A DNA stretch of 64,000 bases, from IMG/VR virus record IMGVR_UViG_3300030101_002616, positions 16,484 to 80,483 of that record. One strand, given 5' to 3'. Both the position numbers and the translations under genes were made by a program. Origin of the DNA: a virus. Under the pieces are notes generated by a model, which saw only the letters and a list, made by a program, of their open reading frames with translations, searched no databases and was not told the DNA's origin. Within the stretch, counting starts at the first letter, position 1, and each line of letters opens with the position of its first letter. Positions 1 to 64,000 of the stretch are shown piece by piece.

Positions 1-41
1 GTATGTACAAACTGGAGATATAGCATAATCTCTTAACATAT

Positions 42-82
42 AAGACTCGCAGGGGACTAGTTTCCCCTGTAGGTCTTTTTTT
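42..82 (+). terminator. Rho-independent terminator at the left edge
   Basis: An inner stem CAGGGG/CCCCTG (50-55 with 64-69) closes an 8-base loop. An outer stem AAGAC/GTCTT (42-46 with 73-77) extends it, and a run of T residues follows (76-82). The T-run lies on the + strand side, so it would end a + strand transcript entering from the left, before the gene at 100. I see no clear Bacteroidota promoter between this hairpin and position 100. Confidence 0.8.
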
Positions 83-99
83 ACAAAAAACAAAACAAT

Positions 100-633
100 A
101 TGAGTTTAATAGTATCGTCTACAGCAGACTGCCAATATATAGTAATTAGAATACCAGCTAACTCTTATGGAGGAGGTAGTGGTTATCAAGGTGGAACTCC
201 TCTAACAGTAAAAGTATCTTTATTAGATAGTTTTTATGAATTTACTGTTGCTACAACTGCATCAGACGTTGTAACACTAGTTTCACCTAATCAGGTAGGT
301 GGTGGAGAGCATGGACTATTTTTAGTAGAAGCTATTCTGGACGGAAACGTTGTAGGAAAAGCAGGAGCATTATTAGCATGTGATGTATTATGCTGTATTG
401 CAAGTAAAATGGAAGAACTATTAGACTGCGACTGCGATTGTAACAAATGTTCAGAACACTTTGTTGAAGCACAAAAAATATTTTTACTGCTAAAAACAGC
501 AGAATCACAATTAGATACATCTTATCTTAATTCACCTACATTAAGTCAAATACACGCTATAATAGATAGCGCTAGAGAAAAATATGAAACTGCCCAAGAC
601 ATGTGCGCTGGCCATTGCGGGTGTAACTGTTAA
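100..633 (+). CDS. Cys-rich structural-region protein of unknown function
   Basis: A 177-residue protein that I do not recognise as a named family. The N-terminal half (about 1-95) is rich in beta-prone and Gly residues. A hydrophobic Cys-containing stretch then leads to a CDCDCNKC cluster near residue 110. A helical segment follows and the C-terminus is again Cys-rich (CAGHCGCNC). The paired clusters could bind metal or form disulfides. It starts 17 bases after the left-edge terminator T-run and ends 2 bases before the large adhesin, so it probably opens or continues the fibre/adhesin operon. A minor virion or adhesin-accessory protein is possible; the function is an inference from position only. 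Confidence 0.75.
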   Translation: MSLIVSSTADCQYIVIRIPANSYGGGSGYQGGTPLTVKVSLLDSFYEFTVATTASDVVTLVSPNQVGGGEHGLFLVEAILDGNVVGKAGALLACDVLCCIASKMEELLDCDCDCNKCSEHFVEAQKIFLLLKTAESQLDTSYLNSPTLSQIHAIIDSAREKYETAQDMCAGHCGCNC

Positions 634-635
634 TT

Positions 636-3600
636 ATGGCAAAGGGATTACAAACTTTTCTTAGTTATAAATACCTAAAAGATGCTTCAGGTATTCAATA
701 TCTTGTACTTATATCTCATGTAAGTAATCCTGTTATTGGTGCTGCAGGTCTTGGAAAGGGTTTTACTTTAACTCCTAAAACTGTAAGTACTTTAAAAGAT
801 GGTAACAGAGAACAAGTATATACTTATACAGGTTCTGGTAATGTAACCGCAAATTTTAAAGAAGGTCAAACTATAACTATCAGTGTATCTGATATTCCAA
901 AAGGCAGTGAACTTGCAGTTCCTTTTGACTCCTTAGAAAGATCTTTTAATTTTGATGTATCATCTGAATCTTTACTTGGGTATGATATATCTGATGCTTT
1001 ATTCTATTCAGAAGGTACGGCTAGCTATAGAGAAAGTTATATACTACCACAATCTAGTAATCCTCATTTAGATACTAGTAGCAGAACAGATTTTTATTAT
1101 ACAGCAGATGGCTCTGCTGCATACATGGGATCTACCAGCCTACAAAACAAATTTTTAAATAATATAGGTTATAGTAATAGAGGATCTGATAGTACTGATT
1201 TAGGTAAATTCAGAGGAGGATCTGATGATAATACTTCAGTTGAATTTACTACTACCCACCAAACTCCAGTTGCCGGACAAACAACTGGTCCTGCAACGCA
1301 AGGGGGTATAGTAGCATTTAGTTTTATACCTAGAACTAGTGCTGTTGATGACACCCCATTACCTATTATTGATGTATGTCAAGATCCTCAAGCTACTAAT
1401 TTCTATTTAACAGGCTGTATAAACGAAGAGTTACCCTGTGTAGATTCAGGAACTACTCATGCTAATGATTGTGAAGGAGTTGCTTTAACAGCAGATATAA
1501 TAAATAACAGCGTCTTAACTAATGGGTCATGTTGTGAATATACAACTGGATGTGAAGATTTTAATGTAGTTATAGGTGATATAACAGCAGCTAATATAGA
1601 CGTAGCAAATGGTACTATTAATATAACAGTATCTGGAGGAACGCAAAATTATACTGCAGTAGTTGGTGCTATAGAACTAGATAATCCAGAAAATTCATTT
1701 AGCACTCAAACTACAAATAGTATTTCTACTGATGAATTTACTCTTAGCAGTTTATTTCCTGGTAAATATAATCTTAGTGTAACAGATTCTACATCAGGTA
1801 CAGCTTGTAATCAAAGAATAGAGTTTATTGTACCACCAAAAGGATCTGATCCTGGTGGTGAAGGAGATTTTGGATGTAAAGATACTAGCTCAGCAATCAA
1901 TCACGATAACTCTGTTACTACACACCAAGATAGACTATGTGTTTTTTGTGATGCTGACTCTGGTTTATTATTTGCAGATTCTACTAATCCAACATTTTTA
2001 GGAAATGCTTTTGTTCCTACTTCTGACAGTCCTATTTTTAATTTTAATAATGCTACAAGCACTCCAGAAGGTGTAAGTATTGAAAATGGTTCACTTACTT
2101 TTCTTGGTGTTCAACTATTTAATGAAGATATTAACTTATCTGAGCCTCCTGCAGTTCATAATTTTAATCCTCTTGAAGAGTTTACTACTGATCAAGCTAG
2201 TATGTTTGATTATCAGTTGTACAGAATTGATTCAGAAGTAGACGGGTTACTGAATGAAATTAATCTTGCTGAATCAGGAAATGTAAAAGCTTGGCTAACT
2301 GCTAATGCAACAGCTGTAGGAAGTGTGGTTCAAACTACGGGTGCAGCACACTCATTTACAAGTTTAGGTCCAGGAACCTATACAGTATTAGTTACATATG
2401 ATGCAGATGGAACTCCAAATGGTGATCCAGAAGAAGAACAATGTTATTATGTACCTATACCTCAAACTGTCTATCAAAGAGGATGTACTGATCCAACTGC
2501 TGATAACTACAACACTGCTTTTGAGTCTGATCCAAATTCATTTTTACCAAGTGAGGGTTGTTTTTATCCGCCCCAAACTTGCAATGATCCAGGAATAGTA
2601 TTTGATGCTGTAGTTTCATGCAATGCAGACGACGGAACTATACAAATTGACTCAATAGATTTTGTATCACTTAATCCTGATATATTAGATGCAGGAGTAA
2701 ATGGGTTTATTGTAACTCAGGATCATGTAAACCCACCATTTGGAGCAGGAGTAATTGTTGCTGCAGGAGGATCTGGATTTGCTGCTCTTCAATATATTGC
2801 GTGGGAACTTTTTTGTTACGATCTTTTTAATAGTAGTATTGATCCTAATATGCATTGGATGAGTTTACCAGTTGGATTTCCTCAAGGCTATGTAAACTCT
2901 GAAGGTGTTGTACCTGCTAGTGGGGCTGGTAACCTTGCAAACATGTATAGAATACTTTCAACAATAACTTTTGCTGATGGAACTGATTTATTTCTTGGAG
3001 AAATAGGTTTAGGTGACCTTTTACCAAATACAGTTCCTTTTGATACTCCAAATCTTGTAAATTATGGTGAAGTAACTTGTGAGCATATAAGTACACACGG
3101 TACTCCTACTTCTGTAACATTTAATTATAACTATGGGGAATATAATGTATATGGAGAAAGCGCATCTTATACACATATTTTTACAATAAGTCAACTAGAA
3201 CAATTTACTGGTTGTTGTGAATTTTCAGAACCTGAACCTGAAGGCTGTACTGATCCTACTGCAACAAACTTTGATCCAGCTGCTATAATAGACGACGGTT
3301 CTTGTATTTACCCTGAACCCCCAGTGGTTCCAGGTTGCACAGACCCTACAGCTACAAACTTTGACCCACTTGCTACAGTCGACGATGGATCATGTGAATA
3401 CATTCAACAAGGTTCTTGGTTACAAGCTGATTGTTTTACTTGTTCTTACAATGAAAACTTTCCTAATGGATTTGAAACCCAAGAAGAGTGTGAAGATTCT
3501 ATTGAGTCTAACACAGACTGTTGTGTTCTTGAGACTTATGTTAATAATGCTGGTGATATTATGGGTACCCTTCCAGTATTAGATACAACTAACTCAAGTT

Positions 3601-5102
3601 CAATTTTTAATGATGTGACAGGATTATGTGACGATCAATCTACTGGTTCGTTCGTTTTTACTTTTCCTTCTGGTTTAAACAACAGTGTATTTAATATGAC
3701 TAGCAATGTATCTTTCTTTTGGAGAGTAGGTACTCTTTGTTGTCCTAGTGTACAATATAGTAATATCTGGTCCGGAGCTCTAACTAATGATTTTGGAGAG
3801 GTTACTGATGCAATTACTAATATGGATACGTCAGATTTAATAGATTTAACTGGTGCAACCCAGTCCATTACTGTGAATGGTATAGAAAGTGGACAATACA
3901 TAATGTGGTTTTATTTCTTTGATATACCTTTTGATGCTACTGGGGCAGACCCAATAAATGGCCTACCATACCAAGATGGTGGACAATCTTGTACTACTTA
4001 CACAGTAAATATTGATATTGGCATAGATGATTGTGATGATAGTATTGTACATGGTTGTACTGATCCTGAAGCAGATAATTATAATGAAAGTGCAACTGTA
4101 GATGATGGAACATGTACATACACAGATATTAATGACGACAATCCTGATGGTGGTGATGGTGGTGATCCAGGAGGTCCTGGTGGTCCTGATGAAGAAGTTG
4201 GTTGTGATTGCGGAGATGGTACATATTCTCCAGCATGTTGTCCACCTACTGCAATTTGTGGATGTCAAGATCCAAATGCAAGTAATTTTAATCCAAATGC
4301 CACTTATTATGATCCAACCGCAGATGGTTGTGGGTGTGAATATGATGGAGATCCTCCATTTGTAGGTGATCCACCAATTACATCAACTGTTTTAGCTTGT
4401 GTTCCTAGAACTATTCATAAATTAATAAGATACAATAATGAGTGTATAGCAAGGGCAGGTCATAGAGTTTATACTAAACATATAACGGGATTAGGCAATA
4501 GTTGTTCTAATATGGAAACTATGAAAATGGTTATTATTAATGATCTTATTAGTAGACTAGGGCTACCTTGTATATTTAATTGTTCAGATAATGATACGCC
4601 TGCTCCAGATACAGCTTCTAATGTTTGTAAAGATAATTGGACTAATAATGGTTCTTTATACTGGAATCCAGCAGATGCAGCAGCTAATATATATAATTTA
4701 GGAATACATGTTAGAAGACCATTTGTACCTAACCCAGGTGGTTTACCAGCACCTATATATGTTGCTATATCTAACTCTGGATTAGACATAGATCCATTCT
4801 CTAACAATTCAGCTAGTGGATGGAAGTTATGTAAAACAGAATCTATAGTAAATGAAAAGAATAATTATTTACCAAACTTTCTTAAATTTGCACACGAGTA
4901 TTGTAAAAATTGTGGAATACCTCCATATAGAATAGATGATACTCTTTCTTCAAGTGTTACAGATACATTTACTACTGGTGGAAATGATATAACAGCAGGG
5001 GGGACTACATTTGATAATACTTCAGATCAAACAGATCTAACAACTCTTGACGATATAGAGGGAAATGAAACAGATAACGAAACAGGAGGTTTATACTCTT
5101 AA
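636..5102 (+). CDS. Large repeat-containing adhesin or tail-fibre protein with GCTDP...DDGSC repeats
   Basis: A 1488-residue Cys- and Asp-rich protein. Short calcium-site-like repeats of the form GCTDPxAxNFDPxAxxDDGSC occur near residues 616, 870, 900, 1140 and 1209, with degenerate copies nearer the N-terminus. They are separated by beta-rich stretches. A Gly/Pro/Asp-rich linker (about 1165-1190) precedes a compact Cys-containing C-terminal region and a Thr/Asp-rich tail. Such repeats are common in secreted flavobacterial proteins. I see no N-terminal signal peptide (the start is MAKGLQTFLSYKYL), which argues for a virion component rather than an exported protein. It sits between the small Cys-rich gene and a fibre-like gene. 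Receptor binding is the likeliest role, inferred. Confidence 0.75.
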   Translation: MAKGLQTFLSYKYLKDASGIQYLVLISHVSNPVIGAAGLGKGFTLTPKTVSTLKDGNREQVYTYTGSGNVTANFKEGQTITISVSDIPKGSELAVPFDSLERSFNFDVSSESLLGYDISDALFYSEGTASYRESYILPQSSNPHLDTSSRTDFYYTADGSAAYMGSTSLQNKFLNNIGYSNRGSDSTDLGKFRGGSDDNTSVEFTTTHQTPVAGQTTGPATQGGIVAFSFIPRTSAVDDTPLPIIDVCQDPQATNFYLTGCINEELPCVDSGTTHANDCEGVALTADIINNSVLTNGSCCEYTTGCEDFNVVIGDITAANIDVANGTINITVSGGTQNYTAVVGAIELDNPENSFSTQTTNSISTDEFTLSSLFPGKYNLSVTDSTSGTACNQRIEFIVPPKGSDPGGEGDFGCKDTSSAINHDNSVTTHQDRLCVFCDADSGLLFADSTNPTFLGNAFVPTSDSPIFNFNNATSTPEGVSIENGSLTFLGVQLFNEDINLSEPPAVHNFNPLEEFTTDQASMFDYQLYRIDSEVDGLLNEINLAESGNVKAWLTANATAVGSVVQTTGAAHSFTSLGPGTYTVLVTYDADGTPNGDPEEEQCYYVPIPQTVYQRGCTDPTADNYNTAFESDPNSFLPSEGCFYPPQTCNDPGIVFDAVVSCNADDGTIQIDSIDFVSLNPDILDAGVNGFIVTQDHVNPPFGAGVIVAAGGSGFAALQYIAWELFCYDLFNSSIDPNMHWMSLPVGFPQGYVNSEGVVPASGAGNLANMYRILSTITFADGTDLFLGEIGLGDLLPNTVPFDTPNLVNYGEVTCEHISTHGTPTSVTFNYNYGEYNVYGESASYTHIFTISQLEQFTGCCEFSEPEPEGCTDPTATNFDPAAIIDDGSCIYPEPPVVPGCTDPTATNFDPLATVDDGSCEYIQQGSWLQADCFTCSYNENFPNGFETQEECEDSIESNTDCCVLETYVNNAGDIMGTLPVLDTTNSSSIFNDVTGLCDDQSTGSFVFTFPSGLNNSVFNMTSNVSFFWRVGTLCCPSVQYSNIWSGALTNDFGEVTDAITNMDTSDLIDLTGATQSITVNGIESGQYIMWFYFFDIPFDATGADPINGLPYQDGGQSCTTYTVNIDIGIDDCDDSIVHGCTDPEADNYNESATVDDGTCTYTDINDDNPDGGDGGDPGGPGGPDEEVGCDCGDGTYSPACCPPTAICGCQDPNASNFNPNATYYDPTADGCGCEYDGDPPFVGDPPITSTVLACVPRTIHKLIRYNNECIARAGHRVYTKHITGLGNSCSNMETMKMVIINDLISRLGLPCIFNCSDNDTPAPDTASNVCKDNWTNNGSLYWNPADAAANIYNLGIHVRRPFVPNPGGLPAPIYVAISNSGLDIDPFSNNSASGWKLCKTESIVNEKNNYLPNFLKFAHEYCKNCGIPPYRIDDTLSSSVTDTFTTGGNDITAGGTTFDNTSDQTDLTTLDDIEGNETDNETGGLYS
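3243..3395 (+). repeat. Tandem pair of GCTDPTATNFDP-type repeats
   Basis: Two adjacent repeat units (starting at 3243 and 3333) encode near-identical peptides, GCTDPTATNFDPAAIIDDGSC and a copy with L and TV changes. At the DNA level they differ at many synonymous positions. More distant copies lie at about 2481, 4053 and 4260 in the same gene. Confidence 0.85.
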
Positions 5103-5116
5103 AATAATATAATAAA

Positions 5117-6637
5117 ATGGCAGAAATAACAACACTAAGTACCCTTTCAAAAACTAGCGTAGCGTCTACAGATTTTTTACTCGTAGCTAACTCTAGCACA
5201 AAATCGGCTAAAAAATTACAACTACAAACGTTGTTTCCAGCAGTGTCTACAGCAGGCACAAGCTCGCAAGAGCTCTATACGAGCGCTACACTAACAAATA
5301 AAAATCAGATTGTATTCAAAGGACTGAAGTCTGCTGATACTAAAGTAACTGTAACTACAGCAAGTAATAACTTAGTAATTACACTAGTAGAAGCACAGAT
5401 AGATCTTAATGCCTGTGATAATAGTAGTGCAGGATTCTTAAAGACAATTAATAACTCAAACTGGAGTGGTACTGACTTAGCAGTAGTAAATGGAGGTACA
5501 GGACTATCAGCGATAACAAAAGGTTCAGTTCTATATGCTAATGATACAGACACAATAGCAGCTACAGCAGCAATGTCTACAAACGGACAACTGCTTATAG
5601 GTAATGCAACTAATGGCTTTCCATCAGTAGCAACACTTACAGCTGGAGCTAATATGACTGTTACTAATGGTGCAGGTACAATTACACTTGCAGCTAGTTT
5701 AGCAAGTTTAGCATCTAATTTAGATACAGGTAGTTTTAATATTGACTTGAATACTAACTACATTAGTGATGATGGATCTGATAGAGGTATATATGTGCAT
5801 ACTAATGGTAAAACAATACTTAATGACTCAGGATCAACTTTAACTACAGGTGAAGCCACAGGTCAGTTAAATATACAAGGTAGTACAGCCACAGCAATTA
5901 CAATAGGTAATACTGCTGCATATCAATCTACGTACACTGTTCAAACCACAACATCAGCATCTGGAACTGCGGGGGCTAATTTAGCTGTAAATGCAGCTAC
6001 TGCGGGTGGTGGAAATATGGATGGTGGTGATTTAAGACTTTCAGCAGGTACTGCTACAGGATCTGGTAATGGAGGTGATGCATCACTATCCGGAGGAGAT
6101 GCAGCATCAGGAGATGCAGGTAATGTATTATTAAGAACATATACAAGTGGAGGATCAATAACTACAGCATTAACTGTAGATACTAATCAAGATGTATCAG
6201 TAGAAACAGGTAATCTATTTGTAAAAGCAAAACCTATTTATGCAAGAGCATCTAGTACGGCAGCATTTATACAATACCAAGGAGCTGAAGCTACTACAGA
6301 TGATGGCACTACAGCAGTATCAGCTGCTAACATATTAACAGGTATTGTAAAATGTACACCTACAGCTGATAGAAGTAAAGCTACAGATACAGCATCTAAC
6401 TTAATATCAGGATTATCTCTAACAGCAGATAACGATAGCTTTGACTTTAGTTTTATTAATTTAACAACTGACGGACAAGATAACGTAACGCTTACAGGAG
6501 GAACAGGTGTAACACTTGTAGGTAATATGGTAATACACGCACAGGATGCATCAGATGATGCAGTATCTATAGGTGTAGGAAGATTTAGAATAAGAAGAAC
6601 CGGTGCTAGTGCAGTAACCATGTACAGAATCGGATAA
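5117..6637 (+). CDS. Tail-fibre-like protein
   Basis: A 506-residue Ser/Thr/Ala/Gly-rich protein. It contains the VVNGGTGLSAITKGSVLYA type of segment that is common in phage tail fibres. This is followed by a Gly-rich stretch (about residues 290-345) with repeated GGD and SGG patterns, then a probable C-terminal beta domain. The composition and the parallel organisation with the gene at 12810 point to a trimeric fibre. The start follows the upstream stop by 14 bases in an A/T-rich leader. It is a relative of the 12810 gene product by layout (NGGTG motif, then GGDL and GGDA repeats), so this phage appears to carry two related fibres. The receptor is unknown. Confidence 0.7.
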   Translation: MAEITTLSTLSKTSVASTDFLLVANSSTKSAKKLQLQTLFPAVSTAGTSSQELYTSATLTNKNQIVFKGLKSADTKVTVTTASNNLVITLVEAQIDLNACDNSSAGFLKTINNSNWSGTDLAVVNGGTGLSAITKGSVLYANDTDTIAATAAMSTNGQLLIGNATNGFPSVATLTAGANMTVTNGAGTITLAASLASLASNLDTGSFNIDLNTNYISDDGSDRGIYVHTNGKTILNDSGSTLTTGEATGQLNIQGSTATAITIGNTAAYQSTYTVQTTTSASGTAGANLAVNAATAGGGNMDGGDLRLSAGTATGSGNGGDASLSGGDAASGDAGNVLLRTYTSGGSITTALTVDTNQDVSVETGNLFVKAKPIYARASSTAAFIQYQGAEATTDDGTTAVSAANILTGIVKCTPTADRSKATDTASNLISGLSLTADNDSFDFSFINLTTDGQDNVTLTGGTGVTLVGNMVIHAQDASDDAVSIGVGRFRIRRTGASAVTMYRIG

Positions 6638-6662
6638 TATTAACCAATTAATTATATAGACA

Positions 6663-7064
6663 ATGAAAGTAAAAATGAAAAATGGTGAGTTTGTTGAATT
6701 GTTCAACGGACTAACAGCAGTACAACAACTAAAAGGAGTTAAGTTTGGATTGTTAGTATCTAAGAATATTAGAGTAATACAAGAAGAACTTAAGGACATC
6801 GAAGAAGCTAGTAAGCCTAGTGAAGAGTTTTTAGAGTTGTCACAGAAGATGCAAGTTCTTATGAACAAAAAAGATGACGAAGCAATAGCTAAGTTAGAAA
6901 AAGAAAATAAAGAACTTGTTGATGCTCGTAAAGAGCAGTTAGCTGAGATAGATAAACTACTATTAGAAGAAACTGAAGTTGAACTGCACGGCATACCAGA
7001 AAACTGTTTACCAACAGATATTACTGGTGAACAAATTATTAACATAGATAAAATTATAGAATAA
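6663..7064 (+). CDS. Coiled-coil protein, possible tail accessory protein
   Basis: A 133-residue acidic/basic protein. It opens with MKVKMKNGEFVELFNGLTAV, followed by a long charged helical region (about 35-110) that looks like a coiled coil, and a short C-terminal segment. The N-terminal form resembles small phage proteins of the DUF1617 type, but only loosely. It is flanked by fibre-like and small structural-type genes, and its stop overlaps the next ATG by one base (TAATG), implying translational coupling. It could be an assembly chaperone for the fibre or a minor virion protein; I cannot choose between them. Confidence 0.65.
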   Translation: MKVKMKNGEFVELFNGLTAVQQLKGVKFGLLVSKNIRVIQEELKDIEEASKPSEEFLELSQKMQVLMNKKDDEAIAKLEKENKELVDARKEQLAEIDKLLLEETEVELHGIPENCLPTDITGEQIINIDKIIE

Positions 7065-7375
7065 TGGCTCAAACAATTTCAGAAAGCTTATTAAAAAATA
7101 CTCTTGATGTTTTAAGTGAAAGTATGTCTCCACAAGTAGTGCATATGATTGATGATACTGTAGAACATACAGGACCATATTTTGCAATAGCTGCATTAGA
7201 AGAATCTGTTATAGATACTTCAGAATGTACTACAAATATCACAGATGCAGCAGCAACAATTACAATACCAAAAGGTATGACTATATATGGTGATTTTGAC
7301 TCTATTGAGTTAGATAGTGGTAAAGTTTTAGCATACGCAAGAAAAGGAATAGTACCTGTAAATGCAGGCGGATAA
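7064..7375 (+). CDS. Small protein of unknown function
   Basis: A 103-residue protein. The first half is helical. The second half is beta-rich with Thr/Ile clusters and ends in a short 'IPKGMTIYGDFDSIELDSGKVLAY' type segment (shown here only as a pattern of alternating beta residues). That C-terminal half resembles small capsid-decoration or fibre-tip modules found in many phages, but no family name can be assigned. Its ATG overlaps the upstream stop by one base. The following 25-base gap is A/T-rich and carries no terminator. Confidence 0.6.
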   Translation: MAQTISESLLKNTLDVLSESMSPQVVHMIDDTVEHTGPYFAIAALEESVIDTSECTTNITDAAATITIPKGMTIYGDFDSIELDSGKVLAYARKGIVPVNAGG

Positions 7376-7400
7376 TATTAAATATTAATAAAAAAAGAAT

Positions 7401-7787
7401 ATGGGAACATTAAGTGTTAAATTAGAATTAATAAGTAGAGGTTTTGGAACCCCTACAAAAATAAGAGTTACAGATCTTATAACTACGACTAATCCTTCAC
7501 AAACTTTGTCTCGTGTAAGTGCAACCACTACAGGAGGTGACACTATCATTCTTCCTAATGCTAATGTAGAACGTTTTGTCTATATAAAACATTTAGGATT
7601 AAACTCAGCAGGAGCAAGAAACGTAACAGATAAATTAAAAGTAGAATATTCTGATGGCAATCATATAGCAGAGCTTAGAGCAGGAGAGTTTTTGTTTTTA
7701 CCTTATGACACAGGTGGATCAGCTCTTTTACAACTAGAAGCTTCTGCAAATACGATACAAGCAGAATATGCATTTTTTACTAGATAG
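7401..7787 (+). CDS. Small beta-rich virion-type protein
   Basis: A 128-residue protein made almost entirely of predicted beta strands: Thr/Val-rich, with 'FVYIKHLGLNSAG' and 'ELRAGEFLFLPYD' segments. This pattern is typical of small phage beta-sandwich proteins (head decoration or adhesion modules), in which an 'aGEflflP' turn is common. No catalytic motif is visible. It ends one base before the start chosen for the outer-membrane-like protein, so it is the last apparent virion-type gene before the exported-protein cassette. Function inferred only from fold-like appearance. Confidence 0.6.
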   Translation: MGTLSVKLELISRGFGTPTKIRVTDLITTTNPSQTLSRVSATTTGGDTIILPNANVERFVYIKHLGLNSAGARNVTDKLKVEYSDGNHIAELRAGEFLFLPYDTGGSALLQLEASANTIQAEYAFFTR

Positions 7788-7788
7788 A

Positions 7789-8835
7789 ATGATTAGAGTA
7801 TTTGTAATATTATTAGTTTTCTTAATGTCTTGTGCAGCACCGAAAGAGTGTTGCTCACAGATTAAAAAAGCTATAAAGTTTTCTACATTCTATGTAGCAG
7901 CGAATGGAGGTACGTCTTTATCTGATAGAGAAGTATATTCTATAAATGGAAGTACACTTTTATATGATACTATTATTACTCCTTATGACTACTCATTATC
8001 TATGGGTATTCGTAAGATACAGAGGTTTCAATATGAAGGTACTTCACCATTTAAAGATGGTACAGAGTCATCATTTAGTGATGCTGCTAGTATAGGTAGA
8101 AACCCTTTTGAGTATTTATTTGAGATAGAATATAGAAGACAGGAGGGTGTAGAGTATTTTGATCAGCATCATTTTATAAGATATGCTAGATCTAAGTGGT
8201 TTACAAAAGCAGAATATATTAAAGATGGTTTTGCAGACATAGAGTATTTTGAGGGTACACACAGACTACGACTGAATGGTGGTAAAAAACTATCATTCAA
8301 CATAGGCGCTGTACAAAGATTAGCAGAGCCGTATGGATATGATCCATTAGAAGAGTGGACTATGTCTACAGGTGATATACACTATACACAACTAGCTATT
8401 GAAGAGGGATATAGTATAGATGTATATGAATCTGAGTATAGAGCACCAGATGGTGCAATTGTAGCAAATAGTGCTGAGGTATGGAATCAGATAGTTATGC
8501 CAGAAGTATTAGAAAATTATGTAGAAAAGAAACGAAATGAACTAGCTAATCAATGGCAGCATTCATTAGTAATAGGTTTTGATTTCTATCACTATAAGAA
8601 AAACTTTTGGTTACACTCTTGGGGTAACTTTATGCCTTACCATTATAATGATGGTGGACAATATTCTTATCATAATTTTAATGATGGAGAGCAGTGGTAT
8701 GATTACTCAGGAGGATTAATATTTGGACTGAAAGCAACAAAACACTTAGGATGTTTTATTGAAGGTAAATACAATAAGTATTGGAATAAAGAATGGTACG
8801 ATTTTAAATTAGGAATTAACTACGTTATATTTTAA
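7789..8835 (+). CDS. Putative outer-membrane beta-barrel lipoprotein
   Basis: A 348-residue protein starting at the ATG at 7789, one base after the upstream stop. An ATG-like extension of seven codons is possible, but it would put a charged stretch before the signal. Residues 1-15 form a hydrophobic export signal ending in LMSC, which fits a lipobox; an alternative cleavage site follows CCSQ. The mature part is rich in Tyr, Trp and alternating beta residues. It ends in a beta strand with terminal Phe (LGINYVIF), the usual signature for insertion of bacterial outer-membrane barrels by BAM. A phage gene of this kind could mask a receptor, exclude other phages or act in lysis. The role is inferred; export and barrel character are fairly clear. 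Confidence 0.65.
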   Translation: MIRVFVILLVFLMSCAAPKECCSQIKKAIKFSTFYVAANGGTSLSDREVYSINGSTLLYDTIITPYDYSLSMGIRKIQRFQYEGTSPFKDGTESSFSDAASIGRNPFEYLFEIEYRRQEGVEYFDQHHFIRYARSKWFTKAEYIKDGFADIEYFEGTHRLRLNGGKKLSFNIGAVQRLAEPYGYDPLEEWTMSTGDIHYTQLAIEEGYSIDVYESEYRAPDGAIVANSAEVWNQIVMPEVLENYVEKKRNELANQWQHSLVIGFDFYHYKKNFWLHSWGNFMPYHYNDGGQYSYHNFNDGEQWYDYSGGLIFGLKATKHLGCFIEGKYNKYWNKEWYDFKLGINYVIF

Positions 8836-8837
8836 AA

Positions 8838-9116
8838 ATGGCAACTGAAATAGGAAAAGACACTAAAATTAAATTAAGTTTAGAAACAATAATATCTTTA
8901 GGATTTGTATTAGTAACTATGACTGGTATGTGGTTTACACTAAAAGGGGAGATAGCTGAAGCAAAAGAATTACCAGTAGCTCCAGATCCAGAAGTAACAC
9001 GTATGGAGTTTGATATGAAAGATCAAATGATACGTAACACTATTATGAATACTCAAGAAGATGTAACTGAAATAAAAGCTACATTAGAAAAGATAGAAGA
9101 TAAACTTTATAAATAA
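8838..9116 (+). CDS. Single-pass membrane protein with coiled coil (spanin- or holin-like)
   Basis: A 92-residue protein with a short charged N-terminus, one hydrophobic segment (about residues 17-36), and a periplasm-sized charged helical region with heptad-like spacing up to the C-terminus (EDVTEIKATLEKIEDKLYK). This topology suits an inner-membrane spanin-like subunit, an antiholin or a membrane anchor for a neighbour. It lies between two exported proteins, and its stop overlaps the next ATG by one base. I cannot tell a spanin from a small holin by sequence alone. Confidence 0.65.
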   Translation: MATEIGKDTKIKLSLETIISLGFVLVTMTGMWFTLKGEIAEAKELPVAPDPEVTRMEFDMKDQMIRNTIMNTQEDVTEIKATLEKIEDKLYK

Positions 9117-9454
9117 TGTGGAAAGTTATATACAAGCATTTATTATTTTTATTTTTTTGTACGGTCTCGTATACTGCTTTTTCACAGATCACAGTGATTC
9201 ACTTTAACGCTGGCTGGAACGAAGCTAATGATGTAGAGTGGTTTGATAAATTATCAGACGCTGGTAAAAAAAGTTTAAGTATTGACGATAAAGACATACA
9301 AAAGGAATATGCTATTGCTATTGTACCTACTATCATTGTGTTTGATGAGGGCGAAGAAGTAAAACGTTTTCAAGCAGATCTTAGTTTTGAGATGGTGGCT
9401 ACAAGAAAAGAGATACAGAATTACATCGACGAATTAATAATGAGTAAATTTTAA
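9116..9454 (+). CDS. Exported thioredoxin-fold protein lacking the CxxC motif
   Basis: A 112-residue protein. Residues 1-23 form a signal peptide with a basic start, a hydrophobic core and probable cleavage after AFS. The mature part follows the thioredoxin pattern: a beta strand ITVIHFNAGWNEAN, where active thioredoxins have FWAxWCxxC, and then YAIAIVPTIIVFDEGEEVKRF, which contains the cis-Pro loop. Both active-site cysteines are missing, so disulfide exchange is unlikely and a binding or chaperone role in the periplasm is more plausible. It is embedded in the cassette of exported proteins. Fold assignment is moderately secure; function is unknown. Confidence 0.65.
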   Translation: MWKVIYKHLLFLFFCTVSYTAFSQITVIHFNAGWNEANDVEWFDKLSDAGKKSLSIDDKDIQKEYAIAIVPTIIVFDEGEEVKRFQADLSFEMVATRKEIQNYIDELIMSKF

Positions 9455-9455
9455 T

Positions 9456-10337
9456 ATGGCAAATATTTTAGGATTAGGATTAAGCACAATAAAAGGATCA
9501 ACAGTTGATCAACCATATGCTACAAGGTTTGCTAGCTTTAATGGATCAAGTAGTAAGGCTTTAGCAGCACCAGGTAGACTGCCTTTAATATTAGCAGGTA
9601 GTGGTACTCTTGGAGAGAATATAACATTTTCTATGTGGATAAAGGCTACATGGACTATACCTGCAAGTCCAGCTGATGCAGTAGTTAACAATATACCATT
9701 TTTTATGTTAGGTAGTGATACAGATGTGCATGAAGCGTTTAGAATGTATTATATGATAGAAGACGGTTCTGCTAACAATAAAAATGATGTTGTTATGGAA
9801 CTAAGAAGTTCAACTCCTAGTAATTCTAGACAAAATGAAATAATGAGATTAAGCGCTACAGGCGGCAGTCCAAGCAATTCGACTATAACAGGTAGTAGTG
9901 CCGCTGATCACGATAAAATGTGGGACAGTGATAACTCTGCTATAACAACAAATAATGATGGATTTGTACATATAGTTTGTAGTAGAGGTACCTTAGATTG
10001 GAAAATATTTTGGAATGGTATTAACTGTGAAGTGATAGACAATGATTCAGGCTCATTAAACACAGATGTAACTGAGTTTGATTCTTTTAGTATAGGATAT
10101 TGGGAGTATGCTGATGCTTATGGTCAACTAGGTGTAAGAGATTTTGCAATATATAATAGTCAACTATCTGGTTCAGATGTAACTGCATTATACAATGGTG
10201 GAGTACTAGCTGATCATAGAGATTTAATTACACCACAGCCTATAGTATATTATCCTTTTGAAGAAGATGGTAATGACGTAATAATATCTACAGGACCACA
10301 CTTAACTTTAACCGATGTAACTTTTGAAAATATATAA
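9456..10337 (+). CDS. LamG/concanavalin-like lectin-fold protein
   Basis: A 293-residue protein. Residues about 25-250 show the LamG/concanavalin A-like layout: ATRFASFNGSSS, a FSMWIKATW strand, a central FVHIVCSRGTLDWKIFWNG strand, and FSIGYWEYADAYGQLGVRDFAIYNSQLSGSDVTALYNGG (quoted here as parts of a family pattern, with the last element typical of LamG_3). The C-terminus has YYPFEEDGND. There is no signal peptide, so it may be a virion-borne carbohydrate-binding module. It lies between an exported protein and the T9SS-type protein, with a one-base overlap (TAATG) to the latter. The ligand is unknown. Confidence 0.75.
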   Translation: MANILGLGLSTIKGSTVDQPYATRFASFNGSSSKALAAPGRLPLILAGSGTLGENITFSMWIKATWTIPASPADAVVNNIPFFMLGSDTDVHEAFRMYYMIEDGSANNKNDVVMELRSSTPSNSRQNEIMRLSATGGSPSNSTITGSSAADHDKMWDSDNSAITTNNDGFVHIVCSRGTLDWKIFWNGINCEVIDNDSGSLNTDVTEFDSFSIGYWEYADAYGQLGVRDFAIYNSQLSGSDVTALYNGGVLADHRDLITPQPIVYYPFEEDGNDVIISTGPHLTLTDVTFENI

Positions 10338-12346
10338 TGAATAACTTTACTAAATTTTTATACGCATTTTTAATAGTCGCAGTATTTACTGCAGCTTCAG
10401 CGTTTGGACAATGTCCTCCAGGATCTTGGAGTTTAGATATAACTGTAAATCCTGATCAATATCCAGAAGAAACAACTTGGCATTTAGTTACGTTTAGTGG
10501 TGACACTTTGTTAGAAGGTGGGCCATATACTAATATAGTAGATTATGAACCACAGTACGCAGGTATATGTGTACCTGTTGATAGTTTTCTGTTTATATTA
10601 AACGATCAATATGGTGACGGTGTTGCAGGTAGCTTGTGGGGTGGTAATGATGGTTCTATTTATATAGAGCAATGTGGTGATACTATATGGACTTTACCTG
10701 TAGCTGATTTTGGCTATCAAATATATGATACAATATATACTTCTGGATGTCCTCCGCCCCCACCAATATACGGGTGTATGGATAGCAGTTATGTAGAGTT
10801 TGACTTAACAGCTACATTAGACACAGGTATGTGTTTTACACCAAAGATATATGGATGTACAGACTCATTAGCATATAATTATATAGACTCAGCTAATACA
10901 GATATAAATATAGATAGCTGTATGCATGAGTTAGAATTAACCGACTTAGCTGGAAATGGCTGGGCTGGTTCTTCATTAAAACTATCACAGGCAACTAGTA
11001 TGATGCCGCCATTTAACTATCAAGTTATTGGTACGTATACATTGCTAGATGGTTTTGATACAACGTTCTTTATAAATTTAGCAGCAGGGTATCCTGTTAG
11101 AGCAGTGTTTGAAATTACACAGCAATCAGACTTTACTGCAGTACAATGTGGCTATAGCTTATATTCTGAAGATTATGTAGCTATAGATATAGAAGGTGGA
11201 TTTGTAAATCCTATACCTCCATTCTTTCCTATTATGGGAGATCCATACTGCGGTAATAATTGTATAGAAAGAACATATGGTTGTATAGACAGCCTAGCAG
11301 TAAATTATAACAATACAGTAAATACAGATGATGGAACTTGTTACTATAATCCAGGGTGTACTAATCCACTTTATTTGGAGTATGACGCGGCTTATGACTA
11401 TGACGATGGTAGTTGTATTACGATGGTTGTATACGGATGTATGGACTCAACTGCACTTAATTACGATCCATTGGCTAACGTTGAGTTACCTAACTCTTGT
11501 ATTGCTATCGTAGAAGGGTGCACTGACAGTACAATGTTTAATTATAATATCAATGCAAATGTTGATGATGGTAGTTGTATATCTTTTTACTACGGATGTA
11601 CAGACCCAACAGCATTTAACTATGATAGCTTAGCGAACACAGACGACGGCTCATGCATATCCGTTGTTTGGGGCTGCACTGACCCTGCGGCCTTTAACTA
11701 CAATTCATTAGCTAATAGCGATGATGGATCATGTATACCAGTAATATTTGGTTGTACAGATCCTAGTATGTTTAACTATTGTGACACTTGTAACACAGAT
11801 AATGGTAGTTGTATACCTTACATATATGGATGTATGGATAGTACAGCTATGAATTATGATGCTACAGCTAACACAGATAATAACACTTGTATATATCCAT
11901 TCCCTGGTTGTATGGATATTACAGCTGTAAACTATGAACCGTTAGCTAATGTTACTGATAGTAGTTGTTACTATGAGTCAGGGTGTGATGCAAGTGTTCC
12001 ATATTATATACCTAACTCGTGTTTTGAATGGGTTATACAAGTAGATCCATATTGCTGTGATAATAGTTGGGATGAGCCTTGCTATGATTTATATAACTAT
12101 TGTGTAGATGGTTGGACAGGTCCTACAGACATAGCAATGTTTGAGAGAGTAGGCGTACTACCATATCCTAATCCATCAACAGGTGTAGTAAACTTTACAG
12201 CTGAGGTAGGAATAAAAGTATACGACATGTTAGGTAAGTTGATATTAGAAGATAAATCAAATACAATAAAACTTAACAAAGGTATATATCTAATTAAGAT
12301 TTCTAAGGAAAACTTAAACATAACAACAAAACTAATTATAGAATGA
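10337..12346 (+). CDS. T9SS-type secreted repeat protein with Sec signal and C-terminal sorting domain
   Basis: A 669-residue protein built like a flavobacterial T9SS cargo. Residues 1-24 are a Sec signal peptide ending in ASAFGQ. Next comes a beta domain with a DQYGDGVAG motif. Then eleven GCxDxxAxNYxxxAxxDDGSC-type repeats follow, interrupted by a TDLAGNGWAGSSL domain, and a Cys/Trp segment with a DPYCCDNSWDEPCYD pattern. Residues 609-669 match the type A sorting domain: PYPNPSTGVVNF, then KVYDMLGKLI, then LNKGIYLIKI, and a final TTKLIIE. In Bacteroidota this domain directs passage through the type IX system and surface attachment. A phage-encoded cargo suggests modification of the infected cell surface, or host-gene capture; the role is inferred. 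Its stop overlaps the next start (ATGA). Confidence 0.85.
   Translation: MNNFTKFLYAFLIVAVFTAASAFGQCPPGSWSLDITVNPDQYPEETTWHLVTFSGDTLLEGGPYTNIVDYEPQYAGICVPVDSFLFILNDQYGDGVAGSLWGGNDGSIYIEQCGDTIWTLPVADFGYQIYDTIYTSGCPPPPPIYGCMDSSYVEFDLTATLDTGMCFTPKIYGCTDSLAYNYIDSANTDINIDSCMHELELTDLAGNGWAGSSLKLSQATSMMPPFNYQVIGTYTLLDGFDTTFFINLAAGYPVRAVFEITQQSDFTAVQCGYSLYSEDYVAIDIEGGFVNPIPPFFPIMGDPYCGNNCIERTYGCIDSLAVNYNNTVNTDDGTCYYNPGCTNPLYLEYDAAYDYDDGSCITMVVYGCMDSTALNYDPLANVELPNSCIAIVEGCTDSTMFNYNINANVDDGSCISFYYGCTDPTAFNYDSLANTDDGSCISVVWGCTDPAAFNYNSLANSDDGSCIPVIFGCTDPSMFNYCDTCNTDNGSCIPYIYGCMDSTAMNYDATANTDNNTCIYPFPGCMDITAVNYEPLANVTDSSCYYESGCDASVPYYIPNSCFEWVIQVDPYCCDNSWDEPCYDLYNYCVDGWTGPTDIAMFERVGVLPYPNPSTGVVNFTAEVGIKVYDMLGKLILEDKSNTIKLNKGIYLIKISKENLNITTKLIIE
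10772..11968 (+). repeat. Array of eleven GCxD...DDGSC repeats
   Basis: Eleven coding repeats of about 21 residues, usually spaced by 3-6 residues. Two lie before an unrelated insert (about 10931-11260) and nine follow in near-tandem array. The pattern is G-C-[MT]-D-[SP]-x-[AM]-x-N-Y at the start and D-[DN]-G-[ST]-C at the end. Neighbouring copies use different synonymous codons, so DNA identity is much lower than protein identity. Confidence 0.9.
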
Positions 12347-12810
12347 AATTAGAAGTATTAAGATTTAGCTCACAGTCAGACTGTACACATGGATTGTTGT
12401 TTGAAGTAAATGATTTAGGCAGACACTTCTTGTGCTATACATTAGAAGACGAACATCGTGTTCTAAAAGTAAAAGGCGAGACAAGAATACCATCAGGTAC
12501 ATATAAAATAGAACTAAGAAAAGAAGGAGGATTTCATGCTAGATACGATAAAAAATATCCTGGTATACACCGTGGTATGTTGCATGTCATTGATGTTCCT
12601 GGTTTTGAGTATATTCTTATTCATACTGGAAACACTGACGAGCATACTGCTGGTTGTCTTATCGTTGGAGACAGTCAAGAAAACAATCTTATTCTCCGCG
12701 ATGGGTTCGTTGGTAAGAGCGTTAACGCGTATAAGAGGATTTATCCAGCTATTGCAAAGGCAATAGAACAAGGAGAAGAAGTAACGATAGAATATATTGA
12801 TTTTGATTAA
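12343..12810 (+). CDS. DUF5675-like lysis protein, possible L,D-transpeptidase-fold peptidoglycan hydrolase
   Basis: A 155-residue protein resembling the DUF5675 family seen in phage lysis regions. The fold-like pattern is an N-terminal beta strand region, TRIPSGTYKIELRKEGGFH, a HRGMLHVIDVPGFEYILIHTGN segment, and an EHTAGCLIVGD motif. His94 and Cys105 are spaced as in the YkuD L,D-transpeptidase catalytic His/Cys. The reaction in the phage would be cutting or editing of peptidoglycan cross-links; this is inferred from the family. The gene starts inside the stop of the T9SS-type gene and ends one base into the next ATG, so the three are coupled. A holin candidate lies at 14943. Confidence 0.7.
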   Translation: MKLEVLRFSSQSDCTHGLLFEVNDLGRHFLCYTLEDEHRVLKVKGETRIPSGTYKIELRKEGGFHARYDKKYPGIHRGMLHVIDVPGFEYILIHTGNTDEHTAGCLIVGDSQENNLILRDGFVGKSVNAYKRIYPAIAKAIEQGEEVTIEYIDFD

Positions 12811-13964
12811 TGAAGTTTATAGGTCAGTACATACAAGATTTTATTGCTAGATTTAGAAGCGATGTTTACTTAGAAGATGTAAGCAGCGGTACTATTGCTA
12901 GTGGTGGTAACTTAGGTCTAGATTCAAACAACAAAATAGTCAAAGCAACTATAAGCAGCACAACAGATTTAGCTAGTGATGTTACAGGTACTTTACCTGT
13001 AGCTAATGGCGGAACTGGCGCAACAACCTTAACATCAAACTCTATATTAACAGGTAACGGTACATCTGCAGTTCAAGCAGAATCTGGATTAACATACGAT
13101 TCAGAAGCATTAGATGTTGGAGACGATGATGATGGCGCTGCTCAGATAAGAAGATTAAGACATACTGACGAGGCAGGAGGAGATTTATATATAAGAGGCG
13201 GTGATGCTACTGGTACAAATAAAGCAGGTGGAGATTTACAATTATTTGGCGGTAGAGCAACTGGTAATGCCAATGGAGGATCAATAATTTTACAAACAGG
13301 AGCTCTTGGTGAAAGTAGTGGAACGACTTTACGAGGCACAAGCACTATAGCTTCATTTAGAGGTTCTGATAAAAAAACATTATTAACTGGTAATTTAATA
13401 TTTGAAGGACCTGTAGTAGATGGTAATGACACAGAATTTTCTATAACAGAGCAAACTGCAAATAGAACAATAACGATTCCTGATGCTTCTGGTACTATAG
13501 CTTTTTTAGATAGTGATATTACAGGTACTGCGACTAACGCTACAAAACAAATATTTGTTACAACGCATAACTTTCAGCTAAACAACAATACTAGCATTAA
13601 AAATTATGTACCGTTTAATAACTTAAACGAAAGTACTAGCGGAGGTCCTATGAATAATTATTGGACTAGAACTTTAGCTCCTTATCCTGGTACTATAAAA
13701 AAGATAGCAGTAAGGTCTCAAACAAGCTTAGGTTCTAGCTGTGAGCTAAGAATATCAAAAATAACAGACACTACAGATAAATTAGAAGACGGTACGCATG
13801 TTGATAATACAGGCATAGATTTAAGTACTGCTCAAACAACTGTAATAACAACAATGAATACTAATAGTTTTGCCGCAGGAGATGCTGTAGGTGTAGCTCT
13901 TCAAAGAAGTGCTGGTACAGCCGCGCAAGTAATAGTAACAATAGTTTGGGAATATACAACATAA
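12810..13964 (+). CDS. Second tail-fibre-like protein
   Basis: A 384-residue protein. Residues about 1-25 form a possible attachment segment (MKFIGQYIQDFIARF). Next come a GNLGLDSNNKIVKATI segment and the VANGGTGATTLTSNSIL motif that is common in tail fibres. Then follow Gly-rich AGGDLYIRGGDATG-type repeats (about 110-165). The C-terminal part has a TIPDASGTIAFLDSD segment typical of fibre knobs, and then a beta-rich terminal domain. It shares the layout of the 5117 gene product and may form a mixed or alternative receptor-binding fibre. Coupled to the upstream gene by TAATG. Confidence 0.7.
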   Translation: MKFIGQYIQDFIARFRSDVYLEDVSSGTIASGGNLGLDSNNKIVKATISSTTDLASDVTGTLPVANGGTGATTLTSNSILTGNGTSAVQAESGLTYDSEALDVGDDDDGAAQIRRLRHTDEAGGDLYIRGGDATGTNKAGGDLQLFGGRATGNANGGSIILQTGALGESSGTTLRGTSTIASFRGSDKKTLLTGNLIFEGPVVDGNDTEFSITEQTANRTITIPDASGTIAFLDSDITGTATNATKQIFVTTHNFQLNNNTSIKNYVPFNNLNESTSGGPMNNYWTRTLAPYPGTIKKIAVRSQTSLGSSCELRISKITDTTDKLEDGTHVDNTGIDLSTAQTTVITTMNTNSFAAGDAVGVALQRSAGTAAQVIVTIVWEYTT

Positions 13965-13967
13965 ATT

Positions 13968-14501
13968 ATGGCTTTAGCAAATAAAAAAATAACAGATATA
14001 TTTAATAAAAAAACTGGAGGAGCAAAAGACTCTAAGTCTATAACAGATTCAGTAGAGCTTGATATTAAAACTAAGTTTGACAACGGTGAGCATATTGAAG
14101 ATAATGGTATGTTTACTAATTTAGCTCCAGCTCTGTATGCCGTGCAGCAAGTTGCAGATGATATAGAAGAAATAAGAAGATTTATTACTAGCGAAATAAC
14201 TAGTATATCTACATCACAAGCTAATGCTATAACAGCTAATACGGCTAAGACTACTTTTCCTGGTTTTGGAACAAGTTCAGGCACAGCATTAGAAGGTGAT
14301 ACCACTACAATAACTACTACACAAGCAAATGAAATTACAGCTAACACAGCTAAAGTAAGTCAGGGTTTAAAAACTGCAAACATGTCGATGCAGTTTGATG
14401 TAGTAAATACAAAAGGAACATATACGTTAACAATAACTATTATTGATAGTACTAATCCTAAAGCGCCAGTAACTAAAACAGTAACTTTAAATTTAAAGTG
14501 A
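13968..14501 (+). CDS. Structural-region protein of unknown function
   Basis: A 177-residue protein. The first part is charged (MALANKKITDIFNKKTGGAK) and includes a helical stretch near residues 55-75 (PALYAVQQVADDIEEIRRFI) that suits a coiled coil. A Thr-rich repetitive middle has two ANxITANTAK copies, at about 85 and 123. The C-terminal strand region is rich in Thr and Ile. Fibre-trimerisation or chaperone proteins often look like this. The stop codon overlaps the next gene's GTG start. No family can be named. Confidence 0.6.
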   Translation: MALANKKITDIFNKKTGGAKDSKSITDSVELDIKTKFDNGEHIEDNGMFTNLAPALYAVQQVADDIEEIRRFITSEITSISTSQANAITANTAKTTFPGFGTSSGTALEGDTTTITTTQANEITANTAKVSQGLKTANMSMQFDVVNTKGTYTLTITIIDSTNPKAPVTKTVTLNLK

Positions 14502-14941
14502 GGTATATATACAGAAATATAACAACAGCACACACTCCTGTGATATGTATTCCTAGAGAAAGGGAAGACTCAGTTATTGTAATACATAAATGTGATATAG
14601 CAAATGTAAGCGGTAGCGATGCTACTGTTAGTGTATATTTAGAAACTTATGATATTAATAAAACAGAACATCTATTTGGAAATCAAGACATAGGTAATTA
14701 TACTGAAACTATTGATGACTATACAGATAAAGCAGATCAAGAGATTTATTATAAGATAAAAAATGTTAGTGTACCGGTAGGAACTACACTATCACTATTT
14801 ACAGATCATCCTTGTGGTCATGATAACAAATTTAATTTTGTAATAGAGACTTCACAAAATGTAGATGTAATTTTAGATTATAAAATTAATGAAATAGAAA
14901 AATCTAGAAGCATAACAACAAGAACTATAAATCAATACTAA
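14498..14941 (+). CDS. Beta-rich small virion-type protein with GTG start
   Basis: A 147-residue protein. The GTG at 14498 overlaps the upstream stop (GTGA), and no ATG lies in the next part of the frame, so GTG is the likely start. The sequence alternates short beta strands with turns (VICIPREREDSVIVIHKCDIANVSGSDATVSVYLE as a general pattern), which resembles immunoglobulin-like phage decoration modules. The C-terminal end is basic and helical. It sits directly before the holin candidate. The function is not recognisable; a virion surface role is inferred. Confidence 0.6.
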   Translation: MRYIYRNITTAHTPVICIPREREDSVIVIHKCDIANVSGSDATVSVYLETYDINKTEHLFGNQDIGNYTETIDDYTDKADQEIYYKIKNVSVPVGTTLSLFTDHPCGHDNKFNFVIETSQNVDVILDYKINEIEKSRSITTRTINQY

Positions 14942-14942
14942 T

Positions 14943-15362
14943 ATGATACAAAAAGTAATGGGCGGATTATTTGGCAAAGTGCTAGACAACGCTGAAGGAA
15001 TACTAGACAAAGTAATTACAACTGATAAAGAAAGAGATCAGGCTAAGATAGAATTACAAAAGATAATGCTAGAAGCAGAACGTGAAGCTTTTGCTAAAGA
15101 AGTAGAAGATAGAAAGTCTGCAAGAGATATGTATAAAGATGATGCTATCATCCAAAAAGTGTTAGCAACTTTGTTCACAGTTGCATACTTTGGTATTAGT
15201 TTTGTGATGTTTAATCACTTTGTTCTAGGAGATATAAACTTGGGAGAGTTTGAAATTAGCTTTATTTCTACTATCTTTGGAGCAATGTCGGCAAAAGTCA
15301 ACACAATTGTTGATTTCTTTTTTGGCGGCAGTTCAAAGAAAAATAGTAACGAAGACAAATAA
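14943..15362 (+). CDS. Holin-like membrane protein (3TM type)
   Basis: A 139-residue protein. Residues 1-70 are amphipathic and charged (GLFGKVLDNAEGILDKVI, then a helical KIELQKIMLEAEREAF stretch). Two hydrophobic segments follow (about 75-97 and 105-127) and a basic tail ends in KKNSNEDK. This matches the layout of the 3TM-type holins (GTA_holin_3TM-like), which permeabilise the inner membrane so that the lysin or periplasmic enzymes can act. With the DUF5675-like gene 2.1 kb upstream it forms a plausible lysis set, although fibre-like genes intervene. Assignment is by topology and resemblance. Confidence 0.65.
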   Translation: MIQKVMGGLFGKVLDNAEGILDKVITTDKERDQAKIELQKIMLEAEREAFAKEVEDRKSARDMYKDDAIIQKVLATLFTVAYFGISFVMFNHFVLGDINLGEFEISFISTIFGAMSAKVNTIVDFFFGGSSKKNSNEDK

Positions 15363-15377
15363 CCAACAACCAATATT

Positions 15378-16508
15378 ATGACCAAAGACGAAGTAAAAGC
15401 TTTTCTAAAAGAGAAGCCTGGCTACCTTAAGGAAGGTGCTGCTAGACTATCAGAGAAGCTAAATTGTAGTGTAGAAACATGTAGACATGCATTAACAGAA
15501 GCGCGAATAGATGCAAAAGGATCTGACTTTGATCTGGATAACGTAAGTACTTCAGAGATAAGTGAGTTCAAACAGTTCTTAAAAGATAATGAAATAGAAG
15601 AAACAGATGTCAAGTCTGTAAAGTTTTGGCAAAACATGCAAGGGGATCATAGATTCTCTGTCGTAGTCAAAGGAGAAGACGATCTAATGAAGCAAGCAAA
15701 GGAAGAAATGATTGCACTTCTAGAGTCTTACAGCCCAAAGGTTGAACAGGATTACAACACCGTCCAAGACCCAGTTACATATGAGATCTCCTTACCAGAT
15801 ATTCACTATGGTAAGTATACTGGACAGACACTTGACCAAGCTGAGGAGGAGTATATGAATACTGTAAAAGATTTGTTGTCTAAGGCGGAAGGCCTAAACA
15901 TAGAAAGAATCTTGTTGCCTATAGGTAATGATGGTATGAACTCTGAGGGATATTCCCGTGCTACCACTAAAGGTACACCTCAGCAAGATTCAGCAGAATG
16001 GCAAGAAACATTTGTAGGATATTGTAACCTAATGGTAAGAGCAATAAACTACTTAGCTAAATCTGCACCTGTAGATGTGATTATTGTGCAAGGTAATCAT
16101 GACTATGAAAGAATGTTTTATGCAGGTGAATACCTGAGAGCGTTCTTTAAAAATGATGATAGAGTTGATGTTGATAATAACTTTGACTCTAGAAAATACT
16201 ATAAATACGGAGTTAACTTAATTATGTTTACACACGGAGATAAAGAGAAACCAGCTGAGATGCCGTTAATAATGGCTACTGAACAACCTATGTTATTTGC
16301 ACAGACTAAGTTTAGAGAGGTTCACTGCGGACATAAACATAAAGAACAAGTTAATGAATATCGAGGAGTAAAGGTAAGATTTATACCATCAATATGTGGT
16401 AATGACTCATGGCATAAGATGATGGGTTACGAAGCAAAGAGAACAGGCCAAGCACATATATGGAGTAAAGAGCGCGGATATGAAGGATATTTACAAACGA
16501 ACATATAA
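15378..16508 (+). CDS. Calcineurin-like metallophosphoesterase with N-terminal helix-turn-helix
   Basis: A 376-residue protein. Residues 1-48 look like a helix-turn-helix (GAARLSEKLNCSVETCRHAL). After a linker, the phosphoesterase motifs appear in order: DIH (Asp141, His143), GND (183-185), GNHDYE (Asn240, His241, Asp242), THGD (His286) and GHKH (His319, His321). The second motif is GND rather than the usual GDxxD. Members of this superfamily include nucleases such as SbcD/Mre11 and nucleotide phosphatases. The HTH suggests action on DNA. It lies at the boundary between the lysis and connector genes. The enzyme class is secure; substrate unknown. Confidence 0.85.
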   Translation: MTKDEVKAFLKEKPGYLKEGAARLSEKLNCSVETCRHALTEARIDAKGSDFDLDNVSTSEISEFKQFLKDNEIEETDVKSVKFWQNMQGDHRFSVVVKGEDDLMKQAKEEMIALLESYSPKVEQDYNTVQDPVTYEISLPDIHYGKYTGQTLDQAEEEYMNTVKDLLSKAEGLNIERILLPIGNDGMNSEGYSRATTKGTPQQDSAEWQETFVGYCNLMVRAINYLAKSAPVDVIIVQGNHDYERMFYAGEYLRAFFKNDDRVDVDNNFDSRKYYKYGVNLIMFTHGDKEKPAEMPLIMATEQPMLFAQTKFREVHCGHKHKEQVNEYRGVKVRFIPSICGNDSWHKMMGYEAKRTGQAHIWSKERGYEGYLQTNI

Positions 16509-16511
16509 CAC

Positions 16512-17195
16512 ATGACACTAAATGAGATTGCATATAATATTTTAAACTTGGTTAGAGGTGGTAGATCTAGCAATAATGAACACATATCTCTTGATCAAGT
16601 TAAATTTAATGTGAAGTACTACAGAGCTATGCTTATACGTAGAGACTTTGCTAGAAACGGTACTATAACTAGACACTTAGAACAAGATCTTAAATGCTTA
16701 GAGCTAGTTAAAGTAGACGCGTCAAAGTGTTGCAATCTTCCTACAGAGTGTGCGGTGTATAAAACTATTAGAAAGATACCAAGAACAGTTAGATTTAATT
16801 TTAAGGATGCAGTTACTTATGTAGGCGCTATTGATGGTAAAACTAATATACCAATAGTAGAATCACACACGGTACAATGGTTACCATATGATAAGTACAC
16901 TAAAAATAAAATGAAAGCTTATATGATTGAAGATCATTTGTATGTATACAATGCAGATGGTCTGAAGTTTATAAATGTCAGAGGGATATTTGAAGACCCT
17001 GAAGAACTCTCTGAGTATGATTGTGACGGAAATGATTGCTATGATAGCGAATCACCATTTCCTATCCCTATGGATATGTTACAAACAATTACACAAGGTA
17101 TTATGAGCGGAGAGCTTATGATGCTATCAACGTCAGTAAATGACACAACTAATGATACGATGCAGGATCAGGGCAGACCTGCACCAAGACAATAA
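16512..17195 (+). CDS. Connector/ring-type structural protein of crAss-like phages
   Basis: A 227-residue protein. The N-terminal helices (LNEIAYNILNLVRGGRSSNN and then a KYYRAMLIRRDF helix) followed by a beta-rich middle resemble a short structural protein found next to the connector genes of crAss-like phages. The C-terminal part is acidic (EYDCDGNDCYDSESPF) and ends in a Met/Thr/Asn-rich tail. I infer a neck or tail ring role from resemblance and from the following genes at 17960 and 19572. It starts the virion-assembly region after the phosphoesterase, with a 3-base gap. A 24-base A/T-rich leader separates it from the next gene. Confidence 0.6.
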   Translation: MTLNEIAYNILNLVRGGRSSNNEHISLDQVKFNVKYYRAMLIRRDFARNGTITRHLEQDLKCLELVKVDASKCCNLPTECAVYKTIRKIPRTVRFNFKDAVTYVGAIDGKTNIPIVESHTVQWLPYDKYTKNKMKAYMIEDHLYVYNADGLKFINVRGIFEDPEELSEYDCDGNDCYDSESPFPIPMDMLQTITQGIMSGELMMLSTSVNDTTNDTMQDQGRPAPRQ

Positions 17196-17219
17196 TTATA
17201 ATTATAAATATTTTTAAAA

Positions 17220-17960
17220 ATGAATAAGAAAAAAATGATGTACGGAGGGTCTAAGAAAAAGATGATGATGTACGGTGGTAAAAAAATGATGCAAAAAGGC
17301 GGTAAGCTAAGGATGGTAAAAGGTCCTGATGGCAAGATGGTTCCTTTCTATGCAGCTGACGGTAAAGGTAAGATGCAGATGGGCGGGAGTAATAGTTTGC
17401 CAGCTAAGGTACCAGCAGCAAAATTTGAGCGAGGTGATGGACCAGATAAAGGAATGTCTAAAAGAGATATGCGAAAGCGAGATAGAAAGAAAAGGAAAAT
17501 AGAAAAAAGAATTGGCAGGATAATAGGTAAGGAAGGAGCAGCCACAGCTAAAATGCAGATGGGCGGTAACTTAGCTGATGTTAACATGAAAGATGCTAGA
17601 GAAGCAAAAAGAACTAGACGTCGTGGTGAGAGAGGTATGGCAAAAGATGATGCTAAAAGAGCTAGAGCTGCTAACCGAATTAAGCGTGCTGGTGAAAGAG
17701 CTATGGCTAAGGACGATAGACAGAACAAAAGAGCTAGCAGAAAAGCAAACAGAAAAATGGATGCTGCTGAAAGAAAGCTGTTAGCTGGGAGACAAGCTAC
17801 TGCTCAAGGCAAGCTAAAGAAGGCTACTAGAAAAACTAGAAAAGTTGGTAAGAAACTTGGACAAGCTAGTAAAGCAATGATGGGCATGGGCGGTAAAAAG
17901 ATGATGTACCAAATGGGTGGATTCATCGAGCCAGGTGTATTTGACTTAGATAGAGACTAG
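17220..17960 (+). CDS. Very basic Gly-Gly-motif protein
   Basis: A 246-residue protein dominated by Lys, Arg, Met and Gly. Short MMYGG, MQKGG, MQMGG and YQMGGF motifs recur at both ends. The middle (about 80-200) is a Lys/Arg/Ala-rich helix with RRGERGMAKDDAKRARAANR-like repeats. There is no enzyme motif. Similar basic GG-containing small proteins are frequent in marine phage genomes, and their function is unknown. Binding or condensing DNA, or being cut at GG sites during maturation, are both possible. Its stop codon overlaps the GTG start of the next gene (TAGTG). Confidence 0.65.
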   Translation: MNKKKMMYGGSKKKMMMYGGKKMMQKGGKLRMVKGPDGKMVPFYAADGKGKMQMGGSNSLPAKVPAAKFERGDGPDKGMSKRDMRKRDRKKRKIEKRIGRIIGKEGAATAKMQMGGNLADVNMKDAREAKRTRRRGERGMAKDDAKRARAANRIKRAGERAMAKDDRQNKRASRKANRKMDAAERKLLAGRQATAQGKLKKATRKTRKVGKKLGQASKAMMGMGGKKMMYQMGGFIEPGVFDLDRD

Positions 17961-18424
17961 TGCAACACACCATCTCTCACATATACAATGATTATGTAGA
18001 GGCTGACAGCAGTATATCAAAGCAAACTTTTGTAGATATATGCAGTGAGTTTAATATGATGATTATAGATTACATTCTAGACGGTAAAGAGTTTAACATG
18101 GGGTATAACCTATCAACTCTTTCCGTCGTAAGAATGGAGAGAGATCCTAGAAATCCAGGTATAGACTGGGGTGAGTCAAACAAATATAAAGCTGAGCTAT
18201 TAGAAAATGGTAGTAAGCTTTACAACAAAGACACTGGAGACGGTGTCAAATGGCACATATACTATACAGACAATGAGTATCTTAAATACTACTGGCGTAA
18301 AGGTAAGTGCAAAGTAAAGAACAAAACAGTTTACAGATTTGATGCTACACGAGGAGTGAAGGGCAACAAGGGTAGACTGAAGGAATTAGATGAACTAGAT
18401 TATTTAAAATTTAAAAAGAATTAG
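17960..18424 (+). CDS. Ring/structural protein, crAss-like conserved, GTG start
   Basis: A 154-residue protein starting with GTG at 17960, overlapping the upstream TAG by one base. There is no nearby ATG that keeps the conserved-looking N-terminus. The sequence includes EADSSISKQTFVDICSEFN and a following segment with WGESNKYKAELLENG, then GVKWHIYYTDNEYLKYYWRKG. I recall this arrangement from small structural proteins encoded between connector and tail genes of crAss-like phages. A head-tail joining or ring role is inferred. The two flanking genes encode basic GG-motif proteins. Confidence 0.6.
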   Translation: MQHTISHIYNDYVEADSSISKQTFVDICSEFNMMIIDYILDGKEFNMGYNLSTLSVVRMERDPRNPGIDWGESNKYKAELLENGSKLYNKDTGDGVKWHIYYTDNEYLKYYWRKGKCKVKNKTVYRFDATRGVKGNKGRLKELDELDYLKFKKN

Positions 18425-18426
18425 AG

Positions 18427-19008
18427 ATGCCAAAAGACGCGTGTTATCATAAGGTTGTAGCCCGTTACGGTCCTAAGACATCTGCATACAGAAGTGGTGC
18501 GATGGCTAAGTGTCGTAAGGTTGGAGCTGCTAACTGGGGAAATAAAAGTAAAAAAGAAAAAGGTGGATTAGCTGCTAGTCTAATGTCAGACGTATATGGT
18601 AGTGGCCGCAAGTTAAAGAAAAGACAGAATGGCGGTCAGTCTAATATTGGACCAAAGTCGGCAAAGAGATTTAGAGAAAATCCATTTCCTGGTCCTGCGT
18701 TTACTAAGGAACAGGAAGCGCAAGCAGCAAGAGCAAGGAAGAAGGTTAAAAGGGCACTTAAAGACCCGTACGGAACACTCAGAAAGATAGGAAAGAAAAT
18801 AAGAAAGAAACTGAAAATGAAAAATGGAGGAGTTTCTAAAGTTAAAGGTGTTAGTACAGAAGGATTAACATCTAGACAAGCTACTACGTTAAAGAAACAT
18901 TCTGTACATCATACTAGAAAACATATACAATCAATGGTTAATGCTATGAAGAAAGGTGCATCATTTAGTGCATCACATAAGATGGCGCAGAAAAAAGTTG
19001 GATCATAA
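18427..19008 (+). CDS. Basic phage protein with conserved KDACYHKV and C-terminal HHTRKH regions
   Basis: A 193-residue, strongly basic protein with three parts. The N-terminal module MPKDACYHKVVARYG to CRKVGAANWGNKSKK (about 1-40) is widespread in marine phage proteins of unknown function. The middle is Lys-rich and holds GG motifs (KEKGG, RQNGG, KNGG). The C-terminal helix pair contains LTSRQATTLKKHSVHHTRKH and a GASFSASHKMAQKKVG end, a pattern also seen as a stand-alone phage protein. It looks like a fusion of two small phage families. Probably virion-associated; nucleic-acid binding is plausible from charge. Confidence 0.65.
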   Translation: MPKDACYHKVVARYGPKTSAYRSGAMAKCRKVGAANWGNKSKKEKGGLAASLMSDVYGSGRKLKKRQNGGQSNIGPKSAKRFRENPFPGPAFTKEQEAQAARARKKVKRALKDPYGTLRKIGKKIRKKLKMKNGGVSKVKGVSTEGLTSRQATTLKKHSVHHTRKHIQSMVNAMKKGASFSASHKMAQKKVGS

Positions 19009-19298
19009 TGGCTGTAAGAAAAACTGCTGCAGGCGCTAGACTAAAGCGTTGGTTTAAAGAAAAGTGGAGAACACCTCGTGGTAATAAAGACTACAGTGGA
19101 GGTGAGAACACATTTAGACCTACTAGACGTATATCTAAAGATACACCATCTACGTGGTCTGAACTGTCTGCATCAGAGAAGGCTAGAGCTCAGCAAGAGA
19201 AGAATACTAAAGGAAGAGTTAGTAGATATAAAAAGAAAAAGAAAGTTAAACGTGCGAAGGGTGGTGGATTTATACTACCTGGACCAACAATGATATAA
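19008..19298 (+). CDS. Small basic phage protein (DUF5872-like)
   Basis: A 96-residue basic protein. The pattern AGARLKRWFKEKWRTPRG, then RPTRRISKDTPSTWSELS and an SEKARAQQEKN stretch, resembles a small family widely found in phages and algal viruses (I recall it as DUF5872, not certain). The C-terminus has a Lys-rich run followed by RAKGGGFILPG, again a basic-GG motif. It is translationally coupled to both neighbours. Function unknown; a role in packaging or virion maturation is only a guess. Confidence 0.65.
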   Translation: MAVRKTAAGARLKRWFKEKWRTPRGNKDYSGGENTFRPTRRISKDTPSTWSELSASEKARAQQEKNTKGRVSRYKKKKKVKRAKGGGFILPGPTMI

Positions 19299-19300
19299 CT

Positions 19301-19570
19301 ATGGCAACACCAGCATGGCAAAGAAAAGCAGGAAAGAATCCTAGCGGTGGGTTAAACGCTGCAGGAAGACGATCTTATAATCAATCTACAGGTGGTAATT
19401 TAAAAGCTCCTAGTAAAAAGAAAGGAAACAAAAGACGCTCTAGTTTCTGTAGTAGAATGTGCGGCATGAAAGCTAAACGTACAGGAGCTAAAGGTCAAAG
19501 AGATCCTAAATCAAGAATTAACAAATCGCTACGTGCATGGAATTGTGGTAGCTGTAGTAACTGGAGATAA
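19301..19570 (+). CDS. Small basic Cys-containing phage protein (DUF6321-like)
   Basis: An 89-residue protein with the widespread phage pattern MATPAWQRKAGKNPSGGLNA, then RRSYNQSTGGNLKAPSKKKG. It continues with a Cys-containing FCSRMCGMKAK segment and a SRINKSLRAWNCGSC end. I recall this family as DUF6321, not certain. The four cysteines (C-x3-C and C-x2-C) could coordinate zinc. It is the last of the run of small basic proteins and stops one base before the next gene's ATG. Role unknown. Confidence 0.7.
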   Translation: MATPAWQRKAGKNPSGGLNAAGRRSYNQSTGGNLKAPSKKKGNKRRSSFCSRMCGMKAKRTGAKGQRDPKSRINKSLRAWNCGSCSNWR

Positions 19571-19571
19571 T

Positions 19572-20528
19572 ATGGCAGTATATAAGAACATATCAAGTAA
19601 AATGATTATACGTAAAGTTATGCGTGACTTGCGTCCTAATCATGCAGAATGGATAGATGATGCGGTAGAGTGGATAGGTGAGGCCTTAGAGCATATAGGA
19701 GCTGCATCACAACTTTGTCAAAAGCAATGCGTGCTTACAATAGAAGATCACAAAGCATGTTTGCCTGGAGACTTATACTTTATAAATCAAGTAGCAGTTA
19801 ATGGTACTGTCGGCACTTCTGCAAGTGATGAGCTTGATGTTCTTACAGAGCAAGTTAGAAAACTCAGAGCTGACATAGCAGAATACAACTCAACATTAGA
19901 AGAAGATGTAGCTAACAATGGAGCTAACATTACTAACGCAGATTTAACTACATATGATACACAATATAAATCAAATGTAACAGAACTTAGAGAGCTAATT
20001 AGTAGGATAACCGTTTTAGAGGGGATATATTTTAATACTAAGGGTGGGGGTGCTGGCCTAGAACCATTACGTTATGGGGCTAGCACTTTCCATAGCTCTA
20101 TGCACTGCGACGATTGTATTAATGAGCATGCACTAAACAATGAAAGTTATATAATAGATTGTGATTTTATAAAAACATCTTTTGCTAGTGGTAAGGTATG
20201 TATAAGCTATACAGCTTTTCCTATTGATGAAGATTGTTTTCCAATGATACCAGATGACATAAGTTATAAAGAAGCTATGTTCTGGTATATATACAAGCAA
20301 ATGTTGTTAGGTGGATATGATAAACCTAACAATAGAATAGATTATAACTTTGCTGATCAGAAATGGAAGTACTATTGTACTCAAGCTAGAAACGCTGCAA
20401 ACTACCCAGATATTGAAAGATATGAATCTTATATGAATCAGTGGGTTAGACTTATACCAGATATTAATGCACACGATTGCTTCTTTGAATACCTAAATCA
20501 TAGAGAAGATTTGAATAGAAATTACTAA
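19572..20528 (+). CDS. Connector/tail structural protein, crAss-like
   Basis: A 318-residue protein beginning at the ATG at 19572, one base after the upstream stop. An earlier in-frame ATG at 19533 would overlap the upstream gene and add an unlikely N-terminus. The N-terminal region NISSKMIIRKVMRDLRPNHAEWIDDAVEWIGEALEHIGA has helix patterns that I associate with ring/tail accessory proteins of crAss-like phages. A coiled coil (about 85-150) is followed by a Cys-containing beta region and a helical C-terminus. It abuts the giant tail protein with a one-base overlap. Structural role inferred. Confidence 0.6.
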   Translation: MAVYKNISSKMIIRKVMRDLRPNHAEWIDDAVEWIGEALEHIGAASQLCQKQCVLTIEDHKACLPGDLYFINQVAVNGTVGTSASDELDVLTEQVRKLRADIAEYNSTLEEDVANNGANITNADLTTYDTQYKSNVTELRELISRITVLEGIYFNTKGGGAGLEPLRYGASTFHSSMHCDDCINEHALNNESYIIDCDFIKTSFASGKVCISYTAFPIDEDCFPMIPDDISYKEAMFWYIYKQMLLGGYDKPNNRIDYNFADQKWKYYCTQARNAANYPDIERYESYMNQWVRLIPDINAHDCFFEYLNHREDLNRNY

Positions 20529-23500
20529 TGGCTAAATATATAAAAGGATTAAATAAAGATGCGGCTCCAATAGATCAGCCCGAAGGATCATACAGATATG
20601 CTAAAAATGTATTACTGAATGAAACTGCTGGTGCTATATCTAATGAGCCAGGGACACAGGTTCAGCCTTCAACTCTTCTAGGAACAGTTATAGGGACTAT
20701 AGAAACTACTGATGATAAGATTATTATCTATACTGTAGATGATAATGGTCGTTCTAGAATATATTTATTTGATAGTGCAGGTTCAGGCGCTACGTTTTTA
20801 ATACTTACAACTACTGCTGGTAATGTAATAAATGGTAATGATGTTGATTTAAAATTTGACAAAAAACATCCTATAGAAGGTACATATAAAATTGATCCTA
20901 ACGGAGATTTAATTGTATACTGGACTGATAATTTTAATCCTCCACGAAGTCTTAATATTACAAGACAGCAAACAAGTAATAATACTATTATATATGGAGT
21001 TGATCCTATTGGATCACCTAATAAAAATTACATAGATAGATTAAACTTATTTCCACATTCAGGTCCTGTTCCTAGAATAGCCTTTGATAGAATAGCAAAT
21101 GGTGGTGCATTAAAGTCTGGGACATATACTTTATTCTTAGCATATGTTGACGAAAACTTTACACAAACAAACTTTGTATCATATTCATTAGCAGTTCCTA
21201 TTGTAGAAGATGATGAAAGTGTAACACCAATAGAAAGATATGATGGATGTGAGCCTGATACACAAACAGGTAAATCTATTGTATGGGAAGTTGATAACTT
21301 AAATACAGATTATGAGTTTTTAAGACCTGTAGTAGTACATAGAAGTTTAGACAAAGATGGTTCTCCCGCAGAATTTGCTTTTAAATTAAATGATTTAGAT
21401 ATAAGTGCGGCTACAGCATCTGTTACATTTTCAGGACTAGAGGGCTATCAGTCATCTTCTGTAGATGAAGCTATTATAGATACAGTATCTTATGATACTG
21501 CTAAAACTGTTACACAATTAGATAGTGTTTTATATCTAGGTAATTTAACTGGAAATAAAGATATAGGTTATCAAAAGTACGCAAACTTTATATCGCTAGA
21601 GGCGGTAGCTGGACCTTCATTTAATCCTTTTGATCCGTATGAGTTAACTGCTGACAACTTAAATTATGGGTACATAGATACAGACCCTTATAGTCAGGTG
21701 CTATCTGGTATAACAAGACAAGGAGGTTTTAGAGATGTGGATAGATTATCATCTACTAGGAATGCTCCTGCAAGTAATCCTGAACAAGTTTTTAATAGAA
21801 GAAGTTATTTTAGAGATGAGGTATATGCATTTTATATAGCGTTTATACTTAATGATGGTAGCATGTCTTATGCTTATCATATACCTGGAAGATCAGCTAA
21901 GACAGACGTCGATGGCGGTTCTATTAGAAAAGTAGGAACTAATAATCCTATAGCAGGATCTGCTTCTGAACTTGATTCTACTGCAGACCCTGATCTTACA
22001 CAGCTAACACAAGGACAAGGGCAGTTGTTTCACTTTCATGACTTCTCTATTTTTGGAACAAGTAATACTAACTTTTGGCACAATAAAAATGAGTTCTATC
22101 CTAATACGGATGACTACTTAATGATTGATGCTAATGATCCTGATACTACAGTAGAAGACTTAAGAGGTAGCAATGTTAGACACCACCATATGCCTTGTAA
22201 CACTAATAGTGATATGAGGACTATTGTTTCAAATAACAGCAGTATCAATGAGGCTGTAGATGAAACAACTACTGTTTATTATTTCTATTGGGGGGATCTA
22301 GCAGATAGTCAATCTGGTTTGAATGAAACCCAGGATTTGCATGTAACAGACTTTTCTGCTAATACAAGCGCTATAGATGATACAGGTGGAATAGGTTGGG
22401 GGGATTGGGAGGATGGTTCTGAAGATCTTCAAGATGCTTTTGGTGATATTAGCACTTGGACATATCAAGTGCCTACTGCAGGTGATATTGCAAATGGTAA
22501 CTTACAAGGATATTTCTTATGGCGTTCTCCTGGTAATATTAATAGTGGGTTTACTACTGCTGAAGTGCAGGAGGTATTAAATAATGGAGATATAAATTTA
22601 AACCAAACTAATAGTGGTGGAGGTGTTTTTGATTGTCCTTGTGATCAGTTAAATACAGATCCTAATAATGTATATGGATATTTTGTTTGGCAGTCAACAA
22701 CTCCTGCAGTTGATGCAGCCGGTTCAATATCACAAGAAGTTAGGCCTTTAGGTGTACGTCTTGATGATATAAAAATACCAAAAAGTATTGCAGATAAAGT
22801 ACAAGGATTTAAAATATACTATGCAGAGCGTAAACACTCTAACAGAAGAATAATAGGACAGGATGTTTTAAAGAAGGCAGAAGATCTTGGTGAAAGAAAT
22901 ATAAGTGGATGTGAAGGAGAAAGTGGTAATGGATCTATTGAAGAGTTTATACTAAGTCCTGGGGCTTTAAGAAATGGGCCAATGACTACAGCAACCTTTC
23001 ATGACTTTTATTTATTACACAGAAAAAACAGTTTAGTTCCTGCTACACACACAAGTGAAGAGTATACAGTATCAATGTTTTCTATTAAAGGGCCTGGTCA
23101 CACTTATGATGATGTTGATGAAAATTTAACACCACTTGAAGCATGTCAGTATGGTAACTCTTATGTAACAGCTCACCTTGGAGGTACATATGGATTTTAT
23201 ACAGGTAATACTCTACCATTCTTCCACTTCCCAATAAGAGAAAAATGTAAAACCTATTTAAATGGTGACTCTATATATGATGGTAGAGGTATAGGATTTG
23301 GTAAAAGAATATTTAATATAGGGGGAGAAACCTCTATTTTACTAGGCTTCAAACCTACAAGACAACCAGTCCAAGCTCTTTGGCCACAGGCTGATGGAGG
23401 AGTGTTTTGGCATGATCCTATTCCCGGTTCTTCAGATCCTTTTTCTTATGAGGCACCCTCTTCACCACCAGTATTAAAACTGCATAATTTACATGCTTTC

Positions 23501-25450
23501 AAAACAGATATGTATTTATCGTTTGATACACAAGAGTTAGTGTGGACAGGATTTGAAGTAGTAGGAGATGAGTTAGATAACTATACAGTTGAAGATGACA
23601 ACACCTCTACTCCAGGAGCTACTCACCAAACTGGTAATATATTTGGAGGGGATACTTTTATATGTAGACATGGTTATCGTATAACTCACAGGCCTGCATA
23701 CCAAGGCACAGCGCCGTATGATCATAAATCTTTAATATATGTAATATCTGAGTCTACAGATAATATAAACTTTAGACACGAGACAGACGTAGATAGCACA
23801 TACTTTCCAGGATCTCCTGCTAAAAAATTATTAGACATAAAAGCAAATATAGATCTTACCAAGAAAGACAATATGAAGTATGATGAGTCTTTTTCTCTTG
23901 GGGTTGCAGATATAAAACCAGCAATACCATATCCACTAAGAGAAGCTGACCCTAGTATATTTCAAACAAGAGTACAGAGATCTGCAAAAGCAGATAACAC
24001 TAGTTTAATAGATAACTATCGCGTATTTTTAGCACTACAGTTTAAAGATCTACCACGTAATAGAGGCAGTTTACATAGACTGATTACCTTAAACAACTTG
24101 TTATATCTACATACTCAAGATAGTTTATTTAGAACTAAGGGTAAACAATCATTACAAATGTCAGATGGCACAGAGTCGTTTGTAGGTAGTGGTGATATAT
24201 TTGCTCAAGAGCCTGATGAGTTAATACAAACTAAGTTTGGTTATGGAGGTACACAATCTCAATGGGTTTCTATAGTTACTAAACACGGATACTTTTGTAT
24301 GGATTATAGAAATCGTAGAGTCTTTTTAATGAAAGATCAGCTATATGATATAGGTAAGACTGGATTAGAAAGTTGGTTTCAAGATAACATTCCATATGCC
24401 CTAGAACAACACGGCTTACCTATAGACTTTGATAATCCTATAGTAGGTATAGGTTTTAATGCAATGTATGATGAAAGATATGATAGAATACTATTAACAA
24501 AAAGAGACTTAAAACCAACTGCCGTTTTAGAAGAACTACTTGAAAATGCTAATGATAATTTTGCAGATGAAACTCAAACAATTGCAACATACGATGAAAC
24601 ACTGCAACAGTTTGTTACAAAGTTTGAAAATCAAAATGGTAATATTGTAATCACTCCTATAGACTTTACGGATGATTACTATTTTACACTTTCAGGTTGG
24701 ACAGTATCTTATAATGTAGAATCAAATGTTTGGGCATCTTTTCATGATTACATTCCATATAAGTATACTAGAATTAAAGATACATTAGTATCATTTAATG
24801 AAGGTAATAATGAAATTTGGATGCATAAAAGCGAAGAAAATCGTGGTAGTTTTTATGCTGTAGATTATGCTACAGAATTTGAGTTTATATATAATGCAGC
24901 TAAGGACAGTGACAAAATATTTTATAGTTTTGAATATACTATTGATGTAACTGATGAACATGCACCTACAATAGATGGTGGTAAATTACGTCACGATCAT
25001 GGATTTAATAGTTTTTATGTATATACCACACACCAACTATCTGGAGAAAGTCCTATAGAGTATATGATAAATACTCGTAGAGTTGGTAATGAGTGGAAAA
25101 TAAATAAGTTCAGAGACTTAGCAGATTTACAAAACAATCAACAATTAACGTATGTAGGGCCTGCAGGAGTAGGCACTTTTACTGGTAGCAACTTTGGTGT
25201 AACAAGCGCTAATGTTGCCGGCACAATAACAACAGGCGTTACAACCCATTTAGCTAATACTTCAATGTTTAATGTAGATGGTATGACTGAAACTATAAAC
25301 GCAGCCTTTATAAATGCTGCTAAATCATGGGAAACAAGAAGAAAGTTTAGAGATAAGTGGGTAGGAATTCGTTTAAAGTACGACAATGTTTCAAAAAAAT
25401 TAATAAATTTGTATTCCACCAACGTGGCTGCAAAAAAATTCTATAGATAA
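20528..25450 (+). CDS. Giant tail/stabilisation protein (muzzle- or P22 gp10-like)
   Basis: A 1640-residue protein. Its N-terminus, KYIKGLNKDAAPIDQPEGSY followed by RYAKNVLLN, is typical of a large crAss-like virion protein described as a stabilisation or muzzle protein. The first 300 residues carry repeated beta blades (IIIYTVDDNGRSRIYLFD-type strands) that suit a propeller. The remainder is beta-rich with a KIPKSIADKVQGFKIYYAERK stretch near 755. It lacks a signal peptide and enzyme motifs. In P22, the corresponding protein closes the portal channel and carries the tail needle. Context (connector-like genes before, ejected proteins after) supports the tail assignment. Confidence 0.65.
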   Translation: MAKYIKGLNKDAAPIDQPEGSYRYAKNVLLNETAGAISNEPGTQVQPSTLLGTVIGTIETTDDKIIIYTVDDNGRSRIYLFDSAGSGATFLILTTTAGNVINGNDVDLKFDKKHPIEGTYKIDPNGDLIVYWTDNFNPPRSLNITRQQTSNNTIIYGVDPIGSPNKNYIDRLNLFPHSGPVPRIAFDRIANGGALKSGTYTLFLAYVDENFTQTNFVSYSLAVPIVEDDESVTPIERYDGCEPDTQTGKSIVWEVDNLNTDYEFLRPVVVHRSLDKDGSPAEFAFKLNDLDISAATASVTFSGLEGYQSSSVDEAIIDTVSYDTAKTVTQLDSVLYLGNLTGNKDIGYQKYANFISLEAVAGPSFNPFDPYELTADNLNYGYIDTDPYSQVLSGITRQGGFRDVDRLSSTRNAPASNPEQVFNRRSYFRDEVYAFYIAFILNDGSMSYAYHIPGRSAKTDVDGGSIRKVGTNNPIAGSASELDSTADPDLTQLTQGQGQLFHFHDFSIFGTSNTNFWHNKNEFYPNTDDYLMIDANDPDTTVEDLRGSNVRHHHMPCNTNSDMRTIVSNNSSINEAVDETTTVYYFYWGDLADSQSGLNETQDLHVTDFSANTSAIDDTGGIGWGDWEDGSEDLQDAFGDISTWTYQVPTAGDIANGNLQGYFLWRSPGNINSGFTTAEVQEVLNNGDINLNQTNSGGGVFDCPCDQLNTDPNNVYGYFVWQSTTPAVDAAGSISQEVRPLGVRLDDIKIPKSIADKVQGFKIYYAERKHSNRRIIGQDVLKKAEDLGERNISGCEGESGNGSIEEFILSPGALRNGPMTTATFHDFYLLHRKNSLVPATHTSEEYTVSMFSIKGPGHTYDDVDENLTPLEACQYGNSYVTAHLGGTYGFYTGNTLPFFHFPIREKCKTYLNGDSIYDGRGIGFGKRIFNIGGETSILLGFKPTRQPVQALWPQADGGVFWHDPIPGSSDPFSYEAPSSPPVLKLHNLHAFKTDMYLSFDTQELVWTGFEVVGDELDNYTVEDDNTSTPGATHQTGNIFGGDTFICRHGYRITHRPAYQGTAPYDHKSLIYVISESTDNINFRHETDVDSTYFPGSPAKKLLDIKANIDLTKKDNMKYDESFSLGVADIKPAIPYPLREADPSIFQTRVQRSAKADNTSLIDNYRVFLALQFKDLPRNRGSLHRLITLNNLLYLHTQDSLFRTKGKQSLQMSDGTESFVGSGDIFAQEPDELIQTKFGYGGTQSQWVSIVTKHGYFCMDYRNRRVFLMKDQLYDIGKTGLESWFQDNIPYALEQHGLPIDFDNPIVGIGFNAMYDERYDRILLTKRDLKPTAVLEELLENANDNFADETQTIATYDETLQQFVTKFENQNGNIVITPIDFTDDYYFTLSGWTVSYNVESNVWASFHDYIPYKYTRIKDTLVSFNEGNNEIWMHKSEENRGSFYAVDYATEFEFIYNAAKDSDKIFYSFEYTIDVTDEHAPTIDGGKLRHDHGFNSFYVYTTHQLSGESPIEYMINTRRVGNEWKINKFRDLADLQNNQQLTYVGPAGVGTFTGSNFGVTSANVAGTITTGVTTHLANTSMFNVDGMTETINAAFINAAKSWETRRKFRDKWVGIRLKYDNVSKKLINLYSTNVAAKKFYR

Positions 25451-25452
25451 TT

Positions 25453-28400
25453 ATGGCAAAATCAAGAGCTCAACAAGCAGCAATAGCAATATCAATGAAG
25501 AAAGCAGGTAAGAAGCCTAGACTAAGAAAGAAACAAAAGGGTGGAGAGTATACTGTTAAGAGTGGAGATGCTATGTATAAAATAGCTAAGAAATATAACA
25601 TGTCCACAAGCGACTTAATGGCACTAAATCCTGAAATTAACGAAAGAGGTGATATTCGTCCAGGACAAAAGATAATTACAAAAGCGCCTTCAGAGTCTTT
25701 CTTTGACAACTTTAATCTGCCTTCAGGTAAAAAGGCGGTTAAAGAAGTTTTGCAAACATCTACTGGTATAAATCAGGCAGATTTCTTAGGGCTTATACCT
25801 GCAAATGTTAAAGCTTTTGTTTCTGATATTACAGGTATAGGTAAGTCAGAAGGTATTACTGAAAAAGATCTTAATAACAGGGAAAAGAAAGCTCTAAGAG
25901 AAGCTATAAAAAGAGCTGAGGAAAAAGGTAAAAATTATATTGAATATCCAGATTTTGCATCGGCTGCTGAACCAACATCAGACATCGGTGGAGGAACTTT
26001 TTTACAAGGCTTTGCTCCTATAACAAAATATTTTGATCCTAAGTATTCTATGAAAACTCTGTTAGGACAGGCTAAATTTAAAAAGAATAAAGATGGCACT
26101 TATACAGTGACTGATCAGTTTAATTTTAATGATGCTAGTAAAGCTGGATTTAAAGGAGTTATTGCAGACATTAAAGATCAAGGCATTGCAGGACTTTCTC
26201 CTTATAAGTTTGCAAGAAATATTGCAAGAAACTTTGGTTCTGCTGAAGGTGAGGGTATGGATGTAAACATTACATTTCAAAAAGGTGGTGTAAGCGATAC
26301 AATAAAAGTAAGCTCAACAGATCAAGCAGTTGCTAAAAAGAAACTTCAGAATAAGTTTAATGGTAGAATACCAAATAACGCAGTTCTTACTTATGACAAA
26401 GATACTGGGAAGTATACATACACAGTTCCTCCAACCCCTCCTAAAGTAGATCAAAAAAAGGAAGGCGGTTATCCTAAGAGCAGTAACAAAGAGTTCATGA
26501 GACGTATGGGTTACTACCAAGGAGGTGGATTAAATCAAACTCCTATGTACGGCTCTAACACTATACCGGGTACACCAGAAACAGCTGCTATCACATATCA
26601 AGAAGCAGATCAATCTAGACTAAAAGCATTAGAAGAACAATTAAAAGAAGCTCAAGAGTCAACTAAGTTTCAAGATGAAGCAGAGGCAGAAGTTGCTAAA
26701 CAAGCATCTACTATTAGTGGTATAGAACAAGGACTATCACAAGGTGTAAAAGGCCTAGATAAACTTGGAGCGTTTGATAAGTTAAAAGAGAAAGGTGCTG
26801 AAAAAACTGAAGCTTTATCAAAGCTAGGAGAGAATGCTGCTACAAATCTTGCTAGAGTAGGAGCTACTAAGGCAGACGAGGTAAGCAAAATTTTAGCTGA
26901 TCAGTTAATACCCAAAGGAGGAAAAGTTATTGACGTTGCTAAAGATAAACTAAACATGGGTTTAGGTACTGATTACATGGGTGGTTTTGGATCAGATCAA
27001 GCAGCGAAGTTTGGAGAGATGCTTCAGCAATCAAATCCACAACAAGTTATATTGAGAGAGGGTGCAGAAGAAGCACTTAAACAAACCACTACGAATGTAG
27101 CAAGTGGTTTAACTCCTGCTCAATACGGAAACATAGGGGCAGTTGCATCACTTGCAGGTGAAGGTATTAAGATGGCATCAGACGATAAAGATGCTACTAC
27201 AATGAATGTAGGAGAAAGTGTGGGTTCAGGACTGTCAGGTGTTGGTACAGGTATTGGTGCAGCAACAACTACAGCTATGCTAATGGGAGCTCCTTTAGGT
27301 CCTGTAGGTATGGCTGCAGGTGTAATTGGTGGAGCTGCATATGGTTTAGGTAAAGGACTTATACAAAGAGGTAAGGCTAGGAGAGAAGAAGAGAAAGCTG
27401 AAAGAAAAAAAGAGAAACAGTTATCAAAAATAGGAACACAGAGTAGATTAGAAGCACTTAAGTCTAAACAGTATTCAGGATTTGATTTTGGTGCTGATGT
27501 TAGACAGGGTGGAGGATTTAGTGGAACGTTAGATAACATACAAGACGGATTAACACTAGCTGGATTAGCAGGGCCTGTAGGACCTTTTGCAGATATAGCT
27601 AATACTGTTATTTCTGCAGGTAGAGGAATTTATTCTGGTGTAACAGGAGATACAACAGCAGCTAAAAAACATGCAGTGAACACAGGCCTTAATTTAGTTT
27701 CAGCTATACCAGTTATAGGTGATACAATATCAGCTCCTAAAGCAATAAAAGCAGGAGCAAATTTAGCTCAGAAGGCCGTAGTAAAAGGAAAGAAAGTTAA
27801 GTCAGGAGCAAATATATTACAAGCTGCAAACATTATAAATCCTGCTGGTAACTTCCAACCTTCTGTAGATATGAATCAAACATTTGCTTCAGAAACAACT
27901 GGGGTTAGACCTCCAATAATTCCAGAGATGATGAATTTACCTAAGTTTCCACAGCAACCTCCTATACCAAAGATAGGACCTAGTACAAGAAAAAATGGTG
28001 GTGTAAAACTGCCAGGTGGTGTAGCTAAGCCTATACCAGGATCTGATGCTATAGAGTTCAAAGGTAGAAGTCATGCACAAGGTGGTATCATGGTAGACCC
28101 TATGACAGAAGTAGAGGGCAATGAAACAATGGATAAAGTAACTATGAATAAAGGTGGTAAAAGAGATTACTTCTTCTCACAACATTTAAAGATGGGGGGC
28201 AAGTCATTCGCACAGAGACATAAAGATATATTAAAGAAAGGCGGTAGTCAAAAAGATATTGACTCGTTAGCTAAACTACAAGAAAAGAAAGCAGGTAGAA
28301 ATCCTAACACTGTTAAGTTAGGTGCAGGTGGTTACTATCAAGGTGGCGGAATGTTTAAGAAAAACCCTAACGATTTTGGTCAGACTTATGATGATGGAAC

Positions 28401-29526
28401 CCCAGTATACAATGACCAAGGTTTAGTACAACCTCCAGCTTCTTTAGTTCAAGATTTTCAAAATAGAATGTTCCCACAGGTAATACAAGATCCTGTAGTA
28501 GGTGATTTCGATCCTATAACAGACATACCTTCAGCAACAACAACTAATAATACTAAAAACGAACCTACTAATACCACTAATAATGAAGAGGAACGTATTG
28601 TAGATGGAAATGTTGAACTTTTAGATCCTATACAAGTTACTCAAATACCTGTAGACGATACCATGCCACCAACATTACAGCCTATTGCTGTTGATGAAAA
28701 TGGTATGCCTATAGAATCTGACTACAACTCGCTTTCAGATGAAGATAAGAGTGTAGTAGATAAAGCAAACTCAGGAGCTGATCTAACAGACTTAGAGAAA
28801 AAAGCTTTAAAGAGATTACGTAGAGATGTTCCTGGTCTAGCTATAGGTGCGGGGGTTGCACAACTTATTGCACCTGCATATGCATTCTTTAAGAAAGATA
28901 GAGTAGCAGAGCAGATGGGTGCGCCTGGTAGAATCAAAGCTCCTACACTAGATAGAGTAAGCTATAACACTGAGCGTGCTGCTAATGCTGCAGATAATAG
29001 AGCTATGAATAGGTTCATTGAGACTAGTGGTATTGGACCGGCTGGTATCATTGCTAAGATGTCTGCGTATAGACGTAAGCAAGAAGGTGATCTAAAGATT
29101 GCTGCACAAGAGTCTAGAGTAAATACTCAGATTGCAAATCAAGAAGCGCAGATGGCTCAGCAAGCTAATGCAAGAAACGTTGCTAATGCAATGCAGGCAG
29201 ATCAAATTAATACTCAGTTAAGAGAAGCACAGTTAGCCGCTAATCAAGATAGAAGACTAGAAGCTATAGACTCATTTACAGAAAGAACTGCAGGACTAGC
29301 TGGTGATCTAATGGCATACAAAGGTACTGAAAGGTTAGCAAGAGCTACTGGCGATATGGGTATCTATGAAAGAGATAGACTAAGAACATTCTTAAAGAAT
29401 CAAGTTAATCCTAGAACAGGTCAGCCATATACAAATGCTGAAATAGCTGAACTATTTAACAAACGTTTTGGTGAAGCTCAAGCAACTAAAGAAGATAAAG
29501 AAGATAAACAAGATGAGCAGATATAA
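25453..29526 (+). CDS. Large virion protein with N-terminal LysM domain, probable ejection protein
   Basis: A 1357-residue protein. Residues about 33-76 form a LysM domain (YTVKSGDAMYKIAKKYNMST and IRPGQKIIT), which binds peptidoglycan. Gly-Gly motifs with basic or aromatic neighbours recur (KKQKGG, GGYPKSS, YYQGGG, RQGGGF). A glycine-zipper hydrophobic region (about 595-635) and a second near 1130 could insert into membrane. Near 874 lies HAQGGIMVDPM followed by MNKGGKRDYFFSQHLKMGG, a pattern I have seen in crAss-like internal proteins. The C-terminal third is Ala/Gln-rich coiled coil. The protein probably crosses the host envelope during DNA injection; this is inferred. Confidence 0.65.
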   Translation: MAKSRAQQAAIAISMKKAGKKPRLRKKQKGGEYTVKSGDAMYKIAKKYNMSTSDLMALNPEINERGDIRPGQKIITKAPSESFFDNFNLPSGKKAVKEVLQTSTGINQADFLGLIPANVKAFVSDITGIGKSEGITEKDLNNREKKALREAIKRAEEKGKNYIEYPDFASAAEPTSDIGGGTFLQGFAPITKYFDPKYSMKTLLGQAKFKKNKDGTYTVTDQFNFNDASKAGFKGVIADIKDQGIAGLSPYKFARNIARNFGSAEGEGMDVNITFQKGGVSDTIKVSSTDQAVAKKKLQNKFNGRIPNNAVLTYDKDTGKYTYTVPPTPPKVDQKKEGGYPKSSNKEFMRRMGYYQGGGLNQTPMYGSNTIPGTPETAAITYQEADQSRLKALEEQLKEAQESTKFQDEAEAEVAKQASTISGIEQGLSQGVKGLDKLGAFDKLKEKGAEKTEALSKLGENAATNLARVGATKADEVSKILADQLIPKGGKVIDVAKDKLNMGLGTDYMGGFGSDQAAKFGEMLQQSNPQQVILREGAEEALKQTTTNVASGLTPAQYGNIGAVASLAGEGIKMASDDKDATTMNVGESVGSGLSGVGTGIGAATTTAMLMGAPLGPVGMAAGVIGGAAYGLGKGLIQRGKARREEEKAERKKEKQLSKIGTQSRLEALKSKQYSGFDFGADVRQGGGFSGTLDNIQDGLTLAGLAGPVGPFADIANTVISAGRGIYSGVTGDTTAAKKHAVNTGLNLVSAIPVIGDTISAPKAIKAGANLAQKAVVKGKKVKSGANILQAANIINPAGNFQPSVDMNQTFASETTGVRPPIIPEMMNLPKFPQQPPIPKIGPSTRKNGGVKLPGGVAKPIPGSDAIEFKGRSHAQGGIMVDPMTEVEGNETMDKVTMNKGGKRDYFFSQHLKMGGKSFAQRHKDILKKGGSQKDIDSLAKLQEKKAGRNPNTVKLGAGGYYQGGGMFKKNPNDFGQTYDDGTPVYNDQGLVQPPASLVQDFQNRMFPQVIQDPVVGDFDPITDIPSATTTNNTKNEPTNTTNNEEERIVDGNVELLDPIQVTQIPVDDTMPPTLQPIAVDENGMPIESDYNSLSDEDKSVVDKANSGADLTDLEKKALKRLRRDVPGLAIGAGVAQLIAPAYAFFKKDRVAEQMGAPGRIKAPTLDRVSYNTERAANAADNRAMNRFIETSGIGPAGIIAKMSAYRRKQEGDLKIAAQESRVNTQIANQEAQMAQQANARNVANAMQADQINTQLREAQLAANQDRRLEAIDSFTERTAGLAGDLMAYKGTERLARATGDMGIYERDRLRTFLKNQVNPRTGQPYTNAEIAELFNKRFGEAQATKEDKEDKQDEQI

Positions 29527-31909
29527 GTTAAGACCATATGTTAGTGTTTATAGAGATCCAGGATCTGTACAAATAAACACACTACAAAGACAAAAGTTTC
29601 AACAAGCGTTTAATGCTGATGATGCTTTAGCAGGTGCAGTAGATCAAATGAAGGCTGCAGAATTTGAGGGAGATAAAGCTCTTAAAATGGAACTTGAACA
29701 AAACACTAGAGGTCAATTACAAGACAGAGCGGGTCGTGGTGATTATGAAACTATGACGATGGACGTAGCTAAAAGTGCAAGAAATTTTGAGCAGCAGTAT
29801 GCCCCTATAAATGCTAACTATGAAATATATCAAAACTATAAAAAAACTTTAGATGAGGATTACAAGAAAGGTGACATAGATGCATTTACTTATAGAAGAT
29901 CTTTAGATGCATCCAAGTATAACTATGAAGGGTTACAAAAGAATGAAGATGGAAGTATAGATGATGGTAGCTACTTTAAAGGGTATAACTATGTAAAGGA
30001 TGTAGACATACAAGGAAAAATGTCTGAACTAATGAAAGATCATGCTGTTAAAAAATATGGCAAAGATGTGCAAGTAATTAGTGAGGATGGTAACTACTAT
30101 ATTACTGATGGGTTTTCAAGAGAAACTATACCTGACACTGAGGTAGCTATGGTATTTAACAATCTTATTGCTCAACCTGATGTAGCTGCTTATCTTAATC
30201 AAAAGGCAGAGTTAAGTACTTTTGATATGACAGATGAGGATATTAGAAGTTCTCTAACTCGTAAACTGTATGGAGATGATGATCCAGAATCAGAAGACAA
30301 AGGTCTAATAGGACTGAGAGATAAAGCTATAGCTGCTGGAGATGATAAGTTAGCAGCTGACTACGATGTAATGATAAAAGAAGCTCAAGGCCTTTTACAA
30401 AATGCAGGCGTAGAAACTGAAGATGAAATGATTGCTAAGCGTAGAGACTATATCAAAGGTTCAGTTTTACAATCTGAAGCAAAAAGAGAACTAGATGTAT
30501 CTATAACTAGATTTGCATTTGATAATAGAGAGGTTAACAAAGCAATAAAGTATAGTGAAAAGTGGACAGCAGATTATGGCAAGTTCTTAGATATTTATCA
30601 GCCAGACATCTTAAAGAGAACTGGTGTTAGTGAGATAAGCAATCCTGGTGGAAACAATCCTTCAGCAATAAATGATTATATAAACGGACAGCTTCAAATA
30701 GAAGTAAATGAAGTAAATGCGTTTAATACTTTATACGCTGATGTATTAAAAGGTAGAAAGGTAACTGCTGAAGACATACTAAGTGGTAATGTGCCTGATG
30801 AACTTAAACAAGGAGATGTATATCAGAAACATAGAGATAAAATAATTCTATCCAGAACTCAAAGGTATCTGCAAAACAATCTATTAGACAAGGCAGACAA
30901 AGAAGCAGGAAGCGAATTTAAAGAAGAATTCTTAACTAGTAATTTAGATAGAAATGACCTTACTGGTCAAGACTTACTAGAGAAAGCTAGAGAAGTAACT
31001 GGAAATAGTAACCTAACTTTAATTGAGCTTGGATCTATAATGTCAGATGCTGCAGAACTTACTGCTTACAGCACTCGAAGAAGTGAAGCTATTAGTTTTG
31101 CTGCGGGAGACACTAAAACTGAAGAAGAGTTGAATAAACTTAGAAAGTCTAGAGATATTAAGAATCAAATATATGATGCACTTAATATAAGTAATTTCCA
31201 ACAAGCTGGTATAACAAGCTCATTTAGAGACTTAACTGATAAATATACAGATGGCGTAGAGGATTGGTTAGAAAATAATGCTAAGATTAATGTGGGAGAT
31301 TGGACAGCAAACAACTTCCCAGCTTTAGATAATCCTGCAAAAATTGCAGAAGTTACAGCTTATGTAAAACAATACTTTACTGGTAATGATAAAGGAGGAG
31401 GAGCAGGTAAGCCACTAGATCCAACATTTAAGATTTTCTATGATGGTAAAAAACAAGAAGGCACAGGAACTGTTGGAAGCTTCTTAGAAGATATGGAGTG
31501 GAAGAGTAAAGATGTAAAGGTTGTAGATGTAATGTTTGATCAAACTCCTTACATGGGAGAACCTACACTTCAATTAACAGTTAAAGGTGAAGAAGGGGAG
31601 TCTGGAGTTATTATACTACCATATAGTAATATACAAAATGATCAGATGGATCAGTACTTCCAACTTCCTGGATTTAGATTACAGCAAGAGCTTATGATGC
31701 ATAAACAAGCTAGGGCAGATAATGCTACTATAGGTTTATATGATAAAAAGACTGGAGCATTGGCAAGTCAAATGACTGTAACTTTTGATACAGACAGAGG
31801 AGATGTAGCATTAATAGATGGTAATTATTATCGTTTAGGTAGTAAGGAATTCTTGAAAATGATGGACAGTAACGCAGCTAATTTTGAGTTCAGAACAATA
31901 ACATATTAG
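29513..31909 (+). CDS. Large helical virion protein
   Basis: A 798-residue protein starting at the ATG at 29513. A longer frame from a TTG at 29468 would only add Lys-rich residues from the overlap. It starts 14 bases inside the end of the LysM gene. The sequence is mostly charged helix, with SRYKLRPYVSVYRDPGSVQIN at the N-terminus and a globular C-terminus containing a SGVIILPYSNI strand. There is no signal peptide and no catalytic motif. It lies between two presumed ejected proteins, so a packaged internal protein or scaffold is likely. The family is not recognised beyond its crAss-like position. Confidence 0.6.
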   Translation: MSRYKLRPYVSVYRDPGSVQINTLQRQKFQQAFNADDALAGAVDQMKAAEFEGDKALKMELEQNTRGQLQDRAGRGDYETMTMDVAKSARNFEQQYAPINANYEIYQNYKKTLDEDYKKGDIDAFTYRRSLDASKYNYEGLQKNEDGSIDDGSYFKGYNYVKDVDIQGKMSELMKDHAVKKYGKDVQVISEDGNYYITDGFSRETIPDTEVAMVFNNLIAQPDVAAYLNQKAELSTFDMTDEDIRSSLTRKLYGDDDPESEDKGLIGLRDKAIAAGDDKLAADYDVMIKEAQGLLQNAGVETEDEMIAKRRDYIKGSVLQSEAKRELDVSITRFAFDNREVNKAIKYSEKWTADYGKFLDIYQPDILKRTGVSEISNPGGNNPSAINDYINGQLQIEVNEVNAFNTLYADVLKGRKVTAEDILSGNVPDELKQGDVYQKHRDKIILSRTQRYLQNNLLDKADKEAGSEFKEEFLTSNLDRNDLTGQDLLEKAREVTGNSNLTLIELGSIMSDAAELTAYSTRRSEAISFAAGDTKTEEELNKLRKSRDIKNQIYDALNISNFQQAGITSSFRDLTDKYTDGVEDWLENNAKINVGDWTANNFPALDNPAKIAEVTAYVKQYFTGNDKGGGAGKPLDPTFKIFYDGKKQEGTGTVGSFLEDMEWKSKDVKVVDVMFDQTPYMGEPTLQLTVKGEEGESGVIILPYSNIQNDQMDQYFQLPGFRLQQELMMHKQARADNATIGLYDKKTGALASQMTVTFDTDRGDVALIDGNYYRLGSKEFLKMMDSNAANFEFRTITY

Positions 31910-31910
31910 A

Positions 31911-34900
31911 ATGTCAGAAGAAATTAATCCATTAACCCAACTGCCATATGATGGCGACGCTACAATAGATGCCACTTCTGGTACTGCTGTAGAAATAAAT
32001 CCTCTAACAAAGCAGGCCTATGCTCCAACTACCTCTTATGAGAGTAAAATGAATCAACGTGGACTATCTACTATCTATCAAGATGATCGTGACATAGATC
32101 GTTTTAGAAAGTATAATGTTCCTAGAGGACAGCTGTTAGACTGGGAAGAGATTCGAGCTATGAATCAAACTACTGCAGATAAGTGGGGTAATGGTTTAGC
32201 AAAGATGGGGGTTACCGCTTTAGGAGCTGCAGCAGAAAATACTTTAGGTATACTATTTGGTCTAGGTGAAATGGCATTTGGTAGTGGTGTTTACTATGAT
32301 AATACGGTAGGTAAAGCTGTAGATAATACAAATGCTTGGATGCAGGAAAACATGCCTAACTACTACACAAGAGAAGAACAGAACATGAGCACTTTCAGTA
32401 AGCTAGGAACTGCAAACTTTTGGGCAGATACTTTTGCAAATGGGATAGGATACTCTTTAGGTTCTATTGCATCTATGTATCTTACAGGAGGTAGAGGAAT
32501 AATAGGTCTAGGTGCTAAAGGTGTACAGGCTTTAAGTAAAGCTAAACAAGCAAAAGCACTATACGATTCTACAAAAGCTGTTATAAATGGAACTAAACTG
32601 TCAAGACAGTTAAGTAAAGGGGCCAGCGCATTATCAAAATTTAAAAGACATGGGCAGGTATTAGATGCAGGTCTTATGATGTCTTTAGGAGAAGCTTCTG
32701 TAGAGGCAAGACAAAATCTTAATGATACAAGAGAAGCGCTGTTAGCTATTCATATGGAAAGAGAGGGTATTACAGACCCTGCAGATGTATCCGCAGAAGA
32801 TAGAAGAGAGATAGAAAGAATAGCCATTGCTTCAGGCAACACACACTTTGCAGCTCAACTACCAGTTCTTATGGGCACTAATCTAATGATGTTTGGTAAA
32901 CAGGTATCAGGATTTAGAGCTGCTCAAAGAGCTAGTAAAGATGTATCATTCATTGAGGCAACTCGTAAAGCTGTAAGTAAATATGCTAATGATGGTTTTT
33001 GGAAGGGCACGGCAAGAAGACTTACACCTGCAGCTAAAAATGCTGCGGAAGAGGCTTTCCAAGAAGGTTTTCAATTTGCATCAGGAGTATTTGCTAGTAA
33101 CTATCACACTGCAAAATATAAAAACAATGGTGTAGGAGATATGATGGCTGCATTAAATGAATCATTATCTGAGACATTTGGATCACAAGAAGGTTTAGAA
33201 TCTATATTAGTTGGAGCTTTGACTGGTAAAGTAATGGGAGCAGGTCAATCTATACTTAGTAAAGAGGTATCTACTAGAAAGGCAAACGCTCAAAGACTAG
33301 CTGACTTTATCAATGCTGGACTTCTTGACAATGTTCAAAATTCAATAATAAACTCTTCAGCACAGTCTGATGCAATGAAAAGAATGCAAGCCGCATTAGA
33401 GCGTAATGATCACAAAGCTTTTAAAGATGCACAGTTTGACCTTATATCTTACAACGCACTATATGCTTTAGAAACTGGAGGATTTGAACTGTTCAAAGAA
33501 AAGCTAGAAGATTCTAAGAATCTATCTGATGAAGAGTTTGCAAAACAGTTTAACATTACAGACAAGAATGGAGATCCATTAGATATTGTAAAGGCTACTG
33601 GAAAAACCAAAGCAAAAACCATTGAAGATTTACAAAAGAAACTTGACAACTTTGAAAAAATATATAATAATGTAAGTGATAGATTTGCATTGCCAGATAA
33701 AACTAGTGGACTGCCTAGAGCTCTGATGTCTGAAGAACAAAGAAAAGCTGAGGACCAAACATATGAGAATAGAGCTAGATTACGTAATCAGTTAATATTA
33801 TCAGGGGCTGCACTACAAGATAGAAATCGTAGAATGGAAAGCATCCAGGATAACATGTCAGAGATTATTGCAAACTCTTTGGCAGGTATTGGTGCTACAG
33901 GTAGAGACAAGTTAAACATAGATAAGATTCTTAATGAGTTTTCTATATTCCAAACAGAGCCCGGTGAAGCTGATGCTAAGGACTATGATCCAGACGCAAG
34001 ATTTCAAAAGCTAAGAGAAAACTTATTAACTGCTATTGCAGAAGTAAGTAGGATAGATCCTATTGCTGCAGAGGCTTTAACAGAGCAGGCAAAAGATTAT
34101 GTAGCTCTGGCCCAAGAAACAATAGAAGGACTAGATACTTACAATAAACTTGCATCAGATCCATATGCACAAGCAGAGTTTCAAAGACGAACAGAGGAAC
34201 AAGAAAAAGCAACACAGGCTAGAGAGCGTGCTAAGATGTTAAAGGAGAAGACAGATAAAGCAGAGACATCTGATGACATGAACGAAGCATTAAAAGATGC
34301 AACAGATGATGAGTCTAGAGTACATCTTAAGAAAAAGAATGAGCTTATAGCGAAAGAGAACAGTCTTAAAAAAGACTTTATTGCTAAGGCTAAAGGTGCA
34401 ACTCGTAAAGAAAAGATAGAAGACTTAGAAAAGAAAGATAAAACTAAGCTAACTCCTATACAAAAGAAAGCACTTAACTTAGCTATTGGAGAGTTGAAGA
34501 GACAAGATCAAGCTCAACAGGTAGATAAAGTAGAAGTAAAACCAGTAGACAATTCAGAAGACAATCTAGCACAAGAGGATCAAGGTACCCAGAATGTAGA
34601 AGAAGCATTTAATCCTGATAATATAGGAAAGATAGAAGCTGTATCTGAAGACGGTAGAACATTCCAAATAGATGGTGAAAACTTTTACAATAGATTTGAC
34701 AATCCTTTAGATGCTGTAAAAAGAGATGGTGCAACAGATGAAATCTATGCAGTAGTTCTTGAGGATGAGGATGGTAATACACATACAATACAAGGTCCTG
34801 AGTCTAGAGTAGACGCTCTTGCATATGGTATAATCATGTCAGAGTTATACAAAATAGAAGGTCAGACTACCTTAGACAGAGAAGCAGCTGAAATAAATGA

Positions 34901-37259
34901 AAACGCAATAGCTGAAAAAACTGATAAACTTGCTAAAACAGGTGTGCATGGTAAGAAAAATGATGCAACTCTTAGGTACGAAATATATAAACTTAGAAGA
35001 CTACAAGAGGCTTTATTAGAAAACAGAGACATAATAAGAACCTTGATGATTCAAGACGGCGCATCTAAAACAAAATTAAAAAACGATCGTGCTTTAAAAA
35101 GAATGTCTAAGAAGAATAGATCTTTAGCTAAACAAATCAGTGATAGAAAAAAAGTTCTTAGAGCTAGAGGGAAGTCAATTGGATTAAATCCTAATGAGTT
35201 TATAATGGTAGAGGGTCAAGCTATTGATGCTATTAAAGATACTGAGAAGTTAATACGAGATACTAAGAATGATATTACACGATTAGAGAAAGATGTAGAG
35301 CAACTAACTCAAGACAGAGAAAGATATATAGAGGGTAGGGATACAGAGTCTGCAGAGGCTGCAGCTAGAGATTTACAAGTAGCACAACAAGAGTTAGAAG
35401 ATAGAAAAAAAGATTTAGCTGAAGGTAAAGCTATCTTAGAACTAGAAAAAAATAATTTAAAAAGATTACAAAATGAAGAAGAAGGTAGGATTCCAAGAGA
35501 TGCAGAACAAGTTGCCGAAGGAAGTACAGGAGAAGCTAAAAGGAAAGTCGATGAAGGAGAAGATTCAAATAGGGCTGAAGCTGTTGAAGAAGAGGGGACT
35601 CCTGTAGAAGAAACTGCAGAGCCCAGAGATGTAGATGAGAAGGCTATAGAAAAATCATTGAATGATAAACAGTCTGTAGATAAAGCTAAAACACCTGCCA
35701 GTACTGCTGCGCCTGGTGTGCCTCTAAAAGATGATGAGGTAGTTGTAGATAGAGTACAGCTAATGCCTCCTGCAGAAGGACCAACACTTGGTGAAGCTTT
35801 ACAACAAGAAGCAAAGCCCCCCGTACAGGGTGACAACCTTCCAATGAAAAGTGCAATGGATGATCCTACTATTGGAAGAGGAGATACAAAAATACGTGTA
35901 AATGAAGAAGGTATACCCTTTGATAATACAGATGAGCTTGAACAAAGAATGGGTCTTAAAAGCTTACGTGTTGGGGATGAGGTAGAGTTTGTAATAATAG
36001 AAAACGACTTCTTTGTAGAAAACCATAAAGGTAAAGATACTGAGTTAGAATACTTACCAATATACTATCAAAAGAATGGTGTAATATTAGGTAAGCTACA
36101 GAGATCTACTAGTCAAGAAAAAGCTGAAATAGTAAGAAGACTTCGTGCGGGAGAGAGAGTAACAACTAGAGTATCCGAAGTATTTGCTCCTAACTACAAC
36201 AATGCAAGAATGTCTACACCAGACGGCACTGTAAAATACTTCTATGATCCTAGAGAAAGTTTAGGACAACAACCAATACTTGTATTCTCTGTTGTAGATG
36301 AAGATATACAGCAGCTAGTTGCACCACAAGATCCAGATGTAAACCTATCTTCAATAGATACTAGTAACATAGGAACAGGTCAAGTAGCATTTTTAATACC
36401 AAGTTCTGAGGTCCCCGGTGGACAAACAACTATATCTGTAGGTAGTACAGCTACACTTTCCTCAGCAGCGGTAGATACCACTATTGACCTTCTATCAAAA
36501 GGAGACTTAGAAGGAGCTGCAGAAATAGTTGCAACTAGTTCAGAAGTAGATAGAACATTATCATCAACAAAACGATCACATCTAGAGCTTTTAGAATTTA
36601 AGACAGAGGAGCAGGTAGTAGACAAAGTAGATTTAACTACTGGACAAAGTGTTGCATCTTCTGCCCCTGATAACAAAAGTATAGTATACTATAGTCCTAC
36701 TGCAAACAGACTAGTAAAAATTTCAAATAACAACTTTAAAAAAGCAATAGCAAATCAACCTTTTAAATTAAGTTTTGTTGAGGTTGTTGATGGTCAGTAT
36801 AAAACTAAAGGTGCTCCGGATGCAGAGTACAATAAAGTAAAAGATAATTTTCAAAAAGATTTTAGAGATCTTCTAAGTTCAAAAAAATATCAAGTTAGTA
36901 GAGATAGAATGCAAGCAGGTAACGCTCCATATACTAGCCGTGTAACTGGTAATAGATATGATAGTTATACTGACTATCTTTTTTCTCTTGAAGAAGGAGC
37001 AGTTAGAGAACAGGGAGCGCTAGGTCATAACTCTATACTTGCAACAGACTTAGTTAGAACAGCTGGTGGATTATTCCATAACCCTGTAGTATCATTTGCA
37101 AAAGAAGACATCTTTGGTAAGAGTACAGAACAAATTTCAGAAAATGTTACCTTTGCATCTTCACCTGAATCTACTGGTAAAACATTTAAAAATAAAATGG
37201 CGTCTCCATTTAGAGGTGATACAGCCAGAGAAGATTTTGATAACGACTGTAAACTATAA
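31911..37259 (+). CDS. Giant virion cargo protein next to the RNA polymerase
   Basis: A 1782-residue protein. The N-terminus has a duplicated EINPLTQLPYDG/EINPLTKQAYAP motif (about residues 4-36). Hydrophobic helices follow at about 99-128 and 180-205, with the ANFWADTFANGIGYSLGS pattern that is recurrent in crAss-like giant virion proteins. A long charged helical region with coiled coil (about 1000-1200) leads to an acidic linker and a beta-rich C-terminal part. It precedes the polymerase by only 3 bases. In crAss-like phages the proteins encoded around the polymerase are packaged in the capsid as cargo. Membrane-active delivery of the polymerase is a reasonable inference. Confidence 0.65.
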   Translation: MSEEINPLTQLPYDGDATIDATSGTAVEINPLTKQAYAPTTSYESKMNQRGLSTIYQDDRDIDRFRKYNVPRGQLLDWEEIRAMNQTTADKWGNGLAKMGVTALGAAAENTLGILFGLGEMAFGSGVYYDNTVGKAVDNTNAWMQENMPNYYTREEQNMSTFSKLGTANFWADTFANGIGYSLGSIASMYLTGGRGIIGLGAKGVQALSKAKQAKALYDSTKAVINGTKLSRQLSKGASALSKFKRHGQVLDAGLMMSLGEASVEARQNLNDTREALLAIHMEREGITDPADVSAEDRREIERIAIASGNTHFAAQLPVLMGTNLMMFGKQVSGFRAAQRASKDVSFIEATRKAVSKYANDGFWKGTARRLTPAAKNAAEEAFQEGFQFASGVFASNYHTAKYKNNGVGDMMAALNESLSETFGSQEGLESILVGALTGKVMGAGQSILSKEVSTRKANAQRLADFINAGLLDNVQNSIINSSAQSDAMKRMQAALERNDHKAFKDAQFDLISYNALYALETGGFELFKEKLEDSKNLSDEEFAKQFNITDKNGDPLDIVKATGKTKAKTIEDLQKKLDNFEKIYNNVSDRFALPDKTSGLPRALMSEEQRKAEDQTYENRARLRNQLILSGAALQDRNRRMESIQDNMSEIIANSLAGIGATGRDKLNIDKILNEFSIFQTEPGEADAKDYDPDARFQKLRENLLTAIAEVSRIDPIAAEALTEQAKDYVALAQETIEGLDTYNKLASDPYAQAEFQRRTEEQEKATQARERAKMLKEKTDKAETSDDMNEALKDATDDESRVHLKKKNELIAKENSLKKDFIAKAKGATRKEKIEDLEKKDKTKLTPIQKKALNLAIGELKRQDQAQQVDKVEVKPVDNSEDNLAQEDQGTQNVEEAFNPDNIGKIEAVSEDGRTFQIDGENFYNRFDNPLDAVKRDGATDEIYAVVLEDEDGNTHTIQGPESRVDALAYGIIMSELYKIEGQTTLDREAAEINENAIAEKTDKLAKTGVHGKKNDATLRYEIYKLRRLQEALLENRDIIRTLMIQDGASKTKLKNDRALKRMSKKNRSLAKQISDRKKVLRARGKSIGLNPNEFIMVEGQAIDAIKDTEKLIRDTKNDITRLEKDVEQLTQDRERYIEGRDTESAEAAARDLQVAQQELEDRKKDLAEGKAILELEKNNLKRLQNEEEGRIPRDAEQVAEGSTGEAKRKVDEGEDSNRAEAVEEEGTPVEETAEPRDVDEKAIEKSLNDKQSVDKAKTPASTAAPGVPLKDDEVVVDRVQLMPPAEGPTLGEALQQEAKPPVQGDNLPMKSAMDDPTIGRGDTKIRVNEEGIPFDNTDELEQRMGLKSLRVGDEVEFVIIENDFFVENHKGKDTELEYLPIYYQKNGVILGKLQRSTSQEKAEIVRRLRAGERVTTRVSEVFAPNYNNARMSTPDGTVKYFYDPRESLGQQPILVFSVVDEDIQQLVAPQDPDVNLSSIDTSNIGTGQVAFLIPSSEVPGGQTTISVGSTATLSSAAVDTTIDLLSKGDLEGAAEIVATSSEVDRTLSSTKRSHLELLEFKTEEQVVDKVDLTTGQSVASSAPDNKSIVYYSPTANRLVKISNNNFKKAIANQPFKLSFVEVVDGQYKTKGAPDAEYNKVKDNFQKDFRDLLSSKKYQVSRDRMQAGNAPYTSRVTGNRYDSYTDYLFSLEEGAVREQGALGHNSILATDLVRTAGGLFHNPVVSFAKEDIFGKSTEQISENVTFASSPESTGKTFKNKMASPFRGDTAREDFDNDCKL

Positions 37260-37262
37260 TAT

Positions 37263-40200
37263 ATGGCTTGTAGATATATAAGAAATAAAAACAATAACAT
37301 TACTAGTGCTATAGCTCCTAATGGACAAAGATCAAAGTTGTTTGATTCTTTAGCTACTGCTACAGGTAACATAGATTCTGCTAGAAGTGTATATGAAAAT
37401 CTTTATACAAAACGTGGTAAAGAATTATATGGTGCTGATTTTGAAAACTTTGAAAAGTCACAAGACTTTTTAACTACTGATGACAACGGTGAGCCTATAC
37501 TAGCAGCTGGTAATGGTTTTTACTATATATTAAAAAAGAATGGTAAAGATAGAATAGTATTAAATTTAAAAAGACCAGTTAGACAGGTATCAAGTAACCT
37601 AAGCTTTGAGGAAGAGCGTGAGATAATTGATACCGCTATTAGTTTTGTAAATGATTTACGTGCACAGAACCCAGAATACTTCAAAGATCCTAAAAAAGTT
37701 ACACAGTTTTTTAATGAAAGCAAAGGTAGCAAAGGTATACTAGCAGAGATAATAGCTACAGAAGCTTTTGATGGTATACCAAATACTAAAGAGGGTAGAG
37801 AGTTAGCTGTAAGTTTAGTAAAGATTGGAAAAGAGCGGGGAGAACAAGCAATGTTAGATGCGCTCCCTGAAGGAGTTACATTGATAACTAAAAACGATAG
37901 GGGATATGTAATGCTTAGTGTGTATGACAACTGGAGTGATGAAATTGCAGATGATGGTACAGGTAACTTATCTAAAAAAGGATGGCGTTCCACTATACAA
38001 GAAGGTCTAGAAGAGTATGGACTAGTTCTACGAGATGATATTGGACAACTATTTGACATAGATGATACCCCAATACGTATACATGATGTATCTAGACTAG
38101 AAGAAAATCCAAAAGATAAACTATCTACTACAGTAAAAGCAATTCTTACAGATATTAGAAAGACAGAACCAAACTCGTTAGGATACTTTACAGCAATACC
38201 CTTAGATGAAATTTATGCAGATATGGCTGAAGCTACTGTTAATCAGCCTGATTTTAATAAGCAACTTACAAGACTAGAGTTTATGTCTAAGTATAAACCT
38301 AATCTTGTTCCTGTGGTAGAAACACTAAAAAGATTGGATAGAGAAGGACAAGCTGCAGTCTTTGCAAACTTTGCTAATTCTTATAAAAACTTTATACAGT
38401 TTAAAACTAGAGTAGAAGTAAAAGAATCTGGAACACGAAGTATAATAGAAATGTTTCCTTCTAATCGATCTAACACAGCGCGTATAGCTGCGACAAGATG
38501 GAATAGACAAGCTGCAAAGGACAGAGCTCCTAATGATAGAGCTCTATATCAATTAGATGAGGATGGAAAGAGAAACGTAATAGATAGTAAAAAGTCTGCT
38601 GCAACTACAGCCTATGAAAAACTATCAAAGTATGAAAATGTAAGAAGTATTCCTAATAATGGGATACAGCTAAATCAAGATGGAAACCCTGTTTTAACTG
38701 AAGAACTTGATGCTATAGTAGAAAATCTAAATGATATGCTGTATAATATGAGCATACAATATGGGCCTACAAAAGAAGCATCTGCAGAAAATCTTAAGAA
38801 ATATTTTACAATAGGAGAACCTAGAAAAAATGGATTTGATTTATATAAAGATTTTGTTGCACCTCCTGGAGGAGCATTACAGCTGCAGAAGTTAATAAAA
38901 AGAATTAATAAGAATGAAGATATATTCACAAAAGATAGAGATATAATAAAACATCTAGCATCTATTACTCCATATTTTAAAACACAAGCAGCAGATTCTT
39001 TTCTAAGTGGTGCAGGTAAAACATATTATCCTATTAATCAGTTAACTACTTTGGATGAAATAGTTAATCATGTTAGGTCAGAAGAGTTTACTAAGACAGT
39101 AGAAGATTTTCAGAATACTAGACTTTTTAATCCTAGCAGTGTAGAAACTAACTATAGATCTCAGTTCTTGTTTGCATTAGCAACCAACGATACATTTAAA
39201 GCTAAGTTTATGTCTGAGGTTCTTGACTCTACAAAAACAGCTAATGATTTTGGTATAGGACAAGACTACGAAAGTCAAAACAATAGAACATCTCTTATAG
39301 CTAGACTAAATGCATTTGCTAACAATGAAGATAAAACAGCATTTAAACTAGCGGTATCTACACAGGCAGATAGAAAGCGTATGGATTTTGTTACTATGAT
39401 AAGAATAGACAAATTACCTATTAGTCAGAGAGAAGCTATTAAAGCATTAATAGTTCAAGACCTTGCGGTAATGGATAAAGCAAATCAAGATATTGCTGAG
39501 ATGCCTGCAAACGAATTAATAAAGGGATACCACTATCTTACAGAACCGCAAGCAGCAGACGGCCCTGTATTTACTATGCCTCAGATAGGATTTTTAAAAG
39601 GAGACTATACTTCTGAGTTACGAGACAACATGACTCCGTATCTAGATGGAACACTTGATGAAACAACTAAGGCTAGAATAGATCAAGAAATAGAGTCGCT
39701 AGTTGATAAAGTATATAAACAGTTAGATGTTTATTACGATGGCTTAGTATCTGAGATGAGACGTTTAGATATAGATAATAAAGAGCTAAGAAGCAGTATT
39801 AGAAATGAGGCAGATCTAAAAAATTTCATAATAAATGATTTCTATGGTAGAATAGAGTTTAATAAACTTTCCCGTGGCGGTATGTCATTTGCTCAAAAAG
39901 GACCTAAAGATTATTACAAACGTATGAAGGGTATTAATACTCCTGGTACAAAACTAGCAATAAAAGGAAGCTTGGATGCAGATCCTAACTATGGCATGAT
40001 GCCTACCTATAATGCTATTACTATAGCTAAATTAGATTTTCAGGACCGTGCAAAAGCATTAAAAATTGCAGATGACATAAATAATAATCTTCAGGATGCA
40101 GGTCTAACAGAGACAGAAGCAAATGAGATAGCTTTACAATATGGAAGTGTAGATAAAGGTGATGCGCAGAGTTTTATATCTCTGGATATGTACCGAGGTA

Positions 40201-43200
40201 TCATGGAAGGAATGGGAGAGTATGGTCCTAAAGATATAGAAGCATATAACAATCATGAAAGTACAGATCCAACCAACCCTAACGCAGGTAGGTATGTAGA
40301 TAATCAGGGCAATGCTAGACCATTACGCCCAGTAAAACCATACGCTGAAGAGTTAACAGTTAGAAATGGTATACCGGTTCTAACCATGGATAAAAACTCT
40401 TATGTAACTATAACTAAAGAACTAGCTGCAGAGTATCCACAACTAGAAAAGATGCGTTCTATTATGGCTAGTCAAGACATACAGGTGGTGCATGAAGAGA
40501 ATGCAACTAAAGGCGGACGTAAAGATGTAAGAGATTTGTATACTAATGACTTACAAAACTTAACACCTATGACAATGGATTCTAGTAAACTTAGATTACC
40601 ATCCATAGAAAGAGATAAGAAGACTGGAGAGATAACATTCTCTAGACAGATCCGTAAAAACGTAATAGCTAACTGGCAATTACCGTTAGATGAATTTGTA
40701 GAGTATCAATCCCTAGTATCAGAAAATATTCAAGAAGACACTAAAAAGTTAGAAGATGAGCTAGGCATAACCAAGTTAAGAAATGCTATAAAAAATAATA
40801 ATGTAGAAGCTATAGCTGATGCTAAACTAGCCTACTTACAAAAACTTAGAGACAAGTTAAGATCCGCTGTAAAAGAAAGAGGATTACCTGACTCTTACAT
40901 AGGCGCACTAAACATTGTACCAAACGGATCGTTTGACTACAGATTTGACATACCGCTAGCATTCCCTAACTACCAAGCTAAGTTTGAACAGATATTTTTT
41001 AGTCTGTTTAATAATGGTATATTCAAACAAAAACTAAAAGGTAAAGAACTAGTTCAGATAGCAGAAGCTGGTGGACATGCGGTTGACAGTGAACTAGAGA
41101 TGTACAATGGTACCAAGCCTGCACAAGTAATGATGCGTCGTAGTGATTTAGGTATCTCAGAAAATGAAAACATAGAAGAGCTTATAGCAAACAATGACCC
41201 AAGAATAAAAGTAATAGGATACCGTATACCTAACCAAGGTAAGAACTCTATGCTTCCAATGCAAGTAATACGCTTTTTACCTGAGTCACACGAGAAAGGA
41301 ATAATTGTGCCGGGCGGTGTAACAAGGCAAATGGGTAGTGACTTTGATGTAGATAAGATGATTACTATACAAAGAGAAGAAGGGACTACTCCTAGAAACG
41401 AGCGTGATAAAAGAATATTTGATATAATGTATAATTCAATCACAGCTAAAGAACATCTATCAGAAGTTCTAGATCCGCTAGATGGTGAACGTCTTAGAAA
41501 CAAAGCAGCTGAAGTTGGTAGAGGAGAAAATGTTATAGACTATAACAACCCTCTATCAGAGCTTGATATGGAGATGCGTAATAAAGCAGGTATTAGACTA
41601 AGAGGTTCTTGGGCTAACATGCTGGCAGGACACAATGTAGCACAAGCAGGTAACCTAAGAATAGATCCAGGCTATGCACCTATTATAGGAGGTACAACTT
41701 ATGATAAACTAGGACAGGTATTTGAATTTGGTACAAAAAAATATAATACTGCTGCAATATCTGCTTATCTATCAGCGGCTGTAGATGCTGCAAACGATCC
41801 AATACAAGTAGATATAAATGATAATGAGTTTACTGTGCCTGTAGCGGGTATGATGCTAAGCGCAGGAGTGCCGCTAGAAAACGTAATAGATTTCTTAACT
41901 CAACCTGCTATACTAGAAGTAATACAGCACGCAAGAGATAATAGTTACCACATGGGACAATTGTATAAATCTATGTCTGCAATTAGAAGACAAAGAAAGT
42001 TGCCAGCATCGGCTGAAACTTCCTACAATATTTCATTACAAGAACTATCTGACAAATCAGAAGATACTCAAGCTAAGATGTTAGATAACTTCGAGTTATT
42101 CTATAAAGCAGGAATGTCTACAGCAAGAGCCTTTAAAGTAATAACACCTGATAACTTAGATAATCTAAATGAAATATCTTCTTTACGAGCTTGGTTAGAT
42201 ATAGAACAACAGTTTACTACAAATCAAGATACTAATATTATTTATGGAGCTGAAGAGTTTGTAACTGAACTGCAGACAGGTAGAGAATCTGTATATCCAA
42301 TACAAGTAGCATACCGAGGAATATTTAATACAATGCTAGGTGCGGCTGAAGAAGCTGGATTCATTAACAATAGACCTGCATTCTTTAGATTTAAAAACAT
42401 ACTAAAAAATAGTTTATTACAAACTAGATTTAATTCTGAGCAACATAAGTTTATTGATAGAGCATTGTTTTTAAAGATAATGGGACACCCGGACAGTCCA
42501 CTAGCAGACTATATGTCTAAGGATCGCTTTGAAAAATTATATACTGATCCTAATAACAACATAGCTATAAGACTAGACAATCTACAGAAGAGTGATAAAC
42601 TATCAAACAATAGATTCTTTCAGTTATTAGAAGCTTCTGATACTAATAATGAAAAAGGTAATCCAGTGTTTACTATACAGTTAAACTCTAATTATGACAT
42701 GACATCTCTAGAAAAAAATACTTTGACAGTTGGATTCAAAGAGATGTTAGAAAGTAAAGACCCAGTTATAGCAGAGTTTGCAAAAGATTTAATAGCTAAT
42801 CAACTAATGTCTACCGGATTCCATCCTAGTAAAAACTCTTACATGGATCTAATACCACCGGAAGCATTTACAACTAGTATATTAAACTCAGCTATGGAAA
42901 GCCCTACCATGTTCTTTAATAAAATTCAAACTGAAACAATAGGACATGACTTCTATAATGACTTTGTTCACGATTTTATTCGTAACTTTGGAAGCGCAAC
43001 GCCTGGCGGTGCTCCACTGTTGCCCGTAGTTAGAAACAGAAATCTTAGTCCTAACAACGAAGGTTTAGTAAGAGTAGATAAAGTAAGAAACCCAAGTATA
43101 TTTAATAAAACAAATGGGTATGCAGCCTACTTTATTACATATCCAAAAGGTGCGGCACCTAAAGTATATGTAAGAGTAAATGGAAACATATATCAAGAAT

Positions 43201-43388
43201 TGCAAATGAAGGGAATAAAAGGAAAACTAAATGAAGTAGGTAGCACTGCAGAAAGAAGTTCTATAAATAAAACAGGCACAACAAGCATGCCAAACATGGA
43301 TACTTACATTGCTAATGCTGTACAAGCTCCTACCCCAACAGATGTAGAACAACCAGTAGAACTAACTAAAGTTTGTAGAATAGGATAA
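37263..43388 (+). CDS. Virion DNA-dependent RNA polymerase, crAss-like (phi14:2 gp66 type)
   Basis: A 2041-residue protein. The key motif MGSDFDVDKM (Asp1360, Asp1362, Asp1364) matches the metal-binding DxDxD loop of multisubunit-like RNA polymerases of the YonO/crAss type. It is preceded by YRIPNQGKNSMLPMQVIRFLP and GIIVPGGVTRQ (about 1320-1357), as in the beta-prime double-psi barrel. Upstream, residues about 1170-1270 have the ANWQLPLDEFVEYQ and LRDKLRSAVKERG region that is likely to form the second barrel. In phi14:2 the homologue is carried in the virion, enters the cell and transcribes early genes. Length is close to that protein. It overlaps the next gene by one base (TAATG). High confidence in class; subunit details inferred. 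Confidence 0.9.
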   Translation: MACRYIRNKNNNITSAIAPNGQRSKLFDSLATATGNIDSARSVYENLYTKRGKELYGADFENFEKSQDFLTTDDNGEPILAAGNGFYYILKKNGKDRIVLNLKRPVRQVSSNLSFEEEREIIDTAISFVNDLRAQNPEYFKDPKKVTQFFNESKGSKGILAEIIATEAFDGIPNTKEGRELAVSLVKIGKERGEQAMLDALPEGVTLITKNDRGYVMLSVYDNWSDEIADDGTGNLSKKGWRSTIQEGLEEYGLVLRDDIGQLFDIDDTPIRIHDVSRLEENPKDKLSTTVKAILTDIRKTEPNSLGYFTAIPLDEIYADMAEATVNQPDFNKQLTRLEFMSKYKPNLVPVVETLKRLDREGQAAVFANFANSYKNFIQFKTRVEVKESGTRSIIEMFPSNRSNTARIAATRWNRQAAKDRAPNDRALYQLDEDGKRNVIDSKKSAATTAYEKLSKYENVRSIPNNGIQLNQDGNPVLTEELDAIVENLNDMLYNMSIQYGPTKEASAENLKKYFTIGEPRKNGFDLYKDFVAPPGGALQLQKLIKRINKNEDIFTKDRDIIKHLASITPYFKTQAADSFLSGAGKTYYPINQLTTLDEIVNHVRSEEFTKTVEDFQNTRLFNPSSVETNYRSQFLFALATNDTFKAKFMSEVLDSTKTANDFGIGQDYESQNNRTSLIARLNAFANNEDKTAFKLAVSTQADRKRMDFVTMIRIDKLPISQREAIKALIVQDLAVMDKANQDIAEMPANELIKGYHYLTEPQAADGPVFTMPQIGFLKGDYTSELRDNMTPYLDGTLDETTKARIDQEIESLVDKVYKQLDVYYDGLVSEMRRLDIDNKELRSSIRNEADLKNFIINDFYGRIEFNKLSRGGMSFAQKGPKDYYKRMKGINTPGTKLAIKGSLDADPNYGMMPTYNAITIAKLDFQDRAKALKIADDINNNLQDAGLTETEANEIALQYGSVDKGDAQSFISLDMYRGIMEGMGEYGPKDIEAYNNHESTDPTNPNAGRYVDNQGNARPLRPVKPYAEELTVRNGIPVLTMDKNSYVTITKELAAEYPQLEKMRSIMASQDIQVVHEENATKGGRKDVRDLYTNDLQNLTPMTMDSSKLRLPSIERDKKTGEITFSRQIRKNVIANWQLPLDEFVEYQSLVSENIQEDTKKLEDELGITKLRNAIKNNNVEAIADAKLAYLQKLRDKLRSAVKERGLPDSYIGALNIVPNGSFDYRFDIPLAFPNYQAKFEQIFFSLFNNGIFKQKLKGKELVQIAEAGGHAVDSELEMYNGTKPAQVMMRRSDLGISENENIEELIANNDPRIKVIGYRIPNQGKNSMLPMQVIRFLPESHEKGIIVPGGVTRQMGSDFDVDKMITIQREEGTTPRNERDKRIFDIMYNSITAKEHLSEVLDPLDGERLRNKAAEVGRGENVIDYNNPLSELDMEMRNKAGIRLRGSWANMLAGHNVAQAGNLRIDPGYAPIIGGTTYDKLGQVFEFGTKKYNTAAISAYLSAAVDAANDPIQVDINDNEFTVPVAGMMLSAGVPLENVIDFLTQPAILEVIQHARDNSYHMGQLYKSMSAIRRQRKLPASAETSYNISLQELSDKSEDTQAKMLDNFELFYKAGMSTARAFKVITPDNLDNLNEISSLRAWLDIEQQFTTNQDTNIIYGAEEFVTELQTGRESVYPIQVAYRGIFNTMLGAAEEAGFINNRPAFFRFKNILKNSLLQTRFNSEQHKFIDRALFLKIMGHPDSPLADYMSKDRFEKLYTDPNNNIAIRLDNLQKSDKLSNNRFFQLLEASDTNNEKGNPVFTIQLNSNYDMTSLEKNTLTVGFKEMLESKDPVIAEFAKDLIANQLMSTGFHPSKNSYMDLIPPEAFTTSILNSAMESPTMFFNKIQTETIGHDFYNDFVHDFIRNFGSATPGGAPLLPVVRNRNLSPNNEGLVRVDKVRNPSIFNKTNGYAAYFITYPKGAAPKVYVRVNGNIYQELQMKGIKGKLNEVGSTAERSSINKTGTTSMPNMDTYIANAVQAPTPTDVEQPVELTKVCRIG

Positions 43389-46300
43389 TGGCAAAAAAAT
43401 GTAGCATACAAGTCAATGGACAAGAGCATATAATGCTAACACAGTTAGCTGATTATATAGATAACTCTGAACCAAACTCTAGAAGTATAGAAAAAGTAGT
43501 AGACATACTAAAAGAAGGTAAAGGTATAACTAGTGTTCAAGGCGTGCCTGGACTGTTTGTTACTGAAGATCAAAGAAAAGATATTAAGTTAATTAATAGT
43601 CAGGGCATGGTGCCAGGGTTAATTGATGTAAAGTACTTTGAATCAATTGCACAGGGACCAGATGGTAGTCCTACAAATATATATAAGATAGAAGTTAATG
43701 ATAATATTCTACAACAAAGACCTAAAGTAGGAGACTCAAACTCTAACTTTAACTATAATAATCAGTATGAGCTAGATCAGTTTAATAGACTAAGCGCTGA
43801 TAAAAAATCTACACAGACTACAGAAAAAGAAATACCAGATAAACCAGAATCTCCTAAAGTATACAGTACAAATGCGCAAGCACAAAACGAACTGCAACAG
43901 CTAGCACTAGATGCAAAAATTATTATTGAAGCACAGCTGCAAGAAGTAAAAGGCTTACCAGATGAAATGCGCGAGAAAAAAGAAATAAGACTTAAAAGAT
44001 TACAAGCAGCTGTAGATAAAATTAAAAGAGCTGATGATTTCTTCATGTTTGTGGTAGCTAATAGGGACAATATAAACAATGCTGTAGAGGAGTTTAATTC
44101 TATAATGGCATTACCTATAGAAGAAAGAGCTAAGCCTAAAAACATGAATCGAATGTATGAAATTAAAAATACACTTGATAGTGTGGATACGCTTGTAAAA
44201 CTTAAACAAGTTGTAATAGATCAAATAGGATTAGGTCAACAAGGAAGGCTGCAAGAAATATTAGATAATATAAAAAACACAATAGATAAAGCAGAAGAAT
44301 TAGATAATAGTTTTGAAAGAGAGATTATACCTATCATGGCAGAGGTATTAGTAGGGTACCATAACCAAGCCATAGATCCAAAGATTGATTCAATAATAAA
44401 AAACATAGAAAAGTTTGGGGACTGGAGAAGATTCAAATCAGAAGTTGATACAACTAATGAATACAAAGAGTTAGAGGAAAGATTAAAAGACGGAAAGATA
44501 ACAACGCAAGGATTTGAAGAAGCTGCAAAAAGAATGACCTTAGATAGTTTTAAAAACAGAAAGATCCTAGGCAGAGATAAGTTAATAAAAGAAATGACAG
44601 CGGCGCACAAAGATAAAAGTGCGTTTTCGTATTACTTTGATCCGTTAATATATTCATCTGAGGCTGCAATACAATTGTTTACTAAGTCTGTAAAAGAAGC
44701 AACGTTCAAGAAAAATGAAATGACTCTTGATTTTAAGTACATACTTAAAGAGGAGTATGATGCATTTACCGAGGGTATGAATGAAACGCAGATAGCTAAA
44801 CTAAATGATGATCTACTAGAAGTTGTCACATATTATAGAAGAGACGCAAATGGAGATATAAGTTCAACGGAGCTACTATCTTTAGTGCACCCGCTATTAA
44901 TAAATAAGTTCAACGAGGACAGAATAAAAATGCGAGAGCGTCTAAATAAAAAATACAATAGACCTCAAAGAGAAGATTATACAAGTAAAGCAGAATATGG
45001 TGAAGCAAATGCAGCTTGGGATAGATCTAAAAACAGAACTCTATATTACAAAGCAGAGCAGAAATGGATTCAAGAAAATACTGAACCAATTGAAGGATGG
45101 GAAAAAGAAATAGCCAAACTTAATAGAGAAATAGGAGAGGCAGAAAAAACATTACAGAAAGCAAAGGCCGCAGGACGTAGTGATGCAGAGTATAATGCTA
45201 TGCAACAAATAAAAGAAACAAGAAAAGCTATACGCTCTATGATAAATCCTGTAACAGGTAAACCCAAAGGGCCTTTAGTAAAACCAAAAACTTCTGTATA
45301 TACTAATCCAAAGTATACTGCCATACAGAACGATCCTAGAAAGAAAAGATATTATGACTTTACTTTAAAATCTCTCAGAGAAACTCAACAAATGATTGGT
45401 AAAAAGAGAATGAGAAGTCAAGTATACGATGAGTATTCATATCTAATGCCTTCAATACGTAAAAATGATTTTGATCGTGCTATGGAACAAGGTCTAGTAG
45501 CATCAGCAAAAGAATTATTATCAGATACATTTACAGTTCAAGAGACAGAAAAAGATGTATTTGGTAACTACAATGAGCAGACAGGAGAGCTACAACAAGC
45601 AGTTCCAGTATTCTATACCAACGAGGTAGATCATAAAGATATATCAAAAGATATAGCTAGTAGTCTATATCAATTTAGAGATATGGCAAACAACTATGTA
45701 ACTAAAAATGAAATAGTAGGACAAGTTATGTTGTTTAGAGATATACTAAAAAACAGAGATACTATGGAAGTGGATGCTGGAGGTGTTGCATATCTAAGTG
45801 GTATAGCAAACAAGTTAGGCGTAAAACTTCCTGCTAAAAAAGCTGGTGAGTCATATACGTTTAAGCACGTTGATGCTTTCATAGATACAATAATGTTTGG
45901 GCAAAGAGAGTTAAAAGAAAACTTTAAAATATTTGGAAAAGAAATATCTGCAAACAAATTTGCTAATGCATTGAATGCTTTTGTAGCAATGAATACGTTA
46001 TCATTTAACTTCTTGCAAGGTGCTAACCAAAGTATAATAGATAACATGGCTCTTATTAGTGAAGCAAACGCAGGTGAATTCTTTAGTCGTTCAGATCTAG
46101 CCTGGGCTAAGTCTCAGTATTGGTCTGAAGGTGCAGGATTATCTGACACTGGAAGATTCATACCTGACACAAAACTAGGTAAAGCATTAGAAATGTTCGA
46201 CGCCTTAACAGAGTTTACAGATCAAGAAGGTAGAAGATTAGTAGGGGGAAGATTACGTAAAGCGCTAGAAACAGGTAACTTATTAGTAGTACAGCAAGCA

Positions 46301-47254
46301 GCTGAACACGAAGTTGCAACTACCAGAATGTTAGCGCTGATGAAAAACTTAGAGGGAAAATTAAAGGATAAGGATGGTAATGTTATAAACAATGAAGATG
46401 GAAAGCCAGCTAATTTATATGACTTACTATCAATAGATAAGAAGACAGGAAAAATGTCAGTAGATTCTAGAGTTGCAAACTTTAATAAGAGTGACTTTAT
46501 AAATCTAGTGCAAGGATTAGCTAGAAGAACTAACCAAACTAAGGGTGGATTTGACAGACCAACTGCACAAAGAATGTGGTATGGTAAACTAGCAATGCTA
46601 TTCCGCAGCTGGCTAGTACCCGGACTAAGACGTCGTTATGGACACGGAGGATTTACAGGCCCAACAGTGCATGCTGATGAAGAGTTAGGAACTGTAACTC
46701 AAGGTATGTACATATCATTCTGGAACTTTTTACGTAAAAGTGTAGCAGATAGAGCATGGCCACATACTGTATTTGATCAACTAACTGAGATGGAGCAGCA
46801 AAATATAAAACGTACAGGAACAGAGTTTGGATCTTTAGCAGCAGCATTTGTTCTAATACAAGCCTTACAAAATCTAGATGATGATGAAGAAAACTTTGCA
46901 ACAAACTTTTTACTGTACCAAACATTAAGATACCAAGCAGAGATAGTACAATGGACTCCAGGTGTTGGAACTATGGAAGCTATTCGTATTTTAAAATCAC
47001 CAACAGCAACAGCAAGACACGTAGAAAAAGCTATTAAACTTTTTGGTCAAATTAAAGACGAAGGATTATATAATCTAGGATTCCCAATAGATGAAAAAGA
47101 TATATTCTATCAAAGAGATTCAGGACGTTATCAAAAAGGTGATAGAAAAATTAAAAAAAGTCTTGAAGATTTACTGCCAATACTCAGAGGTCTAAACAAA
47201 AGTAAGACCCCTGAAGAGGCAGCTCAATATTTCCTAGGAGGAACGTATAACTAA
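43388..47254 (+). CDS. Large virion cargo protein downstream of the RNA polymerase
   Basis: A 1288-residue protein that starts one base inside the polymerase stop. The first 620 residues are mainly charged helix with coiled-coil segments. The C-terminal half includes AEHEVATTRMLALMKNLEGK, a TAQRMWYGKLAMLFRSWLVPG stretch and a hydrophobic GSLAAAFVLIQALQNL helix near 1148. These suit insertion in, or association with, a membrane. crAss-like genomes have a comparable large gene beside the polymerase, and such proteins are packaged. It is the last + strand gene and its stop overlaps the opposing - strand stop by three bases. Confidence 0.65.
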   Translation: MAKKCSIQVNGQEHIMLTQLADYIDNSEPNSRSIEKVVDILKEGKGITSVQGVPGLFVTEDQRKDIKLINSQGMVPGLIDVKYFESIAQGPDGSPTNIYKIEVNDNILQQRPKVGDSNSNFNYNNQYELDQFNRLSADKKSTQTTEKEIPDKPESPKVYSTNAQAQNELQQLALDAKIIIEAQLQEVKGLPDEMREKKEIRLKRLQAAVDKIKRADDFFMFVVANRDNINNAVEEFNSIMALPIEERAKPKNMNRMYEIKNTLDSVDTLVKLKQVVIDQIGLGQQGRLQEILDNIKNTIDKAEELDNSFEREIIPIMAEVLVGYHNQAIDPKIDSIIKNIEKFGDWRRFKSEVDTTNEYKELEERLKDGKITTQGFEEAAKRMTLDSFKNRKILGRDKLIKEMTAAHKDKSAFSYYFDPLIYSSEAAIQLFTKSVKEATFKKNEMTLDFKYILKEEYDAFTEGMNETQIAKLNDDLLEVVTYYRRDANGDISSTELLSLVHPLLINKFNEDRIKMRERLNKKYNRPQREDYTSKAEYGEANAAWDRSKNRTLYYKAEQKWIQENTEPIEGWEKEIAKLNREIGEAEKTLQKAKAAGRSDAEYNAMQQIKETRKAIRSMINPVTGKPKGPLVKPKTSVYTNPKYTAIQNDPRKKRYYDFTLKSLRETQQMIGKKRMRSQVYDEYSYLMPSIRKNDFDRAMEQGLVASAKELLSDTFTVQETEKDVFGNYNEQTGELQQAVPVFYTNEVDHKDISKDIASSLYQFRDMANNYVTKNEIVGQVMLFRDILKNRDTMEVDAGGVAYLSGIANKLGVKLPAKKAGESYTFKHVDAFIDTIMFGQRELKENFKIFGKEISANKFANALNAFVAMNTLSFNFLQGANQSIIDNMALISEANAGEFFSRSDLAWAKSQYWSEGAGLSDTGRFIPDTKLGKALEMFDALTEFTDQEGRRLVGGRLRKALETGNLLVVQQAAEHEVATTRMLALMKNLEGKLKDKDGNVINNEDGKPANLYDLLSIDKKTGKMSVDSRVANFNKSDFINLVQGLARRTNQTKGGFDRPTAQRMWYGKLAMLFRSWLVPGLRRRYGHGGFTGPTVHADEELGTVTQGMYISFWNFLRKSVADRAWPHTVFDQLTEMEQQNIKRTGTEFGSLAAAFVLIQALQNLDDDEENFATNFLLYQTLRYQAEIVQWTPGVGTMEAIRILKSPTATARHVEKAIKLFGQIKDEGLYNLGFPIDEKDIFYQRDSGRYQKGDRKIKKSLEDLLPILRGLNKSKTPEEAAQYFLGGTYN

Positions 47255-47724
47255 CGACCTTCTCTTTCTATAGCCATAAGCAATAGTAATAGATAACCAA
47301 CTAGATCTCTAGCTGTGTCTTCTGTATCATCATTCAATCCTTTGTTAGCTATGCGGGCTAGCTTATCATCTATCCTAGCTTTGATAGCTTCACTTGCTCC
47401 AAGTTTACTAAATACACCAAGAGGGTTAAGCGCCGTGTTTCCATACGCAGCGTTCTTTTCCTTCAGTAAATCTGTAATGGATTCAGTAACTTTGTCCAAG
47501 TGCCATGCAAAATCTGCATTGTCAGGAACTTTCCAAGCAGGCACAGTGCATGCACCGGGCTCTACCTGTTCAATACAATCTTCTGGATACCAAAATGTAA
47601 ATGTAGTTTCACCCGGCATCACTAGTCTAAATCCATCTCTTGGATTCTTTTCTAGTACTTCATATATGTGACCCACCTTACCGCGGTGTCCACAATCTTT
47701 TATTATTCTTGCTAACTGTTTCAT
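47251..47724 (-). CDS. SH3/KOW-like domain fused to a nucleotide-metabolism-like (DUF1599-type) domain
   Basis: A 157-residue protein. Residues about 1-55 look like a small beta barrel (GHRGKVGHIYEVLEKNPRDGF, then FTFWYPEDCIEQV). Residues about 80-157 carry LLKEKNAAYGNTALNPLGVF, then KARIDDKLARIANKG and DTARDLVGYLLLL. This resembles small helical proteins with a KNAxYG motif (DUF1599/Nmad-like or MazG-like), often linked to nucleotide metabolism. Acidic residues after the DK and in EDTARDL could bind metal. It is the last gene of the - strand module, 3 bases after the uracil-DNA glycosylase, and converges on the + strand module. Confidence 0.6.
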   Translation of the reverse strand: MKQLARIIKDCGHRGKVGHIYEVLEKNPRDGFRLVMPGETTFTFWYPEDCIEQVEPGACTVPAWKVPDNADFAWHLDKVTESITDLLKEKNAAYGNTALNPLGVFSKLGASEAIKARIDDKLARIANKGLNDDTEDTARDLVGYLLLLLMAIEREGR

Positions 47725-47727
47725 AAT

Positions 47728-48444
47728 TTAAAAAGGTACTTCATTAAGTTGTCTAGGCAATGGTTCGCCACAGTATGTATTCCATTTAATAGGCGTTTCA
47801 AGAAACGTGTTGACTCTAGTAAAACTATTACTAGTATGGAAGCCAGCACTACCACCGGTATAAGCATCAGCTGCGGGATGCGGCGCTTTAACAATCTTGT
47901 TATCACCTTGTATGAATTTTTCATAATCTTGTGCTTTTTTGCCCCATAGAACATAAACAATATTATTCATGCTGCCTGAAAGACTGGTTAATAATTCTTT
48001 TGTAAACGTGTTCCACAACACAGTGTGTGAACCAGGCTTACCTCTTTCAACAGTCAAAGCTGTGTTAAGTAATAACACTCCTTGATCTGCCCAACTAGTT
48101 AAATCATAATCAAAATCAATACACAAGGTTTCATACTCATGTTCTAATGCCTTAGTTATCCATTGTAAACTAGGACTAATTTTTGGACTATGATTACTGT
48201 TAGCAAAAGCTAATCCAGTTGCACTGCCGTCGTGATACGGATCTTGCCCAAGTATAACTACTCTGAGTTTTGACAAGGGACAAAGTTTAAATGCACGAAA
48301 AGTAAGTTTTGTATCAGGGTATATAATTCTACCTTCTGCTTTACCTTTCTTTATTGTTGTAGTCAAGCTGTTAAAATAACTTGAAATTAATATTGGTTCA
48401 AGCAAGGGATACCAATCCCCCACTTGTTTTTGTATTGGATTCAT
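47728..48444 (-). CDS. ung: Uracil-DNA glycosylase, family 1
   Basis: A 238-residue protein with the family-1 motif VVILGQDPYHDG (Gln67, Asp68, Tyr70, His71), a WADQGVLLLNTALTVE segment (Asn127) and the second motif around His189. That second motif reads HPAADAYTGGSAGF instead of the usual HPSPLSAHRGF. The enzyme removes uracil from DNA, leaving an abasic site, and is a common gene in crAss-like phages. The length is normal for the family. It overlaps its upstream neighbour by four bases. The variant leucine-loop region may change DNA binding; activity is still expected because the catalytic Asp and His are present. Confidence 0.93.
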   Translation of the reverse strand: MNPIQKQVGDWYPLLEPILISSYFNSLTTTIKKGKAEGRIIYPDTKLTFRAFKLCPLSKLRVVILGQDPYHDGSATGLAFANSNHSPKISPSLQWITKALEHEYETLCIDFDYDLTSWADQGVLLLNTALTVERGKPGSHTVLWNTFTKELLTSLSGSMNNIVYVLWGKKAQDYEKFIQGDNKIVKAPHPAADAYTGGSAGFHTSNSFTRVNTFLETPIKWNTYCGEPLPRQLNEVPF

Positions 48445-49181
48445 ATATAAATTTTTGGGTTAAACGTTTCTTCTTTTATATCAATAATACTAAGCAACTC
48501 TGATCCAGGTTCAATCTCTGCATCAAGTTCCTCTTGCAATCTCAAGCGTCGCTTCTCATCTTGGAAAAGAATAGACGCCATCTGGCCATGTATAGTAAAG
48601 CCATGAAACTCTAGTATCTTGCTCTTGTAATTAGGACTAAACTTAGAGTACTTGCCTTCAATAAACATTTCGTAATCTCGTAAGTAATTTGCAGGCACAT
48701 CAAATACAAACATTACAAAGTATGGAGATGGATCAAATGTATCTTTAAAGTTTCTAAACTTTTTCAAAGCTTGTTCAAACTTCAAGAATACAGTATCACC
48801 AGAAAATCTGTACAACAAACCAATACATCTTTCGTATTGATCTACATTTATAAACGCATTAATAAACAACTTGTCATACATAAACAGTCTTCTGGTCCCA
48901 CCAAGCATAGGTAGTAAAAACAAGGAAGACTTGTTTAACCTAGCTACAGATAATTCATAACTAGGTTTCAAGTCTACAATTTCTAAATTTATGTTGTTGA
49001 CTTTAAAAGGTTTCTTATCTACGTTTATAGTCTCATGCAGTGTTATAGATCTATTGTCAAAGGACAGTGCCACTACTTCATCTGCAAGTGTTGTAGGTAT
49101 TATAGATGCAACATCACCTGTTATAACAAAAGATCTTGGATCTTTAATTACATAAAAACATTCTTTAGATTTTATTCCCAT
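48441..49181 (-). CDS. Conserved replication-module protein of unknown function
   Basis: A 246-residue protein with mixed alpha/beta character and no recognisable catalytic motif. The N-terminal half is beta-rich (FVITGDVASIIPTTLADEVVA). The middle contains SSLFLLPMLGGTRRLFMYDK and FINAFINVDQYERCIGLLYRF, and the C-terminal third is charged. It is sandwiched between the 5'-3' exonuclease (10-base overlap) and uracil-DNA glycosylase (4-base overlap), so it is co-translated with repair/replication enzymes. I do not recognise a family; a crAss-like conserved hypothetical is the best description. Confidence 0.65.
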   Translation of the reverse strand: MGIKSKECFYVIKDPRSFVITGDVASIIPTTLADEVVALSFDNRSITLHETINVDKKPFKVNNINLEIVDLKPSYELSVARLNKSSLFLLPMLGGTRRLFMYDKLFINAFINVDQYERCIGLLYRFSGDTVFLKFEQALKKFRNFKDTFDPSPYFVMFVFDVPANYLRDYEMFIEGKYSKFSPNYKSKILEFHGFTIHGQMASILFQDEKRRLRLQEELDAEIEPGSELLSIIDIKEETFNPKIYI

Positions 49182-49945
49182 GAGTCATCTTCATTTACAA
49201 CGGTTACTAATTCAGGGTTAGGAGTTGGCATAAACAAATGCTCTGGTATCTCGCCAACATCTTTCTCCGCTATATCTATATTAGTATGCATGCGTACAAG
49301 TTTAAACGTTTCATAGAATCTAGATATACCTTCATCTAATCTAAACTTTGCTAGATACTGAGATAGTACTACTGAATGGTGTGACAATACGTCTGGCATA
49401 TTATCAATAATTGAATCAGCTGTTTTGATACCCAGTCCAGGAATACCAGGTATACCATCAGTGCTATCGCCCATAAGAACCTGCTTCCATAAGAAGTCAC
49501 GAGCTTGATCATCTGTTGTTTCATGAAATTCTGCTTTTTGATAATTATAATGTTTACCTGGAAGTTGTTGTAACACATCTTTATCAGGACTGCAGATTAC
49601 ACAGTTATCATCTAACATGTGGCGAGCTATGCCCACAAGGTCATCAGCTTCTAGGCCTGTAAAGGATCTAAAGTTCCAGGGTTCTTGTTGTATGTATGCG
49701 TCTAATGCGTAGTATATAGGTGGTTTGCTTCCGTGTTTTCTATTGTACTTGTAAGGTTTACTTTTTGCCATGTCATATCTAAAACACTTGCCGCGTGTTA
49801 GATAACCAATGTAACTATCAGATTCTGTTTCTATCAGTATTTGTTGTATTCTATTGTTCAATCCTTCGATTGCTTCTTCAAGGGTATCTTTACCCATTTC
49901 ATAATACAGAAGACTATCTGCATCAATTAGTGCTACTCTATTCAT
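49172..49945 (-). CDS. 5'-3' exonuclease / flap endonuclease (T5/T7 type)
   Basis: A 257-residue protein with the PIN-like nuclease acidic residues in order: ALIDADSL (Asp8, Asp10), GLEADDL (Glu99, Asp101, Asp102), CSPDKD (Asp121, Asp123) and LMGDSTDGIPG (Asp160, Asp163). A helix-hairpin-helix DNA-binding element follows (GIPGLGIKTA). In phages such enzymes remove RNA primers and process flaps. It complements the family A polymerase at 62944, which lacks its own 5'-3' exonuclease domain. It is the first gene after the terminator at 49973-50000 and overlaps the next gene by ten bases. Confidence 0.92.
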   Translation of the reverse strand: MNRVALIDADSLLYYEMGKDTLEEAIEGLNNRIQQILIETESDSYIGYLTRGKCFRYDMAKSKPYKYNRKHGSKPPIYYALDAYIQQEPWNFRSFTGLEADDLVGIARHMLDDNCVICSPDKDVLQQLPGKHYNYQKAEFHETTDDQARDFLWKQVLMGDSTDGIPGIPGLGIKTADSIIDNMPDVLSHHSVVLSQYLAKFRLDEGISRFYETFKLVRMHTNIDIAEKDVGEIPEHLFMPTPNPELVTVVNEDDSWE

Positions 49946-49972
49946 CGCATATGGTTTTATTAGGTTAAGAGC

Positions 49973-50000
49973 CTAGAAAGGGGCCGAAGCCCCCATCTAG
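49973..50000 (-). terminator. Rho-independent terminator after the rIIB-like gene
   Basis: On the - strand the stem is CTAGA/TCTAG outside and GGGGC/GCCCC inside, with a TTCG tetraloop, a very stable hairpin. A short T-containing tract (TTTCT) overlaps the outer stem. It lies between the rIIB-like stop (50020) and the exonuclease start (49945). I see no TANNTTTG promoter in the 28 bases between hairpin and exonuclease start, so partial read-through may feed the downstream genes. Confidence 0.75.
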
Positions 50001-50019
50001 AATCATGAATACACAAACA

Positions 50020-51198
50020 TTACAGAGAGTTCATCTCCGCAATATCTTTATCTACTTCTTCTTTTATTTCGCTGTAGTCAGCGACTGCTTCTTTGCGCAT
50101 CTCTTCCCACTCAGCATCAGTCTTAGCTGCATAAGTAGAGCTGTGGTATATAGAACCATTTACACCTGCAAGTGAGGAGTGTACAAAATACTGTAGGCAT
50201 CTGATTGCACCAGTCTCATCGTCAGGCACTGCACCAATATGCATAGGATCAACAAAGATGTTGTGAATCTCACCGCTGTAGTATGCAATGTACTTAAGAC
50301 CACCGAAGTGTAAACCTTTAACACAAGATTGATTGTCATCTGTATTCACATAAGACCAGTCTGGTAATCTGTGTGTACAACCAACTTTGATAAAGTGTCC
50401 TGGGTTAGCATATCCGTTAGGGCCTTCACAGTAAAATGCATCACCACTACTACCCATAATAGCTGGCTGAAACAATCTATCTTCTACATGCTCAGGCAAT
50501 CCACCTTCTTCAATCTCACCTGTATCAGGATTGAATGTACGCTTGTAGCGATCTATCTGCTCACCAGTTTCTGTGTCATATGCATGCATAATCTCAGTAG
50601 ATACCTTGTAACCATTAAGTAAACCTTCACTAGTGATCTTCATCTGATACATAGTAGCTCTACATTCAGCAACTTCTTCACTTAGACCATGCTCATCCAT
50701 CAACTCTGCTTTGAGTTTAGGATGTACATACTGTAAGTTTACAAAGTTAAAGAACTTCTCAGTAAACTTCTCACCTTTCTCACAGTCACACTTGTTCATC
50801 TTCTCACGAAGAATAGGGTTACGTAAAAATCTAACCCACATCTTAACAAGTGGCATAAAGTCTACGCCCCTGTCAAGTGACTCAAAGATACGGTCAACTA
50901 AAGCTTGTGGCATAGGTATACTAGATACTACACCCTCGTGCTTCAAGAAGAACTCACCGGTTCCTTCATTGACATGAATCCATTCGCATTCAGTTTCTAC
51001 AGTTGTTTTGTAGTCTTGGACAGTAAGCTTAGCAAACTCTTCCATGAGTGCATTGTACTCGTCCATAGTTGTAACAGACTGTTGTCTGTCAGATAGCTCC
51101 ATCATCTTTTTATAAGTGTCTTCGGAGTAGTTGACACTAAACGGCGTGTCGCCGTACGAACCAGATATTTGGTTCTCAATAACGTTTATTGTAATCAT
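50020..51198 (-). CDS. rIIB: rIIB-like protein
   Basis: A 392-residue protein. I chose the ATG at 51198, which begins MITINVIENQISGSYGD; an upstream in-frame ATG at 51267 would run through a terminator and promoter and add hydrophobic residues. The middle (about 135-235) is helical. The C-terminal region contains CVKGLHFGGLKYIAYY and IHNIFVDPMHIGAVP, which fit the T4 rIIB family. It is followed by a terminator and preceded by its own host-type promoter and by rIIA. In T4 the pair acts at the membrane in lysis control and resistance to host exclusion; here the function is inferred by family. Confidence 0.8.
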   Translation of the reverse strand: MITINVIENQISGSYGDTPFSVNYSEDTYKKMMELSDRQQSVTTMDEYNALMEEFAKLTVQDYKTTVETECEWIHVNEGTGEFFLKHEGVVSSIPMPQALVDRIFESLDRGVDFMPLVKMWVRFLRNPILREKMNKCDCEKGEKFTEKFFNFVNLQYVHPKLKAELMDEHGLSEEVAECRATMYQMKITSEGLLNGYKVSTEIMHAYDTETGEQIDRYKRTFNPDTGEIEEGGLPEHVEDRLFQPAIMGSSGDAFYCEGPNGYANPGHFIKVGCTHRLPDWSYVNTDDNQSCVKGLHFGGLKYIAYYSGEIHNIFVDPMHIGAVPDDETGAIRCLQYFVHSSLAGVNGSIYHSSTYAAKTDAEWEEMRKEAVADYSEIKEEVDKDIAEMNSL

Positions 51199-51215
51199 GA
51201 TTAATAATTTAGTTA

Positions 51216-51246
51216 CAAAGTTAATATAAAAATTTTGTTTATACAA
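51216..51246 (-). promoter_or_regulatory. Bacteroidota-type promoter for the rIIB-like gene
   Basis: On the - strand, a TTG (51246-51244) is followed by exactly 20 bases and then TAACTTTG (51223-51216), matching the Bacteroidota consensus TTG-N17-23-TANNTTTG. The start codon lies 17 bases further on (51198). The TTG overlaps the distal arm of the terminator at 51244-51279. This would let host RNA polymerase transcribe rIIB separately from rIIA. Confidence 0.65.
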
Positions 51247-51279
51247 GTAATACAGGGGATATTTCACCCCTGTAACTTG
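51244..51279 (-). terminator. Rho-independent terminator after the rIIA-like gene
   Basis: The stem is TACAGGGG/CCCCTGTA (51251-51258 with 51267-51274), extended by CAAGT/ACTTG (51244-51248 with 51275-51279), with an 8-base loop. No long T-run follows, so strength is uncertain. It sits 8 bases downstream of the rIIA-like stop. The core resembles the left-edge terminator (CAGGGG...CCCCTG). Confidence 0.7.
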
Positions 51280-51286
51280 CTGATTA

Positions 51287-54022
51287 TCACCAGTCTAGCC
51301 TGCCTTTAGCGTCCAGGTAAACCTTGATTTCTTTGATAAGATCTTGATCCAAATCTTCATCGCTATTAGGAGAGTATGATACTTCATCAATACAATCCAA
51401 TAATGTATGAACACCTTCAGACCATTCTTCAAGTTCATCAAACTTATCCATCAACTCTTGGTCTTGACCAACAGCTTCTGGTATGTCTAGTACAAATAAC
51501 TCACGACTCTTCTGCTGTATAGCAGCGGCGTCATCATTATCTTTGCAAAACTTGTGCATTTCCACAATCTTCCTGACCATAGGAAATATATCAGTCTGTT
51601 TAATCCACTGACTTGTTCTTACGTCTAGATTAGCTGCATTGTATACAGCTTCATACTTTTTAAACAAATCTGGATTAATGTCCTTAAGACAATATAAATA
51701 TGTCTTAGGTATTATAGCCTTCATTTTATCTGCAGTGTACCATTTAATTGCGTATTCATCCATAGTATATCCTCCATTAGGTGTTAGTTGTAAAAAGAAT
51801 TCATCAATGTGTTTAACATTAGAGTTCATACTAATGTGTTTAACATTGCTCTGTGAGACTCTGATAATCTGCGGCGTATCCCAATCAAAGTTAGTATTGT
51901 GATATACCGTACCATCATCTTTAGTAGTAGTAGTTGGTATTACATGTCGACTATTATCAAACCTAACAGCTGGTGTATCAAAGAAGAACACTCTGTCATC
52001 ATCTCCAGTTTGCCATCTCAGTATATCTTTATACACTTCATCCAATCTAGGAGCAAAAGGATGTATCATACCACAAGCTACCATCAGTTTCTCATCATCA
52101 GCTGCAGTACCATAGTAGGTAGTACGCTGAGTCTTCATAAGATCTTTTACCTTTGGCTCAATCTTATCTCTGATGTAACGGTGGTCACTTCCTGATGCAT
52201 GCCAATGCTTATCGTTATATCTAAAAGTGTATGCAACCATACGCTCTTCTATCTTACGACGTTCAGCTGGCGTGATGTTCTCGAACTGTGCAATCTCTTT
52301 AGCCTTAGTAATCTCATCTTTGTACTCTTCTAGCCACTCTTCATCTACCTCTATGTCGTCATAGTTACGACTGTGAGTAGACTCAGTAATTAGCTCAAGA
52401 ACTCTAGCGCGTTTAGCAAGTGCTTTCTTATTTGCTTTGACAGACTCAGCACTAACGACACTACTAGGCTCCCAGTTATCTACAGGCTTTATACAGATAA
52501 CAGGACCTTGACACTCGTGTATAAGGTACATATCTTTATACTTGCTATGATTCTCTTCGCCCATGATAAAGATATTATTCTCTCTCAACTGGCTGTAGTT
52601 CTCAATAGCAACTCTTTCAATAGTATCATCACCACTGTTGTAGTCTCTACTCTTACTTACAACCTCAACCTTCATACCTCTGAACAAAGCTTTTACAGAT
52701 TCATTCTTAAGTCTAGGGTCTGGGCCAAACTTAGGCTTGAGTTGTTCCTGATCAATGATATTAGATAGTCTACCAAGTACACTACCGCTGTCAGCTTTAG
52801 TCAAGACTTGCTTACAAGCTAGCAACCAAGACACAAAGTCTGTTTGCTTAAGCTCTTCTTGTACAATCTCGCTAGCTTCATCAGCAGCTGCCATAATAAC
52901 AGACTTGATGTAAGCTTTAGTATTCTCATTCCATATCACCTTCTCACGTGACGGCGTAACATCTACACCCTCTTGCAATACAATCTCTTCACCAGTTTCT
53001 GGGTCATTGATTACCTGTCTTGCAGGACATTTGAAAGCAATAGGTCCCCACATCTGCTGCATCTCCAACTCACGGAAGTCAACAAAGCCATAGTTAACAC
53101 CAGTTGGTGCACCTACATCCTTAGTCAACACAATGTGCGGTCTGCTAAACATATATGTATCAGAGATAATCAAGTTATCAGAGTTATGCATAATTGTTGG
53201 GTGAATATTCTCTTTCCTTTCATAGCCATCCTCTGCAATACGCTTGAACTTAATACTAGGCATATACATCAGCTGTTCTTCAACCGCATCACGATAGTCA
53301 CGTCTGTTATGTTTCTTCACACCAAACGATACTATAGTCTGATTCTTTGCATCAGTAGATACATAGTGCACTTTCGTTCCATCGCTAAGTACAACATGCG
53401 GATTAGGCTGACCGGCCTCTGGGTTAAATGCTGGTATAATAAAGTCTGTCTTGTAATTGTAACAGTTCATCTTGAATCTCTTACCATTGTGCACAGTTTC
53501 TATAGTATAAAAGTCTACACCAGTTGACAATGCAACCTTAGCACCAAGACCAAATGCACCAAAGTTCTCAGCCGTGTTACGCTTAGTTGAATAACCAAGT
53601 TCAAGCACACCTTCCAAACGACGTGCACCAATACCAACACCGTAATCATGTATAGTAACTACATCGCAGTATCCTGTTCCTTCATTCTCTGTGTATGTAA
53701 TTAGTACATCATTGTTCTCTGTGTCTAGGTGATCCAAGTCATAGTAACTTATATCAAAGTTACTATCATCATACTGTTCGCCGTGGCGTTCAATATAGTA
53801 GTCTTCAGCCTTTGCTTTACCACTTAGTATCTCTATAGCTATCTCTTTCTCACGCTGAGCGTCGGCACCATTGGTAGCCAACTCACGTACGGTAGAAGGA
53901 ATAGGTGTAGAATACTGTGTGGACTGCAAGATGTCAAAGACCATTTTCTCTGCGCCCTTGTTAATCTTCTTAGCAAGGCCTTCAGATCCTTTGATCTGCT
54001 TATCAATCGTTTTTATACTCAT
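51287..54022 (-). CDS. rIIA: rIIA-like protein with GHKL ATPase domain
   Basis: A 911-residue protein. Residues about 43-180 show a GHKL (histidine kinase/Hsp90-type) ATPase. The N box is TVRELATNGADAQ (Glu47, Asn51, Asp54). A second box is HDYGVGIGARRL near residue 116. The third is GYSTKRNTAENFGAFGLGAKVALS. The remainder is large and mixed, with a long charged helical region. The layout fits T4 rIIA, and the rIIB-like gene follows directly. The expected role is ATP-dependent action at the membrane in host-phage interplay; the exact function is unknown in crAss-like phages. It overlaps the upstream gene by 20 bases. Confidence 0.85.
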   Translation of the reverse strand: MSIKTIDKQIKGSEGLAKKINKGAEKMVFDILQSTQYSTPIPSTVRELATNGADAQREKEIAIEILSGKAKAEDYYIERHGEQYDDSNFDISYYDLDHLDTENNDVLITYTENEGTGYCDVVTIHDYGVGIGARRLEGVLELGYSTKRNTAENFGAFGLGAKVALSTGVDFYTIETVHNGKRFKMNCYNYKTDFIIPAFNPEAGQPNPHVVLSDGTKVHYVSTDAKNQTIVSFGVKKHNRRDYRDAVEEQLMYMPSIKFKRIAEDGYERKENIHPTIMHNSDNLIISDTYMFSRPHIVLTKDVGAPTGVNYGFVDFRELEMQQMWGPIAFKCPARQVINDPETGEEIVLQEGVDVTPSREKVIWNENTKAYIKSVIMAAADEASEIVQEELKQTDFVSWLLACKQVLTKADSGSVLGRLSNIIDQEQLKPKFGPDPRLKNESVKALFRGMKVEVVSKSRDYNSGDDTIERVAIENYSQLRENNIFIMGEENHSKYKDMYLIHECQGPVICIKPVDNWEPSSVVSAESVKANKKALAKRARVLELITESTHSRNYDDIEVDEEWLEEYKDEITKAKEIAQFENITPAERRKIEERMVAYTFRYNDKHWHASGSDHRYIRDKIEPKVKDLMKTQRTTYYGTAADDEKLMVACGMIHPFAPRLDEVYKDILRWQTGDDDRVFFFDTPAVRFDNSRHVIPTTTTKDDGTVYHNTNFDWDTPQIIRVSQSNVKHISMNSNVKHIDEFFLQLTPNGGYTMDEYAIKWYTADKMKAIIPKTYLYCLKDINPDLFKKYEAVYNAANLDVRTSQWIKQTDIFPMVRKIVEMHKFCKDNDDAAAIQQKSRELFVLDIPEAVGQDQELMDKFDELEEWSEGVHTLLDCIDEVSYSPNSDEDLDQDLIKEIKVYLDAKGRLDW

Positions 54023-54314
54023 GTCTATTTATTTTACTTTGTTCATGTATTTCATTTAATTCACTAGCTAGCTCAGCATACTTAATTTCTTTAAAGAACT
54101 GTTGCTGTACATCTCTAACTAGAATGAAGAACTCTAAACCATATATAGGTTCAAAGATTCTGTCAAACTTTTCCAAGTCTTCAAGGTATCCAAATGTATT
54201 GTACCTTGTTTGTTCGTACAGCTTAGCAAGCTGACGCTTTGTGTCTATGGGACCATTAGACATATCTATCCCAAGACCATCCAGACGGATGATCAAATCT
54301 TCTGTGTATTCCAT
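54003..54314 (-). CDS. Small helical protein of unknown function
   Basis: A 103-residue acidic/basic helical protein. It contains RLDGLGIDMSNGPIDTKRQL and a YGLEFFILVRDVQQQFFKEI helix. It has no enzyme motif and no signal. It overlaps rIIA by 20 bases and follows the nuclease gene after 3 bases, so all three are coupled. It might be an accessory of rIIA or of the nuclease; there is no sequence evidence to choose. Confidence 0.65.
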   Translation of the reverse strand: MEYTEDLIIRLDGLGIDMSNGPIDTKRQLAKLYEQTRYNTFGYLEDLEKFDRIFEPIYGLEFFILVRDVQQQFFKEIKYAELASELNEIHEQSKINRHEYKND

Positions 54315-54317
54315 AAA

Positions 54318-54761
54318 TTAAAGTTGTTTAATTAATTCTATTGTTTGTAGTACCTGACCTTGGTTCTTAGGTAGGTATAGCACCGGAGGATTCTCCAACT
54401 GCATGAGGTGTTTCTTGAACATCTTCCATTTCAAAGGGAAGACATCATTTGCAAAACCTTTTACTTCTATAATCCACTTACCATTAGGATCTACAAAGTC
54501 AGGAGTATATGTAATATCTCTAACCTTGTACTCATTGTTAACATAGCCTTTTGTTTTGTGAGGCTCGTGACATTCAGCACTATAATGAAAACCTTCTTGT
54601 AAGATATACTTCTTCTTTTCATACAAAGATTTAATCTCTGCATCTTCTAGTTTCTTATACGTAAAAAGTTCAAGCTTAGACCTGAACTTAATACCTTTGT
54701 AAACCTTAGCGGTAGCGTTTCTTACTTTTTTGTTTTTTGGTTTTCGTGTGCGTCGCTTCAC
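54318..54761 (-). CDS. PD-(D/E)XK nuclease of DUF1064 type
   Basis: A 147-residue protein with a basic N-terminus, the FRSKLELFTYKKL helix (Glu31) and the nuclease core YTPDFVD (Asp88) with WIIEVKG (Glu99, Lys101). A following FPLKWKMFKKHL helix is typical of DUF1064 and T7 endonuclease I-like phage nucleases. The enzyme probably cleaves branched or foreign DNA during replication and recombination. It overlaps the primase gene by four bases (ATGA-type), which ties it to replication. Class is well supported by motifs; substrate unknown. Confidence 0.85.
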   Translation of the reverse strand: MKRRTRKPKNKKVRNATAKVYKGIKFRSKLELFTYKKLEDAEIKSLYEKKKYILQEGFHYSAECHEPHKTKGYVNNEYKVRDITYTPDFVDPNGKWIIEVKGFANDVFPLKWKMFKKHLMQLENPPVLYLPKNQGQVLQTIELIKQL

Positions 54762-55750
54762 AATTGTATGTCTATCAATGTTTGTAATCCTTCTGTTCGT
54801 TTAAAGTGCGCAGCATAATCTGATGGGTCTTTTAGTTTATACTCATCTGGTATAATTATATTACACATCGGATAATATTCTTTACAGATCTTAGTAGCCA
54901 TGGCTTGACCAGGATTACTTGGATTAGTAAAATCGTTATCATAAAATACTGCAACTTGTTTAAACCTTTCTTTAAGCTCAGTTACAACTTGCCGTCCTGG
55001 CAACTGCATTTCTGATTGCATGGCGATAGCGGGGATACCCATCTCGAAGAGACACATAACGTCTTTGAGACTTGATGTAATAATACAGAGATCGCCGCTT
55101 TTAGGTAGTTGATCATATCCTTGAATTTGTTTAGAGTTAGTATTGCTCATCCACTTTACTTCTTCGTAAGGTGAATAGATCTTATATTTGTTACCTATCT
55201 TATATGCATAGCTAAGCTTACATGTAAATCTACTGTCATTAATCCAGTAGTGAGAAATAGGCGTAACAGCAAACTTAATTAAAGTTTTCTTACTAATCAA
55301 GTATTGCGACCAAAACTTTGCATCTTTAAGCATCCAAGGCCTAGATTTCTTCTTAATTACAGTAACTTTCTTGTTTTCTACTCTAATATTAGAGCGGTAT
55401 CCAAGATACCCACGTGTAAAATCTATCTCTGCTTTCTTAGATCCTAGGTTCAAACCAAAATCAGTATCAATAATACGAAGAGCTGAGTAAAAAGAAACAT
55501 TGTATGTTGCCATAACATAGCCAAAACAATCAAATGTGTGTTCAGGATAAGCCCAATCTTTATACAAAAGCTTGCCTTTCCATAATACAATATTAACACC
55601 GGGCTTAGAGTCTTTACGTAACTCACTACAAAAAGGTTTACCAAGTTGTTTAAAAGAACTACAGTAGTATGCAAATATATCTACCTCACTTATTCTGGAA
55701 AGTATCATTTCTTTAGAGAGGTGTATCTCACTGTTTCTACTTCTAATCAT
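54758..55750 (-). CDS. Toprim-domain DNA primase
   Basis: A 330-residue protein. The first 120 residues resemble the zinc-binding/CHC2-type start of phage primases, in which a Cys (FCSEL), WKGKLLYKDWA and HTFDCFGYVMATY are seen. A middle region leads to a Toprim fold with ITSSLKDVMCL (224-234), then PAIAMQSE, and FYDND (Asp271, Asp273). The acidic residue that normally opens Toprim (E in EGxxD) is replaced by Ser, as in other phage primases with an SSLKD form. It probably synthesises primers with the DnaB-type helicase at 58654. It follows a strong terminator, so its transcription needs its own start or read-through. Confidence 0.8.
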   Translation of the reverse strand: MIRSRNSEIHLSKEMILSRISEVDIFAYYCSSFKQLGKPFCSELRKDSKPGVNIVLWKGKLLYKDWAYPEHTFDCFGYVMATYNVSFYSALRIIDTDFGLNLGSKKAEIDFTRGYLGYRSNIRVENKKVTVIKKKSRPWMLKDAKFWSQYLISKKTLIKFAVTPISHYWINDSRFTCKLSYAYKIGNKYKIYSPYEEVKWMSNTNSKQIQGYDQLPKSGDLCIITSSLKDVMCLFEMGIPAIAMQSEMQLPGRQVVTELKERFKQVAVFYDNDFTNPSNPGQAMATKICKEYYPMCNIIIPDEYKLKDPSDYAAHFKRTEGLQTLIDIQL

Positions 55751-55773
55751 AAGTTTGTAAATTTAAATAAAAA

Positions 55774-55797
55774 ATGGGGAGCTTTTACACTCCCCAT
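55774..55797 (-). terminator. Rho-independent terminator after the putative SSB gene
   Basis: On the - strand, ATGGGGAG/CTCCCCAT forms an 8-bp stem with an 8-base loop (pairs 55774-55781 with 55790-55797), followed by TTTTTTATTT. It lies 26 bases after the stop of the gene at 55823 and 24 bases before the primase start. No TANNTTTG element follows it. Confidence 0.9.
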
Positions 55798-55822
55798 ATC
55801 TTATGGCCAAATGACTACTATA

Positions 55823-56572
55823 TTACACCCAGTCTTCATCTTCTGATACTTCTGCATCGTCTCCGTCTGGTGTAACTACAGCTAGCTCAGGAGTGAATGT
55901 ACCCCACGCAAGTGTAGTATCAAACTCTGCATTGAACGCACCATAGTCATCATTCAAGTTCTTAACAAATAAGTCATCACGCTGTGGTCTAACACGTCCA
56001 AATACTTTTGTGTACACAGTTTGATACTTACCATCTTTAACACCGACTAGCAATCTAACCTCGTTGCTTTCAAGTAACTTAACCAAAGCTTTCACTTCTG
56101 TTATGTCACCTTTTACAATCTTAGCTATGCTTTCAAAGTAAGCTTCGTCGCCGTTAGCAACATTAGCCCACTGCTTAACAAAGTTAATCAAGGTCTCTTC
56201 GCCTGTCAATGCTTTACGTAAACCTTCCTTCTTGAACCAATCATACTCAGGTTCACCATCAGACCAAGTAGACTGACCAATAGCATTTAGCCACTGATTC
56301 TTACCTGTCTGTGATACACGCTCAGTACCATTCATCAAGATGTCAAACCTTGTAGTAAGGTCAGCATTCTTAATCCAAAAGGTTAGTTTGAAATATTCTG
56401 TTCCGTTGAGATCAACGAAATAGTTAGGATCTTGTTTTACCATGATACCTAAATCATGCAGCTCCGCCATTGTAGGGTTCACTGCAATTACTTTAAAATT
56501 ACCAAGCCCAGAGTAAAGTTTTACTCCACCGCCTGCTACTTCGACATTACTGTCATTGCTTTTAATTGCCAT
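55823..56572 (-). CDS. Putative single-stranded DNA-binding protein
   Basis: A 249-residue protein. The beta-rich N-terminal part (about 15-75, VKLYSGLGNFKVIAVNPT) is followed by a NQWLNAIGQSTWSDGEPEY segment. A helical middle leads to another strand region (KYQTVYTKVFGRVRPQR) and a strongly acidic C-terminus ending DEDWV, the typical tail of phage and bacterial SSBs. The tail recruits replication partners. It lies between a small acidic protein and a terminator inside the replication module. I recall a similar protein annotated as SSB in crAss-like phages. No OB-fold alignment could be run. Confidence 0.65.
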   Translation of the reverse strand: MAIKSNDSNVEVAGGGVKLYSGLGNFKVIAVNPTMAELHDLGIMVKQDPNYFVDLNGTEYFKLTFWIKNADLTTRFDILMNGTERVSQTGKNQWLNAIGQSTWSDGEPEYDWFKKEGLRKALTGEETLINFVKQWANVANGDEAYFESIAKIVKGDITEVKALVKLLESNEVRLLVGVKDGKYQTVYTKVFGRVRPQRDDLFVKNLNDDYGAFNAEFDTTLAWGTFTPELAVVTPDGDDAEVSEDEDWV

Positions 56573-56591
56573 AAATAAACTAGTTTAATAA

Positions 56592-56981
56592 TTAAAATTC
56601 ATCTTCATCTTCACCATACTCACCTATGAAAGGATCTTCTTCTTGTAGTTCAGGTGTAGCTTCTACAATCATAGATGCTTCTGTGTGTACATCTACATCA
56701 GGACCGGATTCCACAGGAATACTAGTCTGATTAGGATCTACAGCTGTATCATCTACAAAGTTGAAAGATAACTTACGGATCTTTCTAGCTTTCTTACCCT
56801 TCAATGCTGGGTGCTGGAACATCTGTGTTACTTCCCACTTTTCAAGACCATACTTTTCTTGGATAGCTGTACGGTCAATACCGTTGTCAAGATCTTCCAA
56901 GATCATAGATACTGTGATAGTGTTTGGTGTTTCGTTTTTCTGCGTGGCCTCGCCAGGATTGTTTGTGCGTGCTTCAATCAT
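56592..56981 (-). CDS. Small acidic protein of unknown function
   Basis: A 129-residue protein with a helix-turn-helix-like middle (EDLDNGIDRTAIQEKYGLEKWEVTQMF as a pattern), a basic KGKKARKIRKLSFNF stretch and a long acidic tail ending EYGEDEDEF. A DNA-binding or replisome-adapter role is plausible. It lies between the Sak4-like ATPase and the putative SSB with short A/T-rich gaps (about 19 bases each). The acidic C-terminal tail echoes that of the adjacent SSB candidate. Confidence 0.65.
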   Translation of the reverse strand: MIEARTNNPGEATQKNETPNTITVSMILEDLDNGIDRTAIQEKYGLEKWEVTQMFQHPALKGKKARKIRKLSFNFVDDTAVDPNQTSIPVESGPDVDVHTEASMIVEATPELQEEDPFIGEYGEDEDEF

Positions 56982-57000
56982 GATTTAAAATTTTACGCGG

Positions 57001-57702
57001 TTAATCAATAAATATATTTGACCATTCTAGAGGCATGGTCTGGCCCTTTAAGTGATCGCAACGTGAGCCTGCAGTTACATCATCCAAAGAGTTAAATGAA
57101 ACCATAGTCTCATCATCTTCTCTGTAGATATAACCAATAGCATCTGCGTTTGCGCATGTGATAGACTTAATCTTACCAGTCAAGTCAAGATCCTTGGCAG
57201 CGACTTCTTTGCCTTTCTTTTCAAGCATCTTATCTTTTAGGTGACCAACTAGTATGACATGATCTGCCAACTTGTTTAGTCTATCAATCCATTTCTTGTA
57301 TGCAATACGTAAGTAAAGGTAGCCTGCACCATTAGGCAAAGATAATACAGATGCACCAGGATTCTTTTGTTCAAAGTTCTTACCCATAGGTGTAGCCATG
57401 TAGATTCTCTTTGCATCTTCTTCACACCACTCTTCGAGCTTAGTGATAGTGTCAATAGCGATATACTTGTATGGTCTGCCATCTTTCATAATTGCTTTTC
57501 CAACTTCAGTTAGTTCTGACAGATCATTGACCTGCACCTTCAGTGCATCAACCATATCTGAACCATCTTCCAAGTCGATAATCAAACAATCATCTAGTTG
57601 TGATAATGCTGTAGTCTTACCTATCTTAGGTGGACCATAGATTACCATGTTCTTTGGTGACTTGCGCGTCGCCTTTACTTTCTGTTTTGGTAATGTAATC
57701 AT
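57001..57702 (-). CDS. Sak4-like RecA-fold ATPase (AAA_24)
   Basis: A 233-residue protein with Walker A IYGPPKIGKTT (21-31), a strand carrying LIIDLEDGSD (40-49), Walker B YIAIDT (Asp84) and a later ADHVILVGHLKDK region. This is the typical AAA_24/Sak4 layout of phage single-strand annealing or recombination ATPases. Such proteins work with a cognate SSB, and a candidate SSB is encoded two genes downstream. It is separated by one base from the DnaB-type helicase gene. The class is well supported; recombination role by family. Confidence 0.85.
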   Translation of the reverse strand: MITLPKQKVKATRKSPKNMVIYGPPKIGKTTALSQLDDCLIIDLEDGSDMVDALKVQVNDLSELTEVGKAIMKDGRPYKYIAIDTITKLEEWCEEDAKRIYMATPMGKNFEQKNPGASVLSLPNGAGYLYLRIAYKKWIDRLNKLADHVILVGHLKDKMLEKKGKEVAAKDLDLTGKIKSITCANADAIGYIYREDDETMVSFNSLDDVTAGSRCDHLKGQTMPLEWSNIFID

Positions 57703-57703
57703 A

Positions 57704-58654
57704 TTAGTTTCTTTCTTTAATGTTAAACGTACTCATGTCTGCTTCATATCCAATCATACCAAGTAAACCATCACGATTCTTTTCCATGTGACATGCTAGT
57801 AACCCTTGTGGATTCTCTCCACAATATGTTTCTGTAATGCCATACAAATCATATGGTCTATTCAGTATCATAACAACATGCGCATCCTGACCAATAGAGT
57901 CACCACCAAACAAATCTGTTAGTAGTGGCTGATACTGGTTCTTAGCACGATGTTCTTGTTCTATGTTACGATTGAGCTGTGATAATAATATATTAATAAC
58001 TCCAAGTTTTGATTGCATCCACATACAACCCTTGGATATTGTATTAAGCCTACGTAATTCTGTTTCTTCATTACCACGTATCAAACGTGAATGGTCAAAC
58101 AGATTAATTACTGTGTGCTCTGGATGCTGATTAAATAAATCCTCATTTGTATTCATTATATACTCCATAGTACGAGGCACATTGTTGAAGTATATTGGAT
58201 AGTTGCCATACTTTTGTACCTTAGATGCATAAGTCTTGAAGTCTATGTCTGACAGCGGTGACTCCACCGACAATAGATCTGACATCTGTTTCTTTACATC
58301 TTTAGATGCGCTACGCATTACCTGTTGGTAACCGGGCATCTCAAAGGTCCAGTATAGTACTATTAATTTCTTAGCTTTGTTTGTATCTAGTACATCAAAG
58401 ATAAGTTGATTGCTAAATGCTGACTTGCCCACACCGGGACGGCCAGCTATCACATACATCTTGCCCTTTTGTAATCCACCTAGAAGATTCCTGTTTAGTC
58501 TTTTCCAAGACGTAGCTAGCACATTGCGCTGACCAAGCTTGGCCTGCTTTACAACTGCTATAGACTGATTGACAGCCTTATCTATCTTTTGAAACCCTCT
58601 AGTTTTGAATACATCAGAGCCGTCTTGTGATACGGTTTTCTGATTGTCCTGCAT
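57704..58654 (-). CDS. DnaB-type replicative helicase
   Basis: A 316-residue protein with the RecA-fold core of DnaB/gp4 helicases: Walker A GRPGVGKS (71-78), LIVLYWTFEMPGYQ, then VINLFDHSRLIRG, SQLNRNIEQEHRA and SIGQDAHVVMILNRP. The N-terminal DnaB domain is missing or reduced, giving a short form that is common in phages. It unwinds DNA ahead of the polymerase and probably works with the primase at 54758. It starts 41 bases inside the end of the preceding gene, so translation is coupled. Confidence 0.9.
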   Translation of the reverse strand: MQDNQKTVSQDGSDVFKTRGFQKIDKAVNQSIAVVKQAKLGQRNVLATSWKRLNRNLLGGLQKGKMYVIAGRPGVGKSAFSNQLIFDVLDTNKAKKLIVLYWTFEMPGYQQVMRSASKDVKKQMSDLLSVESPLSDIDFKTYASKVQKYGNYPIYFNNVPRTMEYIMNTNEDLFNQHPEHTVINLFDHSRLIRGNEETELRRLNTISKGCMWMQSKLGVINILLSQLNRNIEQEHRAKNQYQPLLTDLFGGDSIGQDAHVVMILNRPYDLYGITETYCGENPQGLLACHMEKNRDGLLGMIGYEADMSTFNIKERN

Positions 58655-59159
58655 TTTCGTCCATGTTTATGTATTTTTCCCAAGTATGATTGTTCAACCA
58701 TACCTCTAGCTGCTGCATATATTCTAGTTTACCGCGTTCTACCCGTAGTTGTACATTCAATAACTTAATTATCTTGTCGTGTACAAACTTTTTAGTGCCT
58801 ACGATTCTACTATACTTAGCTTTAGCTTTCTCATTTGATTTACAGTTAGGATCTGCTGCATGTAATATTCTGTACCCTCTGTTAGTTGATACCTTCATTG
58901 GATATGTACTAATTAGTTCTGCAAACATCTGATCAAAGTCACTAGAAAACAAATCTATAAACTCTTGGCGTATGATGTGCTTCTCTACACTATCACCAAG
59001 CTTTACATATCCTTTGGATTGTAAGTCATCCCAGTTAGGATTTAGTTTTAGTTTATCTAGAGTCTTGAAACCCTTTCTGTATATAGCATACAGTGCTAAA
59101 AAATCATCAGCACTGATGCCATTTTCAACCAATAAATTTACGTCAATTTGTAATTGCAT
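58614..59159 (-). CDS. Replication-initiation or helicase-loader-like protein
   Basis: A 181-residue protein. The first 60 residues have the winged-helix-like layout LVENGISADDFLALYAIYRK with a following NWDDLQSKGYVKLGD. The C-terminal end has LEVWLNNHTWEKYI, which recalls the final Trp-containing helix of phage replisome-organiser proteins. It directly precedes the DnaB-type helicase and overlaps it, which suits a helicase loader or initiator. There is no ATPase motif. The function is inferred from these hints and location. Confidence 0.6.
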   Translation of the reverse strand: MQLQIDVNLLVENGISADDFLALYAIYRKGFKTLDKLKLNPNWDDLQSKGYVKLGDSVEKHIIRQEFIDLFSSDFDQMFAELISTYPMKVSTNRGYRILHAADPNCKSNEKAKAKYSRIVGTKKFVHDKIIKLLNVQLRVERGKLEYMQQLEVWLNNHTWEKYINMDENAGQSENRITRRL

Positions 59160-59186
59160 AAGCCTATAAATTTACGAAAAATGTAC

Positions 59187-60389
59187 CTAATTATCAAGTA
59201 ACCAGGTAACATTATCTAGTTTTCTAACACTACTTTTCAACCACTTTTCTTCCTGACTACCTTCTACATACAAGACATGTATTTTGCCTATCTTGCCTTC
59301 TTGGTAGCGTATGATTCTACCCACACGCTGTATCATAGTCAAAGCTTTACTGGTTAAACCACATATTACAGCCATAGTTGCATCAGCAACATCAAAGCCT
59401 TGGTTCAAAGCTTTAGTAGAGCATAGCACAGGCTTGTCGCCTGATCTAAAATCTGCTAACGCTTGTTCCTTTTGCTTCTTTGTCCTACCACTGTGGTATA
59501 TAGAAGAGAATGTTTCAGTAGCATCTGCAAGTCTATTTGTAAACTCGTTACTACCACCAAACACAAGTATCTTTTCTCCTATATTCTTGATAACAATCTT
59601 TTGTAGCTCTGCTACTTTGTTATCAGCATGATCCACTACAGCCTTACGAGCTCTAATAGATCTGTAAAACTGTGCAGCTGCAGCTTTGTCTGCATTGCTA
59701 GCAGTATGCTTACCTGATCCCATAATATGTTTAGCCCTGTCAAACGCATCAAACTGTCCAAGACAATACTTAGCATATACAAACGTATTGTTTGCTTTCT
59801 TATACTCTTGCTCTTCATCATCTGTTAGTTTAACAGGTATACATATAATCTGATACGGTGACACTAGTCCCAGCTCTACACATTTATCAAGTGATATTTT
59901 GTACACAGTAGGAGCAAGACCAAATAGTATCTCTTTGTATTCAAACTCCTCTGGTAGTGTAGCAGTCATACACAGTATCCTGTCCCAAGTATTGTTCTCA
60001 AAGAACTTACGATACTCAGGTGATAGACCTAAATGTATTTCGTCACATACAACTACATGATAGTGTTTATTCTCTAGTTTATACGCAGAAGCATAACATA
60101 GAATATCAACACGATCTAGTATATGTTCATAACCCCACTTGATAAACTCTTCTTTGAACTGCTCTTGCAACTGATTAGTAGGAACTAGTACTAGTCCTTT
60201 AGCATCAGTATTGGTATCCAAAGACTTGCCAACAGCAATAACACCACACCTAGACTTGCCGAACCCTGTACCAGCAATAATACTACCAGTAAACTTAGAG
60301 TTAGCCCAAGCATTAATAGCTTTCTTCTGTTCTTCATCTTTTACTTTAATAAGATTATTCATCTCTATATCTATCTGGATCTGGCTCAT
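59187..60389 (-). CDS. SF2 DEAD/H-type helicase
   Basis: A 400-residue protein with SF2 motifs in order: Q-like start, Walker A AGTGFGKS (39-46), motif Ia VLVPTNQLQEQF, motif II CDEIH (Asp116-His119), motif III MTATLP, and, in the second domain, LVFGGSNEF, STKALNQGFDV and QRVGRIIRYQ (motif VI). It is a UvrB/RAD25-like phage helicase in its general layout. Probable roles are branch migration or repair during replication. It overlaps the small gene upstream by 35 bases. Enzyme class is secure. Confidence 0.92.
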   Translation of the reverse strand: MSQIQIDIEMNNLIKVKDEEQKKAINAWANSKFTGSIIAGTGFGKSRCGVIAVGKSLDTNTDAKGLVLVPTNQLQEQFKEEFIKWGYEHILDRVDILCYASAYKLENKHYHVVVCDEIHLGLSPEYRKFFENNTWDRILCMTATLPEEFEYKEILFGLAPTVYKISLDKCVELGLVSPYQIICIPVKLTDDEEQEYKKANNTFVYAKYCLGQFDAFDRAKHIMGSGKHTASNADKAAAAQFYRSIRARKAVVDHADNKVAELQKIVIKNIGEKILVFGGSNEFTNRLADATETFSSIYHSGRTKKQKEQALADFRSGDKPVLCSTKALNQGFDVADATMAVICGLTSKALTMIQRVGRIIRYQEGKIGKIHVLYVEGSQEEKWLKSSVRKLDNVTWLLDN

Positions 60390-60633
60390 AGTCTTTATAG
60401 TTTTCTTCTAGTATACCTTCAAGTTCATTCTTATCAAACTCATCAAAGCCTGTCATAAAATGTAGAATGTCTACCTTTATTAATTTGCCGTTGGCATCAT
60501 TTAAGTTTACCCACACAGCGTTGATTGTAGCACCACCCTGATAACCTGTACCATTATAATCTAATTCAGGTGAGTCATACTCATAATCAACTTGGACTGT
60601 GTATCCATTTTCTAATTCTAGTTCATGTATCAT
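60355..60633 (-). CDS. Small acidic protein of unknown function
   Basis: A 92-residue, strongly acidic protein with a beta-rich first half (LENGYTVQVDYEYDSPELDY) and a helical acidic end (FDEFDKNELEGILEENYKDY). No motif is recognised. It overlaps both the DnaA-like gene (4 bases) and the helicase (35 bases), which shows it belongs to the same translational unit. Acidic small proteins in phage replication units may mimic DNA or bind helicases, but there is no direct evidence here. Confidence 0.65.
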   Translation of the reverse strand: MIHELELENGYTVQVDYEYDSPELDYNGTGYQGGATINAVWVNLNDANGKLIKVDILHFMTGFDEFDKNELEGILEENYKDYEPDPDRYRDE

Positions 60634-61067
60634 GATAATAATTCTGTTACTTTATTAATTTGTTCTTTTAGTTCTGCATTCTCTTGCTCAAGATAGTCTA
60701 CACGAGCGGCAAAAGTTTTAATCATATCATCCTTGTCATTACAATCACCCATACCTTTGACTCCCACAGCTGTAGCACATATATTGAAAAACTCTTCATA
60801 TGCTTTATCTACATCCATAAGATCAGAGTGTACCTTGAATGCATGCAACACGGTAGTGTGATCTCTACGGAACACAGCAGCATTGACAATAGAACTGTAG
60901 TTTAACTTATCATTAATAAGCACCATACATATACGTCTAGCTGCAACCACTTCGCCATTTCTAGTTTTACCTCTAATTTTACTGATAGGGACTTCAGTAA
61001 GTCTAGATACAGTTGCAAGTATCCTTGCCACATTTGCATCTAATTTATATAATTTTACTTTTCCCAT
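60630..61067 (-). CDS. Stand-alone DnaA domain IV protein
   Basis: A 145-residue protein. Residues about 10-85 match the C-terminal DNA-binding domain of DnaA: a VPISKIRGKTRNGEVVAARRI region and the DnaA signature FRRDHTTVLHA (66-76). The AAA+ ATPase part of DnaA is absent. The C-terminal end (about 110-145) is a coiled coil (DYLEQENAELKEQINKVTEL). It probably binds DnaA-box-like sites in the phage or host origin, either to start phage replication or to compete with host DnaA. It overlaps the polymerase gene by 13 bases. Confidence 0.88.
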   Translation of the reverse strand: MGKVKLYKLDANVARILATVSRLTEVPISKIRGKTRNGEVVAARRICMVLINDKLNYSSIVNAAVFRRDHTTVLHAFKVHSDLMDVDKAYEEFFNICATAVGVKGMGDCNDKDDMIKTFAARVDYLEQENAELKEQINKVTELLS

Positions 61068-62944
61068 GATTTACTAATATTTGTGTCTGCTTTCAACAGA
61101 CCGTTAGTTACTACCTCAAGAGCTGCTTGCTCCATCAGTCTTGTCATTTCAACTACCCACTCCTGTGCATAGTCCTCTCTACATATAGTATCCACCTGGT
61201 CATGCACTGTCATAACTATCTTTACAGGTGCATTATGCAACTTGATAAAGTCTCTGATAAGTATCATTGCTTTCTTAGTCATGTCAGCTGATGCGCCTTG
61301 TATAGGTGTATTCTTACTAGCACGTTCTATACTACCAAGTTCAAATGCTTGACTCTTCTCTTGATATATACGTGGGTACCATGTAGGAAACCAACGACGT
61401 CTATTGTAAGGTGGAAATGTTTTGATATAACCATACTTTTTACCAAAGGTTCCTAGTTTGTCTAAGAAACCACCGATAGCTGGAAAGGCATCAAAGTATT
61501 TATCAATCAAAACTTCAGCTGCTTTAGTATTTATATCAAGAGTATCTGCAAGTTTGTGAGGCCCCATACCATAGGCTAGTCCAAAGTTAATTGTCTTAAC
61601 ATTTGTACGTAGCCTACCGTGTCTGGGACACTTACATTTACTTTTGTTTATCATATAACTACAATTATCTTCAGCGGCATCCGCCCACTCTTGTCCGTAT
61701 ACAAGGTCAGCACATACACTATGTAAGTCTTGTCCTTGTTGAAGAGCTTTTATCCATACAGGGTCTTGACTACCGAATGCAATTACATTAAGTTCTTGAG
61801 AAGAGTAGTCAGAAGAAACGAAGCACCAGCCATTAGGAGCCAGAAAACAATTACGGAACTTATTATCCGCAGGTATCTGTTGCATGTTTGGCTTCTTGGA
61901 TGCGACACGTCCAGTGTCAAGTATTTGATTGAATTGCGTATGAATCTTACCATCGCTTGATACAAATTTAAAGAAGTCTTTACCGTAAGAAGTAGCCAGC
62001 TTCATCTTTTCTTTGTACTTAACATACAAGTCTATGATCTTATGCTGACGTCTGTACTTGTACATCTTCTTACCGTTAACGTCTTCTAGTTCAGGGACTA
62101 GTTTTTGAAATACTTTTAGAACTTGTGTAGGGCTAGTCCATTTGACCCCAACTTTACGTAGCTCTTCTTGAGGCGTAAACAAGTCACCTTGAACATGAGA
62201 TAACACAAAGCACGACAACTCTGGGACGATTAATACCAGGTTATCTAATTCATCTCTCATGTCCAAAGCTTCTTGTTCGCTTGCTCGTGCAATGACCTCC
62301 CAAGCATCCTTGTCAATATCAATACCATTGTATTCAATATCAGAGAATGCTAACACTGCACGATTTTCAAGTTCTACCACACGTTGTAGTTTAAACTCTT
62401 GTATTTTTGGGAGCTGCAGCTTACGTAGCTTACATAGATACTCTACATCTTTGGCACCGTATACTATCTGGTCATCACGATAGGCTTCACCGGATAACCC
62501 TATAAATTGGTTTCTGATTTCCTTATTCAATTCTACATTTAAGTAGCGTTTACAGAGGTCTTTCAGTCCATAACCTATGTGACGACCACAAGATAGTATT
62601 CGCTCTACCAAAAACGTATCGTAAACTCCATCACATTCTATGCCTGACCACTTCTTAATAAACTTGTAGTCAAACTTAGCATTGTGAAATATCTTTGTTA
62701 TAGCTGGTGATTCTAGTATGTTCTTCAAAGGACTGATGTCTATGAATCTAGTGTCAATAACAAACTGTTGATGTTCGTCACCAATCTGAAACATAATCAT
62801 CTTCTTGCATGTAAAGTCAAAACCTTCTGTTTCTGTGTCTACACCTAGAACCTCTTTGTTGTGGCAGTACTTGACCACGTCTTTAATAGTACCTAGTTTA
62901 TACGAGTCACTTAGACTCGTTGTCTTTGTTATTAATGTAATCAT
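61055..62944 (-). CDS. polA: Family A DNA polymerase with 3'-5' exonuclease
   Basis: A 629-residue protein. The exonuclease has GVDTETEG (Asp36, Glu38), HNAKFDY (Asp92) and YGAKDVEYL (Asp166). The polymerase has motif A DYSSQELN (Asp379), motif B with Lys450 and Tyr458 in RTNVKTINFGLAYG, and motif C VHDQVD (Asp582). In motif C the usual acidic second residue is Gln583. A Cys/His cluster (Cys428, Cys437, Cys439, His442) lies between motifs A and B. There is no 5' nuclease domain; the gene at 49945 supplies that function. It is the main replicative polymerase. The start overlaps the upstream gene by 38 bases. Confidence 0.95.
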   Translation of the reverse strand: MITLITKTTSLSDSYKLGTIKDVVKYCHNKEVLGVDTETEGFDFTCKKMIMFQIGDEHQQFVIDTRFIDISPLKNILESPAITKIFHNAKFDYKFIKKWSGIECDGVYDTFLVERILSCGRHIGYGLKDLCKRYLNVELNKEIRNQFIGLSGEAYRDDQIVYGAKDVEYLCKLRKLQLPKIQEFKLQRVVELENRAVLAFSDIEYNGIDIDKDAWEVIARASEQEALDMRDELDNLVLIVPELSCFVLSHVQGDLFTPQEELRKVGVKWTSPTQVLKVFQKLVPELEDVNGKKMYKYRRQHKIIDLYVKYKEKMKLATSYGKDFFKFVSSDGKIHTQFNQILDTGRVASKKPNMQQIPADNKFRNCFLAPNGWCFVSSDYSSQELNVIAFGSQDPVWIKALQQGQDLHSVCADLVYGQEWADAAEDNCSYMINKSKCKCPRHGRLRTNVKTINFGLAYGMGPHKLADTLDINTKAAEVLIDKYFDAFPAIGGFLDKLGTFGKKYGYIKTFPPYNRRRWFPTWYPRIYQEKSQAFELGSIERASKNTPIQGASADMTKKAMILIRDFIKLHNAPVKIVMTVHDQVDTICREDYAQEWVVEMTRLMEQAALEVVTNGLLKADTNISKSWEK

Positions 62945-63128
62945 TTCTAAACTGTTTTAAGAAAGTTTCATCAAACTGTAGTAAGTATTCAGCATAAGCT
63001 AGTGATACTTGTCTACCGTGAACAAAAACAGTATCTCTGTTATCTTTTATAGCTAGCATATATGCAGCTTTTAATTCTTGGTCATAGCCTTGTTGCAAGT
63101 CCATGTATATTTCTTTCATCTTTCCCAT
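62907..63128 (-). CDS. Small protein of unknown function preceding the polymerase
   Basis: A 73-residue helical protein (ELKAAYMLAIKDNRDTVFVHG pattern, then EYLLQFDETFLKQFRNDYINN). It overlaps the polymerase start by 38 bases and starts one base inside the upstream stop, so it is coupled to both. No motif is recognised. The size and position suggest a small accessory protein of the replication unit. Confidence 0.65.
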   Translation of the reverse strand: MGKMKEIYMDLQQGYDQELKAAYMLAIKDNRDTVFVHGRQVSLAYAEYLLQFDETFLKQFRNDYINNKDNESK

Positions 63129-63325
63129 TATTTGTAAATTCTTATCGGTTCTTTTTTTCTTTCTTTATGAAGATCTTGCTCTATATCTAGTAATGTTTTA
63201 AGCAACACTCTATGCTTACGAAGTATTTCACTAGCATCATCGTATTTTTCAAGGCTTATAAGAGTACGCTGCACACTGTGTATAAGTAATGATACTTCAT
63301 CTCTGGTTAAAATTGTATTATTCAT
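63128..63325 (-). CDS. Small helical protein of unknown function
   Basis: A 65-residue protein starting MNNTILTRDEVSLLIHSV at the ATG at 63325. An upstream in-frame ATG at 63496 would run through the terminator at 63348-63366 and the neighbouring gene, so it is rejected. The protein is a helical pair (LEKYDDASEILRKHRVLLKTLLDI) with a basic end. Its stop overlaps the next start. It lies just after a terminator, without a visible TANNTTTG promoter, so its expression source is unclear. Confidence 0.6.
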   Translation of the reverse strand: MNNTILTRDEVSLLIHSVQRTLISLEKYDDASEILRKHRVLLKTLLDIEQDLHKERKKEPIRIYK

Positions 63326-63347
63326 AGTTAAAAGTATTAAGACAACA

Positions 63348-63366
63348 AAGGGGCACAAGGCCCCTT
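63348..63366 (-). terminator. Rho-independent terminator after the AT-hook gene
   Basis: On the - strand AAGGGGC/GCCCCTT forms a 7-bp stem with a 5-base loop, followed by a weak T-containing tract (TGTTGTCTT). It lies between the AT-hook gene stop (63402) and the next start (63325). The stem is G/C-rich and stable, but the T-run is poor, so read-through is likely. Confidence 0.6.
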
Positions 63367-63401
63367 CATCATCAATAAAAAACAATTGTGTGAAATTATT
63401 A

Positions 63402-63590
63402 CTACTTAGTCTTAGACTTAGTAGTTTTCTTTGTAGACCCAGTAGGTCTTCCACGTCTTTTGGTTTTGGTTTTAGTCGTGGTGTTGAACAAGTCAATAGT
63501 AATCATTTTTTCAGTTACTGTGACATTGTGTGATGCAGATACTGTAGCTACTACTTTACCTGCACTCTTAATTAATGTATTCATTTTCAA
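63402..63590 (-). CDS. Small AT-hook DNA-binding protein
   Basis: A 62-residue protein. The first half is beta/helical (LIKSAGKVVATVSASHNVTVTE). The second half is a Lys/Thr-rich basic tail with KRRGRPTGSTKK, which contains the AT-hook core RGRP flanked by basic residues. AT-hooks bind the minor groove of A/T-rich DNA, which suits this A/T-rich phage. It is isolated between a strong terminator plus promoter upstream and another terminator downstream, so it is a single-gene transcript. ATG at 63584 is an alternative start two codons in. Function inferred: DNA organisation or gene control. Confidence 0.75.
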   Translation of the reverse strand: MKMNTLIKSAGKVVATVSASHNVTVTEKMITIDLFNTTTKTKTKRRGRPTGSTKKTTKSKTK

Positions 63591-63632
63591 TGATTTAGAT
63601 AATTATGTATAAATATTCTTTATAAAACATAG

Positions 63633-63663
63633 CAAATATAGTAAAAATGGATATACCACGCAA
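63633..63663 (-). promoter_or_regulatory. Bacteroidota-type promoter for the AT-hook gene
   Basis: On the - strand, TTG (63663-63661) is followed by exactly 20 bases and then TATATTTG (63640-63633), matching TTG-N17-23-TANNTTTG. The gene start is 42 bases further on. The upstream element is inside the loop of the terminator at 63644-63679, so terminator and promoter overlap. Spacing is the same as at 51216-51246. Confidence 0.65.
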
Positions 63664-63679
63664 GTGATATACCCATTTT
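63644..63679 (-). terminator. Rho-independent terminator before the AT-hook gene
   Basis: A 16-base stem with two G-T wobbles (63644-63659 paired with 63664-63679) and a 4-base loop, flanked by A-runs and T-runs. On the - strand the descending arm ends in ATTTT and another T. It lies 8 bases after the stop of the gene at 63687, so it ends that transcript. The same sequence contains the promoter element. Confidence 0.85.
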
Positions 63680-63686
63680 ATTTATA

Positions 63687-63998
63687 CTAGTTTACTATCT
63701 CTCCTGTTGCAACATCAACTTTCTGAATAGTAGGACTTTGCACTGGTGCTGTATCAGCCTTCAAGTACACATCTACTGGCTCGTTGAATACAATAGAGGA
63801 ACGAGTGAATATGTATTCACCGTTGTGTAGAATAAACTCTCCATCTCTACCCTTACGCTTAGCAGTGGTATTAATGTTAGCTCTTTGCCATTCAGTAGGC
63901 TCAGTAGTTTCTACAATTTGAACTCGTAATGGGAACTCCTGTCCTTCAAAAGAAGCAATAGGATTAAGAACATTTACGACAAGTATTTCGTTGCCCAT
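63687..63998 (-). CDS. Small beta-rich protein of unknown function
   Basis: A 103-residue protein with an ATG at 63998, 2 bases from the window edge. A longer form starting outside the window cannot be excluded. The sequence is beta-rich with FEGQEFPLRVQIVET, a basic RANINTTAKRKGRDGEFILH stretch and a hydrophobic FTRSSIVF strand. No motif is recognised. It is followed by a strong terminator, so it is the last gene of a separate transcription unit. Confidence 0.55.
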   Translation of the reverse strand: MGNEILVVNVLNPIASFEGQEFPLRVQIVETTEPTEWQRANINTTAKRKGRDGEFILHNGEYIFTRSSIVFNEPVDVYLKADTAPVQSPTIQKVDVATGEIVN

Positions 63999-64000
63999 AT

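Follow-up and report, generated by a model that had tools for sequence, protein, structure and literature searches.

What can the DNA-binding domain of bacterial DnaA do in a phage that encodes it apart from the DnaA ATPase and within an operon of replication genes? The question is raised by a 145-residue protein, encoded from an ATG start on the minus strand (60630-61067 in the list of open reading frames) of a 64,000-nucleotide stretch of viral DNA, hereafter the window, which comprises positions 16484-80483 of an 80,483-base IMG/VR record (IMGVR_UViG_3300030101_002616). The two ends of the record (window 63901-64000 and record 1-100) are identical over 100 bases save for a single mismatch in the penultimate position; a strict overlap test was negative, but the near-identity makes a closed phage genome of ~80.4 kb probable. 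The terminase (TerL) is 40% identical over 99% to that of the crAss-like phage cr115_1, and the portal, capsid, GroES and DNA-binding PHROG matches fit a crAss-like phage. Crassvirales features found with PHROG include the crAss-type terminase, portal and capsid, an IHF-type protein, and DnaB, primase and PolA. By its gene content, this environmental phage is crAss-like, and from its membership of the Crassvirales a Bacteroidota host is likely (PMC10136315).

The DnaA domain and its missing partners

Residues 14-78 (60834-61028, minus strand, derived from the ORF coordinates) match the Pfam family PF08299 (Bac_DnaA_C) with an E-value of 6.5e-14 and 52.2 bits, the cut-off being 31.5 bits. Among solved structures, the closest by sequence is 1j1v (E 1.6e-5), in which E. 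coli DnaA domain IV is bound to its box. A single-chain AlphaFold2 model, built from the window and IMG/VR proteins, has a mean pLDDT of 80.7 (residues 11-100 at 86-96, the C-terminal helix at ~69-80); it superimposes on 1j1v with a TM-score of 0.92 by target length and an rmsd of 1.1, and its 12 best structural matches are all DnaA. The protein is real and conserved and carries a true DnaA domain IV, having in common with the bacterial domain, of the Bacteroidota type, the fold, the signature helix and the minor-groove arginine. The signature RDHTTVLHA is intact, at residues 68-76 of the recognition helix (window 60866-60840, minus strand). The record has a single PF08299 match, as has each of 12 relative records.

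By contrast, the other functional parts of DnaA are absent. Bacterial DnaA has an AAA+ domain III and a domain I; the phage protein has neither, and has a zipper instead. The AAA+ domain (PF00308) was found at E <= 1 in none of four records, i.e. the whole record and three long relatives, in a search that was positive for 14 of 14 control genomes. Domain I, the N-terminal domain that binds DnaB, was not found in the 145-residue protein, in which PF08299 is the sole Pfam domain above cut-off.

Predicted C-terminal leucine zipper

Helix 112-144 of the model (60636-60734, minus strand) is predicted, from its heptad register, to be a leucine zipper, with continuous a/d heptads (I116, F119, V123, L126, N130, L133, I137, V140 and L144) and Asn130 in the core. 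The register, including the asparagine, is kept in 25 of the 29 distinct rows of two family alignments; the register anchor was not found in the four distant rows L050-L053. Parallel two-stranded zippers characteristically combine leucine at d with asparagine at one a position, so that a parallel homodimer is predicted, and there are strong grounds to infer that the C terminus forms a dimer. Pfam matches on this stretch, to DivIC, HALZ and bZIP_1, are all below their cut-offs. The preliminary description of this DNA, as encoding an isolated DnaA domain IV with an intact signature, without an ATPase and joined to a coiled coil, is borne out in all these respects, the coiled coil being a regular leucine zipper.

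A helix-turn-helix paired by a zipper is also a regulator-like layout. The strongest rival proposal, in our analysis, is a GafA-like protein: a dimeric transcription regulator, with a DnaA-type helix-turn-helix and a zipper, would act at phage promoters, e.g. in the divergent gap discussed below, and its production along with the replication proteins would let late expression follow replication. A DnaA-like helix-turn-helix does such a job in GafA, as described in PMC9638019. However, GafA as described there activates transcription and has, besides the helix-turn-helix, a sigma-like domain but no reported zipper, and a GafA-type second domain is lacking here, a search of Pfam at E <= 0.1 having given no match to DUF6456. 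The overlap with polA and the steady position in the replication operon also count against a regulator, which is possible but rather doubtful.

Replication operon

The DnaA-domain gene overlaps, by 13 bases, the gene for a family A DNA polymerase with a 3'-5' exonuclease (polA, 61055-62944, minus strand). On its other side, also on the minus strand, lie genes for a 92-residue protein (60355-60633), an SF2-type DNA helicase (59187-60389), a 181-residue protein (58614-59159), a DnaB-type replicative helicase (57704-58654), a Sak4-like AAA ATPase distinct from the AAA+ domain of DnaA (57001-57702) and a DNA primase (54758-55750; phrog_12622); the polymerase, both helicases and the ATPase were assigned by Pfam/PHROG. 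The earlier placement of the domain between the polymerase and a helicase is correct on the polymerase side, where the end of polA overlaps the gene, but one ORF, that of the 92-residue protein, intervenes before the SF2 helicase. The 92-residue protein, without a match in Pfam or PHROG, is present in 9 of 11 longer neighbourhoods. The 181-residue protein weakly matches phrog_270 (E 3.7e-4), described as 'replication initiation protein', and is possibly a helicase loader or partner; no solved relative was found for it (best E 0.14) and its model is poor (pLDDT 57.8). Further along the same strand, a 911-residue protein (51287-54022) has a start that, by eye, we take to be GHKL-type ATPase-like, perhaps as in T4 rIIA.

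The arrangement is conserved. Among 47 loci checked, 33 relative loci had both polA and the DnaA-domain gene, which run in the same direction, polA first, in 32 of the 33; the overlap is aligned as in the window in 30, with a 100-base gap in two (L010 and L022). These loci are not independent, many being near-identical (L012-L017; L001 equals the window except in three compared genes). Downstream, the order SF2 helicase, 181-residue protein, dnaB, sak4 is found in the relatives as far as the contigs extend. In one locus (L048, 6001-6408) the DnaA-domain gene is relocated between dnaB and sak4, still within the replication operon.

Conservation and selection

Scans of IMG/VR yielded 24 relatives using the protein and 39, including those 24, using an alignment. 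Across 11 records with extended neighbourhoods, identity to the window is 72-90% for the DnaA-domain gene, 76-95% for polA, 77-94% for the SF2 helicase and 72-99% for dnaB, some of the dnaB matches being partial. Small ORFs vary more in these records (40-94% for a 73-residue, 52-89% for a 122-residue and 30-65% for a 77-residue ORF), an exception being a 62-residue ORF with 92-100% identity. In 13 simple pairwise comparisons, dN/dS for the DnaA-domain gene is 0.04-0.16, and for the helix-turn-helix, in the 11 of the 13 where it could be computed, 0.02-0.12. The gene thus behaves as a replication gene under purifying selection, evolving slightly faster than the polymerase.

The translational coupling with polA would also suit a polymerase accessory, clamp-like or end-binding, that binds DNA largely unspecifically and uses the DnaA fold as a DNA grip, and the base-contact residues do vary in distant members of the family, e.g. 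KSHCT in L044. The recognition helix is, however, intact and, by the dN/dS values for the helix-turn-helix, strongly constrained, and such an accessory is very improbable.

Closer to the window, the exact motif RDHTT is rare: of the 24 close relatives, 18 have RDHAT, five have RDHST and a single one, identical in sequence, has RDHTT. The varying residue aligns with E. coli Thr435, which contacts specific bases according to PMC9638019, and is thus Thr in one, Ala in 18 and Ser in five. An altered DNA specificity was considered on this basis and dropped: among 75 complete DnaA C-termini, most of them from Bacteroidota (judged by record title) and a few from other phyla, 34 have Ala at the same position, 25 have Ser and 15 have Thr, one being unreadable (L109). 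Since all three residues are common there in Bacteroidota DnaA, the family is simply Bacteroidota-like. Three residues, R36, R44 and H70, show no variation in 20 of 20 rows; they correspond in the alignment to E. coli R399, R407 and H434. As a separate observation, the viral contigs L051 (5848-6414), L052 and L053 encode a helix-turn-helix like that of DnaA domain IV together with DUF4406, which is nucleoside deoxyribosyltransferase-like; that of L051 matches PF08299 at 30.7 bits, slightly below the cut-off.

DnaA boxes

It had been proposed that the protein may recruit the phage replisome to DnaA boxes. On phage DNA, and with the E. coli-type box, this finds no support: a search of the full record gives exact TTATNCACA three times within the window (4.7 expected) and one time in the remainder (1.3 expected), neither enriched nor clustered, although these counts use the E. 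coli-type consensus, and the box of the true host may differ. Ten records with relatives have 0-4 copies each.

The alternative function proposed, a block of host replication, would require the protein to act as a decoy or competitor that sits on DnaA boxes of the host, either at oriC or at the promoter of dnaA. The Bacteroidota-like character of the domain, whose best matches are 32-39% identical to host-type DnaA domains, the signature residues, which are in the host range, and the small number of boxes on the phage DNA are all consistent with this. One-mismatch boxes also appear to be short in the window (83, against 109 +- 10 expected), but control patterns give similar counts (70, 78 and 99), and depletion of boxes was rejected as evidence that the protein is a decoy aimed at the host. 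The gene is, moreover, tied to polA and slow-evolving, and its steady place in the operon argues against a mere host-takeover gene; a decoy is accordingly an improbable reading.

Candidate origin

The 16.5 kb of the record that precede the window contain 33 one-mismatch boxes, against 27.7 expected, with 8 within 1 kb, equal to the best of 30 shuffles. Cumulative GC skew has its minimum at record position 2350, in a gap between divergent genes, and its maximum at window position 47168, where gene blocks converge; GC skew tracks gene direction too, such that its use to place origin and terminus is suggestive only. The divergent stretch at the minimum (record 1167-2777) has 10 one-mismatch boxes, none exact, against 3.0 +- 1.8, a number reached in 0 of 200 shuffles; this test was made after the cluster had been noticed, and the enrichment is therefore a hint only. 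The same stretch in seven relatives is enriched in two (p 0.01, 0.02, 0.195, 0.515, 0.675, 0.76 and 0.94). No DnaA-box array or iterons were found near the candidate origin, where the only repeats are AT-rich and of low complexity.

The divergent gap also bears on a role in transcription. It contains a conserved promoter-like sequence, judged by the Bacteroidota promoter motif, at which a regulator might act; no repeated motif at phage promoters was found, however, in the one region examined.

Beside the skew minimum, in the gap upstream of groES and outside the window, lies a conserved and strongly covarying structured RNA (record 2408-2673, plus strand). Its 19 distinct sequences have 64 consensus pairs, with 99.6% of cells paired. 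Both partners have changed in 21 of the pairs, a number that none of 500 shuffles reached (12.1 +- 1.8) and that was at most four when the partner was slid; further pair types are fewer than in the shuffles (30 against 35). An exact 38-base core is present in 31 IMG/VR contigs, and the RNA has no Rfam match at E <= 1 and no blastn match in described phages. A -7 box of the Bacteroidota type directly upstream suggests that the RNA may have its own promoter. A second non-coding stretch between ORFs (record 1340-1560) has short complementary segments by eye and might be another structured RNA.

Comparison with known systems

Out of 157 records sharing a related terminase, 14 genomes of described crAss-like phages (12 assigned to Crassvirales, two to Fipvunavirus) were searched with PF08299 and the family profile; none gave a match, and both positive controls did. 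The DnaA-domain protein thus appears to belong to the present lineage, of which the searches yielded no isolate. A profile scan of bacterial genome contigs gave 12 pattern matches and no relatives. Two GenBank records titled as phage, MT835965.1 and OR846603.1, were dropped as evidence of spread among phages: they encode full-length DnaA with an AAA+ domain and look like bacterial contigs.

Isolated DnaA domain IV is known in phages by annotation, i.e. in Pelagibacter phages HTVC034P and HTVC010P, Tenacibaculum phage Gundel_1, Olleya phage Harreka_1 and Flavobacterium FspS phages, several of the proteins being annotated as replication initiation. Five of these proteins, taken for closer comparison, have 112-177 residues, with Bac_DnaA_C the sole Pfam domain above cut-off in four and just below it in the fifth. 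By contrast with the 145-residue protein, the two from Pelagibacter phages have the domain at the C-terminal end; no comparable zipper was seen in any of the five sequences, and none of the genes adjoins a polymerase within the 4-5 kb listed. In Gundel_1, the DnaA-domain gene is followed by two replication genes. 'DnaA' is reported in all HTVC010P-related genomes (PMC6811365), and a 'DnaA-like replication initiator' is annotated in Bacillus phage Pony (PMC3853050). Among the literature matches listed there was no study of what DnaA domain IV does when isolated in a phage, and no zipper-fused, polA-coupled version in a crAss-like lineage.

Outside phages, DnaA-like helix-turn-helix domains apart from DnaA occur in GafA and in adjacent small DnaA-like genes of Rhodobacterales and Hyphomicrobiales, as set out in PMC9638019. 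REP-associated tyrosine transposases have a Bac_DnaA_C tail, and their flanking repeats are unlike DnaA boxes, according to PMC6006769; here too domain IV has been borrowed by a mobile element, but it is fused to an HUH nuclease and is not in a replication operon. The phage domain, for its part, is 32-39% identical to the best-scoring DnaA domains compared, and its genome has no cluster of DnaA boxes of the E. coli-type consensus. Among crAss-like phages, the initiator of p-crAssphage is of the RepL type (PMC10136315), and others have a replisome organizer or phage O (PMC7886860); these would have the proposed role in common with the 145-residue protein but, by description, belong to different families. 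Searches for the word 'DnaA' in PMC7886860, PMC10136315 and PMC6813254 gave no occurrence.

Proposed role

A role in replication, as in the preliminary description, is the best reading of these observations, without the recruitment of the replisome to DnaA boxes proposed there. Specifically, the DnaA-domain protein may be a dimeric origin-recognition or replisome-organising protein, a proposal to which we would give about an even chance. It is favoured by the domain IV fold without an ATPase, by the order and overlap with polA, by an identity between records near that of polA and the SF2 helicase, and by the low dN/dS (0.04-0.16); further, by the zipper in 25 of 29 rows, the invariance of R36, R44 and H70, the skew minimum in the divergent gap and the 10 near-boxes there against 3.0, and by the presence of other initiator types in other crAss-like phages. 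It is weakened by the lack of a box array or iterons, by the enrichment of near-boxes in only two of seven relatives, by a skew that also follows gene direction, and by the fit of a role in transcription to the same features.

In the proposed mechanism, domain IV would read double-stranded phage DNA sequence-specifically, and the C-terminal zipper would pair two subunits, replacing the ATP-dependent assembly of full DnaA. The dimer would then mark the phage replication origin and organise the replisome there, with the phage DnaB, primase and PolA, and with the 181-residue protein as a possible loader. Its action would be as in O-type or iteron-binding initiators, without ATP-driven melting of its own. 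The fold, the lack of the ATPase, the coupling to polA, the conservation and the purifying selection are results of computation; the target site, the position of the origin and the protein contacts of the dimer are only inferred. Tentatively, the zipper dimer of domain IV may be an ATP-independent, DnaA-derived initiator that acts at the divergent gap and serves where other crAss-like phages have initiators of the RepL or O type; the structured RNA might prime or control initiation.

The binding site of this small candidate origin-binder, made together with the polymerase, would locate the origin of the phage. If the proposal is correct, the DNA-reading end of DnaA can be reused without its ATPase, a zipper doing the pairing.
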